Both the position numbers and the translations under genes were made by a program. From positions 1 through 60,909 of the forward strand of contig JAFYAC010000026.1 in the NCBI GenBank assembly GCA_017540905.1: a stretch of 60,909 bases of DNA, given 5' to 3'. The notes below the pieces were generated by a model. It searched no databases. It was not told the DNA's origin and saw only the letters and a list, made by a program, of their open reading frames with translations. Below, piece after piece: positions 1 through 60,909 of this stretch (position 1 is its first letter; every line of letters starts with the position of its first letter). This DNA is from Kiritimatiellia bacterium. Its GTDB lineage: Bacteria; Verrucomicrobiota; Kiritimatiellia; CAIQIC01; Lenti-01.

Positions 1-257
1 CGTCCCCGCCGAGCCGTTCTTGCCGGTTTTCCAGACCTCCTGCCCCCTTCCACACCGGCTCGCCGGGGACGGCTCGCCCCACCAGGGGCCTTGCTGTCCA
101 ATCAAGGGGCACCAAAAGTCGAGGCGGAAGGGAGGAGGGGGTACAAACTGGAGATGCGCCCGGGGGCGTTCCGGGGGCGGATTGGGGCTTGATTTTGGAG
201 GGGAGGGGAGGGAAGATGGAATGGATTGAGGCGCAGTGAGCGCCGGGAGTACGAATT
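1..257. other. Upstream region, no gene identified
   Basis: No open frame here has coding character that I can defend. The first 90 bases contain a short inverted motif built on GGGGACGGCTCGCC, and the last 80 are purine-rich. A GGGAG 12 bases before the first gene's ATG can act as its ribosome binding site. I see no convincing promoter. Confidence 0.4.
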
Positions 258-1337
258 ATGAAGACGAAAAGACATTTGATGGCGGTCTTGGCCTTGTTTG
301 CCGCGTTCGCGGCGTCCGGGTGCGGGGAGAAGTCCGCCAAGGTCGTGAAGCCGGAAGACCAGCAGTGGGACAACAAGGACACGGTGATCTGGATCGACGA
401 GTCGGGCATCACGCTCGGGGAACTTCGTTCCGAAATGAACCGCCAGATGCTCCACATGCCGCCGAACCTTTCGGAGGCGCAGACGCGGGCGTACCAGGCG
501 CGCTGCACGCAGATTTCCATCGACAACCTCATCGTGCGGCGCCTGCTGGAGCGGGAAATGGACCGTTCGGGCATCCTGATTTCGCAGGAGGAGGTGGAGG
601 CCGCCAAGAAGACCCTCGAAGAGGGGCTCGGGGAGGGCCGGACGCTCACGATGCTCATCGCGGAAGTCAACCTCCCCATGGAAGTGCTGGAGGCGAACCT
701 GCGGCTGGACCTCTTCAAGAACAAGGTGCTGGAGGAAAAGTTCGAGGAAGCCTGGGCCCCCATCACGGAGGAGTTCGCGAAAACGTACTACGACGAGCAC
801 CCGGACGAGTTCACGCAGCCGGCCGGCCGGTACGCGTCCCACATCCTGATCCGGGTGGCCCCGGACGCGGACGACGCGGCCCGCGCGAAGGCCCGCACCA
901 AGGCGGAAGAAGTCCGCACGGCGCTGCTGGAAGGGGCGGACTTCGCGCAGCTGGCCGCGACGACGTCGGAATGCACGAGCCGGACGCGCGGCGGGGACCT
1001 CGGGTTCATCCCGCGGGGGCGCGAGGCGCCGGCGTTCGAGGAGGCGGTGTATTCGCAGCCGATCGGGCAGATCGGCGCGGTGGTGGAATCGCCGGTGGGC
1101 TTCCACGTGATCAAGGTCACGGGGGAGCAGGAGGAGAAGACGGTGCCCTTCGAGGACGTGAAGACGCGGCTGGTCAACGGCCTGAAGCGCCGCGAGCAGC
1201 AGCGGATCATCGCGGAATACATCGACGGGCTGCGCGGGCGTTCGCTGATCCGGTTCGTCGGCCCCCTGGCCCCGCAGGAGAAGCCGGAGGACGCGGACGG
1301 CGGGACGCCGGACGCGGGCGCGGGGGAGGAGTCCTGA
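258..1337 (+). CDS. PpiC/SurA-type peptidyl-prolyl isomerase lipoprotein
   Basis: A 359-residue envelope foldase. A positively charged start is followed by a hydrophobic segment and the lipobox ASGC, with the lipidated cysteine at residue 22, so the protein should be anchored in a membrane facing the periplasm. Residues about 40-180 look like the helical SurA N-terminal chaperone region. Residues about 190-290 are a parvulin domain, with the typical ASHILI opening, the GGDLGF turn and the GFHVIKV end. It would isomerise X-Pro bonds and chaperone outer membrane or secreted proteins. It stands alone, ahead of a probable terminator. The start is supported by a GGGAG site and by the signal peptide beginning at this ATG. 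The family is secure; whether it is a SurA or a PrsA functional equivalent is not. Confidence 0.88.
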   Translation: MKTKRHLMAVLALFAAFAASGCGEKSAKVVKPEDQQWDNKDTVIWIDESGITLGELRSEMNRQMLHMPPNLSEAQTRAYQARCTQISIDNLIVRRLLEREMDRSGILISQEEVEAAKKTLEEGLGEGRTLTMLIAEVNLPMEVLEANLRLDLFKNKVLEEKFEEAWAPITEEFAKTYYDEHPDEFTQPAGRYASHILIRVAPDADDAARAKARTKAEEVRTALLEGADFAQLAATTSECTSRTRGGDLGFIPRGREAPAFEEAVYSQPIGQIGAVVESPVGFHVIKVTGEQEEKTVPFEDVKTRLVNGLKRREQQRIIAEYIDGLRGRSLIRFVGPLAPQEKPEDADGGTPDAGAGEES

Positions 1338-1353
1338 AGGGCGACCGCCAAGC

Positions 1354-1387
1354 GGCGGCGGGCCGGCGCGTCCGCCGCCTTCTTTTT
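1354..1387 (+). terminator. Probable intrinsic terminator after the foldase gene
   Basis: An eight-pair GC stem (GGCGGCGG with CCGCCGCC, ten-base loop) is followed directly by TTCTTTTT. It lies between the foldase stop and the helicase start. Confidence 0.6.
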
Positions 1388-1422
1388 GCACGGGAACGGA
1401 TCGGCGTCGGAGACGGAGCGGC

Positions 1423-3453
1423 ATGATTGCGCCGGTACAGATGCCCGGGCTGGCCGGGGACCGGCCGCTGCGGGAGCTGGCGGCGATGGAGTTCGCGCGG
1501 CTGGGCGGCGGCGGCGGCGGCGCGGTGGGCGCGGCGGACGGGTTCGAGTACGAGGCCCGGCCTGAGCAGCTGGAGATGGCGTCGGCGGTGGCGGACGCCC
1601 TGGAGGGCGGGTCGTCGCTGCTGGTGGAGGCGGGCACGGGGGTTGGCAAGAGCCTGGCGTACCTCGTGCCGATGCTGATGCACGCCAAGCGCGGGAACCA
1701 GCGGGTCATGGTGTCGACGCACACCATCTCCCTGCAGGAACAGCTGGTGGGCAAGGACCTGCCGCTGCTGCGGGCGCGGCTGGGGTGGGACTTCCGGGCG
1801 GTGCTGGTCAAGGGCCGCTCGAACTACCTGTGCCTGCGGCGGCTGGCGCGCGCGAGGAGCGCGCAGCGGGAACTGTTCGCGGACGACCGGAGCGAGCAGC
1901 TGGCGCGCATCCGGCAATGGGCGCAGACGACCCAGGACGGCTCGTACCAGGACTTCCGGGAGCGGCGTCCGACCCGGGAAGTCTGGCTGGCGGTGTGCGC
2001 CGAGCACGGCAACTGCCTGGGCGCGAAGTGCCCGGAGCACGGACGGTGCTTCTTCCAGCGGGCGCGGCGGGCCATGAACGACGCCGAGCTGCTGGTGGCC
2101 AACCACCACATCGTGTTCTCGGACCTGGCGCTGCGGGCGGCCGGGGCGTCGTTCCTGCCCGACGTATCGGCGCTGGTCCTGGACGAGGCGCACACGGTGG
2201 AGGACGCGGCGAGCGACCACTTCGGGATCCGGCTGACGGCGCGGTCGTTCGAGTACTGGCTGCGGCGGCTGTTCGTGCCGAACACCGGCAAGGGGCTGCT
2301 GGGGCTGCTGCACGCGGGGGAGGCCGCGCACGCGGTGATGCGGCTCTGGGACGAAGTGGGCGATTTCTTCCGGAAAGTGCCTGCGGCGGCCGGGTTCGCG
2401 CCGGACGCCCCCCACCGGGTGCTGGACGGGCCGCTGGAGATCCCGTCCGGGCTGCCGGACATCTGGGGCACGCTGTCGGGCGAGCTGTCGAAGCTGATCG
2501 CGGGGTTGCAGGACAGCGACGAGGATTCGTGCGCGGAACTGCGGATGCTGCGGGCGCAGGGGAACGGGCTGATGGAGGAACTGTCGGCGTTCATGGAGCA
2601 GAGCGCCGGCGACCACGTGTACTGGATCGAGCGCGACGCGATGCGCCAGCCGGAGCTGCATTCGGCGCCCATCGAGGTGGCGCCGATCCTGCGCAAGGCG
2701 CTGTTCGGGGCGTTCCCGACCGTGGTGATGACGAGCGCGACGCTGGCGGTGGGGGGGCGGCTCGACTACTTCCGCGACCGCATCGGGGCGGACGAGCCGG
2801 CGGCGCGGATGCTGTGCCTGGGGTCGCCCTTCGACCACGCGAACCAGATGCGGCTGCACGTGGCCAGCAACGCGCCGGACCCCGTGGCGGAAGAGAAGGC
2901 GTACGGGGAGGCCGTCGCGCGGGGCATCCTGCAATGGGTGCGGCGGACGGAGGGGCGGGCCTTCGCGCTCTTCACCAGCGAAAAGCTGATGGCGAAGACC
3001 GCGCAGGCGGTGCGGCGGACGCTGGCCGACGAGGACTACACGCTGCTGGTGCAGGGCGAAGGCCGGTCCAACCGCCACATGCTCGACACCTTCCGGCGGC
3101 GGGAGGGGAAGCGGTGCGTCCTGTTCGGGCTCAACAGCTTCTGGATGGGCGTGGACGTGCGGGGCGACGCGCTGTCGAACGTCATCATCACGCGCCTGCC
3201 CTTCGCCGTGCCGGACCATCCGGTGACCGCCGCGCGCATGCAGCGGATCAAGGACAACGGCGGGCGCCCGTTCCACGACTATTCCCTGCCGGAGGCGGTG
3301 CTGAAGTTCCGCCAGGGCTTCGGGCGGCTGCTGCGGTCGGCGTCCGACACGGGCGTCGTGGTGGTGCTGGATTCGCGGCTGCTGAAGAAGAACTACGGAC
3401 GGACGTTCTTCAAGTCGCTGCCGGAATGCCCCGTCGAGCCGTTCGAGATTTGA
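1423..3453 (+). CDS. dinG: DinG/XPD-family ATP-dependent DNA helicase
   Basis: A 676-residue superfamily 2 helicase of the DinG type, expected to unwind DNA 5'-3' and to resolve R-loops or damaged-fork structures. Walker A is EAGTGVGKS (about residue 68). Four cysteines at about residues 192-209 (C-x5-C-x4-C-x5-C spacing) match the iron-sulfur cluster of DinG/XPD proteins. The DEAH box is near residue 253, in VLDEAHTVED. The C-terminal half holds the second RecA-like domain with a QGFGRLLRS motif VI. Length fits the family. Because the four cysteines are intact it should carry the cluster. There is no exonuclease domain at the N terminus, unlike Firmicutes DinG. It is preceded by a terminator-like hairpin, and its last codons overlap the -35 box of the next gene. 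Confidence 0.92.
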   Translation: MIAPVQMPGLAGDRPLRELAAMEFARLGGGGGGAVGAADGFEYEARPEQLEMASAVADALEGGSSLLVEAGTGVGKSLAYLVPMLMHAKRGNQRVMVSTHTISLQEQLVGKDLPLLRARLGWDFRAVLVKGRSNYLCLRRLARARSAQRELFADDRSEQLARIRQWAQTTQDGSYQDFRERRPTREVWLAVCAEHGNCLGAKCPEHGRCFFQRARRAMNDAELLVANHHIVFSDLALRAAGASFLPDVSALVLDEAHTVEDAASDHFGIRLTARSFEYWLRRLFVPNTGKGLLGLLHAGEAAHAVMRLWDEVGDFFRKVPAAAGFAPDAPHRVLDGPLEIPSGLPDIWGTLSGELSKLIAGLQDSDEDSCAELRMLRAQGNGLMEELSAFMEQSAGDHVYWIERDAMRQPELHSAPIEVAPILRKALFGAFPTVVMTSATLAVGGRLDYFRDRIGADEPAARMLCLGSPFDHANQMRLHVASNAPDPVAEEKAYGEAVARGILQWVRRTEGRAFALFTSEKLMAKTAQAVRRTLADEDYTLLVQGEGRSNRHMLDTFRRREGKRCVLFGLNSFWMGVDVRGDALSNVIITRLPFAVPDHPVTAARMQRIKDNGGRPFHDYSLPEAVLKFRQGFGRLLRSASDTGVVVVLDSRLLKKNYGRTFFKSLPECPVEPFEI

Positions 3454-3479
3454 AAAGCGGGGCGGGGATGTGCTAGGGT
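3450..3479 (+). promoter_or_regulatory. Candidate promoter for the Wzm/Wzt pair (leaderless)
   Basis: TTGAAA and TAGGGT are separated by 18 bases. The -10 box ends six bases before the ATG of the permease, so transcription would begin at or next to the start codon. The only purine-rich stretch, AAGG, is two bases from the ATG, too close for a normal ribosome binding site. Confidence 0.5.
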
Positions 3480-3485
3480 AAGGCC

Positions 3486-4289
3486 ATGACGTTGTTGAAA
3501 ACCATCTGGGAACGGCGCGAACTGCTGCGCAACCTGACGTCGCGGGAGCTCAAGCAGCGCTACAAGGGGTCGGCGCTCGGCTTCCTGTGGAGCGTGCTGA
3601 CGCCGCTGTTCATGGCCGTGGTGTACGTGGTGTTCCTGCGGCTGCTGGCGAGGGGCGTGCCGATGCACGACATCCTGATCGGCGTCTTCGCCTGGCAGTA
3701 CACGATGCAGTGCGTCATGGGCGGGATGACGTGCGTGACGGGCAACGCGAACCTGGTCAAGAAGGTCGCCTTCCCGCGCGAAATCCTCCCCGTGTCGCAG
3801 GTGTGCGCGAACGGCATCGGCTACCTGCTCTCGCTGCTGGTGCAGTTCCCGGTGCTGGCGGTGCTGCTGTGGAACGACCCGAACGCGGCGTTCGCCCCGG
3901 CGACGGCCCCGCTGTTCGCGTTCTGGGTGGCGTGGCAGACGCTGTTCAATCTGGGGCTCGCGGCGCTGGTGGGGGCCCTCAACGTGCATTTCCGCGACAC
4001 GCAGCACCTGATCGGCGTCTTCATGAGCGCGTGGTTCTTCATGAGCCCGGTGATGTACAACATGGATTTCGCGAAGAACCTGGCCTCCAAGTGGCCGCTC
4101 GCTCTCAAGCTGTACTACCTCAACCCCGCCGCCGTCATCCTCAACGGCTACCGCGCCTCCCTGCTGGAGGGAACCCGCTTCGACATGCCGCCCACCGCCT
4201 GGGCCGGCTTCTGGCTCGTCCCCGCGGTGCTGGTCCTCGGCCTCGCCGTCTACCGCCGCCTGCAACGCAACTTCGCCGATTTGCTGTGA
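3486..4289 (+). CDS. wzm: ABC-2 type polysaccharide export permease (Wzm/TagG family)
   Basis: A 267-residue inner membrane protein with about six hydrophobic segments. The N-terminal LTSRELKQRYKGSALGFLWS is the family hallmark of polysaccharide ABC-2 permeases (RfbA, Wzm, TagG, KpsM relatives). Ten bases after its stop comes the ATPase gene, which carries a carbohydrate-binding C terminus, so the pair should export an undecaprenyl-linked O-antigen-like or surface polysaccharide across the inner membrane. No glycosyltransferases are next to it, so the substrate cannot be named. Translation appears to start from a leaderless message. Confidence 0.9.
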   Translation: MTLLKTIWERRELLRNLTSRELKQRYKGSALGFLWSVLTPLFMAVVYVVFLRLLARGVPMHDILIGVFAWQYTMQCVMGGMTCVTGNANLVKKVAFPREILPVSQVCANGIGYLLSLLVQFPVLAVLLWNDPNAAFAPATAPLFAFWVAWQTLFNLGLAALVGALNVHFRDTQHLIGVFMSAWFFMSPVMYNMDFAKNLASKWPLALKLYYLNPAAVILNGYRASLLEGTRFDMPPTAWAGFWLVPAVLVLGLAVYRRLQRNFADLL

Positions 4290-4299
4290 GCGCCACGCC

Positions 4300-5511
4300 A
4301 TGACCCAAGACTACGCCATCCAAGCCGAAAACCTCGGCAAGTGCTACATCCGCCGCGGGATGGGCGCCCCCACGCTCTTCGGCGCGCTCACCTCGGGCTT
4401 CCGCAGGAAGCCGGACCCGTTCTGGTGCATCCGCGGGGCCACGTTCGGGATTCCGCCGGGGCGGACGGTGGGGGTGATTGGCCCGAACGGCGCGGGCAAG
4501 TCGTCGCTGCTGGGGCTGGTGGCGGGGACGATCGCGCCGACGGAGGGGAGCGTCAGCGCGCGCGGGAGGATTTCGTCGCTGCTGGAGCTGGGGGCGGGGT
4601 TCCATCCGGACCTGACGGGGCGGGAGAACGTGTACCTGAACGGGGCGCTGCTGGGGATTCCGCGGGAGGACATCCGGCGGAAGTTCGACCGGATCGTCGA
4701 TTTCGCGGAACTGCGCGAATTCATCGACATGCCGGTGAAGCACTACTCGTCGGGGATGTACGTGCGGCTGGGGTTCTCGGTGGCGGTGGAGGTGGACCCG
4801 GACATCCTGCTGGTGGACGAGGTGCTGGCGGTGGGGGACATCGCGTTCCAGCTCAAGTGCCTCGACCGCATCCGCGACTTCCAGTGCCGCGGCAAGACGC
4901 TGCTGTTCGTGTCGCACGCGTTGCAGACGGTGGAGGAATTCTGCCACGAGGCGTTCCTGGTGCACCACGGGCGGCTGGTCGAGCGGGGGGATCCGCCGGA
5001 CGTCATCCAGAGCTTCATCCGCTCCTACATGGGGGAAGGCGGGGGGCTGTACACGCAGGAATTCGGGACGCGGGCGGTCGAGTTCGGGGAGGTGCGCCTG
5101 CTGGACGGCGAGGGGCGGGAGAGCGCGGTGTTCCGCACGGGCGGGGAGCTGACCGTCGAAATCCCGTACGTCGCGCACCGCCGCGTGGAGCATCCCGTGT
5201 TCGGGTTCTCGCTCAAGACCGGCAACGGGCAGTACGTGTACGGAACCAACACGCAGCTGGCCGGGCGCGACGTCCCGGCCATCGAGGGCGAAGGGAAGGT
5301 CCGGTTCTCGCTGGGCCCCTTGCAGCTGATGCGCGGCAACTATTTCCTTTCGCTGGCCATCCACTCCTGGGACCACAAGGAGCAGTTCCACCGCCGCGAG
5401 GACTGGTGGCCCTTCGCCGTCCGCAACGACACCGGCGAACCCGGCCTCTTCCGGTTGCACGCCGCCTGGGACGTCCCCCCCGCCACCGACCGCACCCCGC
5501 CGCCGCCGTAG
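4300..5511 (+). CDS. wzt: Polysaccharide ABC exporter ATPase with carbohydrate-binding tail (Wzt)
   Basis: A 403-residue partner of the upstream permease. Walker A GPNGAGKSS is at about residues 61-69, the signature is YSSGMYVRLGFSV, and Walker B ILLVDEVLAVGD is near residue 170. After about residue 245 comes a 150-residue beta-rich extension (GGLYTQEFG onward) that corresponds to the Wzt C-terminal domain. In characterised systems that domain recognises the non-reducing cap of the polysaccharide before export. Its presence suggests a capped O-antigen-like polymer. The last ten residues are proline-rich. The ATPase assignment is secure; the cap-recognition role is inferred from the domain. 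Confidence 0.9.
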   Translation: MTQDYAIQAENLGKCYIRRGMGAPTLFGALTSGFRRKPDPFWCIRGATFGIPPGRTVGVIGPNGAGKSSLLGLVAGTIAPTEGSVSARGRISSLLELGAGFHPDLTGRENVYLNGALLGIPREDIRRKFDRIVDFAELREFIDMPVKHYSSGMYVRLGFSVAVEVDPDILLVDEVLAVGDIAFQLKCLDRIRDFQCRGKTLLFVSHALQTVEEFCHEAFLVHHGRLVERGDPPDVIQSFIRSYMGEGGGLYTQEFGTRAVEFGEVRLLDGEGRESAVFRTGGELTVEIPYVAHRRVEHPVFGFSLKTGNGQYVYGTNTQLAGRDVPAIEGEGKVRFSLGPLQLMRGNYFLSLAIHSWDHKEQFHRREDWWPFAVRNDTGEPGLFRLHAAWDVPPATDRTPPPP

Positions 5512-5744
5512 GGCAAACATGTCCGCAGGCCCGTGTACCATCACCCATGCGCGACTGTGGACGCGCAGAAACGCGTCCCTCCCCGCGGAACGCGCAAGGG
5601 GAGGGGATGCCTCCCGCGCGGCATGGCGAGGGAAACGCTCCCGCGAGGTCGCCTTGAAAACGGCCGAAGAGAGGAAGCCGCCCTGCGGCCTTTGAATCTG
5701 GAATTTCAAATTTCAAATCCCCGAAAACCCGAAGACCGAAAACC
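5512..5744. other. Spacer with hairpins and an AT-rich repeat
   Basis: A non-coding 233-base gap. It holds GC-rich inverted motifs around 5570-5660. At 5695-5720 an AT-rich run built on AATTTCAAATTTCAAATC resembles the tandem repeat at 16.4 kb. No promoter was recognised. Confidence 0.4.
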
Positions 5745-6530
5745 ATGAAAATCGCAACCTTCAACTGCAACTCCATCCGTTCCCGCCTCGACATCCTGCT
5801 GGCGTGGCTGGACGCGAACCGTCCCGACTACATGTGCCTGCAGGAGACCAAGGCGACGGACGCCGTCTTCCCCGCCGACGCACTCCTCGAGCACGGCTAC
5901 CACGCCGCCTTCCGCGGCGAAAAATCCTACAACGGCGTCGCCATCCTGTCGCGGGAGGCGGCGGACGAAGCCGTGTTCGGGCTCGACCCGGACCCGTACG
6001 ACCCGGCGGCCCCCACCGACCCCGCGCGGCTGGCGCTGGCGCGGTTCGGCGACCTGCACATCCTGGACACGTACGTGCCGCAGGGGCGGGCGATCGACCA
6101 CCCGATGTACGCGTACAAGCTGCGGTGGTTCGCGCGGCTGCGGGCGTTCCTCGACGCGCGCTTCACGGCCCGGGACCGCATCCTCTGGTGCGGCGACCTC
6201 AACGTGGCGCGGCACCCCATCGACGTGACGCACCCGGAGACCAAGAAGGACCACGTCTGCTACCACCAGGACGCGCGCGCGGCGTTCGAGCGGGCGATCG
6301 CGTTCGGGTTCGAGGACGTGTACCGCACGCAGCATCCCGGCGAGGCCGACTACACGTTCTACGACTACCGCGCACCGTTCGACCCCGCCAACCGGCGCGG
6401 GTGGCGCATCGACTACATCTTCGCGACGCCGCCCCTCGCCGGGCGTCTGGAGAGCACGCGGATCGACATCGGGCCGCGCACCCAGCCCAAGCCGTCGGAC
6501 CACACGCCGCTGGTGGCGGTGTTCGGTTGA
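5745..6530 (+). CDS. xthA: Exodeoxyribonuclease III (AP endonuclease)
   Basis: A 261-residue endonuclease/exonuclease/phosphatase-fold enzyme of base excision repair, expected to cut at abasic sites and to remove blocked 3' ends. Family motifs are in order: KIATFNCNSIRSR at the start, the metal-binding LQETK near residue 34, GDLNVA in the middle, and the C-terminal SDHTPLV with the catalytic Asp-His. The region GWRIDYIF is typical of Xth enzymes, which are normally 250-280 residues. The purine-rich leader immediately before the ATG gives only a weak ribosome binding site. It is monocistronic as far as the sequence shows. Confidence 0.92.
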   Translation: MKIATFNCNSIRSRLDILLAWLDANRPDYMCLQETKATDAVFPADALLEHGYHAAFRGEKSYNGVAILSREAADEAVFGLDPDPYDPAAPTDPARLALARFGDLHILDTYVPQGRAIDHPMYAYKLRWFARLRAFLDARFTARDRILWCGDLNVARHPIDVTHPETKKDHVCYHQDARAAFERAIAFGFEDVYRTQHPGEADYTFYDYRAPFDPANRRGWRIDYIFATPPLAGRLESTRIDIGPRTQPKPSDHTPLVAVFG

Positions 6531-6564
6531 GGGGACGTGCGGCGCCCGCGACGCAGACGGCGGG

Positions 6565-6592
6565 TTGCTTTTTGCGGGGGGGGTGGTAGAGT
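6565..6592 (+). promoter_or_regulatory. Candidate promoter for apgM (leaderless)
   Basis: TTGCTT and TAGAGT are separated by 16 bases. The -10 box ends eight bases before the ATG at 6601 and no ribosome binding site follows. The TTG at 6565 could be read as an in-frame upstream start, but it fits better as the -35 element. Confidence 0.5.
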
Positions 6593-6600
6593 GCACTTCC

Positions 6601-7815
6601 ATGCAAGAGAAACGTAAAATCGCGGTGTTGGTGGGGGATGGGATGGGCGACGACCCGGTCGCGGCGCTCGGCGGGAAGACGCCGCTGCAGGTCGCGAAGA
6701 TGCCGGACATCCGGCGCGTCGCCGCGCTCGGGCACGTGCAGCTGGTGCAGACGGTGCCCGACGGAATGGCGCCGGGGAGCGACGTCGCGAACATGGGGCT
6801 GCTCGGCTACCACGCGGGGGAGAATTACACCGGGCGGGCCGCCATCGAGGCCGCCGGGGCGCGGATTCCGCTCGCGGCGGACGATGTGGCGTACCGGACG
6901 AACCTGGTCACGGTCGGGGAGGACGGGACGATGGTCGATTACTCGGCCGGCGACATGCCGACGGAGGACGGGCGGGCGCTCATCGCGTCGCTGGACGGGG
7001 CGGCCGCGCGCGAGGGGCTCAAGTTCCACGGCGGCGTGAGCTACCGCCACCTGCTGGTGCTGCGCGGCGGGCCGACGGGGCTGGTCTTGACGCCGCCGCA
7101 CGAGATTTCGGGGAGGCCGGTCGCGGAGTACCTTCCGTGCGGCGAGGGGGCGGAGCGGCTGCTGGAGCTGATGGAGCTCTCGAAGAAGGTGTTTGCGGGG
7201 CATCCGGTGAACGCGGCGCGGCGGGCGGCGGGGAAGCGTCCGGCGACGCAGATCTGGCCGTGGGGGGCGGGGAAGGCGATGCGGCTGCAACCGTACCGGG
7301 AGCGGTACGGGCTGGAGGGGGGCGTCATCACGGCGGTGGATTTGGTGCGGGGACTGGCGGAGCTGTGCGGGCTGGAGGTCATCCGGGTTCCGGGCGCGAC
7401 GGGGTGGATCGACACGAACTACGCGGGGAAGGGGCAGGCGGCGATCGAGTGCCTGGGACGGTCGGACTTCGTGTACGTGCACGTGGAGGCGCCGGACGAG
7501 TGCGGCCACAAGGGGATGCCGGACGCGAAGGTGGAGGCCATCGAGAATTTCTCCCGCCACGTGGTGGGGCCGGTGTGGGCGGCGCTGGAAGCGGCGGGCA
7601 AGCCCTACCGGCTGCTCGTCTGCACGGACCACCGCACGCCCGTCGCCAAGCGCGGCCACACGGCGGACCCGGTTCCGTTCGCGTGGCTGGACGGGCCGGT
7701 CGGCGCGGCGGCCGCGGGGTCGGCGGCGGCCGCGTTCGACGAGTCGGTGCCGGTCTCGGGCGCCATCAAGCCGCCGCTCGCGTGCCACATCGTGGATTCG
7801 CTGCTGCGGCACTGA
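6601..7815 (+). CDS. apgM: 2,3-bisphosphoglycerate-independent phosphoglycerate mutase, archaeal type
   Basis: A 404-residue metalloenzyme of the alkaline phosphatase superfamily that interconverts 3- and 2-phosphoglycerate in glycolysis and gluconeogenesis. The metal-binding VLVGDGMGD is at the N terminus; GSDVANMGLLGY carries the serine nucleophile region; VEAPDECGHKG and CTDHRTPVAKRGHT carry the C-terminal metal ligands. This is the ApgM/ThrH-like branch common in archaea, thermophiles and PVC bacteria, not the 510-residue GpmI form. I chose ATG 6601 rather than a longer TTG start because the catalytic domain begins at once (KIAVLVGDG) and the upstream triplets overlap a promoter. It lies 19 bases before the serine hydrolase gene. 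Confidence 0.9.
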   Translation: MQEKRKIAVLVGDGMGDDPVAALGGKTPLQVAKMPDIRRVAALGHVQLVQTVPDGMAPGSDVANMGLLGYHAGENYTGRAAIEAAGARIPLAADDVAYRTNLVTVGEDGTMVDYSAGDMPTEDGRALIASLDGAAAREGLKFHGGVSYRHLLVLRGGPTGLVLTPPHEISGRPVAEYLPCGEGAERLLELMELSKKVFAGHPVNAARRAAGKRPATQIWPWGAGKAMRLQPYRERYGLEGGVITAVDLVRGLAELCGLEVIRVPGATGWIDTNYAGKGQAAIECLGRSDFVYVHVEAPDECGHKGMPDAKVEAIENFSRHVVGPVWAALEAAGKPYRLLVCTDHRTPVAKRGHTADPVPFAWLDGPVGAAAAGSAAAAFDESVPVSGAIKPPLACHIVDSLLRH

Positions 7816-7834
7816 GCGGGGGCGCGGCGCGGAC

Positions 7835-8818
7835 ATGGACTGCGACGATCTGGCCCGCTTGATTGCGGAGCGGGAGCCGAACATCTGCCAGGTTTGCGTG
7901 CGGCGGGGCGGGCGGGAGGTCTGGACGCGGGAATGGAACGGGTACGGGCGGGCGGACTGCGTGCACGTCATGTCGGCGACGAAAAGCGTGGTGGCGCTGC
8001 TGGTCGGGATCGCGGTGGACCGGGGGATGATCGGCGGGGTGGACGAGAAGGTGGTTTCGTTTTTCCCGGATTACAAGATCAAGCGGGGGGAGAAGACGCT
8101 CCAGGAGGTGACCATCCGGCATCTGCTGACGATGCGGGCGCCGTACAAGGGGCAGGGGGATCCGTGGGCGAAGGTGTGTTCGAGCGGGAATTGGACGGAG
8201 GCGTCGCTGGATTTCCTCGGCGGGCGGGGAGGCATCACGGGGGAGTTCGCGTACCGGACGGTTTGCCTGCATGTGCTGTCGGGGATCCTGCACCGGGCGA
8301 CGGGGATGTTGACGGTGGATTTCGCGAACCGGTTTCTGTTCGGGCCGCTCGGGATTCCGGCACACGCGAATTATTGCGCCAGGACGGCGGAGGAGCACCG
8401 GCAGTTCACCATCGGCAGGGAGCCGAAGGGGAATGTGTGGTTCGCCGACCCGCAGGGACTCGGGACGCCCGGGTACGGGCTGTGCCTGAGCGCGGCCGAC
8501 ATGGCGAAAATCGGCGAGCTGTGCCTGCGGGAGGGGTGCTGGGAGGGAAAGCAGGTTGTCTCGCTCGAATGGATCCGGCGGATGACGGAACCGCGCAAGG
8601 TGGAAAGCGGGATGTTCCGCGGGATGGACTACGGATTCTTGTGGTGGATTCCGCATCCGGGGAAGGGCGTTTATGCGGCCATCGGGAACAGCGGAAACGT
8701 GATTTACGTGGACCCGGAAAGGGATGTCGCGGTCGGCGTGGCGTCGTATTTCAAGCCGACGGTGTTCGACCGGGTCGATTTCATCGAGAATGTGTTGCTG
8801 CCGGCGGTGGAGGGATGA
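7835..8818 (+). CDS. Class C beta-lactamase-family serine hydrolase
   Basis: A 327-residue protein of the beta-lactamase/PBP4*/esterase superfamily. The nucleophile motif is SATK (Ser47, Lys50), followed by the VVALLVGIAVDRGMI helix and the DEKVVSFFPDY loop that are usual after it. GYGLCLSAADMAKIGELCL and the C-terminal YGFLWWI and VAVGVASYF segments are also typical. I see no signal peptide or lipobox, which is unusual for a cell-wall hydrolase, so it could be a cytoplasmic esterase or peptidase; the substrate is unknown. It starts 19 bases after apgM and may be co-transcribed with it. A repeat element begins just after its stop. Confidence 0.82.
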   Translation: MDCDDLARLIAEREPNICQVCVRRGGREVWTREWNGYGRADCVHVMSATKSVVALLVGIAVDRGMIGGVDEKVVSFFPDYKIKRGEKTLQEVTIRHLLTMRAPYKGQGDPWAKVCSSGNWTEASLDFLGGRGGITGEFAYRTVCLHVLSGILHRATGMLTVDFANRFLFGPLGIPAHANYCARTAEEHRQFTIGREPKGNVWFADPQGLGTPGYGLCLSAADMAKIGELCLREGCWEGKQVVSLEWIRRMTEPRKVESGMFRGMDYGFLWWIPHPGKGVYAAIGNSGNVIYVDPERDVAVGVASYFKPTVFDRVDFIENVLLPAVEG

Positions 8819-8841
8819 CCAATGTCTGTTGACTGGAGCGA

Positions 8842-9049
8842 GCGCAAGCATACGCCCCCCTCCGAGAGGGGGGGGCCGCCCTCCGGGCGGCGGGGGGAGT
8901 ACTGCGGGATGCCGTGGGGGGCAACTGCCGCATGGGCTATCCGCAAGGGATGGGGGATGCTTGCTGGCAGCGCGAAGCATGGCCGTCCGCGACGGCGGGG
9001 CGCAGTACTCCCCCCGGCGCTGAAGCGCCACCCCCCTCTCGGAGGGGGG
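8842..9049. repeat. REPIN-like inverted hairpin pair, copy A
   Basis: Two hairpin modules in inverted orientation enclose about 95 bases. The left module (8842-8906) reads GCGCAAGCA, then a palindrome CCCCCC-TCCGAGA-GGGGGG, then a hairpin GCCGCCC-TCC-GGGCGGC, then GGGGGGAGTACTGCG. The right module (9001-9049) is the reverse, with the second hairpin as GGCGC-TGAA-GCGCC. The hairpin sequence differs between the halves but the pairing is kept. It fills the gap between the serine hydrolase and the recombinase. Related copies lie at 32.1, 52.8, 58.9 and 59.3 kb. Confidence 0.8.
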
Positions 9050-9111
9050 AGTATACAGACCTCCTCCTTGCATTGCCCATGCGCGGATTCAGAAAGCGGG
9101 AGTATCCGGGC

Positions 9112-10182
9112 ATGAGCAAGGCAGTGGCCAAACCCAGCGAAACACCGGCGCCGGCGGAGGCGGTGGGGCAGGACCCGGCGGTGGCGGGGTTCATGGAGTA
9201 CCTGGAGGCGGAAAGGAATGCGTCGGAGCACACGGTGGAGGCGTATCTGGGGGACATCGCGGAGTTCTGCAAGCTGACGTGGCCGGGGAAGGCTCCGCCT
9301 TATCCGTGGAAGGTGCCGGACCGCTTCGCGGCGCGGCGGTTCCTGGCGTCGTTCCAGAAGAAGGGGCAGGCTGCGGCGTCCGCCCGGCGGCGGATGTCGG
9401 CGATGCGGTCGTTCTACCGGTTCCTCATCCGCGAGGGGACGGTGAAGAACAATCCGTTCACGGGTCTCTCAATGCCCAAGATGGGGCGGCGCCTGCCGAA
9501 GGTTCTGACGGTGGAGCAGATGCTGGCGCTGCTGGAAGCGCCGCAAAAAATGCACGAGGCGGCTGTCGCGGCGGCGTCGAAGCGGAAGGCGCCGGAAGGG
9601 GAGGCGGCGGAGGGGGCGGCGCGGCGGGCGGCCTTCGCGGAATACGCGGCGGTGCGGGACACGGCGATCCTGGAGCTGATGTACAGCACGGGGATGCGCA
9701 TCGCGGAGCTCTGCGGACTGAGCGAGCGGCGACTGGACCTGGTGGGCGGCGTGGCGCTCGTGCGCGGCAAGGGGCGGAAGGAGCGGATGTGCCCCGTCGG
9801 CGGCCCTGCCATCCTCGCCATGCGCAAGGCGCTGGAGGCGCGGGCGGCCATACGGCGGCAGCTGCCGGCGGCTCGCGGGCGCGTCCGCGGCGGGGAGGAG
9901 GGGGCGGCACCGCTCTTCCTCAACAAGCTCGGCGGGGCACTGACGGCGCGGTCGGTGGAGCGGTCGTTCAAGCGGTGGCTGGCGTGGGCGGGGCTGGATT
10001 CGCGGCTGACGCCGCACGCGCTGCGCCACAGCTTCGCCACCCACATGCTCGACGCCGGCGCCGACCTGCGCAGCGTGCAGGAGCTGCTGGGGCACGCGAG
10101 TCTCTCCACCACGCAAATCTACACGCACGTGAGCGTGGAGCGGCTGAAGCAGGAGTACCGGAAGGCGCATCCGAGGCGGTGA
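9112..10182 (+). CDS. Tyrosine recombinase, XerC/XerD type
   Basis: A 356-residue site-specific recombinase. The N-terminal SAM-like core-binding domain (about residues 18-115) is followed by the catalytic domain with STGMRIAELCGL (first Arg near 196), HALRHSFATH (about 302-310), GHASLSTTQIYTH and the nucleophile Tyr near 335. That set is complete, so it should be active, most likely in chromosome dimer resolution at dif. An alanine/lysine-rich insert (about residues 143-175) between the two domains makes it longer than the usual 300. The upstream frame stays open through the repeat element; I chose ATG 9112 because the longer version would translate that repeat. Xer family is secure; XerC versus XerD cannot be decided here, and phage-integrase use is less likely without mobile genes nearby. 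Confidence 0.87.
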   Translation: MSKAVAKPSETPAPAEAVGQDPAVAGFMEYLEAERNASEHTVEAYLGDIAEFCKLTWPGKAPPYPWKVPDRFAARRFLASFQKKGQAAASARRRMSAMRSFYRFLIREGTVKNNPFTGLSMPKMGRRLPKVLTVEQMLALLEAPQKMHEAAVAAASKRKAPEGEAAEGAARRAAFAEYAAVRDTAILELMYSTGMRIAELCGLSERRLDLVGGVALVRGKGRKERMCPVGGPAILAMRKALEARAAIRRQLPAARGRVRGGEEGAAPLFLNKLGGALTARSVERSFKRWLAWAGLDSRLTPHALRHSFATHMLDAGADLRSVQELLGHASLSTTQIYTHVSVERLKQEYRKAHPRR

Positions 10183-10194
10183 GGGCGATGGTGG

Positions 10195-10245
10195 CGAGAC
10201 GGGACAGACGAGACAAACGGGACAACCGGGACGGACGGGACGGGA
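10195..10245. repeat. GGGACAGAC-type microsatellite
   Basis: Degenerate short tandem copies of a 9-10 base unit (GACGGGACA, GACGAGACA, AACGGGACA, ACCGGGACG) lie between the recombinase and the ABC-F gene. They are followed by a doubled GGTGGTCCC. Confidence 0.6.
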
Positions 10246-10299
10246 GCAGGGGCGCTTTGTCTTGGTGGTCCCGGTGGTCCCGGGAGGAGGCTCCCCCCC

Positions 10300-12273
10300 A
10301 TGCTTGAGTTCCGCCAGGTGAGCAAGCGCCATGGGGCGCAGGTGGTGCTGGACGCGGTGTCGCTGCGGGTGTCGGCGGGGGAGCGGGTGGGGATCGTGGG
10401 GCCGAACGGGGCGGGGAAGTCGACGCTGTTCGAGCTGATCGCGGGGGGGATGGCGCCGGATTCGGGCACGGTGGCGGTGCATCCGGGTCTGCGGATCGGG
10501 TGGTTGCAGCAGCAGGTGCCGACGGCGGACTTGGAGGTGCCGCTGCTGCGGCACGCGGTTACGGCGGCGCCGGATCTCGAGGAAATCCGCGCGGAGACGG
10601 CGCGCCTGGAGGCGGAGGCGGAGCGCGCGGACGGCGACGGGGACGCGCAGCGGCTGCTCCGGCGGCTGGGCGAGCTGCAGGCGGCCTTCGAGGCCGCCGG
10701 CGGCTACGGTCAGGAGGCTCGGGCGGCGTCGGCGCTGGCGGGGCTGGGGTTCCGCGAGCGCGACATGCAGCGGCCGCTGCGCGACTTCTCGGGCGGCTGG
10801 CGCATGCGCGCCGAGCTGGCCCGCGCGCTGCTCGCGGAGCCGGATTTGCTGCTGCTCGACGAGCCGAGCAACTACCTGGACCTGCCCGCGGTGGAGTGGC
10901 TGAGGCGGCGTCTGGAGGCGTTCCGGGGGACGCTGCTGCTCATCTCGCACGACCGCTACCTGCTGGAATCCCTCACGACCATCACCTGCGAGGTGGCGGG
11001 CGGCGCGGTCACGCGCTACCCGGGGCCGTACTCCTTCTACGCCGCCGAGCGCGGCAAGCGTCGCGAAGTCCTGCTGGCGCGGCAGGCGGCCGAGGACCGG
11101 CGGCGCGCGCAGGTGCAGCGGTTCGTGGACCGGTTCCGGGCGAAGAGCTCGCTCTCGACGCGCGTCCAGAACAAGATCAAGCTGCTCGAACGCATGGACG
11201 AGGCGCGCACGGTGGTCGAGCCGCTGGCGCGCGGGCGTAGCGCGTTCCGTCTCGCGGCGCCGCCGCACTGCGGGGAGGAAGTGATGCGCTGGGAGGGGCT
11301 CGGGTTCTCGTACGACGGCGGGCAGCGGTGGATTTTCCGCGGGATTTCCGGCGACCTGCACAAGGGCGAAAAGATCGCCGTCGTGGGGCCGAACGGCGCG
11401 GGCAAGACGACGTTCCTGCGTGTCGTGGCGGGCATGCTGCGCGCGACCGAAGGCACCTGCCGCGCCGGCCACCTCGTCCGCCCCGGCTACCAGAGCCAGG
11501 AATCCGCCGAAACCATGCCGCCGCTGTTCTCCTGCCTGGAAGTCATGAAGGCGGCGGGCCCGGACGCGGCGGAATCGGAAATCCGGACGCTGCTGGGCGG
11601 CTTCGGTTTCACGGGCGAGGCGGCGGAGAAGCGGGTGGGGGTGCTGTCGGGCGGCGAACGGATACGTCTGGCGTTCGCGCGGCTGCTGCTGCGCCCGCCG
11701 AACCTGCTGCTGCTCGACGAGCCGACCACCCACCTCGACGTCGAAAGCCGCGAGGCCCTCCAGGACGCGCTGAAGGCCTACGCGGGCACCGTCCTCTTCG
11801 TTTCCCACGACGTCGAATTCGTGCGGGCGGTGGCGCAGGGCATCCTGGCCATCGCGCCCGACGGCGCGGGCGTGCGCCGCTATCCCGGCGGCTACGGCTA
11901 CTTCCTCGAAAAGGCGCCGCTGGATGCCGAGTTCTGGCGGGCCTTCTGCGGGAACGCCGCGCCGCCGCCCACGTCCGCCGAAGCGCAGGCCGGGGCCGCC
12001 AAGGCCGACCGGCGCGCCGCGCTGGCCGACCGCAAGGCCGCCAAGAACGAACTCAAGAAAGTCGAAGCCGCCATCGCCGCCGCCGAAACCGCCATCGCGG
12101 AGCTGGAGGAGCGCATCGGGGGCTTGCAGATGGAGCTGGGGTCGCCGTCGCTCTCCCCGTCGGACCGCAAGGCCGTCGCCGGGCGCCTCAAGGAGGCGCA
12201 GGCGGAACTGGAGGCCCAGAACCGCGCCTGGGAGGCGGCGGTGGAGCGCCAGGAAGAGCTGGGGGGCGGGTGA
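10300..12273 (+). CDS. ABC-F family ATPase (Uup/EttA-like)
   Basis: A 657-residue soluble protein with two ATP-binding cassettes and no membrane domain. Walker A motifs are GPNGAGKST near residue 35 and GPNGAGKTT near 364; signatures are FSGGWRMR and LSGGERIRL; both Walker B motifs read LLLLDEP. The linker between cassettes is the charged ABC-F P-site tRNA interaction region. The last 80 residues are a charged coiled coil (LKKVEAAIAAAETAIAELEERI) as in Uup. ABC-F proteins act on the ribosome to relieve stalling, or give antibiotic resistance by target protection. No regulatory leader typical of resistance ABC-F genes is visible, so a housekeeping translation factor is favoured. GGGAGGAGG provides a strong ribosome binding site. 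Confidence 0.9.
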   Translation: MLEFRQVSKRHGAQVVLDAVSLRVSAGERVGIVGPNGAGKSTLFELIAGGMAPDSGTVAVHPGLRIGWLQQQVPTADLEVPLLRHAVTAAPDLEEIRAETARLEAEAERADGDGDAQRLLRRLGELQAAFEAAGGYGQEARAASALAGLGFRERDMQRPLRDFSGGWRMRAELARALLAEPDLLLLDEPSNYLDLPAVEWLRRRLEAFRGTLLLISHDRYLLESLTTITCEVAGGAVTRYPGPYSFYAAERGKRREVLLARQAAEDRRRAQVQRFVDRFRAKSSLSTRVQNKIKLLERMDEARTVVEPLARGRSAFRLAAPPHCGEEVMRWEGLGFSYDGGQRWIFRGISGDLHKGEKIAVVGPNGAGKTTFLRVVAGMLRATEGTCRAGHLVRPGYQSQESAETMPPLFSCLEVMKAAGPDAAESEIRTLLGGFGFTGEAAEKRVGVLSGGERIRLAFARLLLRPPNLLLLDEPTTHLDVESREALQDALKAYAGTVLFVSHDVEFVRAVAQGILAIAPDGAGVRRYPGGYGYFLEKAPLDAEFWRAFCGNAAPPPTSAEAQAGAAKADRRAALADRKAAKNELKKVEAAIAAAETAIAELEERIGGLQMELGSPSLSPSDRKAVAGRLKEAQAELEAQNRAWEAAVERQEELGGG

Positions 12274-12308
12274 GCACAATGCGCAACCCACGTTCGCGAA
12301 AAAAACGC

Positions 12309-12336
12309 TTGCACGGGCGGCGCGTCCGCGTATAGT
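12309..12336 (+). promoter_or_regulatory. Promoter of rpsB-tsf
   Basis: TTGCAC and TATAGT are separated by 16 bases, with the -10 box about 130 bases before the rpsB ATG. This is one of the best matches to the housekeeping consensus in the window. Confidence 0.7.
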
Positions 12337-12467
12337 CCCCCGCCGAGTTCCGCGCGTGCGGAACCGGAAGCGAAGTTCCGTCAGGCGGTTCCTCCGCCGG
12401 CGGGCAAAAGCGGATTTCCCCGCGAGCAAATGAAACGGGGACAACCCAAAAAAGAGAGGAAACAACC
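12337..12467 (+). promoter_or_regulatory. Structured leader of rpsB
   Basis: The 130-base leader can fold GTTCCGC-GCGT-GCGGAAC at 12347-12364 and further GC hairpins after it, before the site GAGAGGAAA. In other bacteria S2 represses its own operon by binding the rpsB leader; a similar role here is inference from position and folding potential. Confidence 0.4.
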
Positions 12468-13412
12468 ATGGTCACCATGACGACCCCCAACGTCCGCCAG
12501 GACGTCTCCATCCAGGACCTGCTCGAAGCCGGCCTCCATTTCGGCCACCGCACCAAGCGCTGGAACCCCAAGATGCGCAAGTACCTCTTCGGCCAGAAGA
12601 ACGGCATCTACATCATCGACCTCCTCCAGACCCTCGACGGCCTCCAGGCCGCCCGCCAGTTCATCTTCGACACCGTCGCGCGCGGCCGCCAGATCCTCTT
12701 CGTCGGCACCAAGAAGCAGGCCCAGGGCGCCCTCAAGGCCGTCGCCGAACAGTACAAGCAGCCCTACGTCGTCAACCGCTGGCTCGGCGGCACCCTCACC
12801 AACAACGAAACCATCCGCAAGTCCATCGCCCGCATGCGCGAAATCGAGCAGATGGAGAAGGACGGCTCGATCAACGCCCTCCCCAAGAAGGAAATCGCCA
12901 AGATCCGCCACGAGCAGGACAAGCTCAAGTACAACCTCAGCGGCATCGCCGACATGAAGGGCAACCCCGGTGCCCTCTTCGTCGTCGACATCAACTGCGA
13001 GGCCATCGCCGTCGCCGAGGCCAACCGCCTCAACATCCCCGTCGTCGCCCTCGTCGACGCCAACGTCGACCCCACCCCCGTCGACTACCCCATCCCCGCC
13101 AACGACGACGCCATCCGCGGCATCAAGCTCATCGCCGACCTCGTCGGCATCACCATCCAGCAGGCCGAGGCCGAGTACGCCAAGGTCGCCGCCGAGGAAG
13201 CCCGCCGCCGCGCCGCCGAAGAGGCCGCCGCCGCCGCCAAGGCCAAGGAAGAGCGCGAAGCCCGCGAAAAGGAACGCGCCGCCCGCGCCGAGAAGGCCGC
13301 CGCCGACAAGGCCGAGCGCGACGCCAAGGCCGCCGCCGAGAAGGCCGCCGCCGACAAGGCCGCCCGCGACGCCGAAGCCGCCGCCGCCAAGGAAGCCCCC
13401 AAGGCCGAATGA
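12468..13412 (+). CDS. rpsB: 30S ribosomal protein S2 with long charged tail
   Basis: A 314-residue small-subunit protein. The N-terminal 230 residues carry the S2 fold with [29 protein letters not shown] and [14 protein letters not shown]. Bacterial S2 usually ends near residue 240. Here about 85 further residues made almost only of Ala, Lys, Glu, Arg and Asp form a predicted charged helix. Codons end in C far more often than in neighbouring non-translation genes, a sign of high expression. It is followed by tsf 46 bases later, the standard bacterial pairing. The start is fixed by GAGAGGAAA and conserved N-terminal residues. Confidence 0.97.
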
Positions 13413-13458
13413 GCCGGCCGCACCGACACACCCCCATACGGAAAGGACACACACTGAC

Positions 13459-14298
13459 ATGAGCACGATCACCGCATCCATGGTCAAGGAACTGCGCGAA
13501 GAAACCGGCGTCGGCATGATGGAGTGCAAGAAGGCGCTCGTCCAGGCCGACGGCAACAAGGCCGAAGCCATCAAGATCCTCCGCGAAGCCGGCATGGCCA
13601 TCGCCGCCAAGAAGGCTTCCCGCACCGCCAAGCAGGGCATCATCGCCGCCTGCGTGGCCGACGACGCCTCCTCCGGCCGCATGATCGAGATCAACTGCGA
13701 AACCGACTTCGTCGCCAAGAACGAAGGCTTCAAGGCGTTCGTCGCCGAGATGCTCGCCGACGCCGAGGGCGTCGCCGACGACGGCCTCGCCGCCGCCGCC
13801 AAGGCCAAGGTCGACGCCAAGATCGCCGAGATCGGCGAGAACATCGTCGCCCGCCGCAACATGACCTGGACCGTGCAGGGCACCGGCGCCATCGCCGCCT
13901 ACGTGCACCTGGGCGGCAAGCTCGGCGTCATGGTCGAAGTCGCCTGCAACGACGCCGCCAGCGTCGCCAAGCCCGAAGTCAAGGCCATGCTCTCCGACCT
14001 GACCCTCCACATCACGGCCGTCGCCCCCGTCTGCATCCGGCGCGAAGAAGTCCCCGCCGAGACCATCGCCGCCGAAAGCGACATCTACCGCAAGCAGGTC
14101 GAAGGCAAGCCCGCGAACATCATCGACAAGATCGTCGCCGGCAAGCTGGAGAAGTTCTACAGCCAGGTCTGCCTGCTGGAACAGGCCTTCGTGAAGGACC
14201 AGGACAAGACCGTCGCGCAGGTCCTCGCCGAAACCGGCAAGGCCGCCGGCGACGAATTCACCGTCCGCCGCTTCGTCCGCTGGCAGCTCGGCGCCTGA
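13459..14298 (+). CDS. tsf: Translation elongation factor Ts
   Basis: A 279-residue nucleotide exchange factor that recycles EF-Tu-GDP. The N-terminal UBA-like domain has VKELREETGVGMMECKKAL, and the core begins with the diagnostic INCETDFVAKNE. Two dimerisation-type halves and the C-terminal QVCLLEQAFVKD are present, so the protein is complete. It is preceded by GGAAAGGA and followed by an intrinsic terminator, so rpsB-tsf is a closed two-gene unit. The same reading frame is open for 163 codons upstream inside rpsB, but that stretch is an out-of-frame proline/serine-rich shadow. Confidence 0.97.
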   Translation: MSTITASMVKELREETGVGMMECKKALVQADGNKAEAIKILREAGMAIAAKKASRTAKQGIIAACVADDASSGRMIEINCETDFVAKNEGFKAFVAEMLADAEGVADDGLAAAAKAKVDAKIAEIGENIVARRNMTWTVQGTGAIAAYVHLGGKLGVMVEVACNDAASVAKPEVKAMLSDLTLHITAVAPVCIRREEVPAETIAAESDIYRKQVEGKPANIIDKIVAGKLEKFYSQVCLLEQAFVKDQDKTVAQVLAETGKAAGDEFTVRRFVRWQLGA

Positions 14299-14336
14299 GG
14301 CGCGGGCAGAACCACCGCCCCGCAAGGGCCAAGAAA

Positions 14337-14362
14337 ACGGGAGCCGCAAGGCTCCCGTTTTT
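14337..14362 (+). terminator. Intrinsic terminator of rpsB-tsf
   Basis: A perfect nine-pair stem ACGGGAGCC/GGCTCCCGT with a GCAA tetraloop runs into a short T tract. It lies 38 bases after the tsf stop. Confidence 0.9.
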
Positions 14363-14411
14363 GCATGACGTGTGCGGAGAGAGGGAGGGAAGCGAAAGGA
14401 TGAAGGATAGG

Positions 14412-14472
14412 AGGTGCGGCTTTCAGCCGCGCCACATGTCCAAGTCTGTGGCGCGGCTGGAAAGCCGCACCT
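14412..14472. repeat. 61-bp near-perfect palindrome
   Basis: AGGTGCGGCTTTCAGCCGCG and the following CCACA pair with their complement across a ten-base loop, with a single bulge. Fragments of the same family (GCGGCTGGAAGCCGCA and a GGAGGTGCGGC hairpin) occur at 41.22-41.32 kb. It separates the tsf terminator from the toxin gene. Confidence 0.75.
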
Positions 14473-14505
14473 CCCTGGGCCCGCCACAGCATTTCCCAAA
14501 CCTCT

Positions 14506-14805
14506 CTATCTGCCGAAGTTGCCGGGCGTGGTGAGTTGGCGGGCGTGGCGGACGGCAAGAATGGTGCAGGCGTCCGGAGCGGTGTGGTAGATGATGCGGA
14601 GGGAACGGTAGAGGAGTTCGCGGAAGTCGTCGCTGGACAGTTCGGGGACGCGGCGTCCGGCGAGCGGGTGGGTGGCGAGGATGTCGACGCGATCGAACAC
14701 GCCGGATGCCCATTTCGCGGCGAATCCGTCCCCGGCCTCGCGGGCAATCCATTCGACAATCGCGTCGAGGTTCGCGAGGGCGTCTTCGGACCAGACGAGG
14801 TTCAT
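14506..14805 (-). CDS. RelE/ParE-family toxin
   Basis: A 99-residue protein of the ParE/RelE superfamily, which either poisons DNA gyrase (ParE) or cleaves ribosome-bound mRNA (RelE). It has the family's N-terminal two-helix arrangement (WSEDALANLDAIVEWIAR), the motif HPLAGRRVPEL and the C-terminal strand pattern YRSLRIIYH...ILAVRHARQ. The wording HPxAGRxVPE is closest to ParE. Its ATG overlaps the antitoxin stop by four bases (ATGA), so it is translated from the same message. The length is normal and no disruption is seen. Confidence 0.85.
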   Translation of the reverse strand: MNLVWSEDALANLDAIVEWIAREAGDGFAAKWASGVFDRVDILATHPLAGRRVPELSSDDFRELLYRSLRIIYHTAPDACTILAVRHARQLTTPGNFGR

Positions 14806-15095
14806 TCCGCGAAGCGTTCGAGGATGCGGCGACGGGCTTCGTCCTGGGGGACGACACGCCCGGCGAGACGGTCCTGTTCGCCGCGGGCCACGTCCCGAAG
14901 CAGTTCGACCGTTTCGCGGTATGTCTCGAAATCTTCGGCGTCCAGGAGGATGGACGAGTACCGGCCCTCCCCGGTGACGCGGACGGGGCGGTGGGTTTCG
15001 CGGGTTTGCGCCATGTAGGTGGCGGGGGACTCGCGGAAAAGGGCGTACGGGACGGTATCTTCGTCGGGCGGGATGGATGCGGGGGGCGGAGTCAT
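14802..15095 (-). CDS. Phd/YefM-like antitoxin
   Basis: A 97-residue protein directly upstream of, and overlapping, the toxin gene. The segment ESPATYMAQTRETHRPVRVTGEGRYSSILLDAEDFETYRET matches the Phd/YefM DNA-binding fold, where RPVxVTxxGRxxAVLL is the hallmark; the C-terminal part would neutralise the toxin. A longer frame begins 30 codons upstream, but ATG 15095 is preceded by AAAGGA at proper spacing and by a promoter. Such antitoxins repress their own operon. Confidence 0.8.
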   Translation of the reverse strand: MTPPPASIPPDEDTVPYALFRESPATYMAQTRETHRPVRVTGEGRYSSILLDAEDFETYRETVELLRDVARGEQDRLAGRVVPQDEARRRILERFAE

Positions 15096-15120
15096 GGACG
15101 GTGTCCTTTCACGAGGGAAG

Positions 15121-15148
15121 CTTGTACGCGGACGGGGGGAGATTGCAA
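15121..15148 (-). promoter_or_regulatory. Candidate promoter of the toxin-antitoxin operon
   Basis: Read on the minus strand, TTGCAA and TACAAG are separated by 16 bases. The -10 ends 25 bases before the antitoxin ATG. Confidence 0.5.
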
Positions 15149-15353
15149 GCGGAAAGGGGAAATGCAATTCATGCGTTGCCGCCAACTGCCCGCGGGCGGG
15201 ACGCCCGCGCCCACCAGTTCAGCCCTTTCATTTTTGCACGGCGGGAGGGTGGGGGGCGTTCGGGGAAGGTGTGGAATTCATGGAGGGGATGGTACGGAAA
15301 TACGGTGGTGTTATCAGGAGTTTTCTGTAATCTCACGAGATGGATGTGCAAAA

Positions 15354-15383
15354 GGGGGGGGAGGCTTGCGGGGGGGGGGGGGG
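15354..15383. repeat. G-tract pair just after thiL
   Basis: A run of eight G and a run of fourteen G lie within 30 bases, the longer ending one base before the thiL stop codon (15385). Runs of this length are prone to slippage or assembly error. No open frame is clearly affected. Confidence 0.7.
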
Positions 15384-15384
15384 A

Positions 15385-16392
15385 TCAGGAGTGGAAGTGT
15401 TGCCAGCCGCCGGGAGGGAGGGGGCGGGCGGCCGGATCGGCGAGGATGCGGCCGATGGGGGTGGCGGGGAGGCGGGGGAAGGCGGCGCGCCAGGCGCGGG
15501 CGAAGGAGGGTTGCTTCTTCGCGGGGATGGTGAAGAGGAGTTCGAAGTCTTCGCCGTCGGTGAGGGCGGAGGCGAGCGGGTCGGGGGTGCGGCGGGCGGC
15601 GGGGGAGAGGGGAATGGCGTCGAAGTCGAGGGCGGCGCCGGCGTGGGAGTCGTCGAGGAGGCGGGGGAGGTCGGTGGAAAGGCCGTCGGAGAGGTCCATC
15701 ATGGAGGTGGCCCAGGGGAGCAGGAAGCGGCCTTCGGCGAGGCGGGGGAGGAAGGTGTAGTGTTTTTTGTTGCCGGGGCGCCAGGAGGCGCCGAGGCGGT
15801 CGGTGACGTAGATGATGTCGCCGGGGCGGGCGCCGGAGCGGAGAATGGCGCGGCGGCGGGGGACGGTGCCGACGGCGGTGAGGTGGAGTTCGAGGGCGGG
15901 GCCTTCGGCGGTGTCGCCGCCGATGATGCCGACGGCGTGTTGGAGGGCGAGGGTGCGCATTCCGCGGAAGAGCCCGAGGGCGAAGGGGACGGGGAGGTCG
16001 GCGGGCGCGACGAGGTCGACGAGGGCGTGGAGGGGGGTGCCTCCCATGGCGGCGATGTCGGAGAGGGTGCGGGCGAGGGCCTTGCGGCCGATCATCGCGG
16101 GGGTGACGCCGGAGGGGGCGCAATCGCGCCAGGCGGGGAAGTGGCGGCGCTCGATGACGGCGTCCGTGGTGTAGAGGAGGTCGGTCGGGGAGCCGGGGAG
16201 GCGGACGACGGCGCAGTCGTCGCCGGGGCCAACGGCGACGTGGCGGCCGGGAGGGAGGAGGGGGAGGATGCGGCGGAGGAGGGCGTTTTCGCCGAGGTCG
16301 CGGAGGAGGAGGGGGGAAGAGGCGGAGCTCTTTGGACCAAGACTCTTAGGCTGGGAGGGGGGAGGGGGGAGCATGGGAATTTTGGAGGACAA
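15385..16392 (-). CDS. thiL: Thiamine-monophosphate kinase
   Basis: A 335-residue enzyme of the PurM/ThiL ATP-binding superfamily that phosphorylates thiamine monophosphate to thiamine pyrophosphate. GENALLRRI opens the domain, followed by GPGDDCAVV, TTDAVIERRHF, GRKALARTLSDIAAMGG, the phosphate-binding GGDT and SMMDLSDGLSTDL. Residues 1-30 are a proline/serine-rich extension not part of the family; a second ATG at codon 7 is an alternative start. The gene is separated from the upstream methyltransferase by an AT-rich tandem repeat of about 75 bases, so co-transcription with the preceding operon is possible but unproven. Confidence 0.9.
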   Translation of the reverse strand: MSSKIPMLPPPPSQPKSLGPKSSASSPLLLRDLGENALLRRILPLLPPGRHVAVGPGDDCAVVRLPGSPTDLLYTTDAVIERRHFPAWRDCAPSGVTPAMIGRKALARTLSDIAAMGGTPLHALVDLVAPADLPVPFALGLFRGMRTLALQHAVGIIGGDTAEGPALELHLTAVGTVPRRRAILRSGARPGDIIYVTDRLGASWRPGNKKHYTFLPRLAEGRFLLPWATSMMDLSDGLSTDLPRLLDDSHAGAALDFDAIPLSPAARRTPDPLASALTDGEDFELLFTIPAKKQPSFARAWRAAFPRLPATPIGRILADPAARPLPPGGWQHFHS

Positions 16393-16465
16393 ACTTCAAA
16401 TCTCAAATTTCAAATCTCAAATTTCAGATCATAAATCTCAGATTTCAAATCTCAGATTTCAAGAA
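16393..16465. repeat. 14-bp AT-rich tandem repeat
   Basis: Four to five copies of a 14-base unit, GAAATCTGAGATTT on the minus strand with C/T changes, fill the gap between the methyltransferase stop and thiL. The low GC stands out sharply from the surroundings. A related short run precedes xthA. Confidence 0.75.
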
Positions 16466-16469
16466 AGGG

Positions 16470-17366
16470 TCAGGGGGCGGCTTGCCAGCGGGCGTAGATG
16501 GAGAGGGGGAGGAGGCGGGAGGGGGAGGAGGCGTGGGGGAGGACGAGTTCGCCGGCTTCGATGGTGCCGGGGAGGCCGTGGAGGGTGTCGGAGAGGAGGT
16601 TTTTGAGCATGAGGGCGGAGGCTTCGATGTTGTAGGTGGTGAGGATGAGGAGGAGGGGGCGGTCGGAGAGGGCCTGTCGGCAGAGGGAGAGGAGGTCGGC
16701 GAGATGGTATTCGACCTTCCAGACCTTGCCGGTGGGGGAGCGGCCGAAGGCGGGCGGGTCGAGGAGGATGCCTTCGTAGCGGGAGCCGCGGCGGATTTCG
16801 CGCTGGACGTATTTGACGGCGTCTTCGAGGATCCAGCGGATGGGGGCGTCGGAGAGGCCGGACAGGCGCTGGTTTTCGCGGCCCCAGGCGATGGCGGGCT
16901 TGGAGGCGTCGACGTGGGTGGCGTGCCATCCGGACTGGGCGGCGGCGAGGGTGGCGGCGCCGGTGTAGCCGAAGAGGTTCAGCAGGCGCGGCGGTTCCCC
17001 GCCGCCGCGGGCGGCGGCCTTGCCGGCGGCGCGGATGGCGCGCCAGTGGGGGGATTGCTCGGGGAATACGCCGAGGTGTTTGCTGGTGTCGGCGATGCGG
17101 AGGAGAAGGCGCAGGCCTTCGCAGTCCATCTCCCACTGGCGCGGGGTACGGGGGCGGAGGCGCCAGCCGCGGTCTTCGTCGTGGATGGCGTCGGCGCGGT
17201 CCCAGTCGGCGCGGGGGAGACGGGGCGACCACCAGGCCTTGGGTTCGCCGCGGATGACGGTGACGGGGCCGAAGCGCTCGAGTTTGAGGCGGTCGCCGGA
17301 GTCGAGGAGTTCGTAGCCGCGGAAGCCGCCGGGGGCGACGCGCAGGCTGGGTGCGCCGTCAGACAT
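16470..17366 (-). CDS. Class I SAM methyltransferase, RlmI-like
   Basis: A 298-residue protein of the COG1092 group, whose characterised members methylate cytosine or guanine in 23S rRNA. The SAM-binding motif is NLFGYTGAATLAAAQSGW, followed by the acidic DASKPAIAWGRENQ, the catalytic-loop LLDPPAFGRS and TTYNIEASAL. It lacks the N-terminal PUA domain of RlmI, being nearer to the shorter 300-residue members. Its first eight bases overlap the end of lpxA, so it belongs to the same message. rRNA is the likeliest substrate, but the exact nucleotide is not knowable from sequence. Confidence 0.82.
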   Translation of the reverse strand: MSDGAPSLRVAPGGFRGYELLDSGDRLKLERFGPVTVIRGEPKAWWSPRLPRADWDRADAIHDEDRGWRLRPRTPRQWEMDCEGLRLLLRIADTSKHLGVFPEQSPHWRAIRAAGKAAARGGGEPPRLLNLFGYTGAATLAAAQSGWHATHVDASKPAIAWGRENQRLSGLSDAPIRWILEDAVKYVQREIRRGSRYEGILLDPPAFGRSPTGKVWKVEYHLADLLSLCRQALSDRPLLLILTTYNIEASALMLKNLLSDTLHGLPGTIEAGELVLPHASSPSRLLPLSIYARWQAAP

Positions 17367-18177
17367 CGGCCGGGGCGGAGACGGCGGTGGCGTGGCGCCG
17401 GGCTTCGGAGCCGAGGCCGCGCTCGCTGTCGGCGATGAAGGCGAGGTATTCGGCGGCGAAGGGGCTGTCGGGCATCTCGGCCTGCAGGCGCTCGACGGCC
17501 TGGTGGACGTTGAGGCCGCTGCGGAAGACGATGGTGTAGACTTTCTTGATTTCGGCGCGCTGGGCGGGGGTGAAGCCGCCGCGGCGCAGGCCCACGACGT
17601 TGAGGCCGGCGATGACGCCGCCGAGGGTCATGACGGAGGTGCTGCAGAAGGAGGGGACGTCCTTGACGACGCCGAGGACGCCGGAAATCATGACGTAGCG
17701 GCCGAGGTGGACGTGCTGGTGGATGGCGCAGCCGCCGCCGAGGAAGGTGTGTTCGCCGACGTGGACGTGCCCGGCGATGAGGGCGCAGTTGGCCGCGATG
17801 ACGTGGTCGCCGATCTGGGTGTTGTGGCCGAAGTGGCTGTTGGCCATCATGTAGACGTGGTTGCCAAGGCGGGTGGTGGTGCCTTCGCCGGCGCCGCGGT
17901 GGACGGTCGCGCCTTCGCGGAAGGTGCAGTCGTCGCCGACTTCGAGGTAGGAGGCCCAGCCGCCGTAGGAGAGGTCCTGGGGGAGGTCGCCGACGACGGC
18001 CCCGGCGTGGAGGACGCAGCGGGCGCCGAGGGTGGCGTAGTCGAGGACGCAGGCGTGGGGGCCGAGACGGCAGCCGTCGCCGAGGCGGGCCTTGGCCGCG
18101 ACGTAGGCGAAGGGGCCGATTTCGCAGTTGGTGCCGAGCTGGGCGCCTTTTTCGATGATGGCGGTGGGATGGATCAT
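17359..18177 (-). CDS. lpxA: Acyl-ACP--UDP-GlcNAc O-acyltransferase
   Basis: A 272-residue trimeric left-handed beta-helix enzyme that starts lipid A synthesis by transferring a 3-hydroxyacyl chain from ACP to UDP-GlcNAc. It opens with IHPTAIIEKGAQLGTNCEIGPF and continues through hexapeptide repeats. The catalytic His is expected in MANSHFGHN, and the C-terminal domain contains GLNVVGLRRGGF. ATG 18177 is preferred over an ATG eleven codons earlier because AGGAGAG lies at the right distance and the family begins with IHPTA. Its ATG overlaps the queH stop (ATGA). No fabZ, lpxC or lpxD is adjacent, unlike many Gram-negatives. Confidence 0.92.
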   Translation of the reverse strand: MIHPTAIIEKGAQLGTNCEIGPFAYVAAKARLGDGCRLGPHACVLDYATLGARCVLHAGAVVGDLPQDLSYGGWASYLEVGDDCTFREGATVHRGAGEGTTTRLGNHVYMMANSHFGHNTQIGDHVIAANCALIAGHVHVGEHTFLGGGCAIHQHVHLGRYVMISGVLGVVKDVPSFCSTSVMTLGGVIAGLNVVGLRRGGFTPAQRAEIKKVYTIVFRSGLNVHQAVERLQAEMPDSPFAAEYLAFIADSERGLGSEARRHATAVSAPADV

Positions 18178-18851
18178 GGGGTGCTCTCCTTGTGGCTTGT
18201 GTCCGGGCATCCTGCCACAAAGGGGCGGTGGAGGGAAGGAAAACCGGAAGGGGAAGGGCCGGAATTCCCGTCCGGCGGCGGCCAGAGGTGCTTGGTGGTG
18301 GCATGGTAGCGATCGTACTCACTGAAGACGCAGCCGCAGTAGGACTGCTTGTAGAGCCACTTCGTGAGGCGGGCGTCGGCCTCGTTGCCACGTCCGTCGC
18401 GGTAGAGGAACGCCACGCCGAACTCTTCCGCGGCCGCCTCCCCGGCGGCCTTCAGTAGCGCGTGGTTCTGCTGGAGGCTGGTGAGGAGCGTTGTGGTGAA
18501 CGCATCGAAGCCCCCTTCCTTCGCGGCCTTCGCGGTCCGCCGCATGCGCATGGCGTAGCAGGCGGCGCAGCGCTCCGGGACGGTTTCCCGCCCGTGGACC
18601 GCGCGGCAGAATGCGACCAGCCCGTACCCCTCCCGCTCCTCGCCGGCGAGGTGTCCGTCGGCCAGCGCCAGACTGGCGCGTTCGCAGAGCATCCGGAGCG
18701 CCTTGCGGCGGCGGCGGTACTCGATGAGGGGGTGGATGTTGGGGTTGTACCAGAAGACCGTTGCATCGGCGGCCTGGATGCCATCCAAGGCGAGCCCCGG
18801 GAGGCACTTGGCCAGGCACCACGCGCAGCAGGCGTGCAGCAGCAGCTTCAC
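18174..18851 (-). CDS. queH: Epoxyqueuosine reductase QueH
   Basis: A 225-residue enzyme of the former DUF208 group that performs the last step of queuosine synthesis, reducing epoxyqueuosine in tRNA. The N-terminal LLLHACCAWC carries the paired cysteines, RCAACYAMRM the second pair, and YCGCVFSE the further Cys residues used for the iron-sulfur cluster and second metal. The start is a GTG that overlaps the upstream stop in GTGA. The C-terminal 35 residues after TKHLWPPP are proline/serine-rich and not conserved in the family. QueH replaces the cobalamin-dependent QueG. Confidence 0.88.
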   Translation of the reverse strand: MKLLLHACCAWCLAKCLPGLALDGIQAADATVFWYNPNIHPLIEYRRRRKALRMLCERASLALADGHLAGEEREGYGLVAFCRAVHGRETVPERCAACYAMRMRRTAKAAKEGGFDAFTTTLLTSLQQNHALLKAAGEAAAEEFGVAFLYRDGRGNEADARLTKWLYKQSYCGCVFSEYDRYHATTKHLWPPPDGNSGPSPSGFPSLHRPFVAGCPDTSHKESTP

Positions 18852-19435
18852 GGCGCGGGCACTTTCCGGTACACGCGGATGTCCTCCGGGCCGAGGCAGA
18901 CCAGCAGATAGGCGCCGTTGTCCGCCGTGTCTTCGAACAGCCGCAGGAAGAAGGCCTCCTCGCCGGGCCAGGGGTAGACGTACACGGCCGATTGGCCTTC
19001 CGCCGTCACGACGTCCAGTTCGGGGTCGCCGGACTCGGGATCGTAGGTCCCGCGCACGAAGCGGGCGAGCGTGTCGAAGCGGGCCGCGAGCTCCCGGGAT
19101 TCCGCGACCAGGCGCGGATCGAGTTCCACACCGAGCGCCTCGAGTCCCAGCAACTGCGCGAGGATGGCGACGACGCCCTGCCCGCTGCCCCATTCCAGGA
19201 ACTTCGCGCCGCGCGCGATGCGCTTGCTGCGGAGGAGCCAGAGCAGGAGCTGGAAGGCGTAGCGGTGGTCGCCGGAGGCGAAGCGGCCGCCGCCCATGTC
19301 GGCGGGGTAGCCCTCGGCGCGCCGTTCGGCGTCCTGGATGTAGCAGTCCACGTAGCGGGGCACGTCCGCCTCCCCCGCCTCGAACGGAACGTCCACCCGT
19401 TCCAGCCACGGATAAACCCCGTATTCGCGCAGCAT
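18848..19435 (-). CDS. Class I SAM-dependent methyltransferase-like protein
   Basis: A 195-residue protein with a Rossmann SAM-binding pattern: FLEWGSGQGVVAILAQLLG (motif I) and ALGVELDPRLV (motif II). There is no clear catalytic NPPY or DPP motif, so the substrate cannot be guessed; it is not a standard rRNA or DNA methylase. It starts 16 bases after the DJ-1 gene and overlaps queH by four bases, so it is central to the operon running from about 20.4 to 16.5 kb. Confidence 0.65.
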   Translation of the reverse strand: MLREYGVYPWLERVDVPFEAGEADVPRYVDCYIQDAERRAEGYPADMGGGRFASGDHRYAFQLLLWLLRSKRIARGAKFLEWGSGQGVVAILAQLLGLEALGVELDPRLVAESRELAARFDTLARFVRGTYDPESGDPELDVVTAEGQSAVYVYPWPGEEAFFLRLFEDTADNGAYLLVCLGPEDIRVYRKVPAP

Positions 19436-19451
19436 GGCCGACGGCTCCGGC

Positions 19452-20021
19452 CTAGGCTTCTTCCGGCGGCCAGGCGAGGAGCATGCCGGCGGCGGTGCGC
19501 TGCGCGGCGTCCAGGCCTTCGAGGCATTCGGCCAGCGCCAGCGCGAAGGCCACGGCCGTGCCCGGTCCCTGGCTGGTCACGAGCCGGCCGTCGACGACGA
19601 CGGGGTCGTCGAGCCACTTCCCGCCGGCGGCGAGTCCCTTCTCCACGCCCGGATAGCAGGTGAAGCGCTTGCCTTCCAGGAGGCCGGCCTTGTCCAGCAC
19701 CCGGGGACCCGCGCAGATGGCGGCGATCCACTTGCCGGCCGCCGCGGAGCGGCGCAGGGCGTCGAGGACGCTCCGTTCCGATCCGATGGCTTCCACCCCG
19801 CCCATGCCGCCGGGGACCACGAGGGCGTCGAATCCGTCCGCCGCCGCGGCGTCCCAGGCCCCGTCGGGGACGAGGCCGACGCCGCGCGAGGCGCGGACCG
19901 CGCCCGGGCCGGCCACGCCCGCGAGGAACACATCGGCGCCCGCCCGGCGCAGGACATCCACCACCGCCACGGTCTCGAGCTCTTCCGAGCCGGGCGCCAC
20001 CAGCACGCAAACCTTGGACAT
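19452..20021 (-). CDS. DJ-1/PfpI-family protein
   Basis: A 189-residue protein of the DJ-1/ThiJ superfamily. VCVLVAPGSEELE has the conserved Glu (13 or 14) that pairs with the nucleophile, and the elbow WIAAICAGP places the reactive Cys at residue 103. GTAVAFALALAECL is the usual C-terminal segment. Members act as deglycases, glyoxalases or redox-sensitive chaperones; the wording is closest to the YajL/DJ-1 branch. ATG 20021 is used because GGAGG lies nine bases upstream; a longer frame would overlap the pseudopilin stop. It lies 16 bases from both neighbours. Confidence 0.86.
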   Translation of the reverse strand: MSKVCVLVAPGSEELETVAVVDVLRRAGADVFLAGVAGPGAVRASRGVGLVPDGAWDAAAADGFDALVVPGGMGGVEAIGSERSVLDALRRSAAAGKWIAAICAGPRVLDKAGLLEGKRFTCYPGVEKGLAAGGKWLDDPVVVDGRLVTSQGPGTAVAFALALAECLEGLDAAQRTAAGMLLAWPPEEA

Positions 20022-20037
20022 GGTCCCGTACCTCCGC

Positions 20038-20430
20038 TCAGTCCCCGCCCGGCTTGTTCTGGCCAATCCAGACGGCGGGATTGGTTTCCGAACCGCCGTA
20101 GGAGTAGAGGTAGAAAGTCTGCTTCGAGGTGTTGCTGTAGACGTAGGTCATGCCCCAGGGATCGAGCATGTTGGTGAGGTGGTGGTTGGCTTCCACGAGC
20201 GCGTTGCTGAGCGCCTCGGGCGAACTGGGCACGCGCCCGTACTCGGAGAGGTACTCCGTCACGAAGCTTGCCAGCTGTTCCGTTTCGGACTCGGCCCGCT
20301 TCCGCGCCGCGGACTTCTGGGCATTGCCCGCAAGCCCCAGCACCAGCGCCGAAAGGAGTGCCATGATGGCGATGACCGTCATCAGCTCCACCAGCGTGAA
20401 CCCGTCTTTCCTACCGCGATAGTCCTTCAT
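20038..20430 (-). CDS. Type II secretion/type IV pilin-like pseudopilin
   Basis: A 130-residue protein with a prepilin signal: ten residues ending in Gly10, then FTLVELMTVIAIMALLSALV with the N-methyl Phe11 and the critical Glu at +5. Prepilin peptidase should cut after Gly10. The C-terminal LDPWGMTYVYSNTSKQTFYLYSYGGS resembles the GspG major-pseudopilin fold, in which DPWGxxY is a hallmark. It is encoded alone, without secretin or ATPase genes, a common arrangement in PVC bacteria. GGAGGT before ATG 20430 fixes the start. Confidence 0.88.
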   Translation of the reverse strand: MKDYRGRKDGFTLVELMTVIAIMALLSALVLGLAGNAQKSAARKRAESETEQLASFVTEYLSEYGRVPSSPEALSNALVEANHHLTNMLDPWGMTYVYSNTSKQTFYLYSYGGSETNPAVWIGQNKPGGD

Positions 20431-20513
20431 GATAAACCTCCATGCGGCCATGCATTGGCCATGGCTTCCTTTTACCCCATCCGGCGCCCCGAATCAATCC
20501 TCCCCCGCGGGAA

Positions 20514-21083
20514 TCAGCGTCCGAAGGCGAGGGGATAGAGGGTGGCGTCGAGGAGGCGGGCGAGGCCGAACGTTTCGGCGTCGGTGAGGAGGATGCGGGA
20601 GCGCTGGGCGGGGGAGGTGGAATTGCGGCGCTTCTTGGAGACCTCGAAGACGGTGCCGCGGACGGGCTCGGTCTGGCGCGACATCTGGATGACGGTGGTG
20701 GTTTCGCCGCTGTCGTGGAACAGGCCCTTGCCGTCGGCGATGGACGGGGCCTTTCCGCAAAGGACGAGGAGAAGGTGGGAGACGTCGGAGAAGGTGAGCT
20801 TGACGGTGATCTTGTCGGTCCAGTTGAAGGTGGCGGCCTGGCGGTTGGAATCGGCGCGGGAGCCGGTGGCGAGGCTCTTCTGGTTGGCAAAGGCGGCAAA
20901 GAGGCAGCCTTCGCGGTCGGCGGTGGCCGGACGGAGATCGAACTGGAGGGCGCAACCGGTGCCCTTGGCGTTGGGGTGGTAGATGGCGAGGCTCGGGGCG
21001 TAGGCCTTCGGGGCGGCGGGGGCGGGGGCGGGGGAGGCTTGGGTTGCGGCGGGGGCGGTGTTTTGGGCGGGGGAGGGGTTCAT
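20514..21083 (-). CDS. Conserved-looking protein of unknown function with Ala/Pro-rich N terminus
   Basis: I do not recognise this 189-residue protein. The first 28 residues are Ala, Pro and Thr with no hydrophobic signal. The rest is a compact alternating pattern (LAIYHPNAKGTGCALQFDLRP, ITVKLTFSDVSHLLLVLCG, GTVFEVSKKRR) ending in ARLLDATLYPLAFGR. Strand-rich and with basic patches, it could bind nucleic acid in the manner of PC4/Whirly-like proteins, but this is a weak guess. AAAGGAAA before the ATG and codon use like its neighbours support a real gene. It is followed by the pseudopilin 83 bases later. Confidence 0.6.
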   Translation of the reverse strand: MNPSPAQNTAPAATQASPAPAPAAPKAYAPSLAIYHPNAKGTGCALQFDLRPATADREGCLFAAFANQKSLATGSRADSNRQAATFNWTDKITVKLTFSDVSHLLLVLCGKAPSIADGKGLFHDSGETTTVIQMSRQTEPVRGTVFEVSKKRRNSTSPAQRSRILLTDAETFGLARLLDATLYPLAFGR

Positions 21084-21282
21084 GGGATTTCCTTTCGGGT
21101 TGTTGGGTTTTACGGGGTTGGAACTATCGTTCAGAAATGAAACATGAAAGGGGGGTGGGTGTCAAGGGGGAATTTTGCGGGGGAGGGAAGTGAGTGGGGC
21201 ACGGAGTGGGGTGGGGGCCACATCGATTGCAATCGACTGCAATCGAGGGAGAGCGGTTTTTGCCCGCGGCGGGCGGCGGCGG

Positions 21283-22305
21283 TCAGGGGGGAGGGGCGTT
21301 GGTGGCGATGAAGTCGGCGATGGCGGAGGCGAGGGCGGAGCGGCCGGCGTTGCGGAGGTGCTCGTTGGGGTATTGGTCCGGGATGAAGAACTCGTGGGGG
21401 AAGGCGGCGTGCATATCCAGGACTTCGGCGCCGGCGCCGCGGACGGTGGCGGCGACGGTGGCGGCCTTTTCGTCGAGAATGGGCGAGACGGCGCCGTCGA
21501 GGAGGGCGTCGCAGCGCTGGACGTCGCAGGGCATGATGCAGAAGACTGCGCGCCGGCCGATGGCGCGGAGCAGGCGGGCGGCCTCGGCGGTGGCGCGGAG
21601 GTTGAGGTTGTCCGGGGAGAGGGGCTGGCCGTAGCGGAGGATGACATTTTCGCGGCGGAGGTCGTCGGTGACGTCGTCGATCTTGAAGCGGGTGTCCGGG
21701 AAATCGCGGTTGCGCCCGATGGGGCGGCCCTGCCAGACGATGGTGCGGCGGAGGTCTTCCTCGGGGCGCAGGTCGGGGCGGTACGAGGGGAACTGGAAGA
21801 TGCGCATGGGGCGGGCGAAGGCCCGCAGGGGGCGGTGGAAGAGCTGGCGCATGTCGGCGATGTGGAGCTTGTTGCGCGTCCAGGGGGTGCGGCCGTCCCC
21901 GGAATAGTTGGCGAGGTTGACGGTGAGGACCCAGGTGTTGGTGGGGCCGGCGGCGATCTTGCCGGCCATCTCGCGGATGTAGTCGCGGAAGAGGCGCATG
22001 TCGTAGCCGCCGAGCGCGACGGCCCCGACCTTGTGGTCGGAGGCCACGGAGACGAGGGTGGAAAGCGGCAGGGAATCCTGTTCGTCGTGGTCGAAGGACG
22101 CGTCGATGCTGTCGCCGAGGAAGACGATGCTCTTGGCGTATTCGTGGGGCATGTGCGTGATGGTCCAGCCGAACTTGGGGGGCCACAGGGCGTCGATGCC
22201 GAACTCCGCGGCGGCGGCGAGCGCGGCCACGAGGAGGAGGGCGGCGAAGAAGGCCGGGCGGCCGGGCGCGCGGTCAGAATTGGAAGTAGATGAAGGGTTT
22301 TTCAT
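21283..22305 (-). CDS. SGNH-like protein, partner of the MBOAT acyltransferase
   Basis: A 340-residue protein with an N-terminal membrane anchor (PAFFAALLLVAALAAAAEFGI) and a periplasmic domain. IVFLGDSIDASFD matches SGNH block I with its nucleophile Ser, and PNEHLRNAG near the C terminus corresponds to the Asx-x-x-His block. Proteins of this kind beside MBOAT enzymes (AlgX, AlgJ, PatB, DltD-like) transfer acyl groups to extracellular polysaccharides. The gene overlaps the end of the MBOAT gene by 32 bases. I use ATG 22305; a TTG four codons earlier is possible, and neither has a good ribosome binding site, consistent with translational coupling. Confidence 0.78.
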   Translation of the reverse strand: MKNPSSTSNSDRAPGRPAFFAALLLVAALAAAAEFGIDALWPPKFGWTITHMPHEYAKSIVFLGDSIDASFDHDEQDSLPLSTLVSVASDHKVGAVALGGYDMRLFRDYIREMAGKIAAGPTNTWVLTVNLANYSGDGRTPWTRNKLHIADMRQLFHRPLRAFARPMRIFQFPSYRPDLRPEEDLRRTIVWQGRPIGRNRDFPDTRFKIDDVTDDLRRENVILRYGQPLSPDNLNLRATAEAARLLRAIGRRAVFCIMPCDVQRCDALLDGAVSPILDEKAATVAATVRGAGAEVLDMHAAFPHEFFIPDQYPNEHLRNAGRSALASAIADFIATNAPPP

Positions 22306-23731
22306 GGGGGACGCCAAGATTCATGACGCAGAGGACGAGCGCAACGTAGATTGGGAGCTTGATCCAGAAGGAGAGACGGCGCCAGCGGTCGGCGGCATGG
22401 CCGAATTCGGCGAAGGCTTCGGCGAGGACCAGCACGGCCAGGGCGGAGAGGGTAATCCAGAGTCCGGAGGGCACGGTGGACGCGACCGTGAAGGAGGGGG
22501 CCGCGGCCGTGGCGCCGCCCGCCATGCGGCGGAACATGGCCATGGCCGCATTCCACGTGGGCGCGCGGAAGAACACCCACGCCGCGGTGACGAGATGGAA
22601 GGTCAGGACGGTGCGCACCGCATTGCGCAGCGGGCCGTCCGGATCGACGCGGAAAAAGGCGCAGGCGCGGCGGCGCCAGGCATCGGTGGCGCGGCTGCAG
22701 AGGAGGAAGAGGCCGTGGAGGCCGCCCCACACGACGAAGGTCCAGGCGGCGCCGTGCCAGAGGCCGCTGGCGAGGAACACGACCATCGTGTTGAAGGCCC
22801 AGCGGGCCGCGGTGACGCGGTTGCCGCCGAGGGGGATGTAGAGGTAGTCGCGGAACCAGCTGGAAAGCGAGATGTGCCAGCGGCGCCAGAACTCGCCCAC
22901 GGAACGGGAAAAATAGGGGCGGCGGAAGTTGAGGATGATGTCGAAGCCCATCACGCGGCCGGCCCCGCGCGCGATGTCGGTGTAGCCGGAGAAGTCGCAG
23001 TAGATCTGGAAGGCGAAGAAGTAGGCCGCGAGGATGGCCGCGGGCGCGGAGGCGGCGGCGGGGGAGGCGTAGGCGGCGTCCACGAACTCGGCGAGGCGGT
23101 CCGCCACGACCACTTTCTTGAAAAAGCCCCAGAGCATCAGTTCGAGGCCGGCCGCGGCTTCGGCGGTGTCGAACACCTGCGTGCGGCGCAGCTGCGCGAG
23201 GAGATTGCCGGGGCGTTCGATGGGGCCGGCGACCAGCTGGGGGTAGAACATGACGTAGGTGGCGAAGCGACCGAGGTGGCGCTCGACGGGCTGCGTGCCG
23301 CGGTAGACTTCGATGAGGTAGGCCAGCGTCTGGAACGTCACGAACGACAGGCCGATGGGCAGGATGACGTCGGTCGCCGGCAACTTCGGCAAGCAGCCCG
23401 TCCAGACCGCGAGGGCATCCCAGTTCGCGGCGAGGAAGTTCCAGTACTTGTAGAACACGAGGATGCCGAGGTTGAAGAACGTTCCGGCCAGCAGGCACGC
23501 CCTGCGGGGGGCGGAAGACGGGGCGGGGCCGCAGTGGGCCATGCCGAGGGCCGCCAGCCAGTCCGCGCAGACGATGGCCGCGAGGATGAAGATGTAGACC
23601 GGGACGAACGCCATGTAGAACCAGCAGCTGGCGGCGAGCAGCCAAATCCAGCGGGAAGCGGGCCGGATTGCGAAAAAGACCAGCGTCACCAACGGAAAGA
23701 AAAGCAAAAATTGATAATCGATGAAGGACAT
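22274..23731 (-). CDS. MBOAT-family O-acyltransferase (AlgI/PatA-like)
   Basis: A 485-residue inner membrane enzyme with about eleven hydrophobic segments. Family motifs include VFYKYWNF, LPIGLSFVTFQTLAYLIEVYRG, FYPQLVAGPIERP, FQIYCDFSGYTDIARG, EFWRRWHISLSSWFRDYLYIPLGGNR and the invariant histidine in SGLWHGAAWTF. It would pass acetyl or similar groups from the cytoplasm to a periplasmic polysaccharide, with the SGNH protein downstream finishing the transfer. On the opposite strand 90 bases upstream lies the rpsA promoter, so this is a divergent region. The substrate polymer is unknown. Confidence 0.92.
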   Translation of the reverse strand: MSFIDYQFLLFFPLVTLVFFAIRPASRWIWLLAASCWFYMAFVPVYIFILAAIVCADWLAALGMAHCGPAPSSAPRRACLLAGTFFNLGILVFYKYWNFLAANWDALAVWTGCLPKLPATDVILPIGLSFVTFQTLAYLIEVYRGTQPVERHLGRFATYVMFYPQLVAGPIERPGNLLAQLRRTQVFDTAEAAAGLELMLWGFFKKVVVADRLAEFVDAAYASPAAASAPAAILAAYFFAFQIYCDFSGYTDIARGAGRVMGFDIILNFRRPYFSRSVGEFWRRWHISLSSWFRDYLYIPLGGNRVTAARWAFNTMVVFLASGLWHGAAWTFVVWGGLHGLFLLCSRATDAWRRRACAFFRVDPDGPLRNAVRTVLTFHLVTAAWVFFRAPTWNAAMAMFRRMAGGATAAAPSFTVASTVPSGLWITLSALAVLVLAEAFAEFGHAADRWRRLSFWIKLPIYVALVLCVMNLGVPHEKPFIYFQF

Positions 23732-23822
23732 GCGAAGCGGGAAGATAGCACGTGCGGCGGCAAGGGAAAGCGAAAAATGTGGTTTCCATGAATAAACAAA
23801 CGCCCGTTCCGAAAATTTCCGC

Positions 23823-23841
23823 TTGCCTTTGCGGGCGTTTT
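23823..23841 (+). promoter_or_regulatory. Candidate promoter of rpsA
   Basis: TTGCCT and TTTATT are separated by 17 bases, about 147 bases before the rpsA ATG. Confidence 0.5.
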
Positions 23842-23987
23842 CCGCTTTATTGTCCCGCGTTCGTGCGCACCTCCGGGAAAATCCCGGCGCACGGACCGTG
23901 TGTTTGCAGGCGCTTCAGTGGGTTTTCTGCCGCAAACCTGGTCACATAGGAAAACCCGGGTCATCTAACCTCCCCCAAGAGTCAAGT
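23842..23987 (+). promoter_or_regulatory. Structured leader of rpsA without clear Shine-Dalgarno site
   Basis: The leader can fold GTGCGCACC... with the GGCGCAC at 23888-23894 around a GGGAAAATCCC core, and GGGTTTTC (23919-23926) with GAAAACCC (23950-23957). The region before the ATG lacks a normal ribosome binding site, as is known for rpsA in several bacteria, where S1 regulates its own translation. Confidence 0.4.
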
Positions 23988-25727
23988 ATGGCTAAAAAGA
24001 AAAAACCCGCCGTCGAAATGGATGCCGAGCGCGCCAAGATGATGGCCATGTATGAATCCACCCTCCTCGATTTCGTCGAAGGCGGCATCGTAAAGGGAAC
24101 CGTGGTGGAAATCCGTCCCCAGGAAGTCCTCGTCAACATCGGCTACAAGTCCGAAGGCCTCCTGCCCGCAACCGAATTCGAAGACATCTCCGCCGTCCAG
24201 GTCGGCGACGAAGTCGACGTCATGCTCCTGCGTCTCGAAGACGAAAACGGCATGGTCGTCCTCAGCAAGACCCGCGCCGAACAGCAGCGCAACTGGGACC
24301 GCGTCCTCACCTCCTGCGAAGAAGGCGCCATCGTCACCGGCCTCGTCAAGGGCAAGGTCAAGGGCGGTCTGCTCGTCGACGTCGGCGTCGACGCCTTCCT
24401 GCCCGGCTCCCAGATCGACGTCATCCCCGTGCGCAACCTCGACGACTTCCTCGGGCAGTCCCTCGAGTGCAAGGTCATCAAGATCAACAAGGAACGCCGC
24501 AACATCGTCCTCTCCCGCCGCGACCTCATCGAAGAGCAGCGCCGCGAGCAGAAGAAGAAACTCCTCGCCGAGATCCAGCCCGGCCAGACCCGCACCGGCG
24601 TCGTCAAGAACATCACCGACTTCGGCGCGTTCGTCGACCTCAACGGCATGGACGGCCTGCTGCACATCACCGACATGTCCTGGGGCCGCATCAACCACCC
24701 CAGCGAAGTCGTGCACGTCGGCCAGGAACTCGAGGTGGTCGTCCTCGACGTCAACCAGGAGAAGGAGCGCATCTCCCTCGGACTCAAGCAGAAGCAGCAG
24801 AATCCGTGGGAAGAGATCGAGCTCAAGTACCCCAAGGGAACCCGCGTCCACGGCAAAGTCGTCAACCTCGTCCCCTACGGCGCGTTCGTCCAGCTCGAAG
24901 ACGGCGTCGAAGGCCTCGTCCACGTTTCCGAGATTTCCTGGACCAAGCGCGTCGCCCGCGCTTCCGACGTCCTCAAGGAAGGCGACGAAGTGGACGCCGT
25001 CGTCCTCAACGTCAACAAGGAAGAGCAGAAGATCTCCCTGGGCATCCGCCAGACCGAGGCCAATCCGTGGGACGACGTGGTCAGCAAGTACCCGCTGGGC
25101 TCGCGCGTCAAGGGCAAGGTCCGCAACTTCACCAACTACGGCGCCTTCGTCGAGCTGGAAGAAGGCGTGGACGGCATGATCCACGTTTCCGACATGTCCT
25201 GGGCCCGCAAGATCAACCACCCCTCCGAAGTCCTCAAGAAGGGGCAGGAAGTCGAAGCCATGGTCCTGGAAGTCTCCCCCGAGAACCAGCGCATCTCCCT
25301 TGGCCTCAAGCAGGCGCAGGAAGACCCGTGGTCCGGCATCTCCAACCGCTACCACATCGGGCAGCTCATCAAGGGCAAGGTCTCCAAGCTGGCGAGCTTC
25401 GGCGCGTTCGTCGAACTCGAAGAAGGCGTGGACGGCCTGGTGCACATCTCGCAGATCAGCGACGACCACGTCGCGAAGATCCGCGACGTCCTCCAGCCCG
25501 GCCAGGAAGTCGAAGCGCGCGTCATCAAGATCGACCCGATCGACCGCCGCATCGGCCTTTCCATCAAGGCCGCGCAGCTTCCGGACGAACAGTTCGAAGT
25601 GGACGACTCCATGCTCGAAGGCCTCCGCCCCGGCGAAGACCTCGTCGACCTGGCTGGCGCCTTCGACGCCGCCCTCGGCGGTGCCGACGTCTGGTCCCCC
25701 GGCTCCGGCAAGAAGGACGAGGAATAA
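23988..25727 (+). CDS. rpsA: 30S ribosomal protein S1
   Basis: A 579-residue protein with six S1 (OB-fold) domains beginning near residues 28, 110, 199, 284, 371 and 458. Domains 3-6 share the strong RNA-binding pattern KGKVxNxxxYGAFVELEEGVDGLVHVS; domains 1-2 are the divergent ribosome-binding pair. S1 brings structured or weak-SD messages to the 30S subunit. Codon use is strongly C-ending, as in rpsB and tsf. The frame is open 55 codons further upstream, but MAKKKKPAVEM at 23988 is the natural start. A perfect terminator follows. Confidence 0.96.
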   Translation: MAKKKKPAVEMDAERAKMMAMYESTLLDFVEGGIVKGTVVEIRPQEVLVNIGYKSEGLLPATEFEDISAVQVGDEVDVMLLRLEDENGMVVLSKTRAEQQRNWDRVLTSCEEGAIVTGLVKGKVKGGLLVDVGVDAFLPGSQIDVIPVRNLDDFLGQSLECKVIKINKERRNIVLSRRDLIEEQRREQKKKLLAEIQPGQTRTGVVKNITDFGAFVDLNGMDGLLHITDMSWGRINHPSEVVHVGQELEVVVLDVNQEKERISLGLKQKQQNPWEEIELKYPKGTRVHGKVVNLVPYGAFVQLEDGVEGLVHVSEISWTKRVARASDVLKEGDEVDAVVLNVNKEEQKISLGIRQTEANPWDDVVSKYPLGSRVKGKVRNFTNYGAFVELEEGVDGMIHVSDMSWARKINHPSEVLKKGQEVEAMVLEVSPENQRISLGLKQAQEDPWSGISNRYHIGQLIKGKVSKLASFGAFVELEEGVDGLVHISQISDDHVAKIRDVLQPGQEVEARVIKIDPIDRRIGLSIKAAQLPDEQFEVDDSMLEGLRPGEDLVDLAGAFDAALGGADVWSPGSGKKDEE

Positions 25728-25757
25728 CCCTCCCCATCCCCCCTACCGGGAAACACA

Positions 25758-25791
25758 CGCGGCGCGGAGCAATCCGCGCCGCGCGTTTTTT
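25758..25791 (+). terminator. Intrinsic terminator of rpsA
   Basis: An eleven-pair perfect stem (CGCGGCGCGGA/TCCGCGCCGCG) with a GCAA loop is followed, after two bases, by six T. It lies 30 bases after the stop. Confidence 0.92.
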
Positions 25792-25819
25792 CAGCCGCAA
25801 CCCCGGCCCGCCCGGAAGT

Positions 25820-26022
25820 TTTCCAATGGTTGGAAACTTTTTTTCCAATGGTTGGAAAATCCGGACCGTTTTTTCCAATGGTTGGAAACTTTTTTTCCAA
25901 TGGTTGGAAAATCCGGACCGTTTTTTCCAATGATTGGAAAACTTTTTTCCAATGATTGGAAAATTCGCCCTTGTTTTTTCAATGATTTGTAAAAATTGAC
26001 AACATTTTTCCAATGGGATTGT
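25820..26022. repeat. Array of 17-bp palindromes with 52-bp period
   Basis: Six intact palindromes, arms TTTCCAA/TTGGAAA around a three-base centre, start at 25820, 25842, 25872, 25894, 25924 and 25946. Spacing alternates 22 and 30 bases, so the true unit is a 52-base pair of palindromes, separated by T-rich linkers and, in two units, by ATCCGGACCG. The first four have centre TGG, the next two TGA. Two degenerate copies follow near 25976 and 26005. The array is AT-rich in a GC-rich genome and begins 29 bases after the rpsA terminator. Confidence 0.92.
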
Positions 26023-26652
26023 CAGGTGAAACCCTTGCCTTTTGCGTGGTTCGGCTGGCCAGTAGGGGCCGACCTCCGGGCGGCCCGTCATGGGCCATCC
26101 TGCTACACGGCCCGCCCGGAGGTCGGGCCCTACCAGGGGGGAGGCGACAAGAAATCGCAAGGTTTTCGCATGGCAAATCCAATGGGCTGAGTCCGCAGGT
26201 CGCTTCAAGGACATGCCAGGAACACCCCGTCCGTGCGGCCGCGACGAAGCGCGGCCCTCCCCGGGCGTTTTCCTCCCGCATGGTCGCGCGGAAGCGCGAC
26301 CGGAGCGCTCTCCATGGGGAAATGGCTGGTGGCCGAGGGCACAACCGGCTCTAGTACATCGCAAGGCTCGGTCTTTCGGATGTTTCTGGTAGGGCGGCGA
26401 GTCCCTTCGCCGCCGTGTGACTGGCAAGCGCATGGAAAGCTTTGCATTTGGCTTCATGCGGTGGCCCATTTGCACGGCGGGCAGGGGACTGCCCGCCCTA
26501 CCAGCCCGACACATGCGATTATGATGTGCTGGGAGGGATTGGCTTCGTCCGGGCTGTGTCCACAGGGCGCTTCGGGGAGATGCCGGGAACACTCCGTTCG
26601 CGCGGCCGCGACAAAGCGCGGCCCTCCCGCTGCGCCAAGCAGTGGCAAGGGG
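26023..26652. repeat. Mosaic of dispersed GC-rich palindromes, no gene
   Basis: No gene is supported. A long hairpin lies at 26062-26133 (GTAGGGGCCGACCTCCGGGC with its complement), repeated almost unchanged at 32440-32511. A CGCGGCC-GCGACAAAG-CGCGGCC type motif is at 26235-26262 and 26599-26626, with further copies near 33.0 and 45.0 kb. A GGTCGCGCGGAAGCGCGACC palindrome is at about 26282-26301. A CACGGCGGGCAGGGGACTGC motif is at 26474, repeated at 32577. The segments look like successive insertions of small palindromic elements. Confidence 0.7.
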
Positions 26653-29600
26653 TCAGTCGGAGGGGGCGTCTGGGGAGACGCGGAGGGTGCCGAACCAGGT
26701 GGCGTCGAGGTTGGTGCGAAGGGTGATGTCGGCGCCGGTGCCGGGGCCGAGGTCGTTCGTGAGCGGGGCGGAGAGGAGGTTCGTGCGGTACAGCAGCCGG
26801 TACCAGCGGCCGGTGCGGGAGGCGAAGCGGAAGACGGCCTGTGTCGCCGTGGTCAGGTCCTGCCGGAGTTCGAGCTTGAGGACGCTCGCGGCGTCGGTGG
26901 GGCAGGTGTCGGCCAGGTATTCGTCCCAGGTGGTCATGCCGTCGGAGTCGGCGTCGGCGGCGGGGGCGAAGGCGGGGGCGTTGGAGGTGGCGCCGAAGCG
27001 GTCGGCGAGCCACTGGGCGAAGGCGTCTTCGGCGGTCCACACGCGGATGGGCAGGGCGACGGCATGGACGCCGTAGGCGTTGGAGGCGGTCATGGCGAAG
27101 TTTTGCGTTTCGTAGCCGGGTTCGGGGGCGTCGGGCGTGTAATGGAAGGTGTAGCGGCCGGACTTCGCGGTGGCGTCCCAGGAGTTGGTGACGAAGCCGA
27201 ACCGCCAGGCGTCCTCGGAGGAGTTTTTGATGGTGACGGCGGGTTGAGGGTCGCCGGAGACGGTGAATTCCACGCGGCCCTCGATGCCGACCTGGAAGGG
27301 GGGGATTTCCAAGGGCAGGGTGATGGCGGGGATGGCCCCGTCGCCGGCGGCGGTCGTGAATTGGAGTTCCCCGGAGAGGTCGGTCTCCCAACCGCGGCCC
27401 TGGGCCTTAACGGTGAGGTAGTAGGTGGTGGATGGGGCCAGGCCTTCCAGCAGGAAGACGTTTTCGGCGACGGCGGCGGGCATGCCGTCGAGCGGCACCG
27501 CGGCGGCGGCGGCAAGGGTGATGTGGAGGTCGTGGACGTTGGCGATGCGGTTGCCGCTGCGCAGCAGACGGAAGATGGTACCGGCGGGCTGCCCCGCGCT
27601 CCACGCGTGCCGGTTGGTCGCCGTCGTGGAGTTCAGCGAGAAGGTTTCGACGTCGGTGAAGGTCGCCCCGCCGTCCCGGCTCTCCTGGAGCTTGAGGGTG
27701 GCGAGACCGTCCATGGAGCGCCCCGCCAGCGCAATCGCGGAAACGCGGTCCAGCGCCGGGAACTGCAACCAGGCGGAAGTGTTCCTGAAGGAGACGAAGC
27801 CCTTCGACCCGATTCCGCTCGCGGCGCCCTTGTCGTATACCGACATCCCGGAGAACGTCCACGTCCCGATTGCGGTTTCCTGGGTCTTCACGGAGGATGA
27901 CGTCTCGGACGCGGGCAGGTATTCCCAGTCCTGGAAGTCCACGTCGATGGTGGAGACGCCGCCCGCGCCGTCGATGTGCCAGACGTTCAGGATGTAGTTG
28001 GTGGCGCCTTCGATGCCGGTCCACGAGACGAGGGCCTGCGTGGCATCCGCGCCGTCCAGCACGGCGACGGGCCGCTCCAGGGAGTCGGTGGTGAAGCTGC
28101 GCGGCCCGCTGACGGCGTGGCCGACGTGCAGGCGCCAGTAGTAGAGCGTGTCGGGGAGGAGGTTTTCGATGGTGCAATCGACGTAGGTCTCCCCGAAGCC
28201 GCCGACGGTCCCCGCCCAGAGCTTGTTGCCGAAGGAGGTGCTCGTGCCGTACTCGAAGATGACGTCCAGTTGGTTCGTGGTGTTGGCGACGACGGTGCCG
28301 GAGAGCACCGCGGCGACGGCCGTGGCCAGGGTTTCGTCGGTCGCGATCACGGGATCGGGCTGCACCTCGTTGATGGTGACCGAGGCGGGGAAGACGAACT
28401 CGGCGGCGGGCCAGGCCGCCCCAGCCTGGACGGAAACCGTGGCGGCATAGGTCCCGACGTCGACGGGCGCGGAGACGCTCTCCTCCGCCCCTTCGGCAAG
28501 GTACCGGACCGTCCAGACGGCGTTGGTCGGGGTGACATGGAAATCGTTGGTGTGGGCGGTGCCGTTCCAGTCGACGGTGATTTCGGCGGCGAGTTCGCAG
28601 GCAACCTCGACTGGAAGCATGGAGACGAGGAGGATGTTGTCGATGTCGAGTTGCTTGGAGGAGGTGCCGCCGTCGGTGCGGAGACGGAAGTGGGCGCCGT
28701 CGGGGATGCCGAGGCCGACGAGGACGACGTTGGTGAGGCCGGCGGCCTTGGCGGTGGGGACGGAGGCGTAGGTTTCCCAGGTGGCGCAATCGTTGGTGGA
28801 GGCTTCGACGAGGATGTTTGGGGTGCCGGTGTTGGAGCCGTAGCGGCCGAAGAAGAAGGAGAGGATGTGGAGGCCGTTGGTGAGGGGGCCGGCGAGCGTC
28901 AGCGTGGCGTTGGTGCGGGTGCGCATGGCCTGGGCGCCGATGCGTTTGTCCTTGTCGGTCTTCCCGATGATGGTTTCGGGGGAGAGGGTCCAGACGCGCC
29001 CGGAGTTGGTGAAGGTGACGGTGGGGGGATAGTAGGCTTTGGAGACATTCTCGAAATCGAGGAAGAAGGTTTCGGTGCGGCCTTCCCATTCGGCGGGGTC
29101 GTGGTCGCCGTCGCAGGCGTTGCCGACGTGGTCGCCGTCGTAGTCTTCCTGGCGGGGGTTGTATTCGGCGGGGCAGTTGTCGATTTCGTTGGGTACGGCG
29201 TCGCCGTCCATGTCGGGGTCGCAGTCGTCGCCGTAGCCGTCATCGTCGATGTCGGACTGGATGGTGTTGGCGGTGTCGGGGCAGTTGTCTTCGTCGTCGA
29301 GCAGGCCGTCGGCGTCGGTGTCCACGCGAGCGAGGCGGAGGGCGCCGTTGGCCTGGTTTTTGTTGAGCTTGCCGGGGGTGGCGTTGGTGGAGGACCAGGC
29401 GGGGAGGGCGTAGAGGCCGGGGTCGGTGCAGCCGGTGCGGACGTCGTCGGGGCATTGGAGGGAGAAGGCCGCGGCGGTGGGGGAGGTACCGAGGCAGTGG
29501 AGGTAGTTGGCGGCGCCGCGGGCGACGTCGGTGGAGACGCCGGTGGGGAGCTTCATTTCCACGAAAGCGTTGGTGGAGGCCAGGGCCACGGCGTCCACGA

Positions 29601-31911
29601 CGGCGCCGGCGGCGTTCTTGAGAATCAGCATGCACGGGTTTTTCTCCGTGTTGTCGGCGAGGAGGTTGGTGTTGGCGATGACAAAGTCGCAGTTTGGGGC
29701 TCCGGGGGTGCCAGCGACGAAGAATCCGATTGGATTTCCGAATTTATCGGTGACACCATCGTCAGGTATGACGCAATCGTCTGGGATGGTGCAGTGCCAG
29801 CGGGACAGGGCGGATTTGGTGAAGCATTCGAGCTTCCAGCCGGAGAGGTCGAGGCCGGCGGCGCCGACCAGCTCGACGAACTCGTTGGTGGCGCCGGAGG
29901 TCTTGACTTCGTTGATCAGGACGTCGTTGAGGTTGGTCGCGGCGGCGCTGCCCGGGAAGGTGTAGCTGCGGACGGCGGAGGAGAGGGGGCTCCAGCCGCC
30001 GGGGCCGTCGAAGGCGAGTGAGACGTAGTAGTCCATGGAGCTGCCGGCGGACTGGGCGCCGTTGGTCGCGGCGGAGAGCCAGGCGGTGCCGGCGGCGTTG
30101 GTCATCGCGGCGGTGTGCCAGTCGCCGCCGTCCACGCGGAAGAGCGCCGTCATCGCGAGGTTCGACGCGAGGACGTTGGGGATGGCCGTCGCCGCGAAGC
30201 GGAAGTCGTCGGAGGCCAGCGGTGCCGAGGAGTCGCGGTCGGCGGCGCGGAGGGCGACGTCGGTGAGGCTTGCGTTGGCTTCGGCGACGGCCAGGTGGGT
30301 GCCTGGGGTCGCCGCGGAGACGTCCGCGATGGCCCACTCGGCGGCGTGCCAGGTCGCCATCGGCTCGGTGACGCCGGGGACGCGGGAGGCGGCGGAGGCG
30401 GTGTAGTTCCACGCCCTGCCGGTGCCGTCGACGCCGATGGCGCCGTAGATGTCGTGGACGGCGCCGGCGGCGTTGCGCAGGACGATGGCGTCGTCGCCGT
30501 CGGCGTAGCCGATGCCTTCCCATGCGGCGTCGGGGACGGTCCCCCACGCGCGGCGGGCTTCGTTGGTGTCGTACGCGAGCCAGCAGGCCGCGCCGGCGGC
30601 AAGGACGATGCCGTCGAGGGAGCGGGTTTCGGCGGCGACGGAGGAGCCGTCGGGGTAGAGTTCGAGGGTGTAGCCGGCCAGGTCGAGGGGGCCGTTGCCG
30701 GTGTTGCAGATTTCGACGTAGTTGGCGGCGGGGTTGGCGGGGTTGTGGACCAGCTCGGAGAGGATCGCGACCGGGGTCAGGCCGCCCACTTCGTCGATCA
30801 TGTGGAAGTCGCTGAAGACGAGGAAATGGTCGGAGGCGTTCGTGCTGGAGGCGGGGTCGGGGAGCGGGCCGGGCTTGCGGAGGCCGGGCGAGGCGGCGGA
30901 GTCGTCGGCGGAATAATAGACTTCGGCGACAGGCGCGCCGTAGCTGCTGGCCATGATCTCGGGGCTGAAGAGGATGTAGTCGAGGCGGTAGATGCCCAGG
31001 CCGTCGCCGCCCTTCCAGTTGGTCACCCACTTGGCGGCGGTGCCGGTCTGGAAGGCGTCCACGGGGCGGACGTCGCCGAAGCGCTCGGTGGGGTAGGGGC
31101 GGTAGTCCATCACGAAGGATTCGCGGGCGGCGTTGGTGGCGTGCCAGGGGTGGTCGCGGCCGAGGACGAAGTCGGCGCCGGAGCCGAAGTTCCCGTTCGT
31201 TTCGTACTTGCGGAACTGGGCGTAGGTGAAGGAGGCCGGCTGGAAGGCCGCCGCCTCCGCCGGCGCGTCCCAGCGGCCCGGGGCCGAGTCGTTGAAGTCG
31301 CCGAGCACCACGTACTCCACGTCGTTCTCGTCCGCGCCCAGGATGCGCTCCTCGACGTACTCGCGGACGCGGCGCGCCTCCAGTCCGCGGTGGATGCGCA
31401 GCGGGATGCTCACCGTCGTCGCCGCCGAATGCACCGTGACCACGTGCAGCGGGTTGAGCGCGCCAGGGACCTCGATCTTCGCGTGGATCGGCCAGCGCAT
31501 GAACTCGACGGCGTCCGGGTCGTGGTAGTTCTCCTTGACGATGGCCGACGCCGCGATGGGCCAGGCGCTGAAGATGGCGACCTTGTCGCCGCTGGCCGTG
31601 GTGCGGCCGGTGCCGGGGGCGGGCATGAAGGCGCGGTGGGGCAAGGGCTTGGGCATCGTGGCGAAGAGGGCCGTGAGCGCCGCCTCCTGCGAGGAGGAGA
31701 CTTCCTGGATGGCGAGGATGTCCGGCTGCACCCGCTTGACGATGTTCGAGAACGAGGCGAAGGGGACGGGCTTGCTGTCCTTGAGGTTGCAGAGGTTCAT
31801 CGTCGCGATGCGCACGTCCACGGCGCGCGCCGCGGTTGCCGCCAGCAGGAAAACGCACGCCGCCGCCCACCCCAATATGCGATGATGAAAACCCTTGGAT
31901 GCTTTCTCCAT
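26653..31911 (-). CDS. Giant secreted protein: nuclease-like domain, lamin-tail domains, thrombospondin-3 repeats
   Basis: A 1752-residue exported protein. A signal peptide (GWAAACVFLLAATAARA) ends near residue 30. Residues about 31-365 are an endonuclease/exonuclease/phosphatase domain with IATMNLCNL, DILAIQEV, YVVLGDFND and SDHFLVF. Lamin-tail-like beta domains lie at about 375-540 (NYVEICNTGNGPLDLAGYTL) and 660-830 (NEFVELVGAAGLDLSGWKL). Calcium-binding thrombospondin type-3 repeats lie at about 862-942 (DTDADGLLDDEDNCPD). FN3-like strands occur near 1240-1330 and 1560, and a final Ca-binding DADSDGMTTWDEYL near 1650. Similar nucleases scavenge extracellular DNA, while the C-terminal part suggests surface attachment. 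No sorting signal was recognised at the end. The substrate (DNA, phospholipid or phosphoester) is not certain. Confidence 0.85.
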   Translation of the reverse strand: MEKASKGFHHRILGWAAACVFLLAATAARAVDVRIATMNLCNLKDSKPVPFASFSNIVKRVQPDILAIQEVSSSQEAALTALFATMPKPLPHRAFMPAPGTGRTTASGDKVAIFSAWPIAASAIVKENYHDPDAVEFMRWPIHAKIEVPGALNPLHVVTVHSAATTVSIPLRIHRGLEARRVREYVEERILGADENDVEYVVLGDFNDSAPGRWDAPAEAAAFQPASFTYAQFRKYETNGNFGSGADFVLGRDHPWHATNAARESFVMDYRPYPTERFGDVRPVDAFQTGTAAKWVTNWKGGDGLGIYRLDYILFSPEIMASSYGAPVAEVYYSADDSAASPGLRKPGPLPDPASSTNASDHFLVFSDFHMIDEVGGLTPVAILSELVHNPANPAANYVEICNTGNGPLDLAGYTLELYPDGSSVAAETRSLDGIVLAAGAACWLAYDTNEARRAWGTVPDAAWEGIGYADGDDAIVLRNAAGAVHDIYGAIGVDGTGRAWNYTASAASRVPGVTEPMATWHAAEWAIADVSAATPGTHLAVAEANASLTDVALRAADRDSSAPLASDDFRFAATAIPNVLASNLAMTALFRVDGGDWHTAAMTNAAGTAWLSAATNGAQSAGSSMDYYVSLAFDGPGGWSPLSSAVRSYTFPGSAAATNLNDVLINEVKTSGATNEFVELVGAAGLDLSGWKLECFTKSALSRWHCTIPDDCVIPDDGVTDKFGNPIGFFVAGTPGAPNCDFVIANTNLLADNTEKNPCMLILKNAAGAVVDAVALASTNAFVEMKLPTGVSTDVARGAANYLHCLGTSPTAAAFSLQCPDDVRTGCTDPGLYALPAWSSTNATPGKLNKNQANGALRLARVDTDADGLLDDEDNCPDTANTIQSDIDDDGYGDDCDPDMDGDAVPNEIDNCPAEYNPRQEDYDGDHVGNACDGDHDPAEWEGRTETFFLDFENVSKAYYPPTVTFTNSGRVWTLSPETIIGKTDKDKRIGAQAMRTRTNATLTLAGPLTNGLHILSFFFGRYGSNTGTPNILVEASTNDCATWETYASVPTAKAAGLTNVVLVGLGIPDGAHFRLRTDGGTSSKQLDIDNILLVSMLPVEVACELAAEITVDWNGTAHTNDFHVTPTNAVWTVRYLAEGAEESVSAPVDVGTYAATVSVQAGAAWPAAEFVFPASVTINEVQPDPVIATDETLATAVAAVLSGTVVANTTNQLDVIFEYGTSTSFGNKLWAGTVGGFGETYVDCTIENLLPDTLYYWRLHVGHAVSGPRSFTTDSLERPVAVLDGADATQALVSWTGIEGATNYILNVWHIDGAGGVSTIDVDFQDWEYLPASETSSSVKTQETAIGTWTFSGMSVYDKGAASGIGSKGFVSFRNTSAWLQFPALDRVSAIALAGRSMDGLATLKLQESRDGGATFTDVETFSLNSTTATNRHAWSAGQPAGTIFRLLRSGNRIANVHDLHITLAAAAAVPLDGMPAAVAENVFLLEGLAPSTTYYLTVKAQGRGWETDLSGELQFTTAAGDGAIPAITLPLEIPPFQVGIEGRVEFTVSGDPQPAVTIKNSSEDAWRFGFVTNSWDATAKSGRYTFHYTPDAPEPGYETQNFAMTASNAYGVHAVALPIRVWTAEDAFAQWLADRFGATSNAPAFAPAADADSDGMTTWDEYLADTCPTDAASVLKLELRQDLTTATQAVFRFASRTGRWYRLLYRTNLLSAPLTNDLGPGTGADITLRTNLDATWFGTLRVSPDAPSD

Positions 31912-32639
31912 GCCATCGACCTCGTACGGCCCTTTTTACTCTTCCGCACGCGCCTGCGAAAGCGAAAAGCGAAAAGCGTTTCCAGGTGCGTGCGAAAGGA
32001 GTGGGAGGGCTTCGCCCACCCGTGCAACGCAAAGCGCATGCTTTTGGTTCTTCGGGGATTATAGTGGAGCCACTCTGGAATCCCACGAATGCAAGGCAGA
32101 AGGGGGGCGACAGGACACTTCCCCCTCCGAAAGGGGGGGGCGCGGCCATGGATGGGATGTCCATGACTCGCAGAAGGAAAACGCCAGGGGCTGCGACGGA
32201 GGGAGTACTGCGCTTGGCCGTCGCGGCACGTGCGACTCCGCACCGGCGACGAACGAATCAAGACTTCTGCGGATGGGCCAGTGGACGCATGCATCGACGG
32301 CCGCCCGCAGTACTCCCCCCGCCGTCCTTTCCATTTGCTCCGAAGGCACAATTCCATTGGCAATCCTTTCGCCGGTGGGGGGGGAGGGACGCGCTTCTGC
32401 GCGTCCGCTGGCGGGACAAAGGGAGGGGGCGGCCGGCTGGTAGGGGCCGACCTCCGGGCGGCCCGCCATGGGCCATCCTTTCGCGCGGCCCGCCCGGAGG
32501 TCGGGCCCTACCGGAGGGAGAGAGCGAGAAGGAGTCGCAAGGTTTTCACCTGGCAACTTCGGGCGCGGCCATTTTGCACGGCGGGCAGGGGACTGCCCAG
32601 AATGCCGATCAGATAAGGATTATCCCTTGAGGGAGGGGC
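31912..32639. repeat. Repeat-rich gap with REPIN-like copy B and a long hairpin
   Basis: No gene is supported. REPIN-like copy B spans about 32120-32345: CCCCCTCCGAAAGGGGG, then GGGAGTACTGCG at 32201-32212 and CGCAGTACTCCCCCC at 32306-32320. From 32050 (GGTTCTTCGGGGATTATAGT) it matches the reverse complement of 52.8-53.2 kb over about 300 bases. A hairpin at 32440-32511 repeats that of 26.06 kb, including the following TCGCAAGGTTTTC segment. Confidence 0.7.
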
Positions 32640-32902
32640 CTGCGGCGCCAAACACGGAGGGAACGGAGGCACGGAGACACGGAGAGTTTTTGGATGGAAC
32701 GTTTGTTGGAGGAGACTTCGCACCCGAAAAACGCCGGCCAAACGCGTGGGAGGGACGTTTTTGGAAGTACGAAGCCCCTCCCTGGAAAATCTCCGTGTCT
32801 CCTTCCTCCGCGCGCTCCGTGTTTTGCGCCGCAGGCAGAGGAAAAAGGAGAGCGGGCGGGGTTGTGCCATGGGTGGGCGGAGCTTGTCTGATCAGCATTC
32901 GG
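32640..32902. repeat. Palindromic element (ACGGAGACACGGAGA type), copy 1
   Basis: About 265 bases. A core at 32651-32823 has inverted arms containing GGAGACACGGAGA and TCTCCGTGTCTCC and an inner segment GGAGGAGACTTCGCACCCG. It is flanked on the right by GCGCCGCAGGCAGAGG and GGGCGGAGCTTGTCTG. Copy 2 lies at 34.2-34.5 kb, on the other side of the U32-like gene. Confidence 0.8.
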
Positions 32903-33087
32903 GACTGCCCGCCCTACACGAGGTCGGCAAATGCGAATGGTTGTCTTTGCGATGCAGGAGAGCAGGTTGAGATTTTCCGTAGCTTTCCAGACGGTTTCCA
33001 AGCGCAAGGTCGCGCGGAAGCGCGACCCTCCCGGGGCGCGCTCCACGGGGAGGGAGAAAGGATGGATGCCACGCCCTTAAACGGGTC
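32903..33087. other. Short gap with palindromic motif
   Basis: A GGTCGCGCGGAAGCGCGACC palindrome at 33004-33023 belongs to the family seen at 26.3 kb. The fragment GGGACTGCCCGCCCTAC near 32907 belongs to the 26.48 kb family. Nothing else is seen. Confidence 0.5.
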
Positions 33088-34134
33088 TCAGGCGTGCGGG
33101 GAGTGGCAGACGCGGCGGAAGACGTTGGAGCAGCGGCCGCAGCGGGTGCAGTCGGCGGCGCAGGTGGCGCCGATGCCGGAGGTGGCCCAGTCGGGGGGGA
33201 AGAGTTTGTTGTCGACGACCAGCGGGGCGAAGGCCGCCGAATGGTCGGGGTCCATCAGTTCGGGGAGGTTGCCGTCGAAGGAATAGGCGGCGTAGGCGCG
33301 GAGGATTTCGACCGGGCGCGGGTGGCGGCGGGTCGCCAGCTTGAAGAGCGATATGCCCGCCTCTTCCCAGAGGGGGACGTCTTCCGGGCGGATCCACGTC
33401 GCGCGGAGGAAATCCTCCAGGGCGTCCCCGCCGGCGGCGTAGTGGGTCTTGCAGCGGAAGAAGGAGAAACCATATTCATCCGCCGCCGCACGGTCCTGCG
33501 GGCGGCGGCCGTCGCCGTGCCCGTGGAGGTTGTCGTGGAACGTCTGGAACGGGCATTCGCGGAGGCAGCCGCTGTTGACCTGCATGCCGACGGTCTTGCC
33601 GTTCGCGCGCGCCCAGTCCGCCATCCGCGCCGCGTAGGCGAGGTCGCGCTGGCGTTCGCGGGAGAGGTAGAACTCGTCGAACAGGTCCGCCGCGTAGCCG
33701 AAGCCCACAGAGCCGTGGATGCGCATGTTCACCGAGGCCCGGATGCGCACCGCCGGGTACTTCACCCGCAACACGCGCGCGATGAACGGGGAGGTCGTCG
33801 TCACCGTGTCCGGGAAAAGCCCCTCGGCCTCCATCTCGCCGAGCATGCGCGAGACGAAATCCGCGAGGTCGGTGCTGATGGCTTCGTCGCCGTAGCAGTT
33901 GGCGTTGAACAGCGCGTCGAGGCGGACGCCGTTCGCGCGCGCCCAGCGCAGGTCGGAGACGAGCCGCGCGCGGACCTCGGGGGTGAACTCCGGCGCCGGA
34001 CGGCAGGAGAGCACGCCCGGCCAGGCGAAGAACACCTCGGCGATGCGCGGCAGCAGGGGGGCGCACGCCTCGCGGAAGGGGGCGTTGTAGAAATGGCCGA
34101 CGGCCAAGTTCCGTTTCACGGCGGGTTCGTTCAT
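33088..34134 (-). CDS. Peptidase U32-like / UbiU-type protein
   Basis: A 348-residue protein with the (beta/alpha)8 pattern of the U32 group (COG0826). It opens with LAVGHFYNAPFREACAPLL; SVNMRIHGSVGFGYAADLFDEFYLSRERQRDL and LFKLATRRHPRPVEILRAYAAY are typical strands. Cysteines in CLRECPFQ, FRCKTH and CAADCTRCGRC could hold an iron-sulfur cluster, as in UbiU/UbiV and RlhA. Family members act in O2-independent hydroxylation of ubiquinone precursors or rRNA rather than as proteases. ATG 34134 is used with GAGGA 13 bases before it; the longer open frame upstream reads through a repeat. The gene lies between two copies of a palindromic element. Confidence 0.72.
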   Translation of the reverse strand: MNEPAVKRNLAVGHFYNAPFREACAPLLPRIAEVFFAWPGVLSCRPAPEFTPEVRARLVSDLRWARANGVRLDALFNANCYGDEAISTDLADFVSRMLGEMEAEGLFPDTVTTTSPFIARVLRVKYPAVRIRASVNMRIHGSVGFGYAADLFDEFYLSRERQRDLAYAARMADWARANGKTVGMQVNSGCLRECPFQTFHDNLHGHGDGRRPQDRAAADEYGFSFFRCKTHYAAGGDALEDFLRATWIRPEDVPLWEEAGISLFKLATRRHPRPVEILRAYAAYSFDGNLPELMDPDHSAAFAPLVVDNKLFPPDWATSGIGATCAADCTRCGRCSNVFRRVCHSPHA

Positions 34135-34233
34135 GGTTGCCTGTTCCTCGTTGTCTTCTCTACCGGATAAGCGTCCGCGTGTCACGTCCGGTTCGCTCGG
34201 ACGGGACGCCTTCGGCGGATGGATGGGGGGGGG
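34135..34233. other. Upstream region of the U32-like gene
   Basis: No promoter match was found. The GAGGA site for the minus-strand gene is at about 34147-34151. Confidence 0.4.
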
Positions 34234-34500
34234 ATGAATGCTGGCCAGACAAGCTCCGCCCGCCCATGGGGTGGCCGCGCCCGCACTCCTTTTTCCTATG
34301 CCTGCGGTGCAAAACACGGAGGGGAAGGAGGAAGGAGACACGGAGAGATTTTGGATGGAGTGTTTGTTGGAGGAGACTTCGCACCCGGAAAACGCCGGAC
34401 AAACACTTGAGAGGGCCGTTTTTGGAAGTGCGAAGCCCCTCCCGGAAAAATCTCCGTGTCTCCGTGCCTCCGTTCCCTCCGTGTTGGGCGCCGCAGGTTC
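34234..34500. repeat. Palindromic element, copy 2
   Basis: The core at 34313-34485 is closely similar to copy 1. The outer flanks (CAGACAAGCTCCGCCCGCCC on the left) are inverted relative to copy 1, while the inner segment GGAGGAGACTTCGCACCCG has the same direction in both. It ends about 80 bases before the decarboxylase ATG. Confidence 0.8.
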
Positions 34501-34578
34501 CTTCCCATGGGAAAATCTTGTGGAAAAGAGGAGGGTTTTCTGCCATGCTCCGCGGGAATCCGCCAGGGAAAAGACATC

Positions 34579-36756
34579 ATGCTGCAACCTCTACACGTCG
34601 TGTACCTCCACGCGCCGGCCGATGACGACGGCGCGGTCTTGCCGGAGATGGAATACGGGCTTTCGGACGCGTTCCGCGCGTTCTGCAAGGAGGCGTTCTC
34701 CAACGGCCACCCGCTGGATTTCCCGCGGCTGAAGCTGCTGGTGGTCCGTACGCCCCAGGAGTTGAGCGACCTGCTGTTCGACGTGGAGGACCGGCACCGG
34801 TTCGTGTCGGACGCGGCCCAGCACTGCTGCCTGTTCCTGTTCGACGACGCGCTGCCGGGGGCGGAGGGGGAGGCGGAGCGGCCGGTGCAGTCGCTGGAGG
34901 TGGACGGGATGCCGCTGGCGCGCTGGTTCCTGGCCTATTTCCCGGCGCTGCCGAAGGTGGTGCTGGAGCGGCCGGGCCGGGCGGAGGCGCCGCCGCCGAC
35001 CAGGCGGTGGACGGCGCGCCCGGCGGAGATGTTCCGGAATCCGGCGGCGCACCGGGAGAGGCTGGTGCGGCTGTTCCGGTCGTTCTGGCTGCCGCGCTTC
35101 TGGACGGCGCTGCGGGAGTACGTGTGCAACCGGGCGGGAAGCAACTGGCACACGCCGGGCCACAACGGGGGGCGCGCGTTCGACGATTCGCCGTTCCTCC
35201 GGGGGTTCCACGACGCGTTCGGGGACATGTCGTTCCGGGCGGACCTGTCGGTGTCGGTGGAGCGGCTGGGGGATTTGTCGTCGCCGGAAGGCCCGGCGCC
35301 GCTGGCGGAGGCGCAGCGGCTGGCGTCGGAGATCTTCGGTTCGGCGCAGACGGCGTTCATCACGAACGGGACGAGCACGTCGAACAAGGCGATGCTGATG
35401 ACGCTGCTGCGCCCGGGGGAGACGGTGCTGCTGGACCGCAACTGCCACAAGTCGGTGCACCACGCGGTGGTGCTGTCGGGGGCGGTGCCGCGGTACCTGC
35501 CGGCGCGCTACAACGCGCGCTACGGGGTGTGGGGGCCGGTGGCGCTGGAGGACATCCGCGCGGAGCTGGAGCGCCCGGCGGGGGCGTCGGGGCCGCCGCG
35601 GCTGCTGGTGCTGACGACGTGCACGTACGAGGGGGTGCTGTACCCGGCGTGGGAGGTGGCGCGGCTGTGCGAGGAACAGGGCGTGCTGTTCTACGCGGAC
35701 GAGGCGTGGGCGCCGTACCTGGCGTTCCACCCGTTCTACACCTGGGAGGGGCCGGACGGGGCGCCCTCCCGCTACGCGGCGGTCAACGAGCTGCGCGGCG
35801 CGCACTTCGCGGTGCAGTCGACGCACAAGGCGCTGGCGGCGTTCTCGCAGGCGTCGATGATCCACGTCTCGACGCGCTTCCGGGCGCTGCTGGACGACGA
35901 GTCGTTGCGGCAGTTCCGCTGGCTGCGCAAGCGGTTCGCGCTGCACGGGCGCGGGTCGTTCGAGAAGTTCCTGCACGACCTGCACGAGGTGCTGCGCTAC
36001 TGGCACTCGACTTCGCCGCACTACCCGATGCTCGCCACGCTGGACACGGCGGGGGTGCACATGCGGCTCGAAGGGCTTTCGCTGCTGGAGGACCGCCTGC
36101 ACTGGGTGGCGGCCTTCAAGCGGCGCGTCGCGGACATGGCGGGGCTGCCGGAGGCGGATTGTTTTCCTTCGCTCGCGGAAATCGCGGGTCCGGGTCCGGA
36201 CTGGGAGGGGCAGGGCTACCTGCACGACCCGCTGAAGCTGTTGCTCTCGTTCCGCACCCCGGAGGCGCGGGAACGTTTCGAGCGGGCGCTGCTGCGGGCG
36301 CGCATCCAGTGGGAGAAGGCGTCGCCGGCGACGTTGCTGTTCCTGGTGACGGCGGGCACGGTGGAGGAGCACTTCGAGTATCTCTACCGCGTGTGCCGCG
36401 AGCATGCGGAGTGCATCGGGCGGCCGGAGCGGGAGTGCCGGATTCCCTCGATCCCGGCCGCGATCGACGAGCAGGTCTCGGTGCTCCCCCGCGACGCGGC
36501 GCTGTGCGACGGGGAGCTGGTCCCGCTGGCGGAGAGCGAGGGGCGCGTCTGCGGGCAGCTGATCGTGCCGTATCCGCCGGGCATCCCGGTGCTGCTGCCG
36601 GGGCTGCGCATCACGCGGCCGATGATCGACCTGCTGATGGACGTGGTGGCGACGGAAGGCCCCGCCGCGGTGCACGGGCTGTTCGTGCGCGGGAAGTCGC
36701 TGATGGTCGAGGTGCTCGCCCGGGACGAGGAGTCGCGGGTGGCGCGGATTCCGTGA
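34579..36756 (+). CDS. Orn/Lys/Arg decarboxylase (PLP fold type I)
   Basis: A 725-residue decarboxylase of the AdiA/CadA/SpeF group. Residues 1-130 are the N-terminal wing domain. The PLP domain contains NWHTPGHNGGRAF (His191), FITNGTSTSNKAMLM, YADEAWAPYLAFHPFY and the Schiff-base lysine 417 in QSTHKALAAFSQASM. The C-terminal domain runs from about 590. Length fits the inducible acid-resistance enzymes (715-755) rather than the 480-residue Firmicutes type. Substrate choice between arginine, lysine and ornithine cannot be read reliably. It would make polyamine precursors or consume protons. ATG 34579 is used with AGGGAAA upstream; the longer frame runs into a repeat. No antiporter gene adjoins it. 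Confidence 0.9.
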   Translation: MLQPLHVVYLHAPADDDGAVLPEMEYGLSDAFRAFCKEAFSNGHPLDFPRLKLLVVRTPQELSDLLFDVEDRHRFVSDAAQHCCLFLFDDALPGAEGEAERPVQSLEVDGMPLARWFLAYFPALPKVVLERPGRAEAPPPTRRWTARPAEMFRNPAAHRERLVRLFRSFWLPRFWTALREYVCNRAGSNWHTPGHNGGRAFDDSPFLRGFHDAFGDMSFRADLSVSVERLGDLSSPEGPAPLAEAQRLASEIFGSAQTAFITNGTSTSNKAMLMTLLRPGETVLLDRNCHKSVHHAVVLSGAVPRYLPARYNARYGVWGPVALEDIRAELERPAGASGPPRLLVLTTCTYEGVLYPAWEVARLCEEQGVLFYADEAWAPYLAFHPFYTWEGPDGAPSRYAAVNELRGAHFAVQSTHKALAAFSQASMIHVSTRFRALLDDESLRQFRWLRKRFALHGRGSFEKFLHDLHEVLRYWHSTSPHYPMLATLDTAGVHMRLEGLSLLEDRLHWVAAFKRRVADMAGLPEADCFPSLAEIAGPGPDWEGQGYLHDPLKLLLSFRTPEARERFERALLRARIQWEKASPATLLFLVTAGTVEEHFEYLYRVCREHAECIGRPERECRIPSIPAAIDEQVSVLPRDAALCDGELVPLAESEGRVCGQLIVPYPPGIPVLLPGLRITRPMIDLLMDVVATEGPAAVHGLFVRGKSLMVEVLARDEESRVARIP

Positions 36757-36797
36757 CGGGGGACGGGGGGCTGCGGCGGCGGGGGGCGGGGGCGGCG

Positions 36798-38441
36798 TCA
36801 GGGCTCGGCGGGGGAGGTGTCGAGGTCGAGGTGGTGGCGCTGGAGGAGGGTGCCTTCGGCGAGGGAGAGGGCGGAGGCGAGGCGGAGGTAGTCGGTCAGG
36901 GCCGCGATCTCGGATTGGCGGGCCGTGGTCAGGTCGCGCTGGAGCTGGAGGACGACGAAGGGGGTGGATTGGCCGCTGTCGAGTTTCTTCTGTTCGGCGG
37001 AAAGGGCGTCTTCGGCGCAGGCGCGGGCTTCGCGGGTCGCCGCGATCTTTTCCCAGCCGGTGTCGAGGGCGGCGGTGGCGTTCTCGACTTCGACCAGGGC
37101 GTTTTCTTCGAGGCGGCGCAGTTCCAGGCGCATGCGTTCGGCGTTGGCCAGGGCCTGGCGGTGGGCGGCGGAGGCGGCGCGGTTGCCGAGGGGGATGGTG
37201 AAGGTCAGGCCGGCGGTCCAGTAGGGTTCGTCGGCGGAGGCGAGCTGGGAGAAGGCGTCGGGGTAGGTGTCTTCGTCGGAGGCGGCGACTCCGGCGCCGA
37301 GGACGAGGTCGAGGGAGGGGAGCGTCTGGTTGCGCCGGTAGTCGACTTCGATGCCCTGCCGGACGAGGGCGAGCCGCTGGGCGCGGATGTCGGGGCGCAG
37401 GTCGAGGGCGAGGTCGCCGGAGGCGGCGGGGTCGGTGGGGACGCGCGCGGGGTCGAGGGTGTAGCGGGCGTCGATGCGCAGGTTGCGGACGGTGCGCTGG
37501 TCGGCGAAGACGAGGGATTTCAGGTCGTTGTGGGCGACGGCGGCGGCGCGGTGGGCGTCGGAGAGTTCGGCGCGGGCGGTGGCGGCCTGGGAGGCGGCTT
37601 GCCGGGCGTCGAGGGCGAAGGCGGTGCCGACGGAGACCTTGCGTTCGGTGTCGGCGGCGAGCTGCTCGGCGAGGGCGAGGGCTTTTTCGCGGACGGCGAT
37701 GGTTTCGCGGGCCTGGATGAGGGCATAGAAGGCGGCTTCGACGGCGGCGACGGTGGATTGGATTTTTTGTTCGAGGGCGAGGGCGGCTTCGTCGGAGAGG
37801 GTTTTGGCGGTGGCGATGCGGTAGTGGGTGGCCGGGGTCTTGAATCCGCGGAGGAGGGGTTGGGTGAGGGTGAGTCCGGCGGAGGCGGTGGTGGTGTCGA
37901 AGGGGTTGTTGGCGCGGGTGCCGGAGGAGTCGCCGGCGCGGGCGGAGAGGTCGTAGGAGAGGCCGTGGAAGGAGGTGTCGCCCTGGATGCCGGCGGAAAA
38001 GGCGTTTTCGTCGGTCTCGGTGCGGGTGGTGGAGAGGACGCCTTCGGAGGTGCCCGCGGCGGTGCCTTCGGTTTCGGTGCGGGAGCGCTTGGCGCCGAGG
38101 GCCAGGGAGGGGTCGTAGGCGCCGGACGCGCCTTCGGCGTCGATGGCCGCGGCGGTGCGGGTCAGGCGCTGGATGCGGAGGTCGAGGTTGTGCTCGAGGG
38201 CGAGGGCGATGCAGTCATCGAGCGCCATGGGGCGCTCGACGACTGCAGTGACGAGTGACGACTGACGAGTGACGAGAGAATCGGTGGAATCGATGGAATC
38301 GATTGAATCGATTGAATCGATGGGGTCGCCGGCGAGCGCGGGGAGGGCGAGGCAGGCGGCGAGGAGGGCGGGGAGGAACCGCGGGCGGGACGCCCGCGCC
38401 CCCAGCGGGGAGGTGGTATGAGGATTTTTCATTTTATTCAT
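36798..38441 (-). CDS. TolC-family outer membrane efflux protein
   Basis: A 547-residue outer membrane channel. A signal peptide (FLPALLAACLALPALAG) is followed by two outer membrane efflux repeats: ALDDCIALALEHNLDLRIQ with TLTQPLLRGF, and LALDLRPDIRAQRLAL with GLTFTIPLGN. Coiled-coil helices lie between. Just after the signal peptide, residues 40-65 are a low-complexity insert encoded by two microsatellites (IDSIDSIDSIDSTDS and SLVTRQSSLVT), in frame and not part of the family. The start overlaps the end of the permease gene by eight bases, so this is the last gene of the MacA/MacB-type operon. Confidence 0.9.
   Translation of the reverse strand: MNKMKNPHTTSPLGARASRPRFLPALLAACLALPALAGDPIDSIDSIDSIDSTDSLVTRQSSLVTAVVERPMALDDCIALALEHNLDLRIQRLTRTAAAIDAEGASGAYDPSLALGAKRSRTETEGTAAGTSEGVLSTTRTETDENAFSAGIQGDTSFHGLSYDLSARAGDSSGTRANNPFDTTTASAGLTLTQPLLRGFKTPATHYRIATAKTLSDEAALALEQKIQSTVAAVEAAFYALIQARETIAVREKALALAEQLAADTERKVSVGTAFALDARQAASQAATARAELSDAHRAAAVAHNDLKSLVFADQRTVRNLRIDARYTLDPARVPTDPAASGDLALDLRPDIRAQRLALVRQGIEVDYRRNQTLPSLDLVLGAGVAASDEDTYPDAFSQLASADEPYWTAGLTFTIPLGNRAASAAHRQALANAERMRLELRRLEENALVEVENATAALDTGWEKIAATREARACAEDALSAEQKKLDSGQSTPFVVLQLQRDLTTARQSEIAALTDYLRLASALSLAEGTLLQRHHLDLDTSPAEP
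38236..38325. repeat. Two in-frame microsatellites inside the TolC gene
   Basis: GACGAGTGAC-type repeats (38236-38277) and a nine-base ATCGATTGA-type repeat (38279-38325) encode the region after the signal peptide. The first unit also occurs at 46477-46509, at the signal peptide of the PqiC-like gene. Confidence 0.8.
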
Positions 38442-39654
38442 AACGGAGGGCTTCGATGGGGTCGAGGGAGGCGGCCTTTCGGGCGGGGTACCAGCCGAAG
38501 AAGATGCCGATGGCGGCGCTGAAGAGGAAGGAAAGGGCGATGGATTTGGCGGATACGAGGGTCGCCCAGCCGAATTTGATGGATACGATCTTGGCGGCGG
38601 CGCATCCGGCCGCGATGCCGATGACGCCGCCGCCGATCCCCAGCACGACGGCCTCGACCAGGAATTGCAGCAGGATGTCGCTCCCGCGCGCCCCCACCGC
38701 CATGCGCAGGCCGATCTCGCGGGTGCGCTCGGTGACGCTCACGAGCATGATGTTCATGATGCCGATCCCCCCCACCAGCAGCGACACGCCCGCGATGGCG
38801 CCGAGCAGGACGGTCATGGTGGAGGCGGTGGAGGTGGCCATTTCGACCATGTCCTGCTGGTTGCGGATGGTGAAGTCGTCCTCCTTGCCCTCCCGGATGC
38901 GGTGGCGCTCGCGCAGGAGGGCCGTGAGCTGCGCGATGACGTCCTGCGCGCGGTCGGCGCTCTCGGCCTGCACGGTGATGGACCGGAAGGAGGTCCCGCC
39001 GGTCAGCCGCACCATCGCGGAGGTCCACGGGACGAGGATCATGTCGTCCTGGTCGTCGCCCATCATGTTGGCGCCCTTGGGACGGAGGACGGCGACGACT
39101 TCGTAGGGGGCGTTCTTGATGCGGACGATCTGCCCGACCGCCCCCGCCGCGGAGCCGAAGAGGTTGGACGCGACGGTGTTGCCCAGGATGGCCACCTTGG
39201 CCGCGCGCGCGACGTCGGTGGCCGTGAAGGGGGTCCCTTCGGCGACGGTCCAGGCGCGGATGGCGACGTAGTCTTCGCTGACGCCGTACACGGTGGTGGA
39301 GACGTTGTCGGCGCCGGCGGTGGCCTGGGCGGTGCCGCGCAGCTCGGGGGTCGCGCCGGTGATGCCGGTGATTTCGGAGCGGATGGCGGCGTAGTCTTTC
39401 TTGGTCAGGGTCGGGGCGCTCCCCCAGCCCATGTGGACGCGTCCGGAACGGGCGGCGCCGGAGAAGACCATGAGCATGTTCTGGCCCATCTGGGCGATGG
39501 AGTTGGCGACCTGCGCCTTGGCGCCGACGCCGATGGCGACCATGGCGATGACGGCGCCGACGCCGATGATGATGCCGAGCATCGTCAGCCCCGTGCGCAG
39601 CGGGTTGCGGCGGAGGGCGCGCAGGGCCATGGTCCAGGTGGCGGTGAATTTCAT
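38434..39654 (-). CDS. MacB-type ABC transporter permease
   Basis: A 406-residue permease of the MacB/FtsX-like superfamily. The N-terminal helix LRTGLTMLGIIIGVGAVIAMVAIGVGA is followed by a large periplasmic MacB_PCD domain (about 50-265) and three C-terminal helices containing LLVGGIGIMNIMLVSVTERTREIGLRMAVGA, the family hallmark. The ATPase is a separate gene 3 kb upstream; with it, MacA and TolC it would form a tripartite efflux machine for antibiotics, siderophores or lipopeptides. Its ATG overlaps the stop of the AbiEii-like gene (ATGA), so it appears to be translated by coupling to that gene. Confidence 0.92.
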   Translation of the reverse strand: MKFTATWTMALRALRRNPLRTGLTMLGIIIGVGAVIAMVAIGVGAKAQVANSIAQMGQNMLMVFSGAARSGRVHMGWGSAPTLTKKDYAAIRSEITGITGATPELRGTAQATAGADNVSTTVYGVSEDYVAIRAWTVAEGTPFTATDVARAAKVAILGNTVASNLFGSAAGAVGQIVRIKNAPYEVVAVLRPKGANMMGDDQDDMILVPWTSAMVRLTGGTSFRSITVQAESADRAQDVIAQLTALLRERHRIREGKEDDFTIRNQQDMVEMATSTASTMTVLLGAIAGVSLLVGGIGIMNIMLVSVTERTREIGLRMAVGARGSDILLQFLVEAVVLGIGGGVIGIAAGCAAAKIVSIKFGWATLVSAKSIALSFLFSAAIGIFFGWYPARKAASLDPIEALRYE

Positions 39655-40469
39655 GGGGAGGGCCTCATTTCAGGAGTGAAATCGGGGGACAGGGTTCGGA
39701 GAAAGAGGGGGAAGTCGGTGACGCGGGAGGCCGTTTCGCGGCGGAACAGCAGGTGTTCGACATCGCGGCGCTTGAGGGAGAGGTCGGTCGCGGCGGCTTT
39801 GCGGGCCAGAGCGTCGAGGACGGCGGGCAGGGTGTCGAGTCCGGGGTGCTTGCGGGCCAGGAAGGCGCAATCGGGCGCGGTGCGCTGCAGGAGGAAGACG
39901 GCGTCGTAGAAGTCGCGTCCCTTGGCGCGGGAAAGGAGGGCGGAGAGCTTCATGGCGCACAGGACGGGCGCCGGCGGAACGGGCACCGGGAAGAAGAAGC
40001 CGCAGTGGTTCACGGCGGCGGTGGCGCGGGGATAGGGGACGCCCTGGTCCTGGGCCTCGATCTTCATCATGAAACGTTCTTCGGGAAAGGCGGACAGCCC
40101 GCAGTCCTTGAGGAAGCCGGGGAAGAGGATGCTGCGGCGGTAGGCGGAAAGGCGGGCGGATTCGGCGGCCTTCGCCGTGGCCGGGAGGCCGTTGCGGACG
40201 AGATGCCGGACAAGGGCGTCGGTGAACGCCGCGAAGTCTTCCGGGGGGAAATCCTTGCAGTCGAAGTCCAAATCTTCGGAAAACCGGTCGATTCCCGAGA
40301 CGAGGCGCAGGTTGGTGCCGCCGATGAAGGCCAGTCTGGAGGCCCACGGGCTCCGGGCGATCCATTCGAGGGCCAGGCACTCGACGTATTCCTTGAGGAT
40401 GTGCTTGCGGAAGGCGGGGCCCCGCAGGGGCGCAGGGAAAAATCCGGCGATGGAATCGAGGTCGATCAC
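39651..40469 (-). CDS. AbiEii-family nucleotidyltransferase toxin
   Basis: A 272-residue DNA polymerase beta-like nucleotidyltransferase of the AbiEii/COG2253 group. FIGGTNLRLVSGIDRFSEDLDFD (residues 48-70) has the GG and the metal-binding Asp66/Asp68; KGRDFYDAVFLL is the conserved downstream motif. Characterised relatives (AbiEii, MenT) stop growth by adding nucleotides to tRNA and give phage defence or act as toxin-antitoxin toxins. The start is a GTG overlapping the upstream stop (GTGA). The gene stop overlaps the permease ATG. All catalytic residues I can identify are kept, so it should be active. Confidence 0.86.
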   Translation of the reverse strand: MIDLDSIAGFFPAPLRGPAFRKHILKEYVECLALEWIARSPWASRLAFIGGTNLRLVSGIDRFSEDLDFDCKDFPPEDFAAFTDALVRHLVRNGLPATAKAAESARLSAYRRSILFPGFLKDCGLSAFPEERFMMKIEAQDQGVPYPRATAAVNHCGFFFPVPVPPAPVLCAMKLSALLSRAKGRDFYDAVFLLQRTAPDCAFLARKHPGLDTLPAVLDALARKAAATDLSLKRRDVEHLLFRRETASRVTDFPLFLRTLSPDFTPEMRPSP

Positions 40470-41083
40470 GGGAGGACCACCTTGCGTACGAGGGCGAGTC
40501 GGCGGGAGAGGGCGGCGGAGCCGAACCGGGCGGCCGTGCGTTCGAGGGTGCCGGACGCGAAAAGGCCGGAAAGGATGTCGGCATCGAGGCGGAGCGCTTC
40601 GATGTCGTCCGGCGTGGAGAGTCCCGGGTTGAGATGCAGGAAGTCGCAGAGGGCCTTCTCGGGCGACGCGGCAAAGGCGTGGAGGCCGCCGGGAAGGGAG
40701 GCGGGGGCGTAGCCGAACATCAGGGAGGGCTTGAGGGTGCGGTAGGTGAATTGCCCGAAGGCGTTTTCGAAGTATGCGGTCTTGAGGGAGGTGCAGGAGA
40801 CGAGCTGGACGACGCTTTCGGGGATCAGGCCGCAGCGGGACATCACGGTTTCGCAGGAGAGGTAGCTCGGCGAATAGATGCGCCCGGCCAGATGGTCGGA
40901 AATGCCGGGAATGCCGGCGGCGTCGGCAAAGGCGTACCAGCCCCGGCGGAGACGCCGCAGATAGCCGTGGGCAATCCATTCGCGGTAGTTGCCGCGGTCG
41001 AATCCCGGGAAAGCCGCCCGGACTTCTCCGCCCGAAAAACAGGCGAAGCACCGGAAGCGTTCGCGGAAGCGCTGGAAAGTCAT
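40466..41083 (-). CDS. AbiEi-like antitoxin
   Basis: A 205-residue protein in the cognate position of AbiEi antitoxins. The N-terminal part (FSGGEVRAAFPGFDRGNYREWIAHGYLRRLRRGWYAFAD) has the winged-helix pattern of these regulators, which bind inverted repeats before their operon. The middle segment SPSYLSCETVMSRCGLIPESV is the AbiEi C-terminal-domain pattern. ATG 41083 is preferred; an in-frame ATG nine codons earlier (41110) is possible, and neither has a good ribosome binding site. The pair is cotranscribed with the flanking efflux genes unless a hidden promoter exists in the 270-base gap before it. Confidence 0.78.
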   Translation of the reverse strand: MTFQRFRERFRCFACFSGGEVRAAFPGFDRGNYREWIAHGYLRRLRRGWYAFADAAGIPGISDHLAGRIYSPSYLSCETVMSRCGLIPESVVQLVSCTSLKTAYFENAFGQFTYRTLKPSLMFGYAPASLPGGLHAFAASPEKALCDFLHLNPGLSTPDDIEALRLDADILSGLFASGTLERTAARFGSAALSRRLALVRKVVLP

Positions 41084-41354
41084 TCTCAAAACGGGGGAAG
41101 TTTCACGCATTTCGGAAACAAGTCAAGTTCAACCGCGCCGCGCCTGCGGCGCGAGCGACAAGTGAAAAGTGGCAAGTGACAAGTTGCGGTGCGTCCTGCG
41201 GGCGCGGACGTGAAAGGGAACGGGCGCGGCTGGAAGCCGCACCCCCCAGGGAAGCGGACGGGAAAGCGGGAGGGATGGGGACGGCACCTGGGAGGTGCGG
41301 CATCCTGCCGCGCCGCTGCGCACGGGGGGGAGGCTGGAGGGCGTGGGGGCTTGT
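41084..41354. other. Junction region with decayed repeats before the AbiE pair
   Basis: A 271-base gap. It contains GACAAGTGAAAAGTGGCAAG-type microsatellite sequence (41157-41185), fragments of the 14.4 kb palindrome family (41220-41320) and a GCGCCGCGCCTGCGGCGCG hairpin near 41138. A 90-codon frame (41086-41358) starts with an ATGA overlap like those of the two genes upstream but runs through repeats and has no protein-like composition; it may be the relic start of a lost gene. Confidence 0.5.
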
Positions 41355-41798
41355 TCATGGGGTACCTTCGGGGTGCGGACGGAAAGTGATTTTTTCCACG
41401 ATTCTCGGGCCGGGGAATCCGGGGGCGTCGGGATGGGGTTCGGCGAATTCCAGTTTCCCGTCGGGGTGGACCACGAAGAAAACCCGGTCCAAATCGATGC
41501 GTTGCCCGTCCCGGTGGTAAAAGGCTCCCCCGTCATGGCGGCCGATGCAGTATCCGGCCCTGACGACCGACAGCACGGCGCCGGGCGGCACGATTTCATG
41601 GCCATCGGGGGACACCAGGGAAGACAATTCGCCGTCGCCGCAGTAGAAGCGATAGCCTCCGTGCAGGGGAATCCCGTAATTGTCCGGCCGGAACGGGGTC
41701 CGGGACTCCCCGGAATTGCGCGAGCATGCACACGTTGCGGCAAGGGCGGAGAGGACAAGGGCCAGTGCAAGGAGGGTGGACGGGAAACGGTGCTTCAT
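41355..41798 (-). CDS. Small lipoprotein of unknown function
   Basis: A 147-residue protein that I do not recognise. The signal LLALALVLSALAATC ends in a lipobox-like LAATC, so a lipoprotein is likely. The mature part is rich in Gly, Pro, Asp and aromatic residues (GIPLHGGYRFYCGDGELSSLVSPDGHEI), beta-like and without repeats. It ends in PEGTP, as does the gene before it, and its ATG overlaps that gene's stop. Position inside the efflux operon suggests an envelope accessory role, which is inference only. Confidence 0.65.
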   Translation of the reverse strand: MKHRFPSTLLALALVLSALAATCACSRNSGESRTPFRPDNYGIPLHGGYRFYCGDGELSSLVSPDGHEIVPPGAVLSVVRAGYCIGRHDGGAFYHRDGQRIDLDRVFFVVHPDGKLEFAEPHPDAPGFPGPRIVEKITFRPHPEGTP

Positions 41799-42493
41799 GG
41801 GGTGCCTTCGGGGAGCGGGGTTTCCGTGCCGGAATCGGGGCCGCGCAGGAGCGGCTCGACGTTGTGCAGGAAGAGCATGTACACTTCGCCCTCCGGCGAC
41901 AAGGCCGCCTCGTAGAGGAAGCCGCAGGCGTCGCCGAGTTCGAGGAGGATGTCTCTGAGCGGTCGGTCCGTGGCGTCCACCGTGATGGGTTTGTCTCCCG
42001 CCCCGTCGATTGCGTGGATCGATATGCCGGTCTGCCGGCTGACAACCCAATTCAAGTCCGCCATCGGGACATCGGCGAATTTGGCCGTGAGCGGTTGGTC
42101 GAAAAACGGATGCGCCAAGGCAAGCCGGTTGAAATAGTTTACCGAGTGCATGGAGAGCGACACGTTGAGAATCATCCGCTCTTGGCTTGTTGGTTGCGTG
42201 GCGCTTCGGGTTGCCCGGATTGCTTTGCCCTCGTCCCGGAAGCGGCGCACGTTTTCGAGAAGGTTGTCCCGGGATTCGTATGTCAAACGCTGCGACTTTC
42301 GGAAGGTTTCGAAGCGTTCCCCGAAAGCGGGCTCGCCTTCCGAAAGGGCGTCCGCGATTTCGTCGAGCATGGTCCGCATGGAAGCCGCGTAGTAGCTCTG
42401 GTCGTAGAGTTGGGTGATGCCAACGGAGACGGCAATGGTCACGGGCAGGATAAGTGCGAGAGGGACGAGGATGGAGAAGCGATGGGGGTTCAT
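41795..42493 (-). CDS. Membrane-anchored protein with STN/secretin-N-like segment
   Basis: A 232-residue protein with an N-terminal helix ([21 protein letters not shown]) and a periplasmic remainder. Residues about 145-215 ([18 protein letters not shown], then [25 protein letters not shown]) follow the short STN/secretin-N pattern, in which a VxxPLRDILxxL strand-helix is typical. The centre is helical and charged. ATG 42493 is chosen because AGGAAG stands at proper distance; two earlier in-frame ATGs have none. No homologue was recognised by name. It lies 130 bases after the ATPase gene and overlaps the lipoprotein gene by four bases. Confidence 0.6.
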
Positions 42494-42564
42494 GGTCTTC
42501 CTTTGGTTCATGGGTTTCCCGTTCCGTTTCCAGTGGAGTTCAAGGGAACGCACCTGCGGGGCGG

Positions 42565-42613
42565 CTTTGCGTTCTTTGCGTGAAATCCCTTTGCGTTCTT
42601 TGCGTTGAATGTC
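42565..42613. repeat. 24-bp direct repeat after the ATPase gene
   Basis: Two adjacent copies of CTTTGCGTTCTTTGCGT plus seven bases lie just before the ATPase stop on the plus strand. Short CTTTGCGT motifs of this sort are commonly dispersed in intergenic DNA. Confidence 0.7.
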
Positions 42614-42623
42614 GGGGGGGCAG

Positions 42624-43433
42624 TCATGCGGAGGGGGCTTCGTCGGCGAGGAAGTCGAGTTCGCGGGGGAGGCGTTTGAGTTCTTCGGTGGCGCGCAGGG
42701 GGTTGCTTACGCGTTCGTCGCGGACGATGCGGCCGTCGCGGAGGACGATCTGGCGGCGGCAGTACTGGGCGATGTCCGGTTCGTGCGTCACCATCAGGAT
42801 GGTCATGCCCTTGTCGTTGAGGTCCTGGAAGATTTCCATGATCTCCAGCGAGGTGCGGGTGTCGAGGTTGCCCGTGGGTTCGTCGGCCAGCAGGAAGGAG
42901 GGCTCGTTCACCAGGGCGCGCGCGATGGCGACGCGCTGCTGCTGGCCGCCGCTCAGTTGGCTGGGGTGGTGCAGGGCGCGCTTGCCGAGGCCGACGCGCT
43001 GGAGGCACGCGAGGGCGCGGCGGCGCAGGGCGCGGCGGGAGGGGCAGTGGGGGGAGTAGAGCATCGGGAGTTCGACGTTCTCGAGGGCGGAGGTGCGGGA
43101 GAGGAGGTTGAAGCCCTGGAAGACGAACCCCAGGCGCTGGTTGCGCACGCGGGCGAGGCGGTCGCGGTCGAAGGCCGCCACTTGCTCGCCTTCGAGCCAG
43201 TATTCGCCGCCGGTCGGGCGGTCGAGGCAGCCGAGCATGTTCATCAGCGTGGATTTGCCGGAGCCGCTCGGGCCCATGATCGCCACGAAGTCGCCGCGCG
43301 CGATTTCCAGGGATATGGTCCGGCAGGCGTGGACGGAGTTCTCGGCGCCGGATTGGTAGACTTTGTCGAGGCCCACCAGGCGGATGACGCAGTCGGAGGG
43401 GGAGGGGGCGGGTTGGGCGGGGGCGGGGGGCAT
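42624..43433 (-). CDS. MacB/LolD-type ABC transporter ATPase
   Basis: A 269-residue ATPase. Walker [10 protein letters not shown], the LolD/MacB-specific [15 protein letters not shown]-loop, signature [15 protein letters not shown], Walker [13 protein letters not shown] and switch His in VTHEPD are all present. It is a stand-alone subunit, whereas E. coli MacB has ATPase and permease fused. A GAGGAG site lies over the end of the macA-like gene, so the two are coupled. Its permease partner is encoded about 3 kb downstream, beyond four unrelated genes. Confidence 0.93.
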
Positions 43434-43444
43434 GGGGCGGCTCC

Positions 43445-44707
43445 TCAGCGTCGCGGCGGGGGACCGGGCAAGAAGGGGGATCCGCCGCCGGAACGCGGCG
43501 CGGCGGCGGCCGCGGAGGCGGCGTCGGCGCGGCCGGTGACGACGGGGTCGCCTTCGGAGAGGCCCGCGAGGACTTCGGTCCAGGTGCCGTCGGTGATGCC
43601 CGCCAGGATCGGGGTGCGGCGGAGGGCGCCGGTGGCGGGGTCGAGGACGTACACGGTCTTGGGGGTGGCGCCGGCGGGGGGCGAGGGCGGGGCGGCGCAA
43701 GGGGCGGCGGAGGCGGAGGGGGCGGCGGGGGGACGGGGCGGGGCGGGGGGCGCGGCGTCGGCCACGGATTCGCCTTCGGCGGGGCGGAAGCGCAGGGCCG
43801 CGTTGGGCACGCGCAGGGCGCCGGTGCGCTTGGCCGTCACGACGCTCGCGTTCGCCGTCATCCCGGGGCGCAGCTTGAGGTCGGCGTTCACGACGTCCAC
43901 GATCGCGATGTAGTTGACCACGTTCTGCGAGGTCACCGGCTCGTAGCGGACCTGGCTGACCGTGCCCGTGAATTCGCTGTCGGGATAGGCGTCCACCGTG
44001 AAGACCACTTCCTGCCCCTCCGCCACGCCGCCGACGTCCGCTTCCGAGATCTCCGCCTCGATGCGCATGTCGCGCAGGTCCTTCGCGAGCGTGAAGAGGA
44101 CCGGCGTCGTCATGCTCGCCGCCACCGTCTGGCCCACGTCCACCGAGCGCGAGAGGACCATGCCGTCCATCGGGGAGTAGACGAGCGTCTTGGCGATGTC
44201 CACGTTCGCCTTGTCCAGGCTCGCCGTGCGCTGGCGGAGCGAGGCGCGGGCCTTCGCGAGGGCCGCCTCCGTCTGGTCGTAGTCGGCGTCGGAAAGCAGG
44301 TCCGCGGCGCGCAGCTCGCCCGCGCGGCGGAAGTTCGCCTCCGCCAGCTTGAGGTCGGCGCGGGCGCTCTCCAGCTCCGCTTCGCACTGCTCGCGGGTGC
44401 GGAGGTAGGAGGAGTCGTCCAGGCGCGCGAGCAGCTGGCCGTTGGTCACCGCCGAGTTGTAGTCGGCGAAAAGCTCCACGATCTTGCCCGACACCTCGGA
44501 GCCGACGTCCACCGTCCGCACCGCCCCGAGCGAGCCGTTGGCCGTGACGGTCTGGGCGATCTCGCCGGCGGCGGCCGCGGCCGTCTTGTACTGGACCTTG
44601 CCGCCGCCGAGCGCCGCCCCGCCGCGCCCCGCGTACCACCACCACGCGCCAAACCCCGCCGCGCCGAGAAGCAGCAGGACCAGTACCGTCTTGGAAAACT
44701 TTTTCAT
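43445..44707 (-). CDS. MacA-like periplasmic adaptor (HlyD/RND family)
   Basis: A 420-residue membrane fusion protein. One N-terminal helix (TVLVLLLLGAAGFGAWWWYAG) anchors it in the inner membrane. The lipoyl halves are GEIAQTVTANGSLGAVRTVDVGSEVSGKI and VYSPMDGMVLSRSVDVGQTV, separated by a long helical hairpin (about 95-175); beta-barrel and membrane-proximal domains follow. Residues about 325-355 are an unusual Pro/Ala-rich insert in the membrane-proximal part, and the C terminus is Gly/Pro-rich. It would bridge the MacB-type permease to TolC. GGAGG precedes the ATG, and a good promoter lies about 60 bases upstream. Confidence 0.92.
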   Translation of the reverse strand: MKKFSKTVLVLLLLGAAGFGAWWWYAGRGGAALGGGKVQYKTAAAAAGEIAQTVTANGSLGAVRTVDVGSEVSGKIVELFADYNSAVTNGQLLARLDDSSYLRTREQCEAELESARADLKLAEANFRRAGELRAADLLSDADYDQTEAALAKARASLRQRTASLDKANVDIAKTLVYSPMDGMVLSRSVDVGQTVAASMTTPVLFTLAKDLRDMRIEAEISEADVGGVAEGQEVVFTVDAYPDSEFTGTVSQVRYEPVTSQNVVNYIAIVDVVNADLKLRPGMTANASVVTAKRTGALRVPNAALRFRPAEGESVADAAPPAPPRPPAAPSASAAPCAAPPSPPAGATPKTVYVLDPATGALRRTPILAGITDGTWTEVLAGLSEGDPVVTGRADAASAAAAAPRSGGGSPFLPGPPPRR

Positions 44708-44767
44708 TCAACCTCCGGAAGTCGCCGGTCGCCCCGCTCCGGTTACAGGGGGACGGAAACTTCTTCC

Positions 44768-44796
44768 ACGATATCGCGCAATTGCCCCCATGCCAA
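44768..44796 (-). promoter_or_regulatory. Promoter of the efflux operon
   Basis: On the minus strand TTGGCA and TATCGT are separated by 17 bases, with a leader of about 55 bases to the macA-like ATG. It is the only good promoter I can find for the whole chain down to the TolC gene. Confidence 0.6.
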
Positions 44797-44840
44797 GAAA
44801 AAGCGGCAAATGGGGCGCAGTTTGGGGAGGGCGGGAACCC

Positions 44841-45070
44841 AGAGCGGTTTCAAAAACAGTGTGGCCGCATCGGGAAGGGAGACAAAACTCCGATTTGTCC
44901 GATGCCTGCGCTAACGCTCCGGCAAACCGCTCTAGAGCAAATTAAGAAAAAGTGTAGTCGCAAGCCGGGGAGGGCCCGGCTTCGTCCGGGCCTGATTTTT
45001 CGTCCTTGCACACGGCCGCGACAAAGCGCGGCCCTCCCGAAACGGCTACAGCATTTCTTAAACCGCTCTA
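44841..45070. repeat. Two abutting small elements with CTAGAGCGGTTT-type ends
   Basis: Segment one (44841-44936) runs from AGAGCGGTTT to AAACCGCTCTAG. Segment two (44932-45070) has imperfect 26-base terminal inverted repeats starting CTAGAGC, and holds a GGCCCGGCTTCGTCCGGGCC hairpin and the CGCGGCC-type palindrome also found at 26.2-26.6 kb. Its right end overlaps the kdsB stop codon. A single related end (AGAGCGGTT) is at 52684. Confidence 0.75.
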
Positions 45071-45820
45071 GGGCTGGGCCGCGAGGAGGGCTTCGATGCG
45101 GGGGATGTCGGAGGGGGTGTCGACGCCGAGGGAGGGGGTGGGGGCGTCGAGGACTTTCATGCGGCAGCCGAGCTGGAGGGCGCGGAGTTGTTCGAGTTTT
45201 TCGAGCTGCTCCAGGGGGGAAGGGGGCGTGGCGACAAGGCGCTCGAGGAAGGTGCGGCGGTAGGCGTAGAGGCCGATGTGGCGGAGGTGGACGCCGGGCG
45301 TCGGCGGGAAACCGGGGGCGGCGCCGCGGACGTAGGGGATGACGGAGCGGGAGAAGTAGAGGGCGGCGCCGTCGGCGGCGCGGACGACTTTGACGACGTC
45401 GGGGGAATGGAGGTCGTCGGCGCTTTCGACGGGGGTGGCCGCGGTCGCCATGTCCCAGGCCGGGTCGTCGGCCAGGGCCGCGGCGACGTTGTCCACGGCG
45501 GCAGGGTCGAGGAGGGGTTCGTCGCCCTGGATGTTGACGACGATGTCGGCTTCGCGGCCCCGCAGGGCGTACGCGACGCGGTCGGTGCCGGAGGGCAGGT
45601 CGGACGGGGTCATGACGGGTTCGGCCCCGGCGTCGCGCGCGGCGGCCGCGATGCGTTCGTCGTCGGTCGCCACCCATACGGCGTCGAGGCGGGTCGCCAG
45701 GCGGACGCGGTCGATGACGCGCGCGAGGAGGGGGCGCCCGGCGATGGGCGCCAGGCTTTTGCCGGGAAAGCGGGTGGAGCCCCAGCGGGAGGGGATGACG
45801 CCGACGATGCGGGGGGACAT
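45068..45820 (-). CDS. kdsB: 3-deoxy-manno-octulosonate cytidylyltransferase
   Basis: A 250-residue enzyme that makes CMP-Kdo for the lipopolysaccharide inner core. Motifs IPSRWGSTRFPGKSLAPIAGRPLL (CTP-binding loop), DERIAAAARDAGA, SGTDRVAYAL, VVNIQGDEPLL and HIGLYAYRRTFL are all in place, and length is normal for KdsB. It begins three bases after the stop of the lipoprotein gene, so it is the last gene of the mla operon. The stop codon TAG lies within the terminal repeat of a small element, so the last residues may be element-derived. Confidence 0.95.
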   Translation of the reverse strand: MSPRIVGVIPSRWGSTRFPGKSLAPIAGRPLLARVIDRVRLATRLDAVWVATDDERIAAAARDAGAEPVMTPSDLPSGTDRVAYALRGREADIVVNIQGDEPLLDPAAVDNVAAALADDPAWDMATAATPVESADDLHSPDVVKVVRAADGAALYFSRSVIPYVRGAAPGFPPTPGVHLRHIGLYAYRRTFLERLVATPPSPLEQLEKLEQLRALQLGCRMKVLDAPTPSLGVDTPSDIPRIEALLAAQP

Positions 45821-45823
45821 GGC

Positions 45824-46552
45824 TCAGTCCTTGGTTTTGCGAGTGGATTTGCGGGTGGATTTGGCGGGGGTGGTGTCAGAGGGGGCGGAGCCGGACTCGG
45901 AGGGGAGGAGGGGGGAGATGTGGGCGGAGAGGTCGTCGGCGAGGAGGGTGACGGCTTCGCGGAGGGCGCGGATGTAGGAGGGGATGGAGGCGTCGGCGGG
46001 GAGGGCGCGGTAGTGGGCGATGCGGGGGGCGTCGGAGGGGGACAGCTGCCAGGAGGCGACGAGGTCGAGGCTGCCGCCGAGGGGGGCTTCCATGCGGAGG
46101 ATGCGGAGGGTGACGGTCGCGGCGGCGGGGGTGGAGGGGGTTGTGGTGGGGTAGAGGTCGATGGTGGCGGTGGGGAGTTTTTCGAGGAGGCGCGCGGCGA
46201 GGAGTTCGCGGATGGAGGCGTCGAGGGGCGTCGCCCAGCGATGCTGGTCGAGGGGCACGAGTTCGGCGTCGGGGGTGGCGTCGGAAAGGATCACGATCTG
46301 GGGGCGGTCGAGATGGCGGGGGAGGGTCACGGGGGCGATGTCGATGCGCGGGGCGTCGGCGGGCAGGTCGCGGGAGGCGAAGGTGTCCCAGATGGTCGCA
46401 GGGGCCAGGGTGTGGAGGTGCGGGGAGGGGGAGCGTCCGCCGAAGCAGCCGGCGGAAAAGACGAGGAGGGCGGAAAGAGTGACGAGAGACGAGAGACGAG
46501 TGACGAGTTTGCGGTGGGTCATGGAAGGGTTCTGGAGGGGGCGGTTTTTCAT
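45824..46552 (-). CDS. PqiC/YmbA-like ABC-type transport auxiliary lipoprotein
   Basis: A 242-residue lipoprotein with lipobox FSAGC (Cys36). The pattern HLHTLAPAT, ...PRIDIAPVTLPRHLDRPQIV, ...LVPLDQHRWATPLDASIRELLAARL is that of the PqiC/DUF330 auxiliary lipoproteins that work with MCE proteins. The C terminus is Lys/Ser/Thr-rich (STRKSTRKTKD). ATG 46552 is chosen for its GGAG site; an internal ATG ten codons later is an alternative and gives a more ordinary signal peptide. The stretch KLVTRLSSLVT in the signal peptide is coded by a microsatellite shared with the TolC gene. Confidence 0.82.
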   Translation of the reverse strand: MKNRPLQNPSMTHRKLVTRLSSLVTLSALLVFSAGCFGGRSPSPHLHTLAPATIWDTFASRDLPADAPRIDIAPVTLPRHLDRPQIVILSDATPDAELVPLDQHRWATPLDASIRELLAARLLEKLPTATIDLYPTTTPSTPAAATVTLRILRMEAPLGGSLDLVASWQLSPSDAPRIAHYRALPADASIPSYIRALREAVTLLADDLSAHISPLLPSESGSAPSDTTPAKSTRKSTRKTKD

Positions 46553-46566
46553 GGGTGGGCTCCGGG

Positions 46567-47532
46567 TCAGGGGGTTTGCTGGTCGGCTTTGCCGGCGAGG
46601 AGGGATTCGGGGTGCTGTTCGAGGTAGTCGAGGAAGAGGCGCAGGGAGCGGGAGGCGTCGCGGATGTCGGCGAGGATGGAGGGGAGGTCGGTGCCGGCAG
46701 GGGTGGTGGGGTCGAAGAGGGGGGCGAGGTTGGCGGTGGTGGATTTCAGGTTGGCCATGATGGGGGCGAGGTCGGCGGAGGCGGATTTGAGGGTGGCGCG
46801 GAGGTCTTCGAGGGTCGCGGTGGCGGTCTGGAGGAGTTGGCCGCCGTCGCCGGCGAGGGGTTGGACCTGGTCGTTGAGGGAGGCGAAGAGGGTGCCGAGC
46901 TTCCGGAGGGATTCGTCGAGGTGGGCGACGGTGCCTTTTTCGTGCACGGACTGGACGAGGGCGGAGAGGCCGGATACGGCGTCGCGGAGTTCGGTTACGA
47001 TGTCGGCGAAGGGGAGGTCGGCGAGTTTGCCGGTAACGGCGGCGAGGGGGGACGGGGTGGTGGGGACTTCGAGGAGGCCGGGGTCGCGGGCGAGGAGGGT
47101 GGCGGGGGTGTCGGGGTGGTTGCCGAGGGTGATCTTGAGTTTGCCGGTGAGAAGGCTCTGGTTGGCAAGCTGGGCGCGGAGTCCGTGGTCGGTGACGAGG
47201 CGGGAGAGGAGGTCGCCGGGGGAGCCGTTGAAGGTGGAATCGGCGCTGATGCGGGAGGGCTCGATCTGGAAGCGGACGGGGCGGTAGAAGCGGTGGGTCG
47301 GGAGGTCGAATTCGATGCGCACGCCGGTGACGGTTCCGATGCGCACGCCTTCGTATTCGACGGGGGCGCCGACGTCGAGGCCGCCGATGTTTTCGTCGAA
47401 GTAGGCGACGCATTCGAGTTTGCGCTCGAAGAGGCCGCGGCCGCCCAGCGCGAGCGCGGCCAGGATGAGCAGGGCGATGGCGCCGATGACGAAGGCGCCT
47501 ACGACGGCGGGATGGGGCTTTTTGTCGCTCAT
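46567..47532 (-). CDS. mlaD: MlaD-type MCE-domain protein
   Basis: A 321-residue substrate-binding component of a phospholipid ABC transporter. The N-terminal membrane helix VVGAFVIGAIALLILAALAL is followed by the MCE domain (about 37-115) with YFDENIGGLDVGAPVEYEGVRIGTV. From about residue 170 helices dominate (TVAHLDESLRKLGTLFASLN), as in longer MCE proteins whose helices build a channel. E. coli MlaD has 183 residues, so this is closer to PqiB/LetB-like or Mycobacterium lengths. AAGGAGA precedes the ATG, which overlaps the mlaF stop. Confidence 0.9.
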   Translation of the reverse strand: MSDKKPHPAVVGAFVIGAIALLILAALALGGRGLFERKLECVAYFDENIGGLDVGAPVEYEGVRIGTVTGVRIEFDLPTHRFYRPVRFQIEPSRISADSTFNGSPGDLLSRLVTDHGLRAQLANQSLLTGKLKITLGNHPDTPATLLARDPGLLEVPTTPSPLAAVTGKLADLPFADIVTELRDAVSGLSALVQSVHEKGTVAHLDESLRKLGTLFASLNDQVQPLAGDGGQLLQTATATLEDLRATLKSASADLAPIMANLKSTTANLAPLFDPTTPAGTDLPSILADIRDASRSLRLFLDYLEQHPESLLAGKADQQTP

Positions 47533-48320
47533 GGACGGGTCTCCTTGGTTTTGGGAGGCGGGGGAAGTTCGCCGCGGCGGAGGAAGGCTTGCACGGTGGG
47601 GTCGGGGCAGTCGGCGAGGAGGTCGCGGGGGGCGCCGGTCGCGATCTGGGTGAGGGTGGCGGCGTCGAGGAATACGGAGTTGGTGCCGATGGACAGAAGG
47701 CTGGCGAGTTCGTGGGTGACGACGACGAGCGTCGCGCCCAGGGCGTCGCGCAGCCGCAGCATCAGGTCGTCGAGGCGCTTGGCGCTCACGGGGTCGAGGC
47801 CGGCGGAGGGTTCGTCGAAGAAGAGGATCTCGGGGTCGAGCGCCAGGGCCCGGGCGAGTCCGGCGCGCTTGCGCATGCCGCCGGATATCTCGGAGGGATA
47901 GTAGTCGCCGAATCCGGCGAGGCCGACGAGGGCGAGCTTGAGCTCGGCCAGGGCGCGGATGTCGCGGGGGGGCAGGGGGGTGCAGGTTTCGAGCGGTACG
48001 GCGACGTTCTCGGCGAGGGTCATGGAGCTGAAGAGGGCGCCGCCCTGGTAGAGGACGCCGATGCGGCGGAGGATCGCGGCGCGGTCGGCGGGGTCGGCGG
48101 CCCAGTAGTCGGCGGCGCCGTAGAAGACGCGCCCGGCGGCGGGGCGCTGGAGGCCGATCAGGTGCCGCAGGAGGGTGCTCTTGCCGCAGCCGCTGCCGCC
48201 CATCACGATGAAGATGTCGCCGCGGTTCACCGTGAAGTCCAGGTCGCGCTGGATGACGCGCTCGCCGTAGGCGAGGGTGAGGTGTTCGGCGCGGAGGGGG
48301 GCTTGGTCGGCGGCGGTCAT
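47529..48320 (-). CDS. mlaF: MlaF-type ABC ATPase
   Basis: A 263-residue ATPase that drives lipid transport between inner and outer membranes. It has Walker A GGSGCGKST, the Mla-type Q-loop IGVLYQGGALFSSMTLAENV, signature ISGGMRKRAGLARAL, Walker B ILFFDEPSAGLDP and switch VTHE. GGMxKR in the signature is diagnostic for the MlaF/MKL subgroup. It starts three bases after the mlaE stop and overlaps mlaD by four bases. Confidence 0.94.
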   Translation of the reverse strand: MTAADQAPLRAEHLTLAYGERVIQRDLDFTVNRGDIFIVMGGSGCGKSTLLRHLIGLQRPAAGRVFYGAADYWAADPADRAAILRRIGVLYQGGALFSSMTLAENVAVPLETCTPLPPRDIRALAELKLALVGLAGFGDYYPSEISGGMRKRAGLARALALDPEILFFDEPSAGLDPVSAKRLDDLMLRLRDALGATLVVVTHELASLLSIGTNSVFLDAATLTQIATGAPRDLLADCPDPTVQAFLRRGELPPPPKTKETRP

Positions 48321-48323
48321 GGC

Positions 48324-49481
48324 TCAGATTCCCAGCAGCATGTAGAGGACCGAAATCAGCGAGTCCATCACGATGATCCACACGATGGCGTTGACCACCG
48401 CCGCCGTCGTCGCCGTGCCCACGGATTCGGCGCTGCGCCCGCACGCGATGCCCTGGCGGCAGCCGGATACCGCGATGACCACACCGTACACCGCCGCCTT
48501 GAAGAGGCCCGAGGCGATGCCCTTGACCGACATCGAGGAAAGGGTCTCGTGGAGGTACTGGGCCGGCGTCAGATCCATCGTCGCGATGCCCGCGATGGCG
48601 CCGCCGAGGATGCCCGCCGCCATCGAGTAGGTCGCCAGCAGCGGCATCATCAGCAGCAGCGCGAGGGCGCGGGGGGCGACGAGGTAGTCCATCGGGGAGA
48701 AGCCGAGCGTGCGGAGGGCGTCGATTTCCTCGTTGACCTGCATCGTGCCCAGGCGCGCGGCGAAGGCGGCGCCCGTGCGGCCGCTCATCACGATGCCCGT
48801 CATCAGCGCCCCCATCTCGCGCGTCATCGCGATTGCCACCGCGTCCGCGATGAAGATTTCCGCGCCGAACAGTTTCAATTGGATCGCCCCCAGGAACGCC
48901 ACGATCATCCCCACCAGCAGACTCATCAGGAACAGGATGGGCAACGCCCCGGGACCGCATTCGCTCAGGACGTCGAGGAAATCGGCGCGGCGGTGGCGGC
49001 CCTTGCCGACGAGCATGCGTCCGGCCGAGGCGGCGAGATCGACGAGGAAGCGGAGGGATTCGCCCGTATGCTGGAAGCACGCCTGGCTCGCGAGGCCGAC
49101 GCGCGCCAGCCAGGAGGGCTCCGGCGGCGCGGCGTCGCGGGCGCGGGGCGGGACGGCGGAAGCGAGGTCGAGGAGGGCGCGGACGCCGGAGGGGAGCCCG
49201 GAGAGGTCGAGGGTGGTGCCTTTGGGCGCGGCGACGGCGAGGCGCCGGAGAAATACCAGAAGGGGGCTGTCCCAGGCCGCGATGCCGGCATCGGCGACGC
49301 GGAGGGTGGAGGAGGGCAGGCCATCGAGGGCGTGCGGGTCGGCAAGGAAGGCGTTGGCGGCGGAGAGATCGGCGGCGAGCGTCCAGGTGCCGGAGAGGGA
49401 AAGGACCGCGGAGGGGCCGCCGCGATCGAGCCGCAGGCCGGCGGCGGTGGAAACGGGAACTGTGCTGGCGGTAGGTGCCAT
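48324..49481 (-). CDS. mlaE: MlaE-type permease fused to N-terminal STAS domain
   Basis: A 385-residue protein. Residues about 20-115 are a STAS-like domain (AVLSLSGTWTLAADLSAANAFL, then TTLDLSGLPSGVRALLDL), which in other species is a separate MlaB subunit or a fusion. Residues about 135-385 are the MlaE permease with FLGAIQLKLFGAEIFIADAVAIAMTREMGALMTGIVMSGRTGAAFAARLGTMQVNEEIDAL, the family core. Fusion makes a separate mlaB unnecessary; none is seen. It is the first gene of an operon continuing to kdsB, which ties lipid traffic and LPS synthesis together. Confidence 0.92.
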   Translation of the reverse strand: MAPTASTVPVSTAAGLRLDRGGPSAVLSLSGTWTLAADLSAANAFLADPHALDGLPSSTLRVADAGIAAWDSPLLVFLRRLAVAAPKGTTLDLSGLPSGVRALLDLASAVPPRARDAAPPEPSWLARVGLASQACFQHTGESLRFLVDLAASAGRMLVGKGRHRRADFLDVLSECGPGALPILFLMSLLVGMIVAFLGAIQLKLFGAEIFIADAVAIAMTREMGALMTGIVMSGRTGAAFAARLGTMQVNEEIDALRTLGFSPMDYLVAPRALALLLMMPLLATYSMAAGILGGAIAGIATMDLTPAQYLHETLSSMSVKGIASGLFKAAVYGVVIAVSGCRQGIACGRSAESVGTATTAAVVNAIVWIIVMDSLISVLYMLLGI

Positions 49482-49490
49482 GGGGGCGGA

Positions 49491-49518
49491 AGATAAAGGG
49501 CGTTGGTGGGCAAGTCAA
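49491..49518 (-). promoter_or_regulatory. Candidate promoter of the mla operon (near-leaderless)
   Basis: On the minus strand TTGACT and TTATCT are separated by 16 bases; the -10 ends nine bases before the mlaE ATG, and there is no ribosome binding site. Confidence 0.5.
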
Positions 49519-49607
49519 TCCGTTTGTATCCCCGGCGGGCGGGGTGCGCAAAAATCGCAAGGTCCGGGGAGCGACGGTTTGAAAGGCGGGCTGCTCAAAA
49601 AAACATG

Positions 49608-49636
49608 TTGCGGATAGATGGAATGGCGTGTATAGA
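49608..49636 (+). promoter_or_regulatory. Promoter of the coiled-coil lipoprotein gene
   Basis: TTGCGG and TATAGA are separated by 17 bases, 38 bases before the ATG; GAAGAAGAGG serves as ribosome binding site. Confidence 0.65.
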
Positions 49637-49674
49637 TTCGCCTTCATTTTTCGTTTCCTGAAGAAGAGGTTGGC

Positions 49675-50532
49675 ATGAAGAGACTGACAAAATGGATGGG
49701 GCCGGGTGCGGCATTCATGATGCTGGCGGCCGGATGGCTGGGGTGCTCGAAGGCCCCGGAGGCGGTGAATGGCGCGGGGGCGTCAACGCCCCGCGTCGTG
49801 CAGCAGGCGCCGTGGATGGACGGCGAACACTGGGGCATGACGCCCGCGGAGGTGCGCTCCCGGATGGGCAAGGCGCCGGAACTGGAGTCGAAGACATCGT
49901 ATTACTATCCGGTGGAGTTCGCCGGCCGACCGGCGGTGTCGCAGTACGTGTTCGGGCAGGGGGCGGACGGCGCGGAACGGGTGCTGGTCCGCAAAATCCT
50001 GTATCTGGCCCACCCGAAGCAGGAATCCTTCCTGCCGACGATGTCCCGGGGGCAGGCGGAGGAGGCGTTCGGGGCGCTCCGGACGTCGGTGGAAGCGGTG
50101 CTCGGCAAGACGTCGGTGGTGACCCAGCAGATGGCCGTCAGCGCGAAGCTCGAAAGCTATGCACGGACGGTCGGGGACCGCGTCAAGGCCGCCGAAAAGG
50201 AAGTCCGCCGCCTGGAACGGGCCATCGAGGCGCGGCGGCACGAGCTGCAACGGCAGTACGCGGGGCAGAAGAACCGCAACGCGATGGTGGTGGCCGGTCT
50301 CGTGGAGTTCGAAAAGCCCTTGCAGCAGGCCCAGCACATCCTGACGACCGTGAAAGGCGAACAGAGCCAGGTCCGGAAGGACATCCGGGCCGAGTGCGCG
50401 GCGCTGCCGGAGGAGGAGCGTCCCTACCACTGGGAATGCAACTGGACGGGGTCGGACGGATCGTCGTCGCTTTACCTGACGGCGAACATCCAGCGGACGC
50501 ACCTGGCGCTGAGTTTCGAGGCGCCGGAGTGA
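49675..50532 (+). CDS. Lipoprotein with central coiled coil, unknown function
   Basis: A 285-residue protein that I do not recognise. The signal ends in the lipobox AGWLGC (Cys24). Residues about 45-150 form a mixed region beginning WMDGEHWGMTPAEVRSRMGKAPE, whose W(G)MTxxEVxxxLG pattern recurs in many small envelope proteins. Residues about 155-240 are a charged coiled coil (VGDRVKAAEKEVRRLERAIEARRHELQRQ). The end, SSSLYLTANIQRTHLALSFEAPE, is strand-like. It has its own promoter and stands alone, divergent from the mla operon and convergent with the HIT gene. Confidence 0.65.
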   Translation: MKRLTKWMGPGAAFMMLAAGWLGCSKAPEAVNGAGASTPRVVQQAPWMDGEHWGMTPAEVRSRMGKAPELESKTSYYYPVEFAGRPAVSQYVFGQGADGAERVLVRKILYLAHPKQESFLPTMSRGQAEEAFGALRTSVEAVLGKTSVVTQQMAVSAKLESYARTVGDRVKAAEKEVRRLERAIEARRHELQRQYAGQKNRNAMVVAGLVEFEKPLQQAQHILTTVKGEQSQVRKDIRAECAALPEEERPYHWECNWTGSDGSSSLYLTANIQRTHLALSFEAPE

Positions 50533-50596
50533 GGGGCGTGGGGGGCGGGCCCGCGGGGCGCGGAGGCGGGCCGACACCCGGAGGAAGGCCGACCAA

Positions 50597-51004
50597 TCAG
50601 TAGGAGGCCTTGCCGGGGATGACGGCGCGGACGCCGCCGCGGGGGTGCGGGTGGTCGCCTTCGCGGCGGGGAATGAGGTGGGCGTGGCAGTGGAACACGC
50701 TCTGTCCGGCGCAGGCCCCGTCGTTGATGCCGAAGTTGAAGCCGGCGATGGTGGGGTCGCTTGCCAGCAGGTCGGCGGCCAGGCGGCGGGCCAGGCGGTG
50801 GATGGCGGCCCACTCTTCGGGGGTGAGGTCGCGGAAGGAAGGTACGTGGCGGCGGGGGATGACCAGGGTGTGGCCGCCGGATACGGGGAATCCGTCACGG
50901 AAAGCGATGCAGGGGCCGTCCTCCGCGACAATGCGGTCCGGGGGCAGGTCGCAGAAGGGGCAGGGGGCGGGAAAAACGATTTTTTTGTTTTCGGATGTTG
51001 ACAT
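50597..51004 (-). CDS. HIT-family nucleotide hydrolase
   Basis: A 135-residue histidine-triad protein that hydrolyses nucleoside phosphoramidates or dinucleoside polyphosphates. The catalytic motif is HCHAHLIPRR (His-x-His-x-His form). An N-terminal CPFC, together with the later histidines, could form the zinc site known in some HIT proteins; GGHTLVIPRRHVPSFRDLT is the typical nucleotide-binding strand. The family is secure but the substrate is not. Its start codon overlaps the -35 region of the tRNA promoter on the opposite strand. Confidence 0.9.
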   Translation of the reverse strand: MSTSENKKIVFPAPCPFCDLPPDRIVAEDGPCIAFRDGFPVSGGHTLVIPRRHVPSFRDLTPEEWAAIHRLARRLAADLLASDPTIAGFNFGINDGACAGQSVFHCHAHLIPRREGDHPHPRGGVRAVIPGKASY

Positions 51005-51026
51005 GGCGGGGATTCTGCCCTATAAC
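50998..51026 (+). promoter_or_regulatory. Promoter of tRNA-Phe
   Basis: TTGACA and TATAAC are separated by 17 bases, the best consensus promoter in the window. The tRNA begins 17 bases after the -10 box. Confidence 0.85.
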
Positions 51027-51042
51027 GCCGGACACTTCAAGT

Positions 51043-51118
<76 letters not shown>

Positions 51119-51174
51119 TTTTTTTGCCCGCGTTGCGGCTTGTGCGGGCGGGGGAAGTTTGGTAAGGAAGAGGC

Positions 51175-51543
51175 ATGATTGCGATTATCGAAAACGGGAT
51201 GCCGCTGGCTGCGTTGGTGACCGCGCACGGGGTGTGGTCGCCGCGGTCGTGGCTCTGGGTGTTCCTTTGCGCGGTGGCCGTGGCGCTGTGGATCCGCGCG
51301 CTGGGACGGAAGGACAGGACCACATCGGTGGAAGGACGCAAGCCGTTCGTGTCGGGGAACGACGTGGCGGACCCGGAAGGCGCGCGCGTCGCGTCCTCGC
51401 ACATGTACTGGGGTTTTCTGACGGCCCTGCGCCCGTACTACAAGCGGCTTCTGGCCGTGCACGCCGGGCTGCTGCCGGACTACATCCTGTGGTTCCTCGC
51501 CGCCGTCGCGGTGTGGTTCCTCCTGCCCGGAGGTGCGCCGTGA
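51175..51543 (+). CDS. Small two-helix membrane subunit beside NuoB/NuoC-like genes
   Basis: A 122-residue membrane protein with helices at about 22-42 (WSPRSWLWVFLCAVAVALWI) and 100-118 (DYILWFLAAVAVWFLL). Between them KPFVSGNDVADPEGARVASSHMYWGFLTALRPYYKRLLAVHAG is hydrophilic. In membrane-bound hydrogenase (Mbh/Mbx/Ech-like) clusters a small membrane subunit stands directly before the NuoB-like gene, and the position matches that. The exact orthologue is not recognised. AGGAAGAGG precedes the ATG, and the stop overlaps the next start (GTGA). Confidence 0.65.
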   Translation: MIAIIENGMPLAALVTAHGVWSPRSWLWVFLCAVAVALWIRALGRKDRTTSVEGRKPFVSGNDVADPEGARVASSHMYWGFLTALRPYYKRLLAVHAGLLPDYILWFLAAVAVWFLLPGGAP

Positions 51544-51965
51544 GCGCGCCCGCGGGACTCAGGCGCGCGCTGTGGGTGTTCTTCTGCAACGCCGGCAGCT
51601 GCAACGGGTGCGACATCGAGAACGTGGCGATGGTCACCCCGCGCTACGACGTCGAGCGCTTCGGCATCAAGGTCGTGGGTTCGCCCCGCCACGCGGACGT
51701 GCTGGTCGTGACCGGCCCCGTGACGCGCAAGATGGCGCCGCGGTTGCGGCGGGTGTACGAGCAGATGCCCGAGCCGCGGCTGGTCGTCGCCGTCGGCGCG
51801 TGCGCGGTGTCGGGCGGCGTGTTCTACGATTCCTACACGCTCTGCGGGCCCGCCGACCAGGTGCTCCCGGTGGACGTGTACGTGCCGGGGTGCCCGCCGC
51901 GGCCCGAGGCCATCATCGACGGGATCGTCAAGGGTATCCGGAAGCTGGAAAGCAAGGAGGCGTGA
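51540..51965 (+). CDS. NuoB/HycG-like small subunit (energy-converting hydrogenase or complex I type)
   Basis: A 141-residue iron-sulfur protein of the NADH:quinone oxidoreductase 20 kDa family. FFCNAGSCNGCDIE gives cysteines 16, 21 and 24; GACAVSGG and VPGCPPRPEAI supply the rest, so the N2-type 4Fe-4S site looks intact. CNAGSCNGCDIE with VFYDSYTLCGP is nearer to group 4 hydrogenase small subunits (EchC, MbhJ, HycG) than to true NuoB. It would pass electrons next to the catalytic NuoD/large subunit, which is not encoded here. The start is a GTG with GGAGG seven bases upstream. Confidence 0.87.
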   Translation: MSAPAGLRRALWVFFCNAGSCNGCDIENVAMVTPRYDVERFGIKVVGSPRHADVLVVTGPVTRKMAPRLRRVYEQMPEPRLVVAVGACAVSGGVFYDSYTLCGPADQVLPVDVYVPGCPPRPEAIIDGIVKGIRKLESKEA

Positions 51966-52637
51966 ATGCCATCCGCCACGAGTGACAGGAAGTGGAGTCC
52001 CGACTACCGCATCGCGGTGCCGGGGAAGTTGCTGGAACCGCAGGAAATCCTCGCGGCGTTGCAGGAAGCGGCGGGGGAAGCGTGGCTCGGCGGACGCACC
52101 GCGGGGTGGACGGAGCGCGCCAAGCCGGCGCCCGAAGCGTCGGCCGAAGGCGCGGAAGGGGCGGTTGCCGCCGCCCCCGCCGCCCCCGCGCCGACGCCGG
52201 AGTTCCGCCAGGTCTGGGTGGACGTGAAGCGTGAAGGGCTGCGGCCGGCGGTCGAAAAGCTGACCGCCATCCATTTCCCGCACTTTGTGGTCATCGCGGC
52301 GGAAGACCGGGGGGAGGAAATCGTGTTGCCGTACGTGTTCCGTCTGTACCACGGGAAGCGCCACGCGGAAGTGCTGGTGACCGTGTCGGTGCACCTGCCG
52401 AAGGCGGAGCCGACGGTGCCGAGCATCTGCGACCTGGTTCCCGGCGTGCTCATCAGCGAACGCGAGAAGCAGGAGATGATGGGCGTGGTCGTGGAAGGGA
52501 TTCCCGACGGACGCCGGATGTTCCTGCCGGACGATTTTCCCGAAGGCGTGTATCCCTGGCGCAAGGACGAAACCGCCCCCAAGGCCCCCATGGTCCGCGA
52601 CTTGTGGTCGGCGGGACGTCCCGTCGGGGCGGGTTGA
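51966..52637 (+). CDS. NuoC/HycE-N-like subunit
   Basis: A 223-residue protein of the complex I 30 kDa family. The C-terminal LVPGVLISEREKQEMMGVVVEGIPDGRRMFLPDDFPEGVYPWRKDE is the hallmark, with the ExExxDxxGI-type helix and the LxxDxxxGxPLRKD-type end. Residues about 50-80 are an Ala/Pro/Glu linker not usual in the family. It begins at the base after the NuoB-like stop, so all three genes form one operon. A large subunit gene (NuoD type) would normally follow but a repeat region comes instead. Confidence 0.84.
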   Translation: MPSATSDRKWSPDYRIAVPGKLLEPQEILAALQEAAGEAWLGGRTAGWTERAKPAPEASAEGAEGAVAAAPAAPAPTPEFRQVWVDVKREGLRPAVEKLTAIHFPHFVVIAAEDRGEEIVLPYVFRLYHGKRHAEVLVTVSVHLPKAEPTVPSICDLVPGVLISEREKQEMMGVVVEGIPDGRRMFLPDDFPEGVYPWRKDETAPKAPMVRDLWSAGRPVGAG

Positions 52638-53414
52638 CGGTTCCCTGAGCGGCCGGCGGAAGGGGGGCGAAAAATGGTGGCCAGAGCGGTTCAAGCTTTT
52701 CCACGAGAGCGATTGGAAGCTGGTGGTTCTTCGGGAATTATCGTGGACGGGGAGGATTGCCGAGAGATCGTGGAGAGATATCTGGAGAATGGAGAGTGCG
52801 CGAGCATTCGCCCCCCTCCGAGAGGGGGGTGCCGCCCGGAGGAAGATGGCTTGTGGATTGCGAGTGCGGCGCGGAAGGAAAGGGCGGCGGGGGGAGTACT
52901 GCGGGTGGCTGTCGATGCAGGCTTTTGCGTGGTCCATCCGCAGAGAGATTGTTTCGTTTGTTGGCGGTGGAAAGTCGTGATTGGCGAGACGGCCGACTGC
53001 AGTACTCCCCCCGTCGCGGCCCCTGCCGCTTGTCTTTTGCCATGCATCCGCCTTCCATTCATGGCCGCGCCCCCCCCCTCTCGGAGGGGGGCGGGGCCTG
53101 TCGCCCTTCTTGCTCCTTGCATTCTTGGGATTCCAGAGGTGGTTCCACTGTAATCCCCGAAGAACCAAGCTGTTCCGGAAGTTTTTGCCGGAGTGGCAGG
53201 AGCGGTACATGGGGAGGGTGGGCGGGGAGTCAGTCCGTCGCCCTGCTGAACCCTTGCGGGCCTCCGTCAAGGCGCTTTGGGCGCTGGAGAAGCGGAGCCG
53301 CCGGGACTGCCGGAAGATGGGGGGGGGGCGCCGATGTGAGGCGGTCGCGGATGGTCGGGGGAATCGGGATGCCCTTGCACGAAGGGGCCATCGTGATGGA
53401 CGATCTGCGGGAGT
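52638..53414. repeat. Repeat-rich gap with REPIN-like copy C
   Basis: No gene is supported. Copy C spans 52811-53092: left palindrome CCCCCCTCCGAGAGGGGGG, GGGGGGAGTACTGCG at 52889-52903, CTGCAGTACTCCCCCC at 52997-53012, right palindrome ending 53092. Outside it, TGGTTCTTCGGGAATTATCG near 52722 and CCCCGAAGAACCA near 53155 form an outer inverted repeat. The sequence from 52860 to 53165 matches the reverse complement of copy B. An AGAGCGGTT end lies at 52684. The part after 53200 shows nothing. Confidence 0.7.
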
Positions 53415-54599
53415 TCAGCGGGGATTTGCGGATGACGGTGCGGGGCTGTGTCCCGCATCCGGGCCGACTGGAGCGGGGTAGGGGGCGGCGGCGGTGCGGG
53501 CGTGGAAGTGGGGGCTGTCGGAGCGGGTGCCGTAGGAGGGGGATTCGCCGATGGTGGCGAGGCGGGCTTCGAGGCAGCCGCGGCAGAGGGACGCGTTTTC
53601 GTCCAGGCAGGGTTTGTTCGCGTAGAGCTGGTAGCCGCGGCGGTAGCGGACGTCGGTGATGTTCGGCATCAGGACGTTGGCGCCCGCCAGGATGCCGCGT
53701 TCGCGTCCGTCGGGGGCCAGCGCCTGGAGGGCCGTGGCGGCGGCGATGTTGACGTCGTGGAGGTGGAGGCGGGCGACGGCGACGAGGTTGAGGCCGAGGG
53801 TCAGGGCGGCGGGGGCGGACCATCCGGCGGCGGCGGCTTCGGCGGCGAGCGGGGTGTCGGGGTGGGGGATGTAGGGGCCCATGCCGAGCATGTCGGCATC
53901 GATGTCGGCAAAGAACCGGATGTCGCGGGCCAAGTCGAGCGGGGTCTGGCCGGGGAGGGCGCACATGACGCCGGTGCCGACCTGGTAGCCGCAGCGGCGG
54001 AGGGCGCGGAGGCATTCGACGCGGCGCTCCCAGGAGTGGGTGGGCGGGTGCAGTTTGGCGTAGAGGGCGGGGGAGGAGGTCTCGATGCGCAGGAGGTAGC
54101 GCGTGGCGCCGGCGGCGCGCCAGCGGCGGTAGGTTTCTTCGGTCTGCTCGCCGAGGGAGAGGGTGACGCCGAGGTCGAGGGGGGCGATGCGGCGGAGGAC
54201 GTCTTCGATGAAGGCGGTGTGGGCGGGGGATTCGGTTTCGCCGGACTGGATGACGAGGGAGGCGTAGCCGAGGTCGGCGGCGACATGGGCGAGGCGGACG
54301 ATTTCTCCGGCGTCGAGGGCGTAGCGGGCGAGGGCGGCGTTGGAGCGGCGGATGCCGCAGTAGTAGCAGTCCTTGGCGCAGGCGTTGCCGGCTTCGACGA
54401 GGCCTCGCATGGCGATGCCGCGCCCGCAGCAGCGGAGTTTGACGGCGCGGGCGGCGGCGTGGAGGGCATGCAGGGCCTCGTCGTCGCCGGCGGGGATGGC
54501 GAGGAGGGCGGCGAGGTCGTCGGCCGCGAGGACGCGGGGGGCGGCGGCGGCGCGGTCGAGGAGGGTTTGGAGGTCGCTTGGGGTCAGGCGTCGGGCCAC
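53415..54599 (-). CDS. hydE: [FeFe]-hydrogenase maturation radical SAM enzyme HydE
   Basis: A 394-residue radical SAM protein. The cluster motif CAKDCYYCG (Cys74, 78, 81) follows GLVEAGN, the HydE/BioB-type opening. VIQSGE, LSLGEQTEETYRRWRAAGATRYLLRIETSSPALYAKLHP and GYQVGTGVMCALPGQT are HydE-like core strands. Near the end CLDENASLCRGC has the Cys-x7-Cys-x2-Cys spacing of the second cluster site known in Thermotoga HydE. It helps build the 2Fe subcluster of [FeFe] hydrogenase. The start is GTG 54599, 16 bases inside the acyl-CoA synthetase gene. The C-terminal 40 residues are unrelated, Pro/Ser-rich. HydF and HydG are not in the window. Confidence 0.88.
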   Translation of the reverse strand: MARRLTPSDLQTLLDRAAAAPRVLAADDLAALLAIPAGDDEALHALHAAARAVKLRCCGRGIAMRGLVEAGNACAKDCYYCGIRRSNAALARYALDAGEIVRLAHVAADLGYASLVIQSGETESPAHTAFIEDVLRRIAPLDLGVTLSLGEQTEETYRRWRAAGATRYLLRIETSSPALYAKLHPPTHSWERRVECLRALRRCGYQVGTGVMCALPGQTPLDLARDIRFFADIDADMLGMGPYIPHPDTPLAAEAAAAGWSAPAALTLGLNLVAVARLHLHDVNIAAATALQALAPDGRERGILAGANVLMPNITDVRYRRGYQLYANKPCLDENASLCRGCLEARLATIGESPSYGTRSDSPHFHARTAAAPYPAPVGPDAGHSPAPSSANPR

Positions 54600-56320
54600 A
54601 GTTCGTGGGCGAGTTCGCGGAGCTTGTACTTCTGGATCTTCTGGGAGGCGGTCATGGGGAAGATGTCCATGAAGTGGACGTATTTGGGGATCTTGAACCA
54701 GGAGATCTTGTTGCGGCAGAAGTCGGCGACGTCCTCTTCCTTGAGGTCGGCACCGTCGGCCGGAATGATGAAGGCCGCCGGCTGTTCGCCGTATTTCTTG
54801 GAGGGGCAGCCGACGACGGCGACGTCCTTGACGCCCGGCATCGTGCCGAGGAAGTCTTCGACTTCCTTCGGGGAGATGTTTTCGCCGCCGCGGATGATCA
54901 GGTCCTTGAGGCGGCCGGTGATGAAATAATATCCGTCGGCGTCCATGCGGCCGATGTCGCCGGAATGCAGCCAGCCGTTTTCGTCGATGCACTGCGCGGT
55001 CTGCTCGGGCATCTTGTAGTAGCCCTTCATGGTGTTGAAGCCGCGGCAGCAGATTTCGCCGTCGGTGCCGAGGGGCGCGAGCTGGTGCGTCTCGGGGTCG
55101 ATGATCGCGACTTCGACGCCCGGCAGCGCCTGTCCGATGGTCTGGCACTTGCGCTCGATGGAGGGCTCGAAGTAGCGGGTCATGGTCATCACGGGGCCGG
55201 ATTCGGTCAGGCCGTAGGGGTTGGTGACTTCCTTCATGTACATGCGGTCGAAGACCTGCTGCATGCGGTGCACGGGGCAGGCGCTGCCGCTCATGATGCC
55301 GGTGCGCAGGGAGCTGAAGTCGAAGCGCGGGAAGAGCGGGTGGTCGAGCATGGCGATGTACATGGTGGGGACGCCGTAGACGGCGGTGCACTTCTCCTTC
55401 TCGACGGACATCATCACCTGGATGGGGTCGAACTTCTCGACGAACACCATCGTGGCACCGTGGTTGACGCAGCTCATCACGCCCAGCACGCAGCCGAAGC
55501 AGTGGAAGAGCGGGACCGGGATGCACACGCGGTCGCGGCAGGTGAGGTTCTGGCAGGCGCCGATCCAGAAGCCGTCGTTGGCGATGTTGCGGTGGGTCAG
55601 CTGCACGCCCTTGGGGAAGCCGGTGGTGCCGGAGGTGTACTGCATGTTGACGACGTCGTTGACGTCGCACTCGGCCTGGCGGGCGAGGTAGGTTTCCCAC
55701 GGGGTCTCGACGGCGAGGGAGAGGACCTCGTTGAGCGAGTACATGCCGCGGTGCTTTTCGCCGCCGAGGTACATGACGCGCTTGAGGTGCGGGTATTTCT
55801 CGGAGTGCAGTTCGCCGCGCGGCTGCTGGCGGAGTTCGGGGACGAGGGTGTAGACGACGTCGACGTAGGAGCAGTCGCGGTAGCCGTTGATCAAGAAGAG
55901 GTTCTCCGTGTCCGACTGCCGGAGCGCGAAGTCCATCTCGTGCTCCTTGTAGTTCGTGTTCAGCGGCAGCAGGATGGCGCCGATCTTGGCCGCCGCGAAC
56001 ATCAGCACGACCCAGTGCGGGACGTTCGTCGCCCAGAGCGCGATCTTTTCGCCGCGCTGGACGCCCATCGCCATCAGGCCGCGCGCGAGGCGGTCGACTT
56101 CCTCGCCGAACTCGTACCAGGTCAGACGGAAGTCGCGGTCGGCGTAGACCACGGCGTCGTTCTCGCCGCAGCGGGCGATGGTCTGGTCGAGCAGCTGCCC
56201 GAGCGTGTACTCGCGCGTGACAGGCAGGTTGTGCCACGGCACGCCGCGCGAGACGCTCTGCGCGAAGGGGGGGCGGTCCGGCGCCGAGCCGAACGGGTCG
56301 GTGAGTTTGAATGCGCACAT
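54584..56320 (-). CDS. Acyl-CoA synthetase (AMP-forming)
   Basis: A 578-residue adenylate-forming ligase of the FadD/medium-chain type. The P-loop is MQYTSGTTGFPKGVQLTHRN; NPYGLTESGPVMTMT, GWLHSGDIGRMDADGYYFITGRLKDLIIRGGENI and the C-terminal Lys in TASQKIQKYKLRE complete the domain pair. The length fits fatty-acid ligases, not acetyl-CoA synthetase. It starts twelve bases after the XRE-cupin regulator gene, a widespread pairing in anaerobes, and GAGGAA supports ATG 56320. The substrate is probably a medium- or long-chain acid. Confidence 0.93.
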   Translation of the reverse strand: MCAFKLTDPFGSAPDRPPFAQSVSRGVPWHNLPVTREYTLGQLLDQTIARCGENDAVVYADRDFRLTWYEFGEEVDRLARGLMAMGVQRGEKIALWATNVPHWVVLMFAAAKIGAILLPLNTNYKEHEMDFALRQSDTENLFLINGYRDCSYVDVVYTLVPELRQQPRGELHSEKYPHLKRVMYLGGEKHRGMYSLNEVLSLAVETPWETYLARQAECDVNDVVNMQYTSGTTGFPKGVQLTHRNIANDGFWIGACQNLTCRDRVCIPVPLFHCFGCVLGVMSCVNHGATMVFVEKFDPIQVMMSVEKEKCTAVYGVPTMYIAMLDHPLFPRFDFSSLRTGIMSGSACPVHRMQQVFDRMYMKEVTNPYGLTESGPVMTMTRYFEPSIERKCQTIGQALPGVEVAIIDPETHQLAPLGTDGEICCRGFNTMKGYYKMPEQTAQCIDENGWLHSGDIGRMDADGYYFITGRLKDLIIRGGENISPKEVEDFLGTMPGVKDVAVVGCPSKKYGEQPAAFIIPADGADLKEEDVADFCRNKISWFKIPKYVHFMDIFPMTASQKIQKYKLRELAHELWPDA

Positions 56321-56331
56321 GGCGGGGTTCC

Positions 56332-56895
56332 TCAGAAGGGCTGGAAGACGATGCCGTAGATGGTGGCGGGGGCGTCGCCGGCGGAGCAGACGCGGTGCTT
56401 GACGACGCAGTTGTAGTAGGCCGTGTCGCCGGGGTTCAGCAGGACCGACTCGGTGCCGTAGTCGATGCGCACCACGCCGGCGATGCAGATGATCAGCTCC
56501 TCGCCCTCGTGCGAGGAGAGCGGTTCGCTGGCGCTCGGGGCGAGCTCGATCTTGAAGGGTTCCATGTGGCGGTCGGGCTTGCCGCGTGCGAGGGAGTGGT
56601 AGGTATAGCCGTCCCGGGCCCTGCCGGTGTGGGTGACGCTCTCGGCCGCGACGTCGCTCGCGCGCGTGATGACCGGGTCCGGCTGGAACTGGTCGTCCAT
56701 GAACGTCCCCAGCCGCTGCCCGAGGGCCCGGGAGAGTTTCGTCAGGATGCCGAGCGCGGGCAGGACCTCGCCGGCCTCGACGGCTAGGATGAGGGCCTCG
56801 TCCACGCCGCTGTGCGCGGCGAGATCGGCGGGCGACATCTTCAGCTGCTCGCGGTAGGACTTGATCCGCATTCCGACTTTTTCTCCGGTGGCCAT
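56332..56895 (-). CDS. XRE-family regulator with C-terminal cupin domain
   Basis: A 187-residue transcription factor. Residues 8-63 are a Cro/CI-type helix-turn-helix (IKSYREQLKMSPADLAAHSGVDEALILAVEAGEVLPALGILTKLSRAL). Residues about 110-185 are a cupin (SSHEGEELIICIAGVVRID, LNPGDTAYYNCVVKHRV), the probable ligand site. Such proteins (PuuR-like) repress an adjacent operon until a metabolite binds. Here the regulated genes should be the acyl-CoA synthetase and hydE. AAGGAGA is the ribosome binding site, and a perfect operator-like inverted repeat lies 24 bases upstream of the start codon. Confidence 0.9.
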   Translation of the reverse strand: MATGEKVGMRIKSYREQLKMSPADLAAHSGVDEALILAVEAGEVLPALGILTKLSRALGQRLGTFMDDQFQPDPVITRASDVAAESVTHTGRARDGYTYHSLARGKPDRHMEPFKIELAPSASEPLSSHEGEELIICIAGVVRIDYGTESVLLNPGDTAYYNCVVKHRVCSAGDAPATIYGIVFQPF

Positions 56896-56918
56896 TTCTT
56901 TTCTCCTTGTGTGTATCG

Positions 56919-56941
56919 CGTTTCCACGGCAAGTGGAAACG
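56919..56941. promoter_or_regulatory. Likely operator of the XRE-cupin regulator
   Basis: A perfect nine-pair inverted repeat, CGTTTCCAC-GGCAA-GTGGAAACG, begins five bases downstream of the -10 box and so covers the transcription start. That is the expected place for an autorepressor. Confidence 0.7.
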
Positions 56942-56946
56942 GGCGA

Positions 56947-56974
56947 AGTGTACGCGGTTCCGGGGAAGTGTCAA
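56947..56974 (-). promoter_or_regulatory. Promoter of the regulator/ligase/hydE operon
   Basis: On the minus strand TTGACA and TACACT are separated by 16 bases. The -35 box is a perfect consensus match. Confidence 0.75.
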
Positions 56975-57021
56975 CTGTTACTATTGGAAGAAACGGCGGC
57001 GCGCGGTCCCGTGTTTTCGGC

Positions 57022-57050
57022 TTGCCCCCGCGCCCCCCGCGGCCTACTCT
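57022..57050 (+). promoter_or_regulatory. Candidate promoter of argS
   Basis: TTGCCC and TACTCT are separated by 17 bases, 37 bases before the ATG; CCGGAG serves as ribosome binding site. Confidence 0.5.
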
Positions 57051-57087
57051 TTCGCGGCTTTTCACACGAAACACCCGGAGTCCGAAC

Positions 57088-58821
57088 ATGCAGACCATCC
57101 AGCAAATCCTCACCGCCCAGGTACGCGATGCCTTCGCCGCCGCCTTCCCGGAGGCCGACCTGTCGTCGCTGCCGCTCGACGTCCTGCCGGCCGCCAACGA
57201 GGCGTTCGGCGACTACCAGTGCAATGCCGCCATGGCCGCCGCGCGCGCCCTGCGCAAGCCGCCGCGCGCCATCGCGGAGGCTGTCGCGTCGCGGCTCGCG
57301 GCGGGCGGGGCGGACGACTGGCTGGCGAAGGTCGAGGTGGCCGGGCCCGGGTTCCTGAACCTGACGCTCTCCGACGCGGCCCTCGCGCGGCATCTGGCCG
57401 GCGTTCAGGCCGACCCCCACGCCGGGCTCCCGCAGCCGGGCGCCGGCAAGCGGATCGTCGTGGACTACTCCTCGCCGAATGTCGCCAAGCCGATGCACAT
57501 CGCGCACATCCGTTCGACGGTCATCGGCGACGCCCTCAAGCGCATCCACCGCGCGCTCGGATGGGACGCGCTCGGCGACAACCATCTCGGCGACTGGGGC
57601 ACGCAGTTCGGCATCCTGATCATGGGCTACCGCCATTTCCTCGACGAAAAGGCGCTCGCCGCCGCCCCCGTGGACGAGCTCCAGCGCATCTACGTCCTCT
57701 CCCACCAGAAGGCCTCCGACGACCCGGCCTGGAAGGACGCCTGCCGCGCCGAGCTGGTCAAGCTCCAGGCGGGCGACCCGGAGAACCGGGCGCTCTGGAA
57801 GAAATTCATCGACCTCTCGCTCGCCGAGTTCGACCGCGTGTACAAGCGCCTCGACGTGGAGTTCGAGCTGGTCCGCGGCGAATCCTACTACAACGACGCC
57901 CTCCCCGGCGTCGTGGAAAAGCTGCAGTCCCTCGGCCTGGTCCGCGAGAGCGAGGGCGCGCTGGTGGCGTTCCTGGACGACGAGAAGCTCCCGCCCTGCA
58001 TCGTCCGCAAGTCCGACGGCGGCTTCAACTACGCGACGACGGACCTCGCGACGGTCTTCTCGCGCGAAAGCGAATTCCATCCCGACCTCGTGTTGTACGT
58101 CACCGACGAGCGCCAGCAGCTGCACTTCCGCCAATTCTTCGCGCTGGCGCGCAAGGCGGGGGCGTCGGTGGCGCTGCGCCACGTCTGGTTCGGCCTGATG
58201 CGCCTGCCCGAGGGGCTGCTCTCGACGCGCAACGGCACCGCCATCAAGCTCGACCTGCTGCTCGACGAATCCGTCCGCCGCGCCCGCGAACTGGTGGACG
58301 CCTCCTCGCCGGACATGCCCGAAGCCGACCGCGCGGCCGTGGCGGAAGCCATCGGCATCGGCGCCGTCAAGTACGCGGACCTCTCGCAGAACCCGCAGTC
58401 GGCGGTGAACTTCACGTGGGAGAAGGCGCTCTCGATGGACGGCAACAGCGCCCCGTACCTCCAGTACGCCTGCGCGCGCATCGCGTCCGTCCTCGACAAA
58501 TACCGCGAGCGCTTCCCCGGCGCCGACCCCCTCGCCGCGCCGCTCCTCCCCGGCGAGACCCCGCAGGGACGCCGCCTCGCCCTGCGCATCGCGCGCATCC
58601 CCGACGCCGTGCTCGACGCCGCCGCGCAGATGAAGCCCTCCCTCCTGGCCGACGCCCTCTACGAGCTCGCCCAATCCTACTCCTCCTTCTACCAGAACGT
58701 CCCCTTCCTGAAGGCCGACCCCGGCGTCCGCGAAGCCCGCGTGCGCCTCTGCGCCATCGCCGCCCGTGCCCTCCGCACCGGCCTGCACATCCTCGGCATC
58801 CGCACCCCCGAGCGCATCTGA
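57088..58821 (+). CDS. argS: Arginyl-tRNA synthetase
   Basis: A 577-residue class I synthetase that charges tRNA-Arg. The N-terminal Add1 domain (1-100) has NEAFGDYQCNAAMAAARAL. The HIGH-equivalent is SSPNVAKPMHIAHIRSTVIGD, followed by LGDNHLGDWGTQFG. The KMSK loop is replaced by STRNGTAIKL, as in many ArgRS. The C-terminal anticodon-binding domain ends in ALRTGLHILGIRTPERI, with LIxxALYELAQSYSSFYQN the conserved helix. Full length. The long upstream open frame is a shadow; ATG 57088 has CCGGAG and matches the family N terminus. Confidence 0.97.
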   Translation: MQTIQQILTAQVRDAFAAAFPEADLSSLPLDVLPAANEAFGDYQCNAAMAAARALRKPPRAIAEAVASRLAAGGADDWLAKVEVAGPGFLNLTLSDAALARHLAGVQADPHAGLPQPGAGKRIVVDYSSPNVAKPMHIAHIRSTVIGDALKRIHRALGWDALGDNHLGDWGTQFGILIMGYRHFLDEKALAAAPVDELQRIYVLSHQKASDDPAWKDACRAELVKLQAGDPENRALWKKFIDLSLAEFDRVYKRLDVEFELVRGESYYNDALPGVVEKLQSLGLVRESEGALVAFLDDEKLPPCIVRKSDGGFNYATTDLATVFSRESEFHPDLVLYVTDERQQLHFRQFFALARKAGASVALRHVWFGLMRLPEGLLSTRNGTAIKLDLLLDESVRRARELVDASSPDMPEADRAAVAEAIGIGAVKYADLSQNPQSAVNFTWEKALSMDGNSAPYLQYACARIASVLDKYRERFPGADPLAAPLLPGETPQGRRLALRIARIPDAVLDAAAQMKPSLLADALYELAQSYSSFYQNVPFLKADPGVREARVRLCAIAARALRTGLHILGIRTPERI

Positions 58822-58901
58822 ACCAATCCCGATGGCCCGCATGGCGAACCTGGACAGGATGATACCCGTGCATGCATTCGAGGGAAAGTGTCTGGATGCG
58901 C
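58822..58901. other. Spacer after argS
   Basis: Eighty bases with no terminator that I can recognise; the REPIN-like copy D follows and may serve as one. Confidence 0.4.
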
Positions 58902-59163
58902 GCGCAAGCACCTGCCCCCCTCCGAGAGGGGGGTGGCGCTTCAGCGCCGGGGGGAGTACTGCGTTTCGCCGTTGCCCGGCGCTCCCGCACCTCCCATCAG
59001 CCAAAGGCTTCCCTTCCCCACCTTTTCCCCCAACTGCCCCCTCCCGCCACGGCCGCGCGCAGTACTCCCCCAGCCGCGCCATCCATCCGCCAACCAAAAA
59101 CATCCCATCCACCATCCAGCCGTGCGCGGCACCCCCCTCTCGGAGGGGGGCGGATGCTTGCGC
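58902..59163. repeat. REPIN-like inverted hairpin pair, copy D
   Basis: The most complete copy. Terminal inverted GCGCAAGCA (58902-58910 and 59155-59163), outer palindromes of six C and six G, a GGCGC-TTCA-GCGCC hairpin at 58934-58947, GGGGGGAGTACTGCG ending 58963, and CGCAGTACTCCCCC at 59058-59071 enclose a pyrimidine-rich centre of about 95 bases. Confidence 0.85.
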
Positions 59164-59277
59164 ACCCTCCAATCGCTTTTCCATCCACTCAACCATTCTC
59201 GATTGCGAAACAAACACCCATCTTGTTTTCCCGATGGCACGAAACTACACTCCGAGACAGGATAACACCTCGCGTTC

Positions 59278-59340
59278 GCGCAAGCACTTCTCCCCCCTCC
59301 GAGAGGGGGGTGGCGCTTCAGCGCCGGGGGGAGTACTGCG
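59278..59340. repeat. REPIN-like single module, copy E
   Basis: A single left module, identical to that of copy D from the first palindrome (59292) through GTACTGCG. It has no inverted partner and ends 51 bases before the typA ATG, so it lies in the probable promoter or leader. Confidence 0.85.
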
Positions 59341-59391
59341 GCTTGCCGTCGCTCGTCCCTTCCTGACCCTCTCCAACCAAAGGCCCCGCCC

Positions 59392-60909
<1,518 letters not shown>

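Follow-up and report, generated by a model that had tools for sequence, protein, structure and literature searches.

A palindrome arrayed downstream of rpsA in a Kiritimatiellia bacterium was found to recur throughout the genome of this organism and across much of its class, with neighboring copies lying almost only two, three or four helical turns apart, whatever their center or orientation. Since spacing by whole turns puts the palindromes on the same face of the DNA, the best reading of these sequences, to which we give about an even chance, is that a sequence-specific protein, probably one that organizes the chromosome, binds them cooperatively along one face. A cooperative same-face array had been the favored part of the original prediction for the rpsA locus; it appears well supported by the sequences compared here, and at a far larger scale, as phased copies are present genome-wide.

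The array downstream of rpsA

In the window, that is, the whole stretch of 60,909 nucleotides analyzed, a pattern scan for TTTCCAA-TGR-TTGGAAA found six exact 17-bp copies on the + strand, spanning 25820–25962, with TGG at the center of copies 1–4 and TGA at that of copies 5 and 6. Their spacing is 22, 30, 22, 30 and 22 bp; a decayed copy 7 follows after a further 30 bp, and beyond it there is a half-site near 26007 (Table 1). The six intact copies, the 22/30 alternation, the two kinds of center and the decay at the right-hand end had all been predicted and were re-found by exact and mismatch scans. When up to three mismatches were allowed, the 60.9-kb window gave 8 matches, all of them within the array and two of them overlapping on copy 7; 100 dinucleotide shuffles of the window gave a mean of 0.70 matches and a maximum of 4, none of the 100 reaching 8. 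The 52-bp units 1 and 2 are identical, including the linker ATCCGGACCG, so that part of the regularity of this array looks like a recent tandem duplication of 52 bp. The satellite proposed as an alternative in the original prediction accounts for this duplication and for nothing beyond it.

Table 1. Coordinates of the array and of neighboring features in the window
Feature	Position	Strand	Remarks
rpsA (30S ribosomal protein S1)	23988–25727	+	PF00575 S1, 6 stretches, E 9.1e-103; gene call
GC-rich terminator-like hairpin of rpsA	25758–25783	+	Between rpsA and array; same in G012, similar in G013
52-bp unit 1	25819–25870	+	Two palindromes and linker
Palindrome copy 1 (TGG)	25820–25836	+	0 mismatches
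Palindrome copy 2 (TGG)	25842–25858	+	0 mismatches
52-bp unit 2	25871–25922	+	Identical to unit 1
Palindrome copy 3 (TGG)	25872–25888	+	0 mismatches
Palindrome copy 4 (TGG)	25894–25910	+	0 mismatches
52-bp unit 3	25923–25974	+	Diverged: TGA centers, different linker
Palindrome copy 5 (TGA)	25924–25940	+	0 mismatches
Palindrome copy 6 (TGA)	25946–25962	+	0 mismatches
Decayed palindrome copy 7	25976–25992	+	3 mismatches
Convergent downstream gene	26653–31911	−	Exo_endo_phos / LTD / TSP_3 domains; gene call

The array is AT-rich for its genome, as had been noted, with a GC content of 0.385 at 25800–25999 compared to mostly 0.6–0.7 in the surroundings. It was also confirmed to lie outside genes, between the terminator of rpsA and a convergent gene, starting 93 bp downstream of rpsA and ending 691 bp from the end of the convergent gene; the open reading frames that cross it in the program-made list look like run-ons. 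The scan for terminator-like sites gave 2 in the region versus 2.1 in shuffles and is by itself no evidence for the rpsA hairpin. An Rfam search of the window matched a tRNA only, and assigned no family to the array. Beyond the array, inverted repeats that are rich in GC and carry GTAG or GGTAG at an end are found at 26062–26133 and, located by eye, at about 26388–26420 and 26473–26502, one of them on the opposite strand. In appearance these are ordinary REP elements, distinct as a family from the phased palindromes, and similar repeats are present in the flanks of the same locus in two congeners, G012 and G013.

The rpsA gene of the window (genome G000) is 100% identical in both congeners. 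At this locus G012 matches G000 in the flank and in palindromes 1 and 2, and contains 3 sites spaced 22 and 29 bp; in G013 the terminator is similar and the array is absent. By eye, the decayed copy 7 of G000 appears from its linker to be the counterpart of copy 3 of G012, which is intact, and the two arrays would then differ by about two 52-bp units. The exact site was absent from the rpsA loci of G014, G018, G025, G007 and G009, up to 1.5 kb on either side. An array that is present, shorter or absent among relatives indicates that this locus is evolutionarily labile. The original prediction had named random single copies lacking fixed spacing, or absence from relatives with the same locus, as grounds to doubt a functional array, and on these the outcome was split: copies are phased genome-wide, and a congener lacks the array at the same place, the other having three sites.

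Abundance and helical phasing of the sites

The genome of the window contains 513 sites TTCCAA-N3-TTGGAA, and 421 matches to TTTTCCAATGRTTGGAAA (217 + 204; control 0), a sequence present in 15 of the 29 genomes of the order; the search proposed originally found this genome full of phased copies. In the phylum, TTTCCAATGRTTGGAAA was found in 31 of 387 genomes, every one belonging to the class of the window. With the center left free, at least one site TTCCAA-N3-TTGGAA was present in 124 of 241 Kiritimatiellia genomes, 58 of which hold 50 copies or more, up to the maximum of 3044 in G417; a control pattern with the letters reversed gave 0–3 in the same 241 genomes. The other 117 genomes sampled from the class, close sister genera among them, have no site, implying that the system is dispensable.

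Of the 387 phylum genomes, 40 contained pairs of sites 20–50 bp apart; 39 of these belong to the class of the window, and the other is G078. The latter, from another class, has one local cluster of four sites (L292, G078:C52:13635-13744; spacing 33, 29 and 33 bp) and no further exact site in the genome. A scan of GTDB contigs for such pairs returned at least 112 stretches, labeled as Kiritimatiellae or relatives, Lentisphaerae, Verrucomicrobia or unnamed bacteria, with one Spartobacteria MAG and one Bacteroidales MAG among the matches listed. The Bacteroidales-labeled stretch (L161 2021-2077, JAFZEK010000143.1; GC 0.37) carries two sites, with near-sites in the interval and on the outside, and its binning or label may be wrong. 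In IMG/VR, only two viral contig stretches (L242 and L243) carry a phased pair; they are possibly from viruses of site-bearing hosts. Literature searches by the letters of the motif, and by repeats or nucleoid of Kiritimatiellota/Pontiella, gave no paper on the motif among the matches listed.

The phasing was most extensively sampled in a named set of 112 loci, which were chosen for holding a pair 20–50 bp apart. Their 221 neighbor spacings within that range fell at 20–22 (24 cases), 30–33 (192) and 40–42 bp (5), with none at 23–29, 34–39 or 43–50 bp. Stretches that had not been selected for pairs gave 31 (1), 32 (93), 33 (15), 52 (1), 64 (4) and 65 bp (1) in G417; 30, 31 (2), 42 (3), 71 and 84 bp in G105; 31 (4), 32 (3) and 63 bp in G004; and 31 bp (7) in G007. 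In G000, where stretches were chosen around arrays, spacings were 21 (1), 22 (33), 23 (1), 29 (2), 30 (17), 31 (17), 52 (1) and 60 bp (1). Among the pairs listed from the phylum scan (83, from 19 genomes), 81 were at 22 or 30–33 bp. Exceptions to the phase are a 27-bp spacing in G062 and G397, whose sequences are near-identical, and two of the four spacings of G179, which were 17, 18, 22 and 105 bp, one each, the 17 and 18 being out of phase. For G168, with 365 sites in its genome, the 42 kb of stretches held no site and provided no spacing data. Pooled spacings outside the named set were best fitted by a period of 10.4 bp (R 0.86, n = 216). For G000 alone a period of 10.5 bp gave R 0.77 and the best fit was 9.1 bp (R 0.90), because 22 and 30 are each 1–1.5 bp off whole turns.

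The linkers between phased sites were compared within and between arrays. Identity within arrays was 0.44 in G417 (9 pairs) versus 0.50 between arrays, and 0.44 in G000 (23 pairs) versus 0.48, shuffled linkers giving 0.35 and 0.32, respectively; in both genomes there is a loose common consensus, above shuffled. Hence in G417 and G000 linkers are no more alike within arrays than between them, and the rigid spacing outlives the linker sequence. Corresponding figures were 0.42 (3 pairs) versus 0.39 in G004, 0.56 (4 pairs) versus 0.42 in the small set of G007, and 0.46 (99 pairs) versus 0.37 in the named set, where the between-array figure mixes genomes. The greater likeness within arrays of G007 and the named set indicates that some arrays grow by copying, and linker pairs at least 90% alike numbered 1 in G000, 1 in G007 and 4 in the named set. 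In a tandem satellite adjacent units would be more alike than distant ones; the linkers gave a mixed picture on this point, with no such excess in G417 and G000, a slight one in the named set, G004 and G007, and identical units 1 and 2 in the window. Within a linker, the edges tend to be rich in AT and the middle rich in GC.

Placement between and inside genes

Counts of sites inside genes rest on a purpose-made gene caller with seeded codon usage. According to these calls, sites fall in genes rarely in some lineages (2 of 102 in G000, 6 of 114 in G417 or 17 of 265 with added contigs, 0 of 20 in G004, 1 of 13 in G003 and 0 of 11 in G007) and often in others (33 of 58 in G105 and 17 of 33 in G179). 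In G417, sites were present in 20 of the 31 gaps between convergent genes, 27 of the 43 between divergent genes and 83 of the 192 between genes in tandem, a distribution that is neither promoter-like nor terminator-like. The intergenic clusters of this genome are more regular than expected at random, lying on average 3625 bp apart with a coefficient of variation of 0.58, versus 0.82 and 0.79 in two nulls (0 of 2000 each), in a test that covered G417 only, 0.55 of its 6.7 Mb; against a null matched on gap length and orientation the values were 0.57 and 0.80 (0 of 2000). Site-adjacent proteins (546, from 33 genome groups) formed no cluster that extended to more than 5 groups, the largest being a receiver-domain signaling family, a common kind, and neither a common regulon nor an obvious common regulator was found among these 546 genes.

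Inside genes, the sites of GuaA and CarB of G179 fall within conserved motifs that align without gaps to PDB homologues, which implies that they arose without insertion. RNase R of G105 is one residue shorter at its site than the homologue. MetH, GH94 and HrpB-like proteins have their sites in the stretches that separate Pfam domains or at a domain edge, and a NamZ protein has them inside a domain. Two homologues of 4'-phosphopantetheinyl transferase from two MAGs carry two sites each in the same places, with 3 of 6 center bases different. At residues identical in both, codons were identical in 9 of 10 cases at the sites versus 62 of 139 elsewhere, which is suggestive only, as the pair was picked for having exact sites and the identity of the arms follows by construction.

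An in-frame array with a period of 31 bp lies in a sugar nucleotidyltransferase gene (L120 276-1094, SKLK01000250.1); of its six copies the first five are exact and the last has one mismatch. In alignment with PDB 7d72_K, residues 1–113 and 170–261 of this enzyme match residues 1–118 and 132–224 of the chain, and by this comparison the array is an insert of about 43 residues. The copies cycle through all three reading frames, so that the spacing here is a constraint on the DNA.

Candidate functions and known counterparts

Bacterial nucleoid proteins are mostly weakly specific, and the sequence-specific ones use few sites. Most likely, each TTTCCAA-N3-TTGGAAA palindrome would be the operator of one protein dimer, and dimers on neighboring palindromes would touch, being two, three or four turns apart on one DNA face. 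The AT-rich arms and the GC-rich linker centers may let the DNA bend round the protein, and the clusters would serve as loading or bridging sites of a sequence-specific nucleoid-organizing protein. A structural role appears most likely because the clusters are dispersed, have unrelated genes of any orientation as neighbors and show an unusually even spacing in one genome; together with the absence of a regulon, this dispersion and evenness point to chromosome organization. Two features of the rpsA locus argue against this reading, namely the absence of the array from G013 and the identity of its first two units. So do the 117 genomes of the class that have no site, the arrays grown by copying, the exceptions to the phase, the moderate fit of G000 to 10.5 bp and an excess of symmetric double changes in the arms, which would also suit a stem.

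More tentatively, and at somewhat less than even chance, the class may write its chromatin into sequence, with hundreds to thousands of even, phased clusters as candidate assembly sites of a nucleoid protein, kept even in genes, where their retention would cost inserts that cycle through reading frames. If so, with strict phase-locked sites numbering up to 3044, the class would be a natural case in which chromosome architecture could be read from sequence and the gain or loss of the whole system compared between sister species. It is also a case of protein sequences shaped by a DNA-level site, as by the array inserted in the nucleotidyltransferase across three frames.

A global transcription regulator, perhaps of the Lrp/AsnC kind, could use the sites as operators; this overlaps in geometry with chromosome-organizing sites, and as a separate explanation it is unlikely. 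According to a review (PMC2995911), archaeal Lrp proteins bind cooperatively to palindromic sites, one per dimer, which follow each other on the same face of the DNA at two or three helical turns, a distance that matches the spacings of 22 and 31–32 bp; the arrays described there are clusters of imperfect sites, unlike the fixed arms, the up to thousands of copies and the lack of a regulon found here. AsnC_trans_reg was matched in all 30 site-rich genomes, and also in 24 of 30 site-poor ones. Of 40 lrp loci compared (25 from the 30 site-rich genomes; 8 further fetched loci were left out), those of site-free sisters in the family of the window encode an Lrp that differs by eye from that of the window's genus at the turn of the helix-turn-helix. 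However, these proteins are closely similar, the difference was not seen by eye in site-free genomes of other families, and no helix-turn-helix residue in the 40 aligned proteins tracked the sites across families. Exact sites lie upstream of 3 of the 25 site-rich lrp genes (G417, G105 and G454), with near-matches in G059 and G468; moreover, the genes beside sites have no relation to one another, and sites are as frequent in convergent gaps as in divergent ones. For the spacing, Lrp remains the best precedent.

DUS and USS elements are many dispersed short sites, genes included, and known uptake or recombination signals are polar and non-palindromic. A signal of this kind (DUS/USS- or Chi-like), spread by preferential uptake or recombination, would explain the hundreds to thousands of copies, the in-gene copies made without insertion and the even spacing, and ComEC is encoded in 59 of 60 genomes. 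Yet ComEC fails to separate site-rich from site-poor genomes, and the sites are palindromic and stand in arrays locked to two or three helical turns, which uptake does not predict; we regard this origin as distinctly unlikely.

The same low likelihood is given to mobile palindromes, REP/REPIN-like or MITE-like, that a transposase, Y1 (RAYT) or another, would have spread. REP, BIME and REPIN elements are short intergenic palindromes, paired and in hundreds of copies, and the sites studied here are mostly intergenic in several lineages, patchy between genera and joined in G417 and G000 by linkers with a loose consensus. Y1_Tnp matches were found in 21 of 22 genomes, but equally in site-free ones, of which G018 and G023 had the most (14 and 17). 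Eight Y1 loci, a minority of the matches found, were read with flanks of up to 1.5 kb; of the 5 from site-rich genomes one (L064) had an exact site, about 1 kb off, so the palindromes do not flank the transposases read. Furthermore, the sites of GuaA and CarB are not insertions, and the phase holds with unrelated linkers. Rickettsia palindromic elements, which are palindromes within open reading frames, are longer insertions; of the sites described here, those of GuaA and CarB differ from them in this respect, although the array of L120 did expand in a gene.

An origin in DNA methylation and repair, which would create or maintain a highly iterated palindrome, appears very unlikely. The usual methylase targets are shorter than a 12-base bipartite site. 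This origin has been proposed for HIP1 of cyanobacteria (PMC4390886), and the likeness lies in a clade-specific palindrome that is hugely over-represented and lost in some lineages; HIP1 is, in the accessible part of that paper, a continuous GC-rich site of 8 bp tied to methylases, with no mention there of helically phased arrays, whereas the sites reported here are bipartite and phased. Overall, the set resembles highly iterated palindromes in abundance and Lrp-type arrays in geometry, with full membership established for neither.

Arms were exact in 916 sites and carried one mismatch in 259 in all stretches, while symmetric (Watson–Crick) double changes numbered 16, against 4.5 expected from unpaired doubles (none in G000 and G417, 4 in G105, 4 in G179, 1 in G007 and 7 in the named set). 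Dyad symmetry itself is therefore kept, which fits the DNA site of a dimer and equally a stem; the rarity of symmetric changes beside exact and singly broken sites favors fixed letters. RNA hairpins or bidirectional terminators, the former an alternative in the original prediction, would profit from this excess of symmetric doubles, from a very stable predicted fold of the array RNA (−81 kcal/mol, z −10) and from T-runs after some copies, but are highly improbable given the mostly fixed arm letters, divergent gaps occupied as often as convergent ones in G417, in-gene copies in all frames, a terminator already present at rpsA and a helical phase that they leave unexplained.

Partition or replication iterons, also proposed originally, are unlikely for sites that are dispersed genome-wide. 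parS, matS and similar elements are dispersed palindromic sites for a chromosome protein, in few copies near the origin or terminus, and thus akin to the present sites in the role suggested for them. As a partition centromere the palindrome was rejected, since a separate sequence like the parS consensus, TGTTNCACGTGNAACA, is present at 1–3 copies per genome in 22 of 30 site-rich and 25 of 30 site-poor genomes, 47 of 60 in all. It was not found in the other 13 (8 site-rich and 5 site-poor); its absence from the richest genome, G417, counts against this rejection. In nearly all rows listed the parS-like form was TGTTCCACGTGGAACA, in 1–3 copies per genome (G000:C102:46764-46779 and 46 other genomes), a variant with CC/GG in place of the usual TC/GA.
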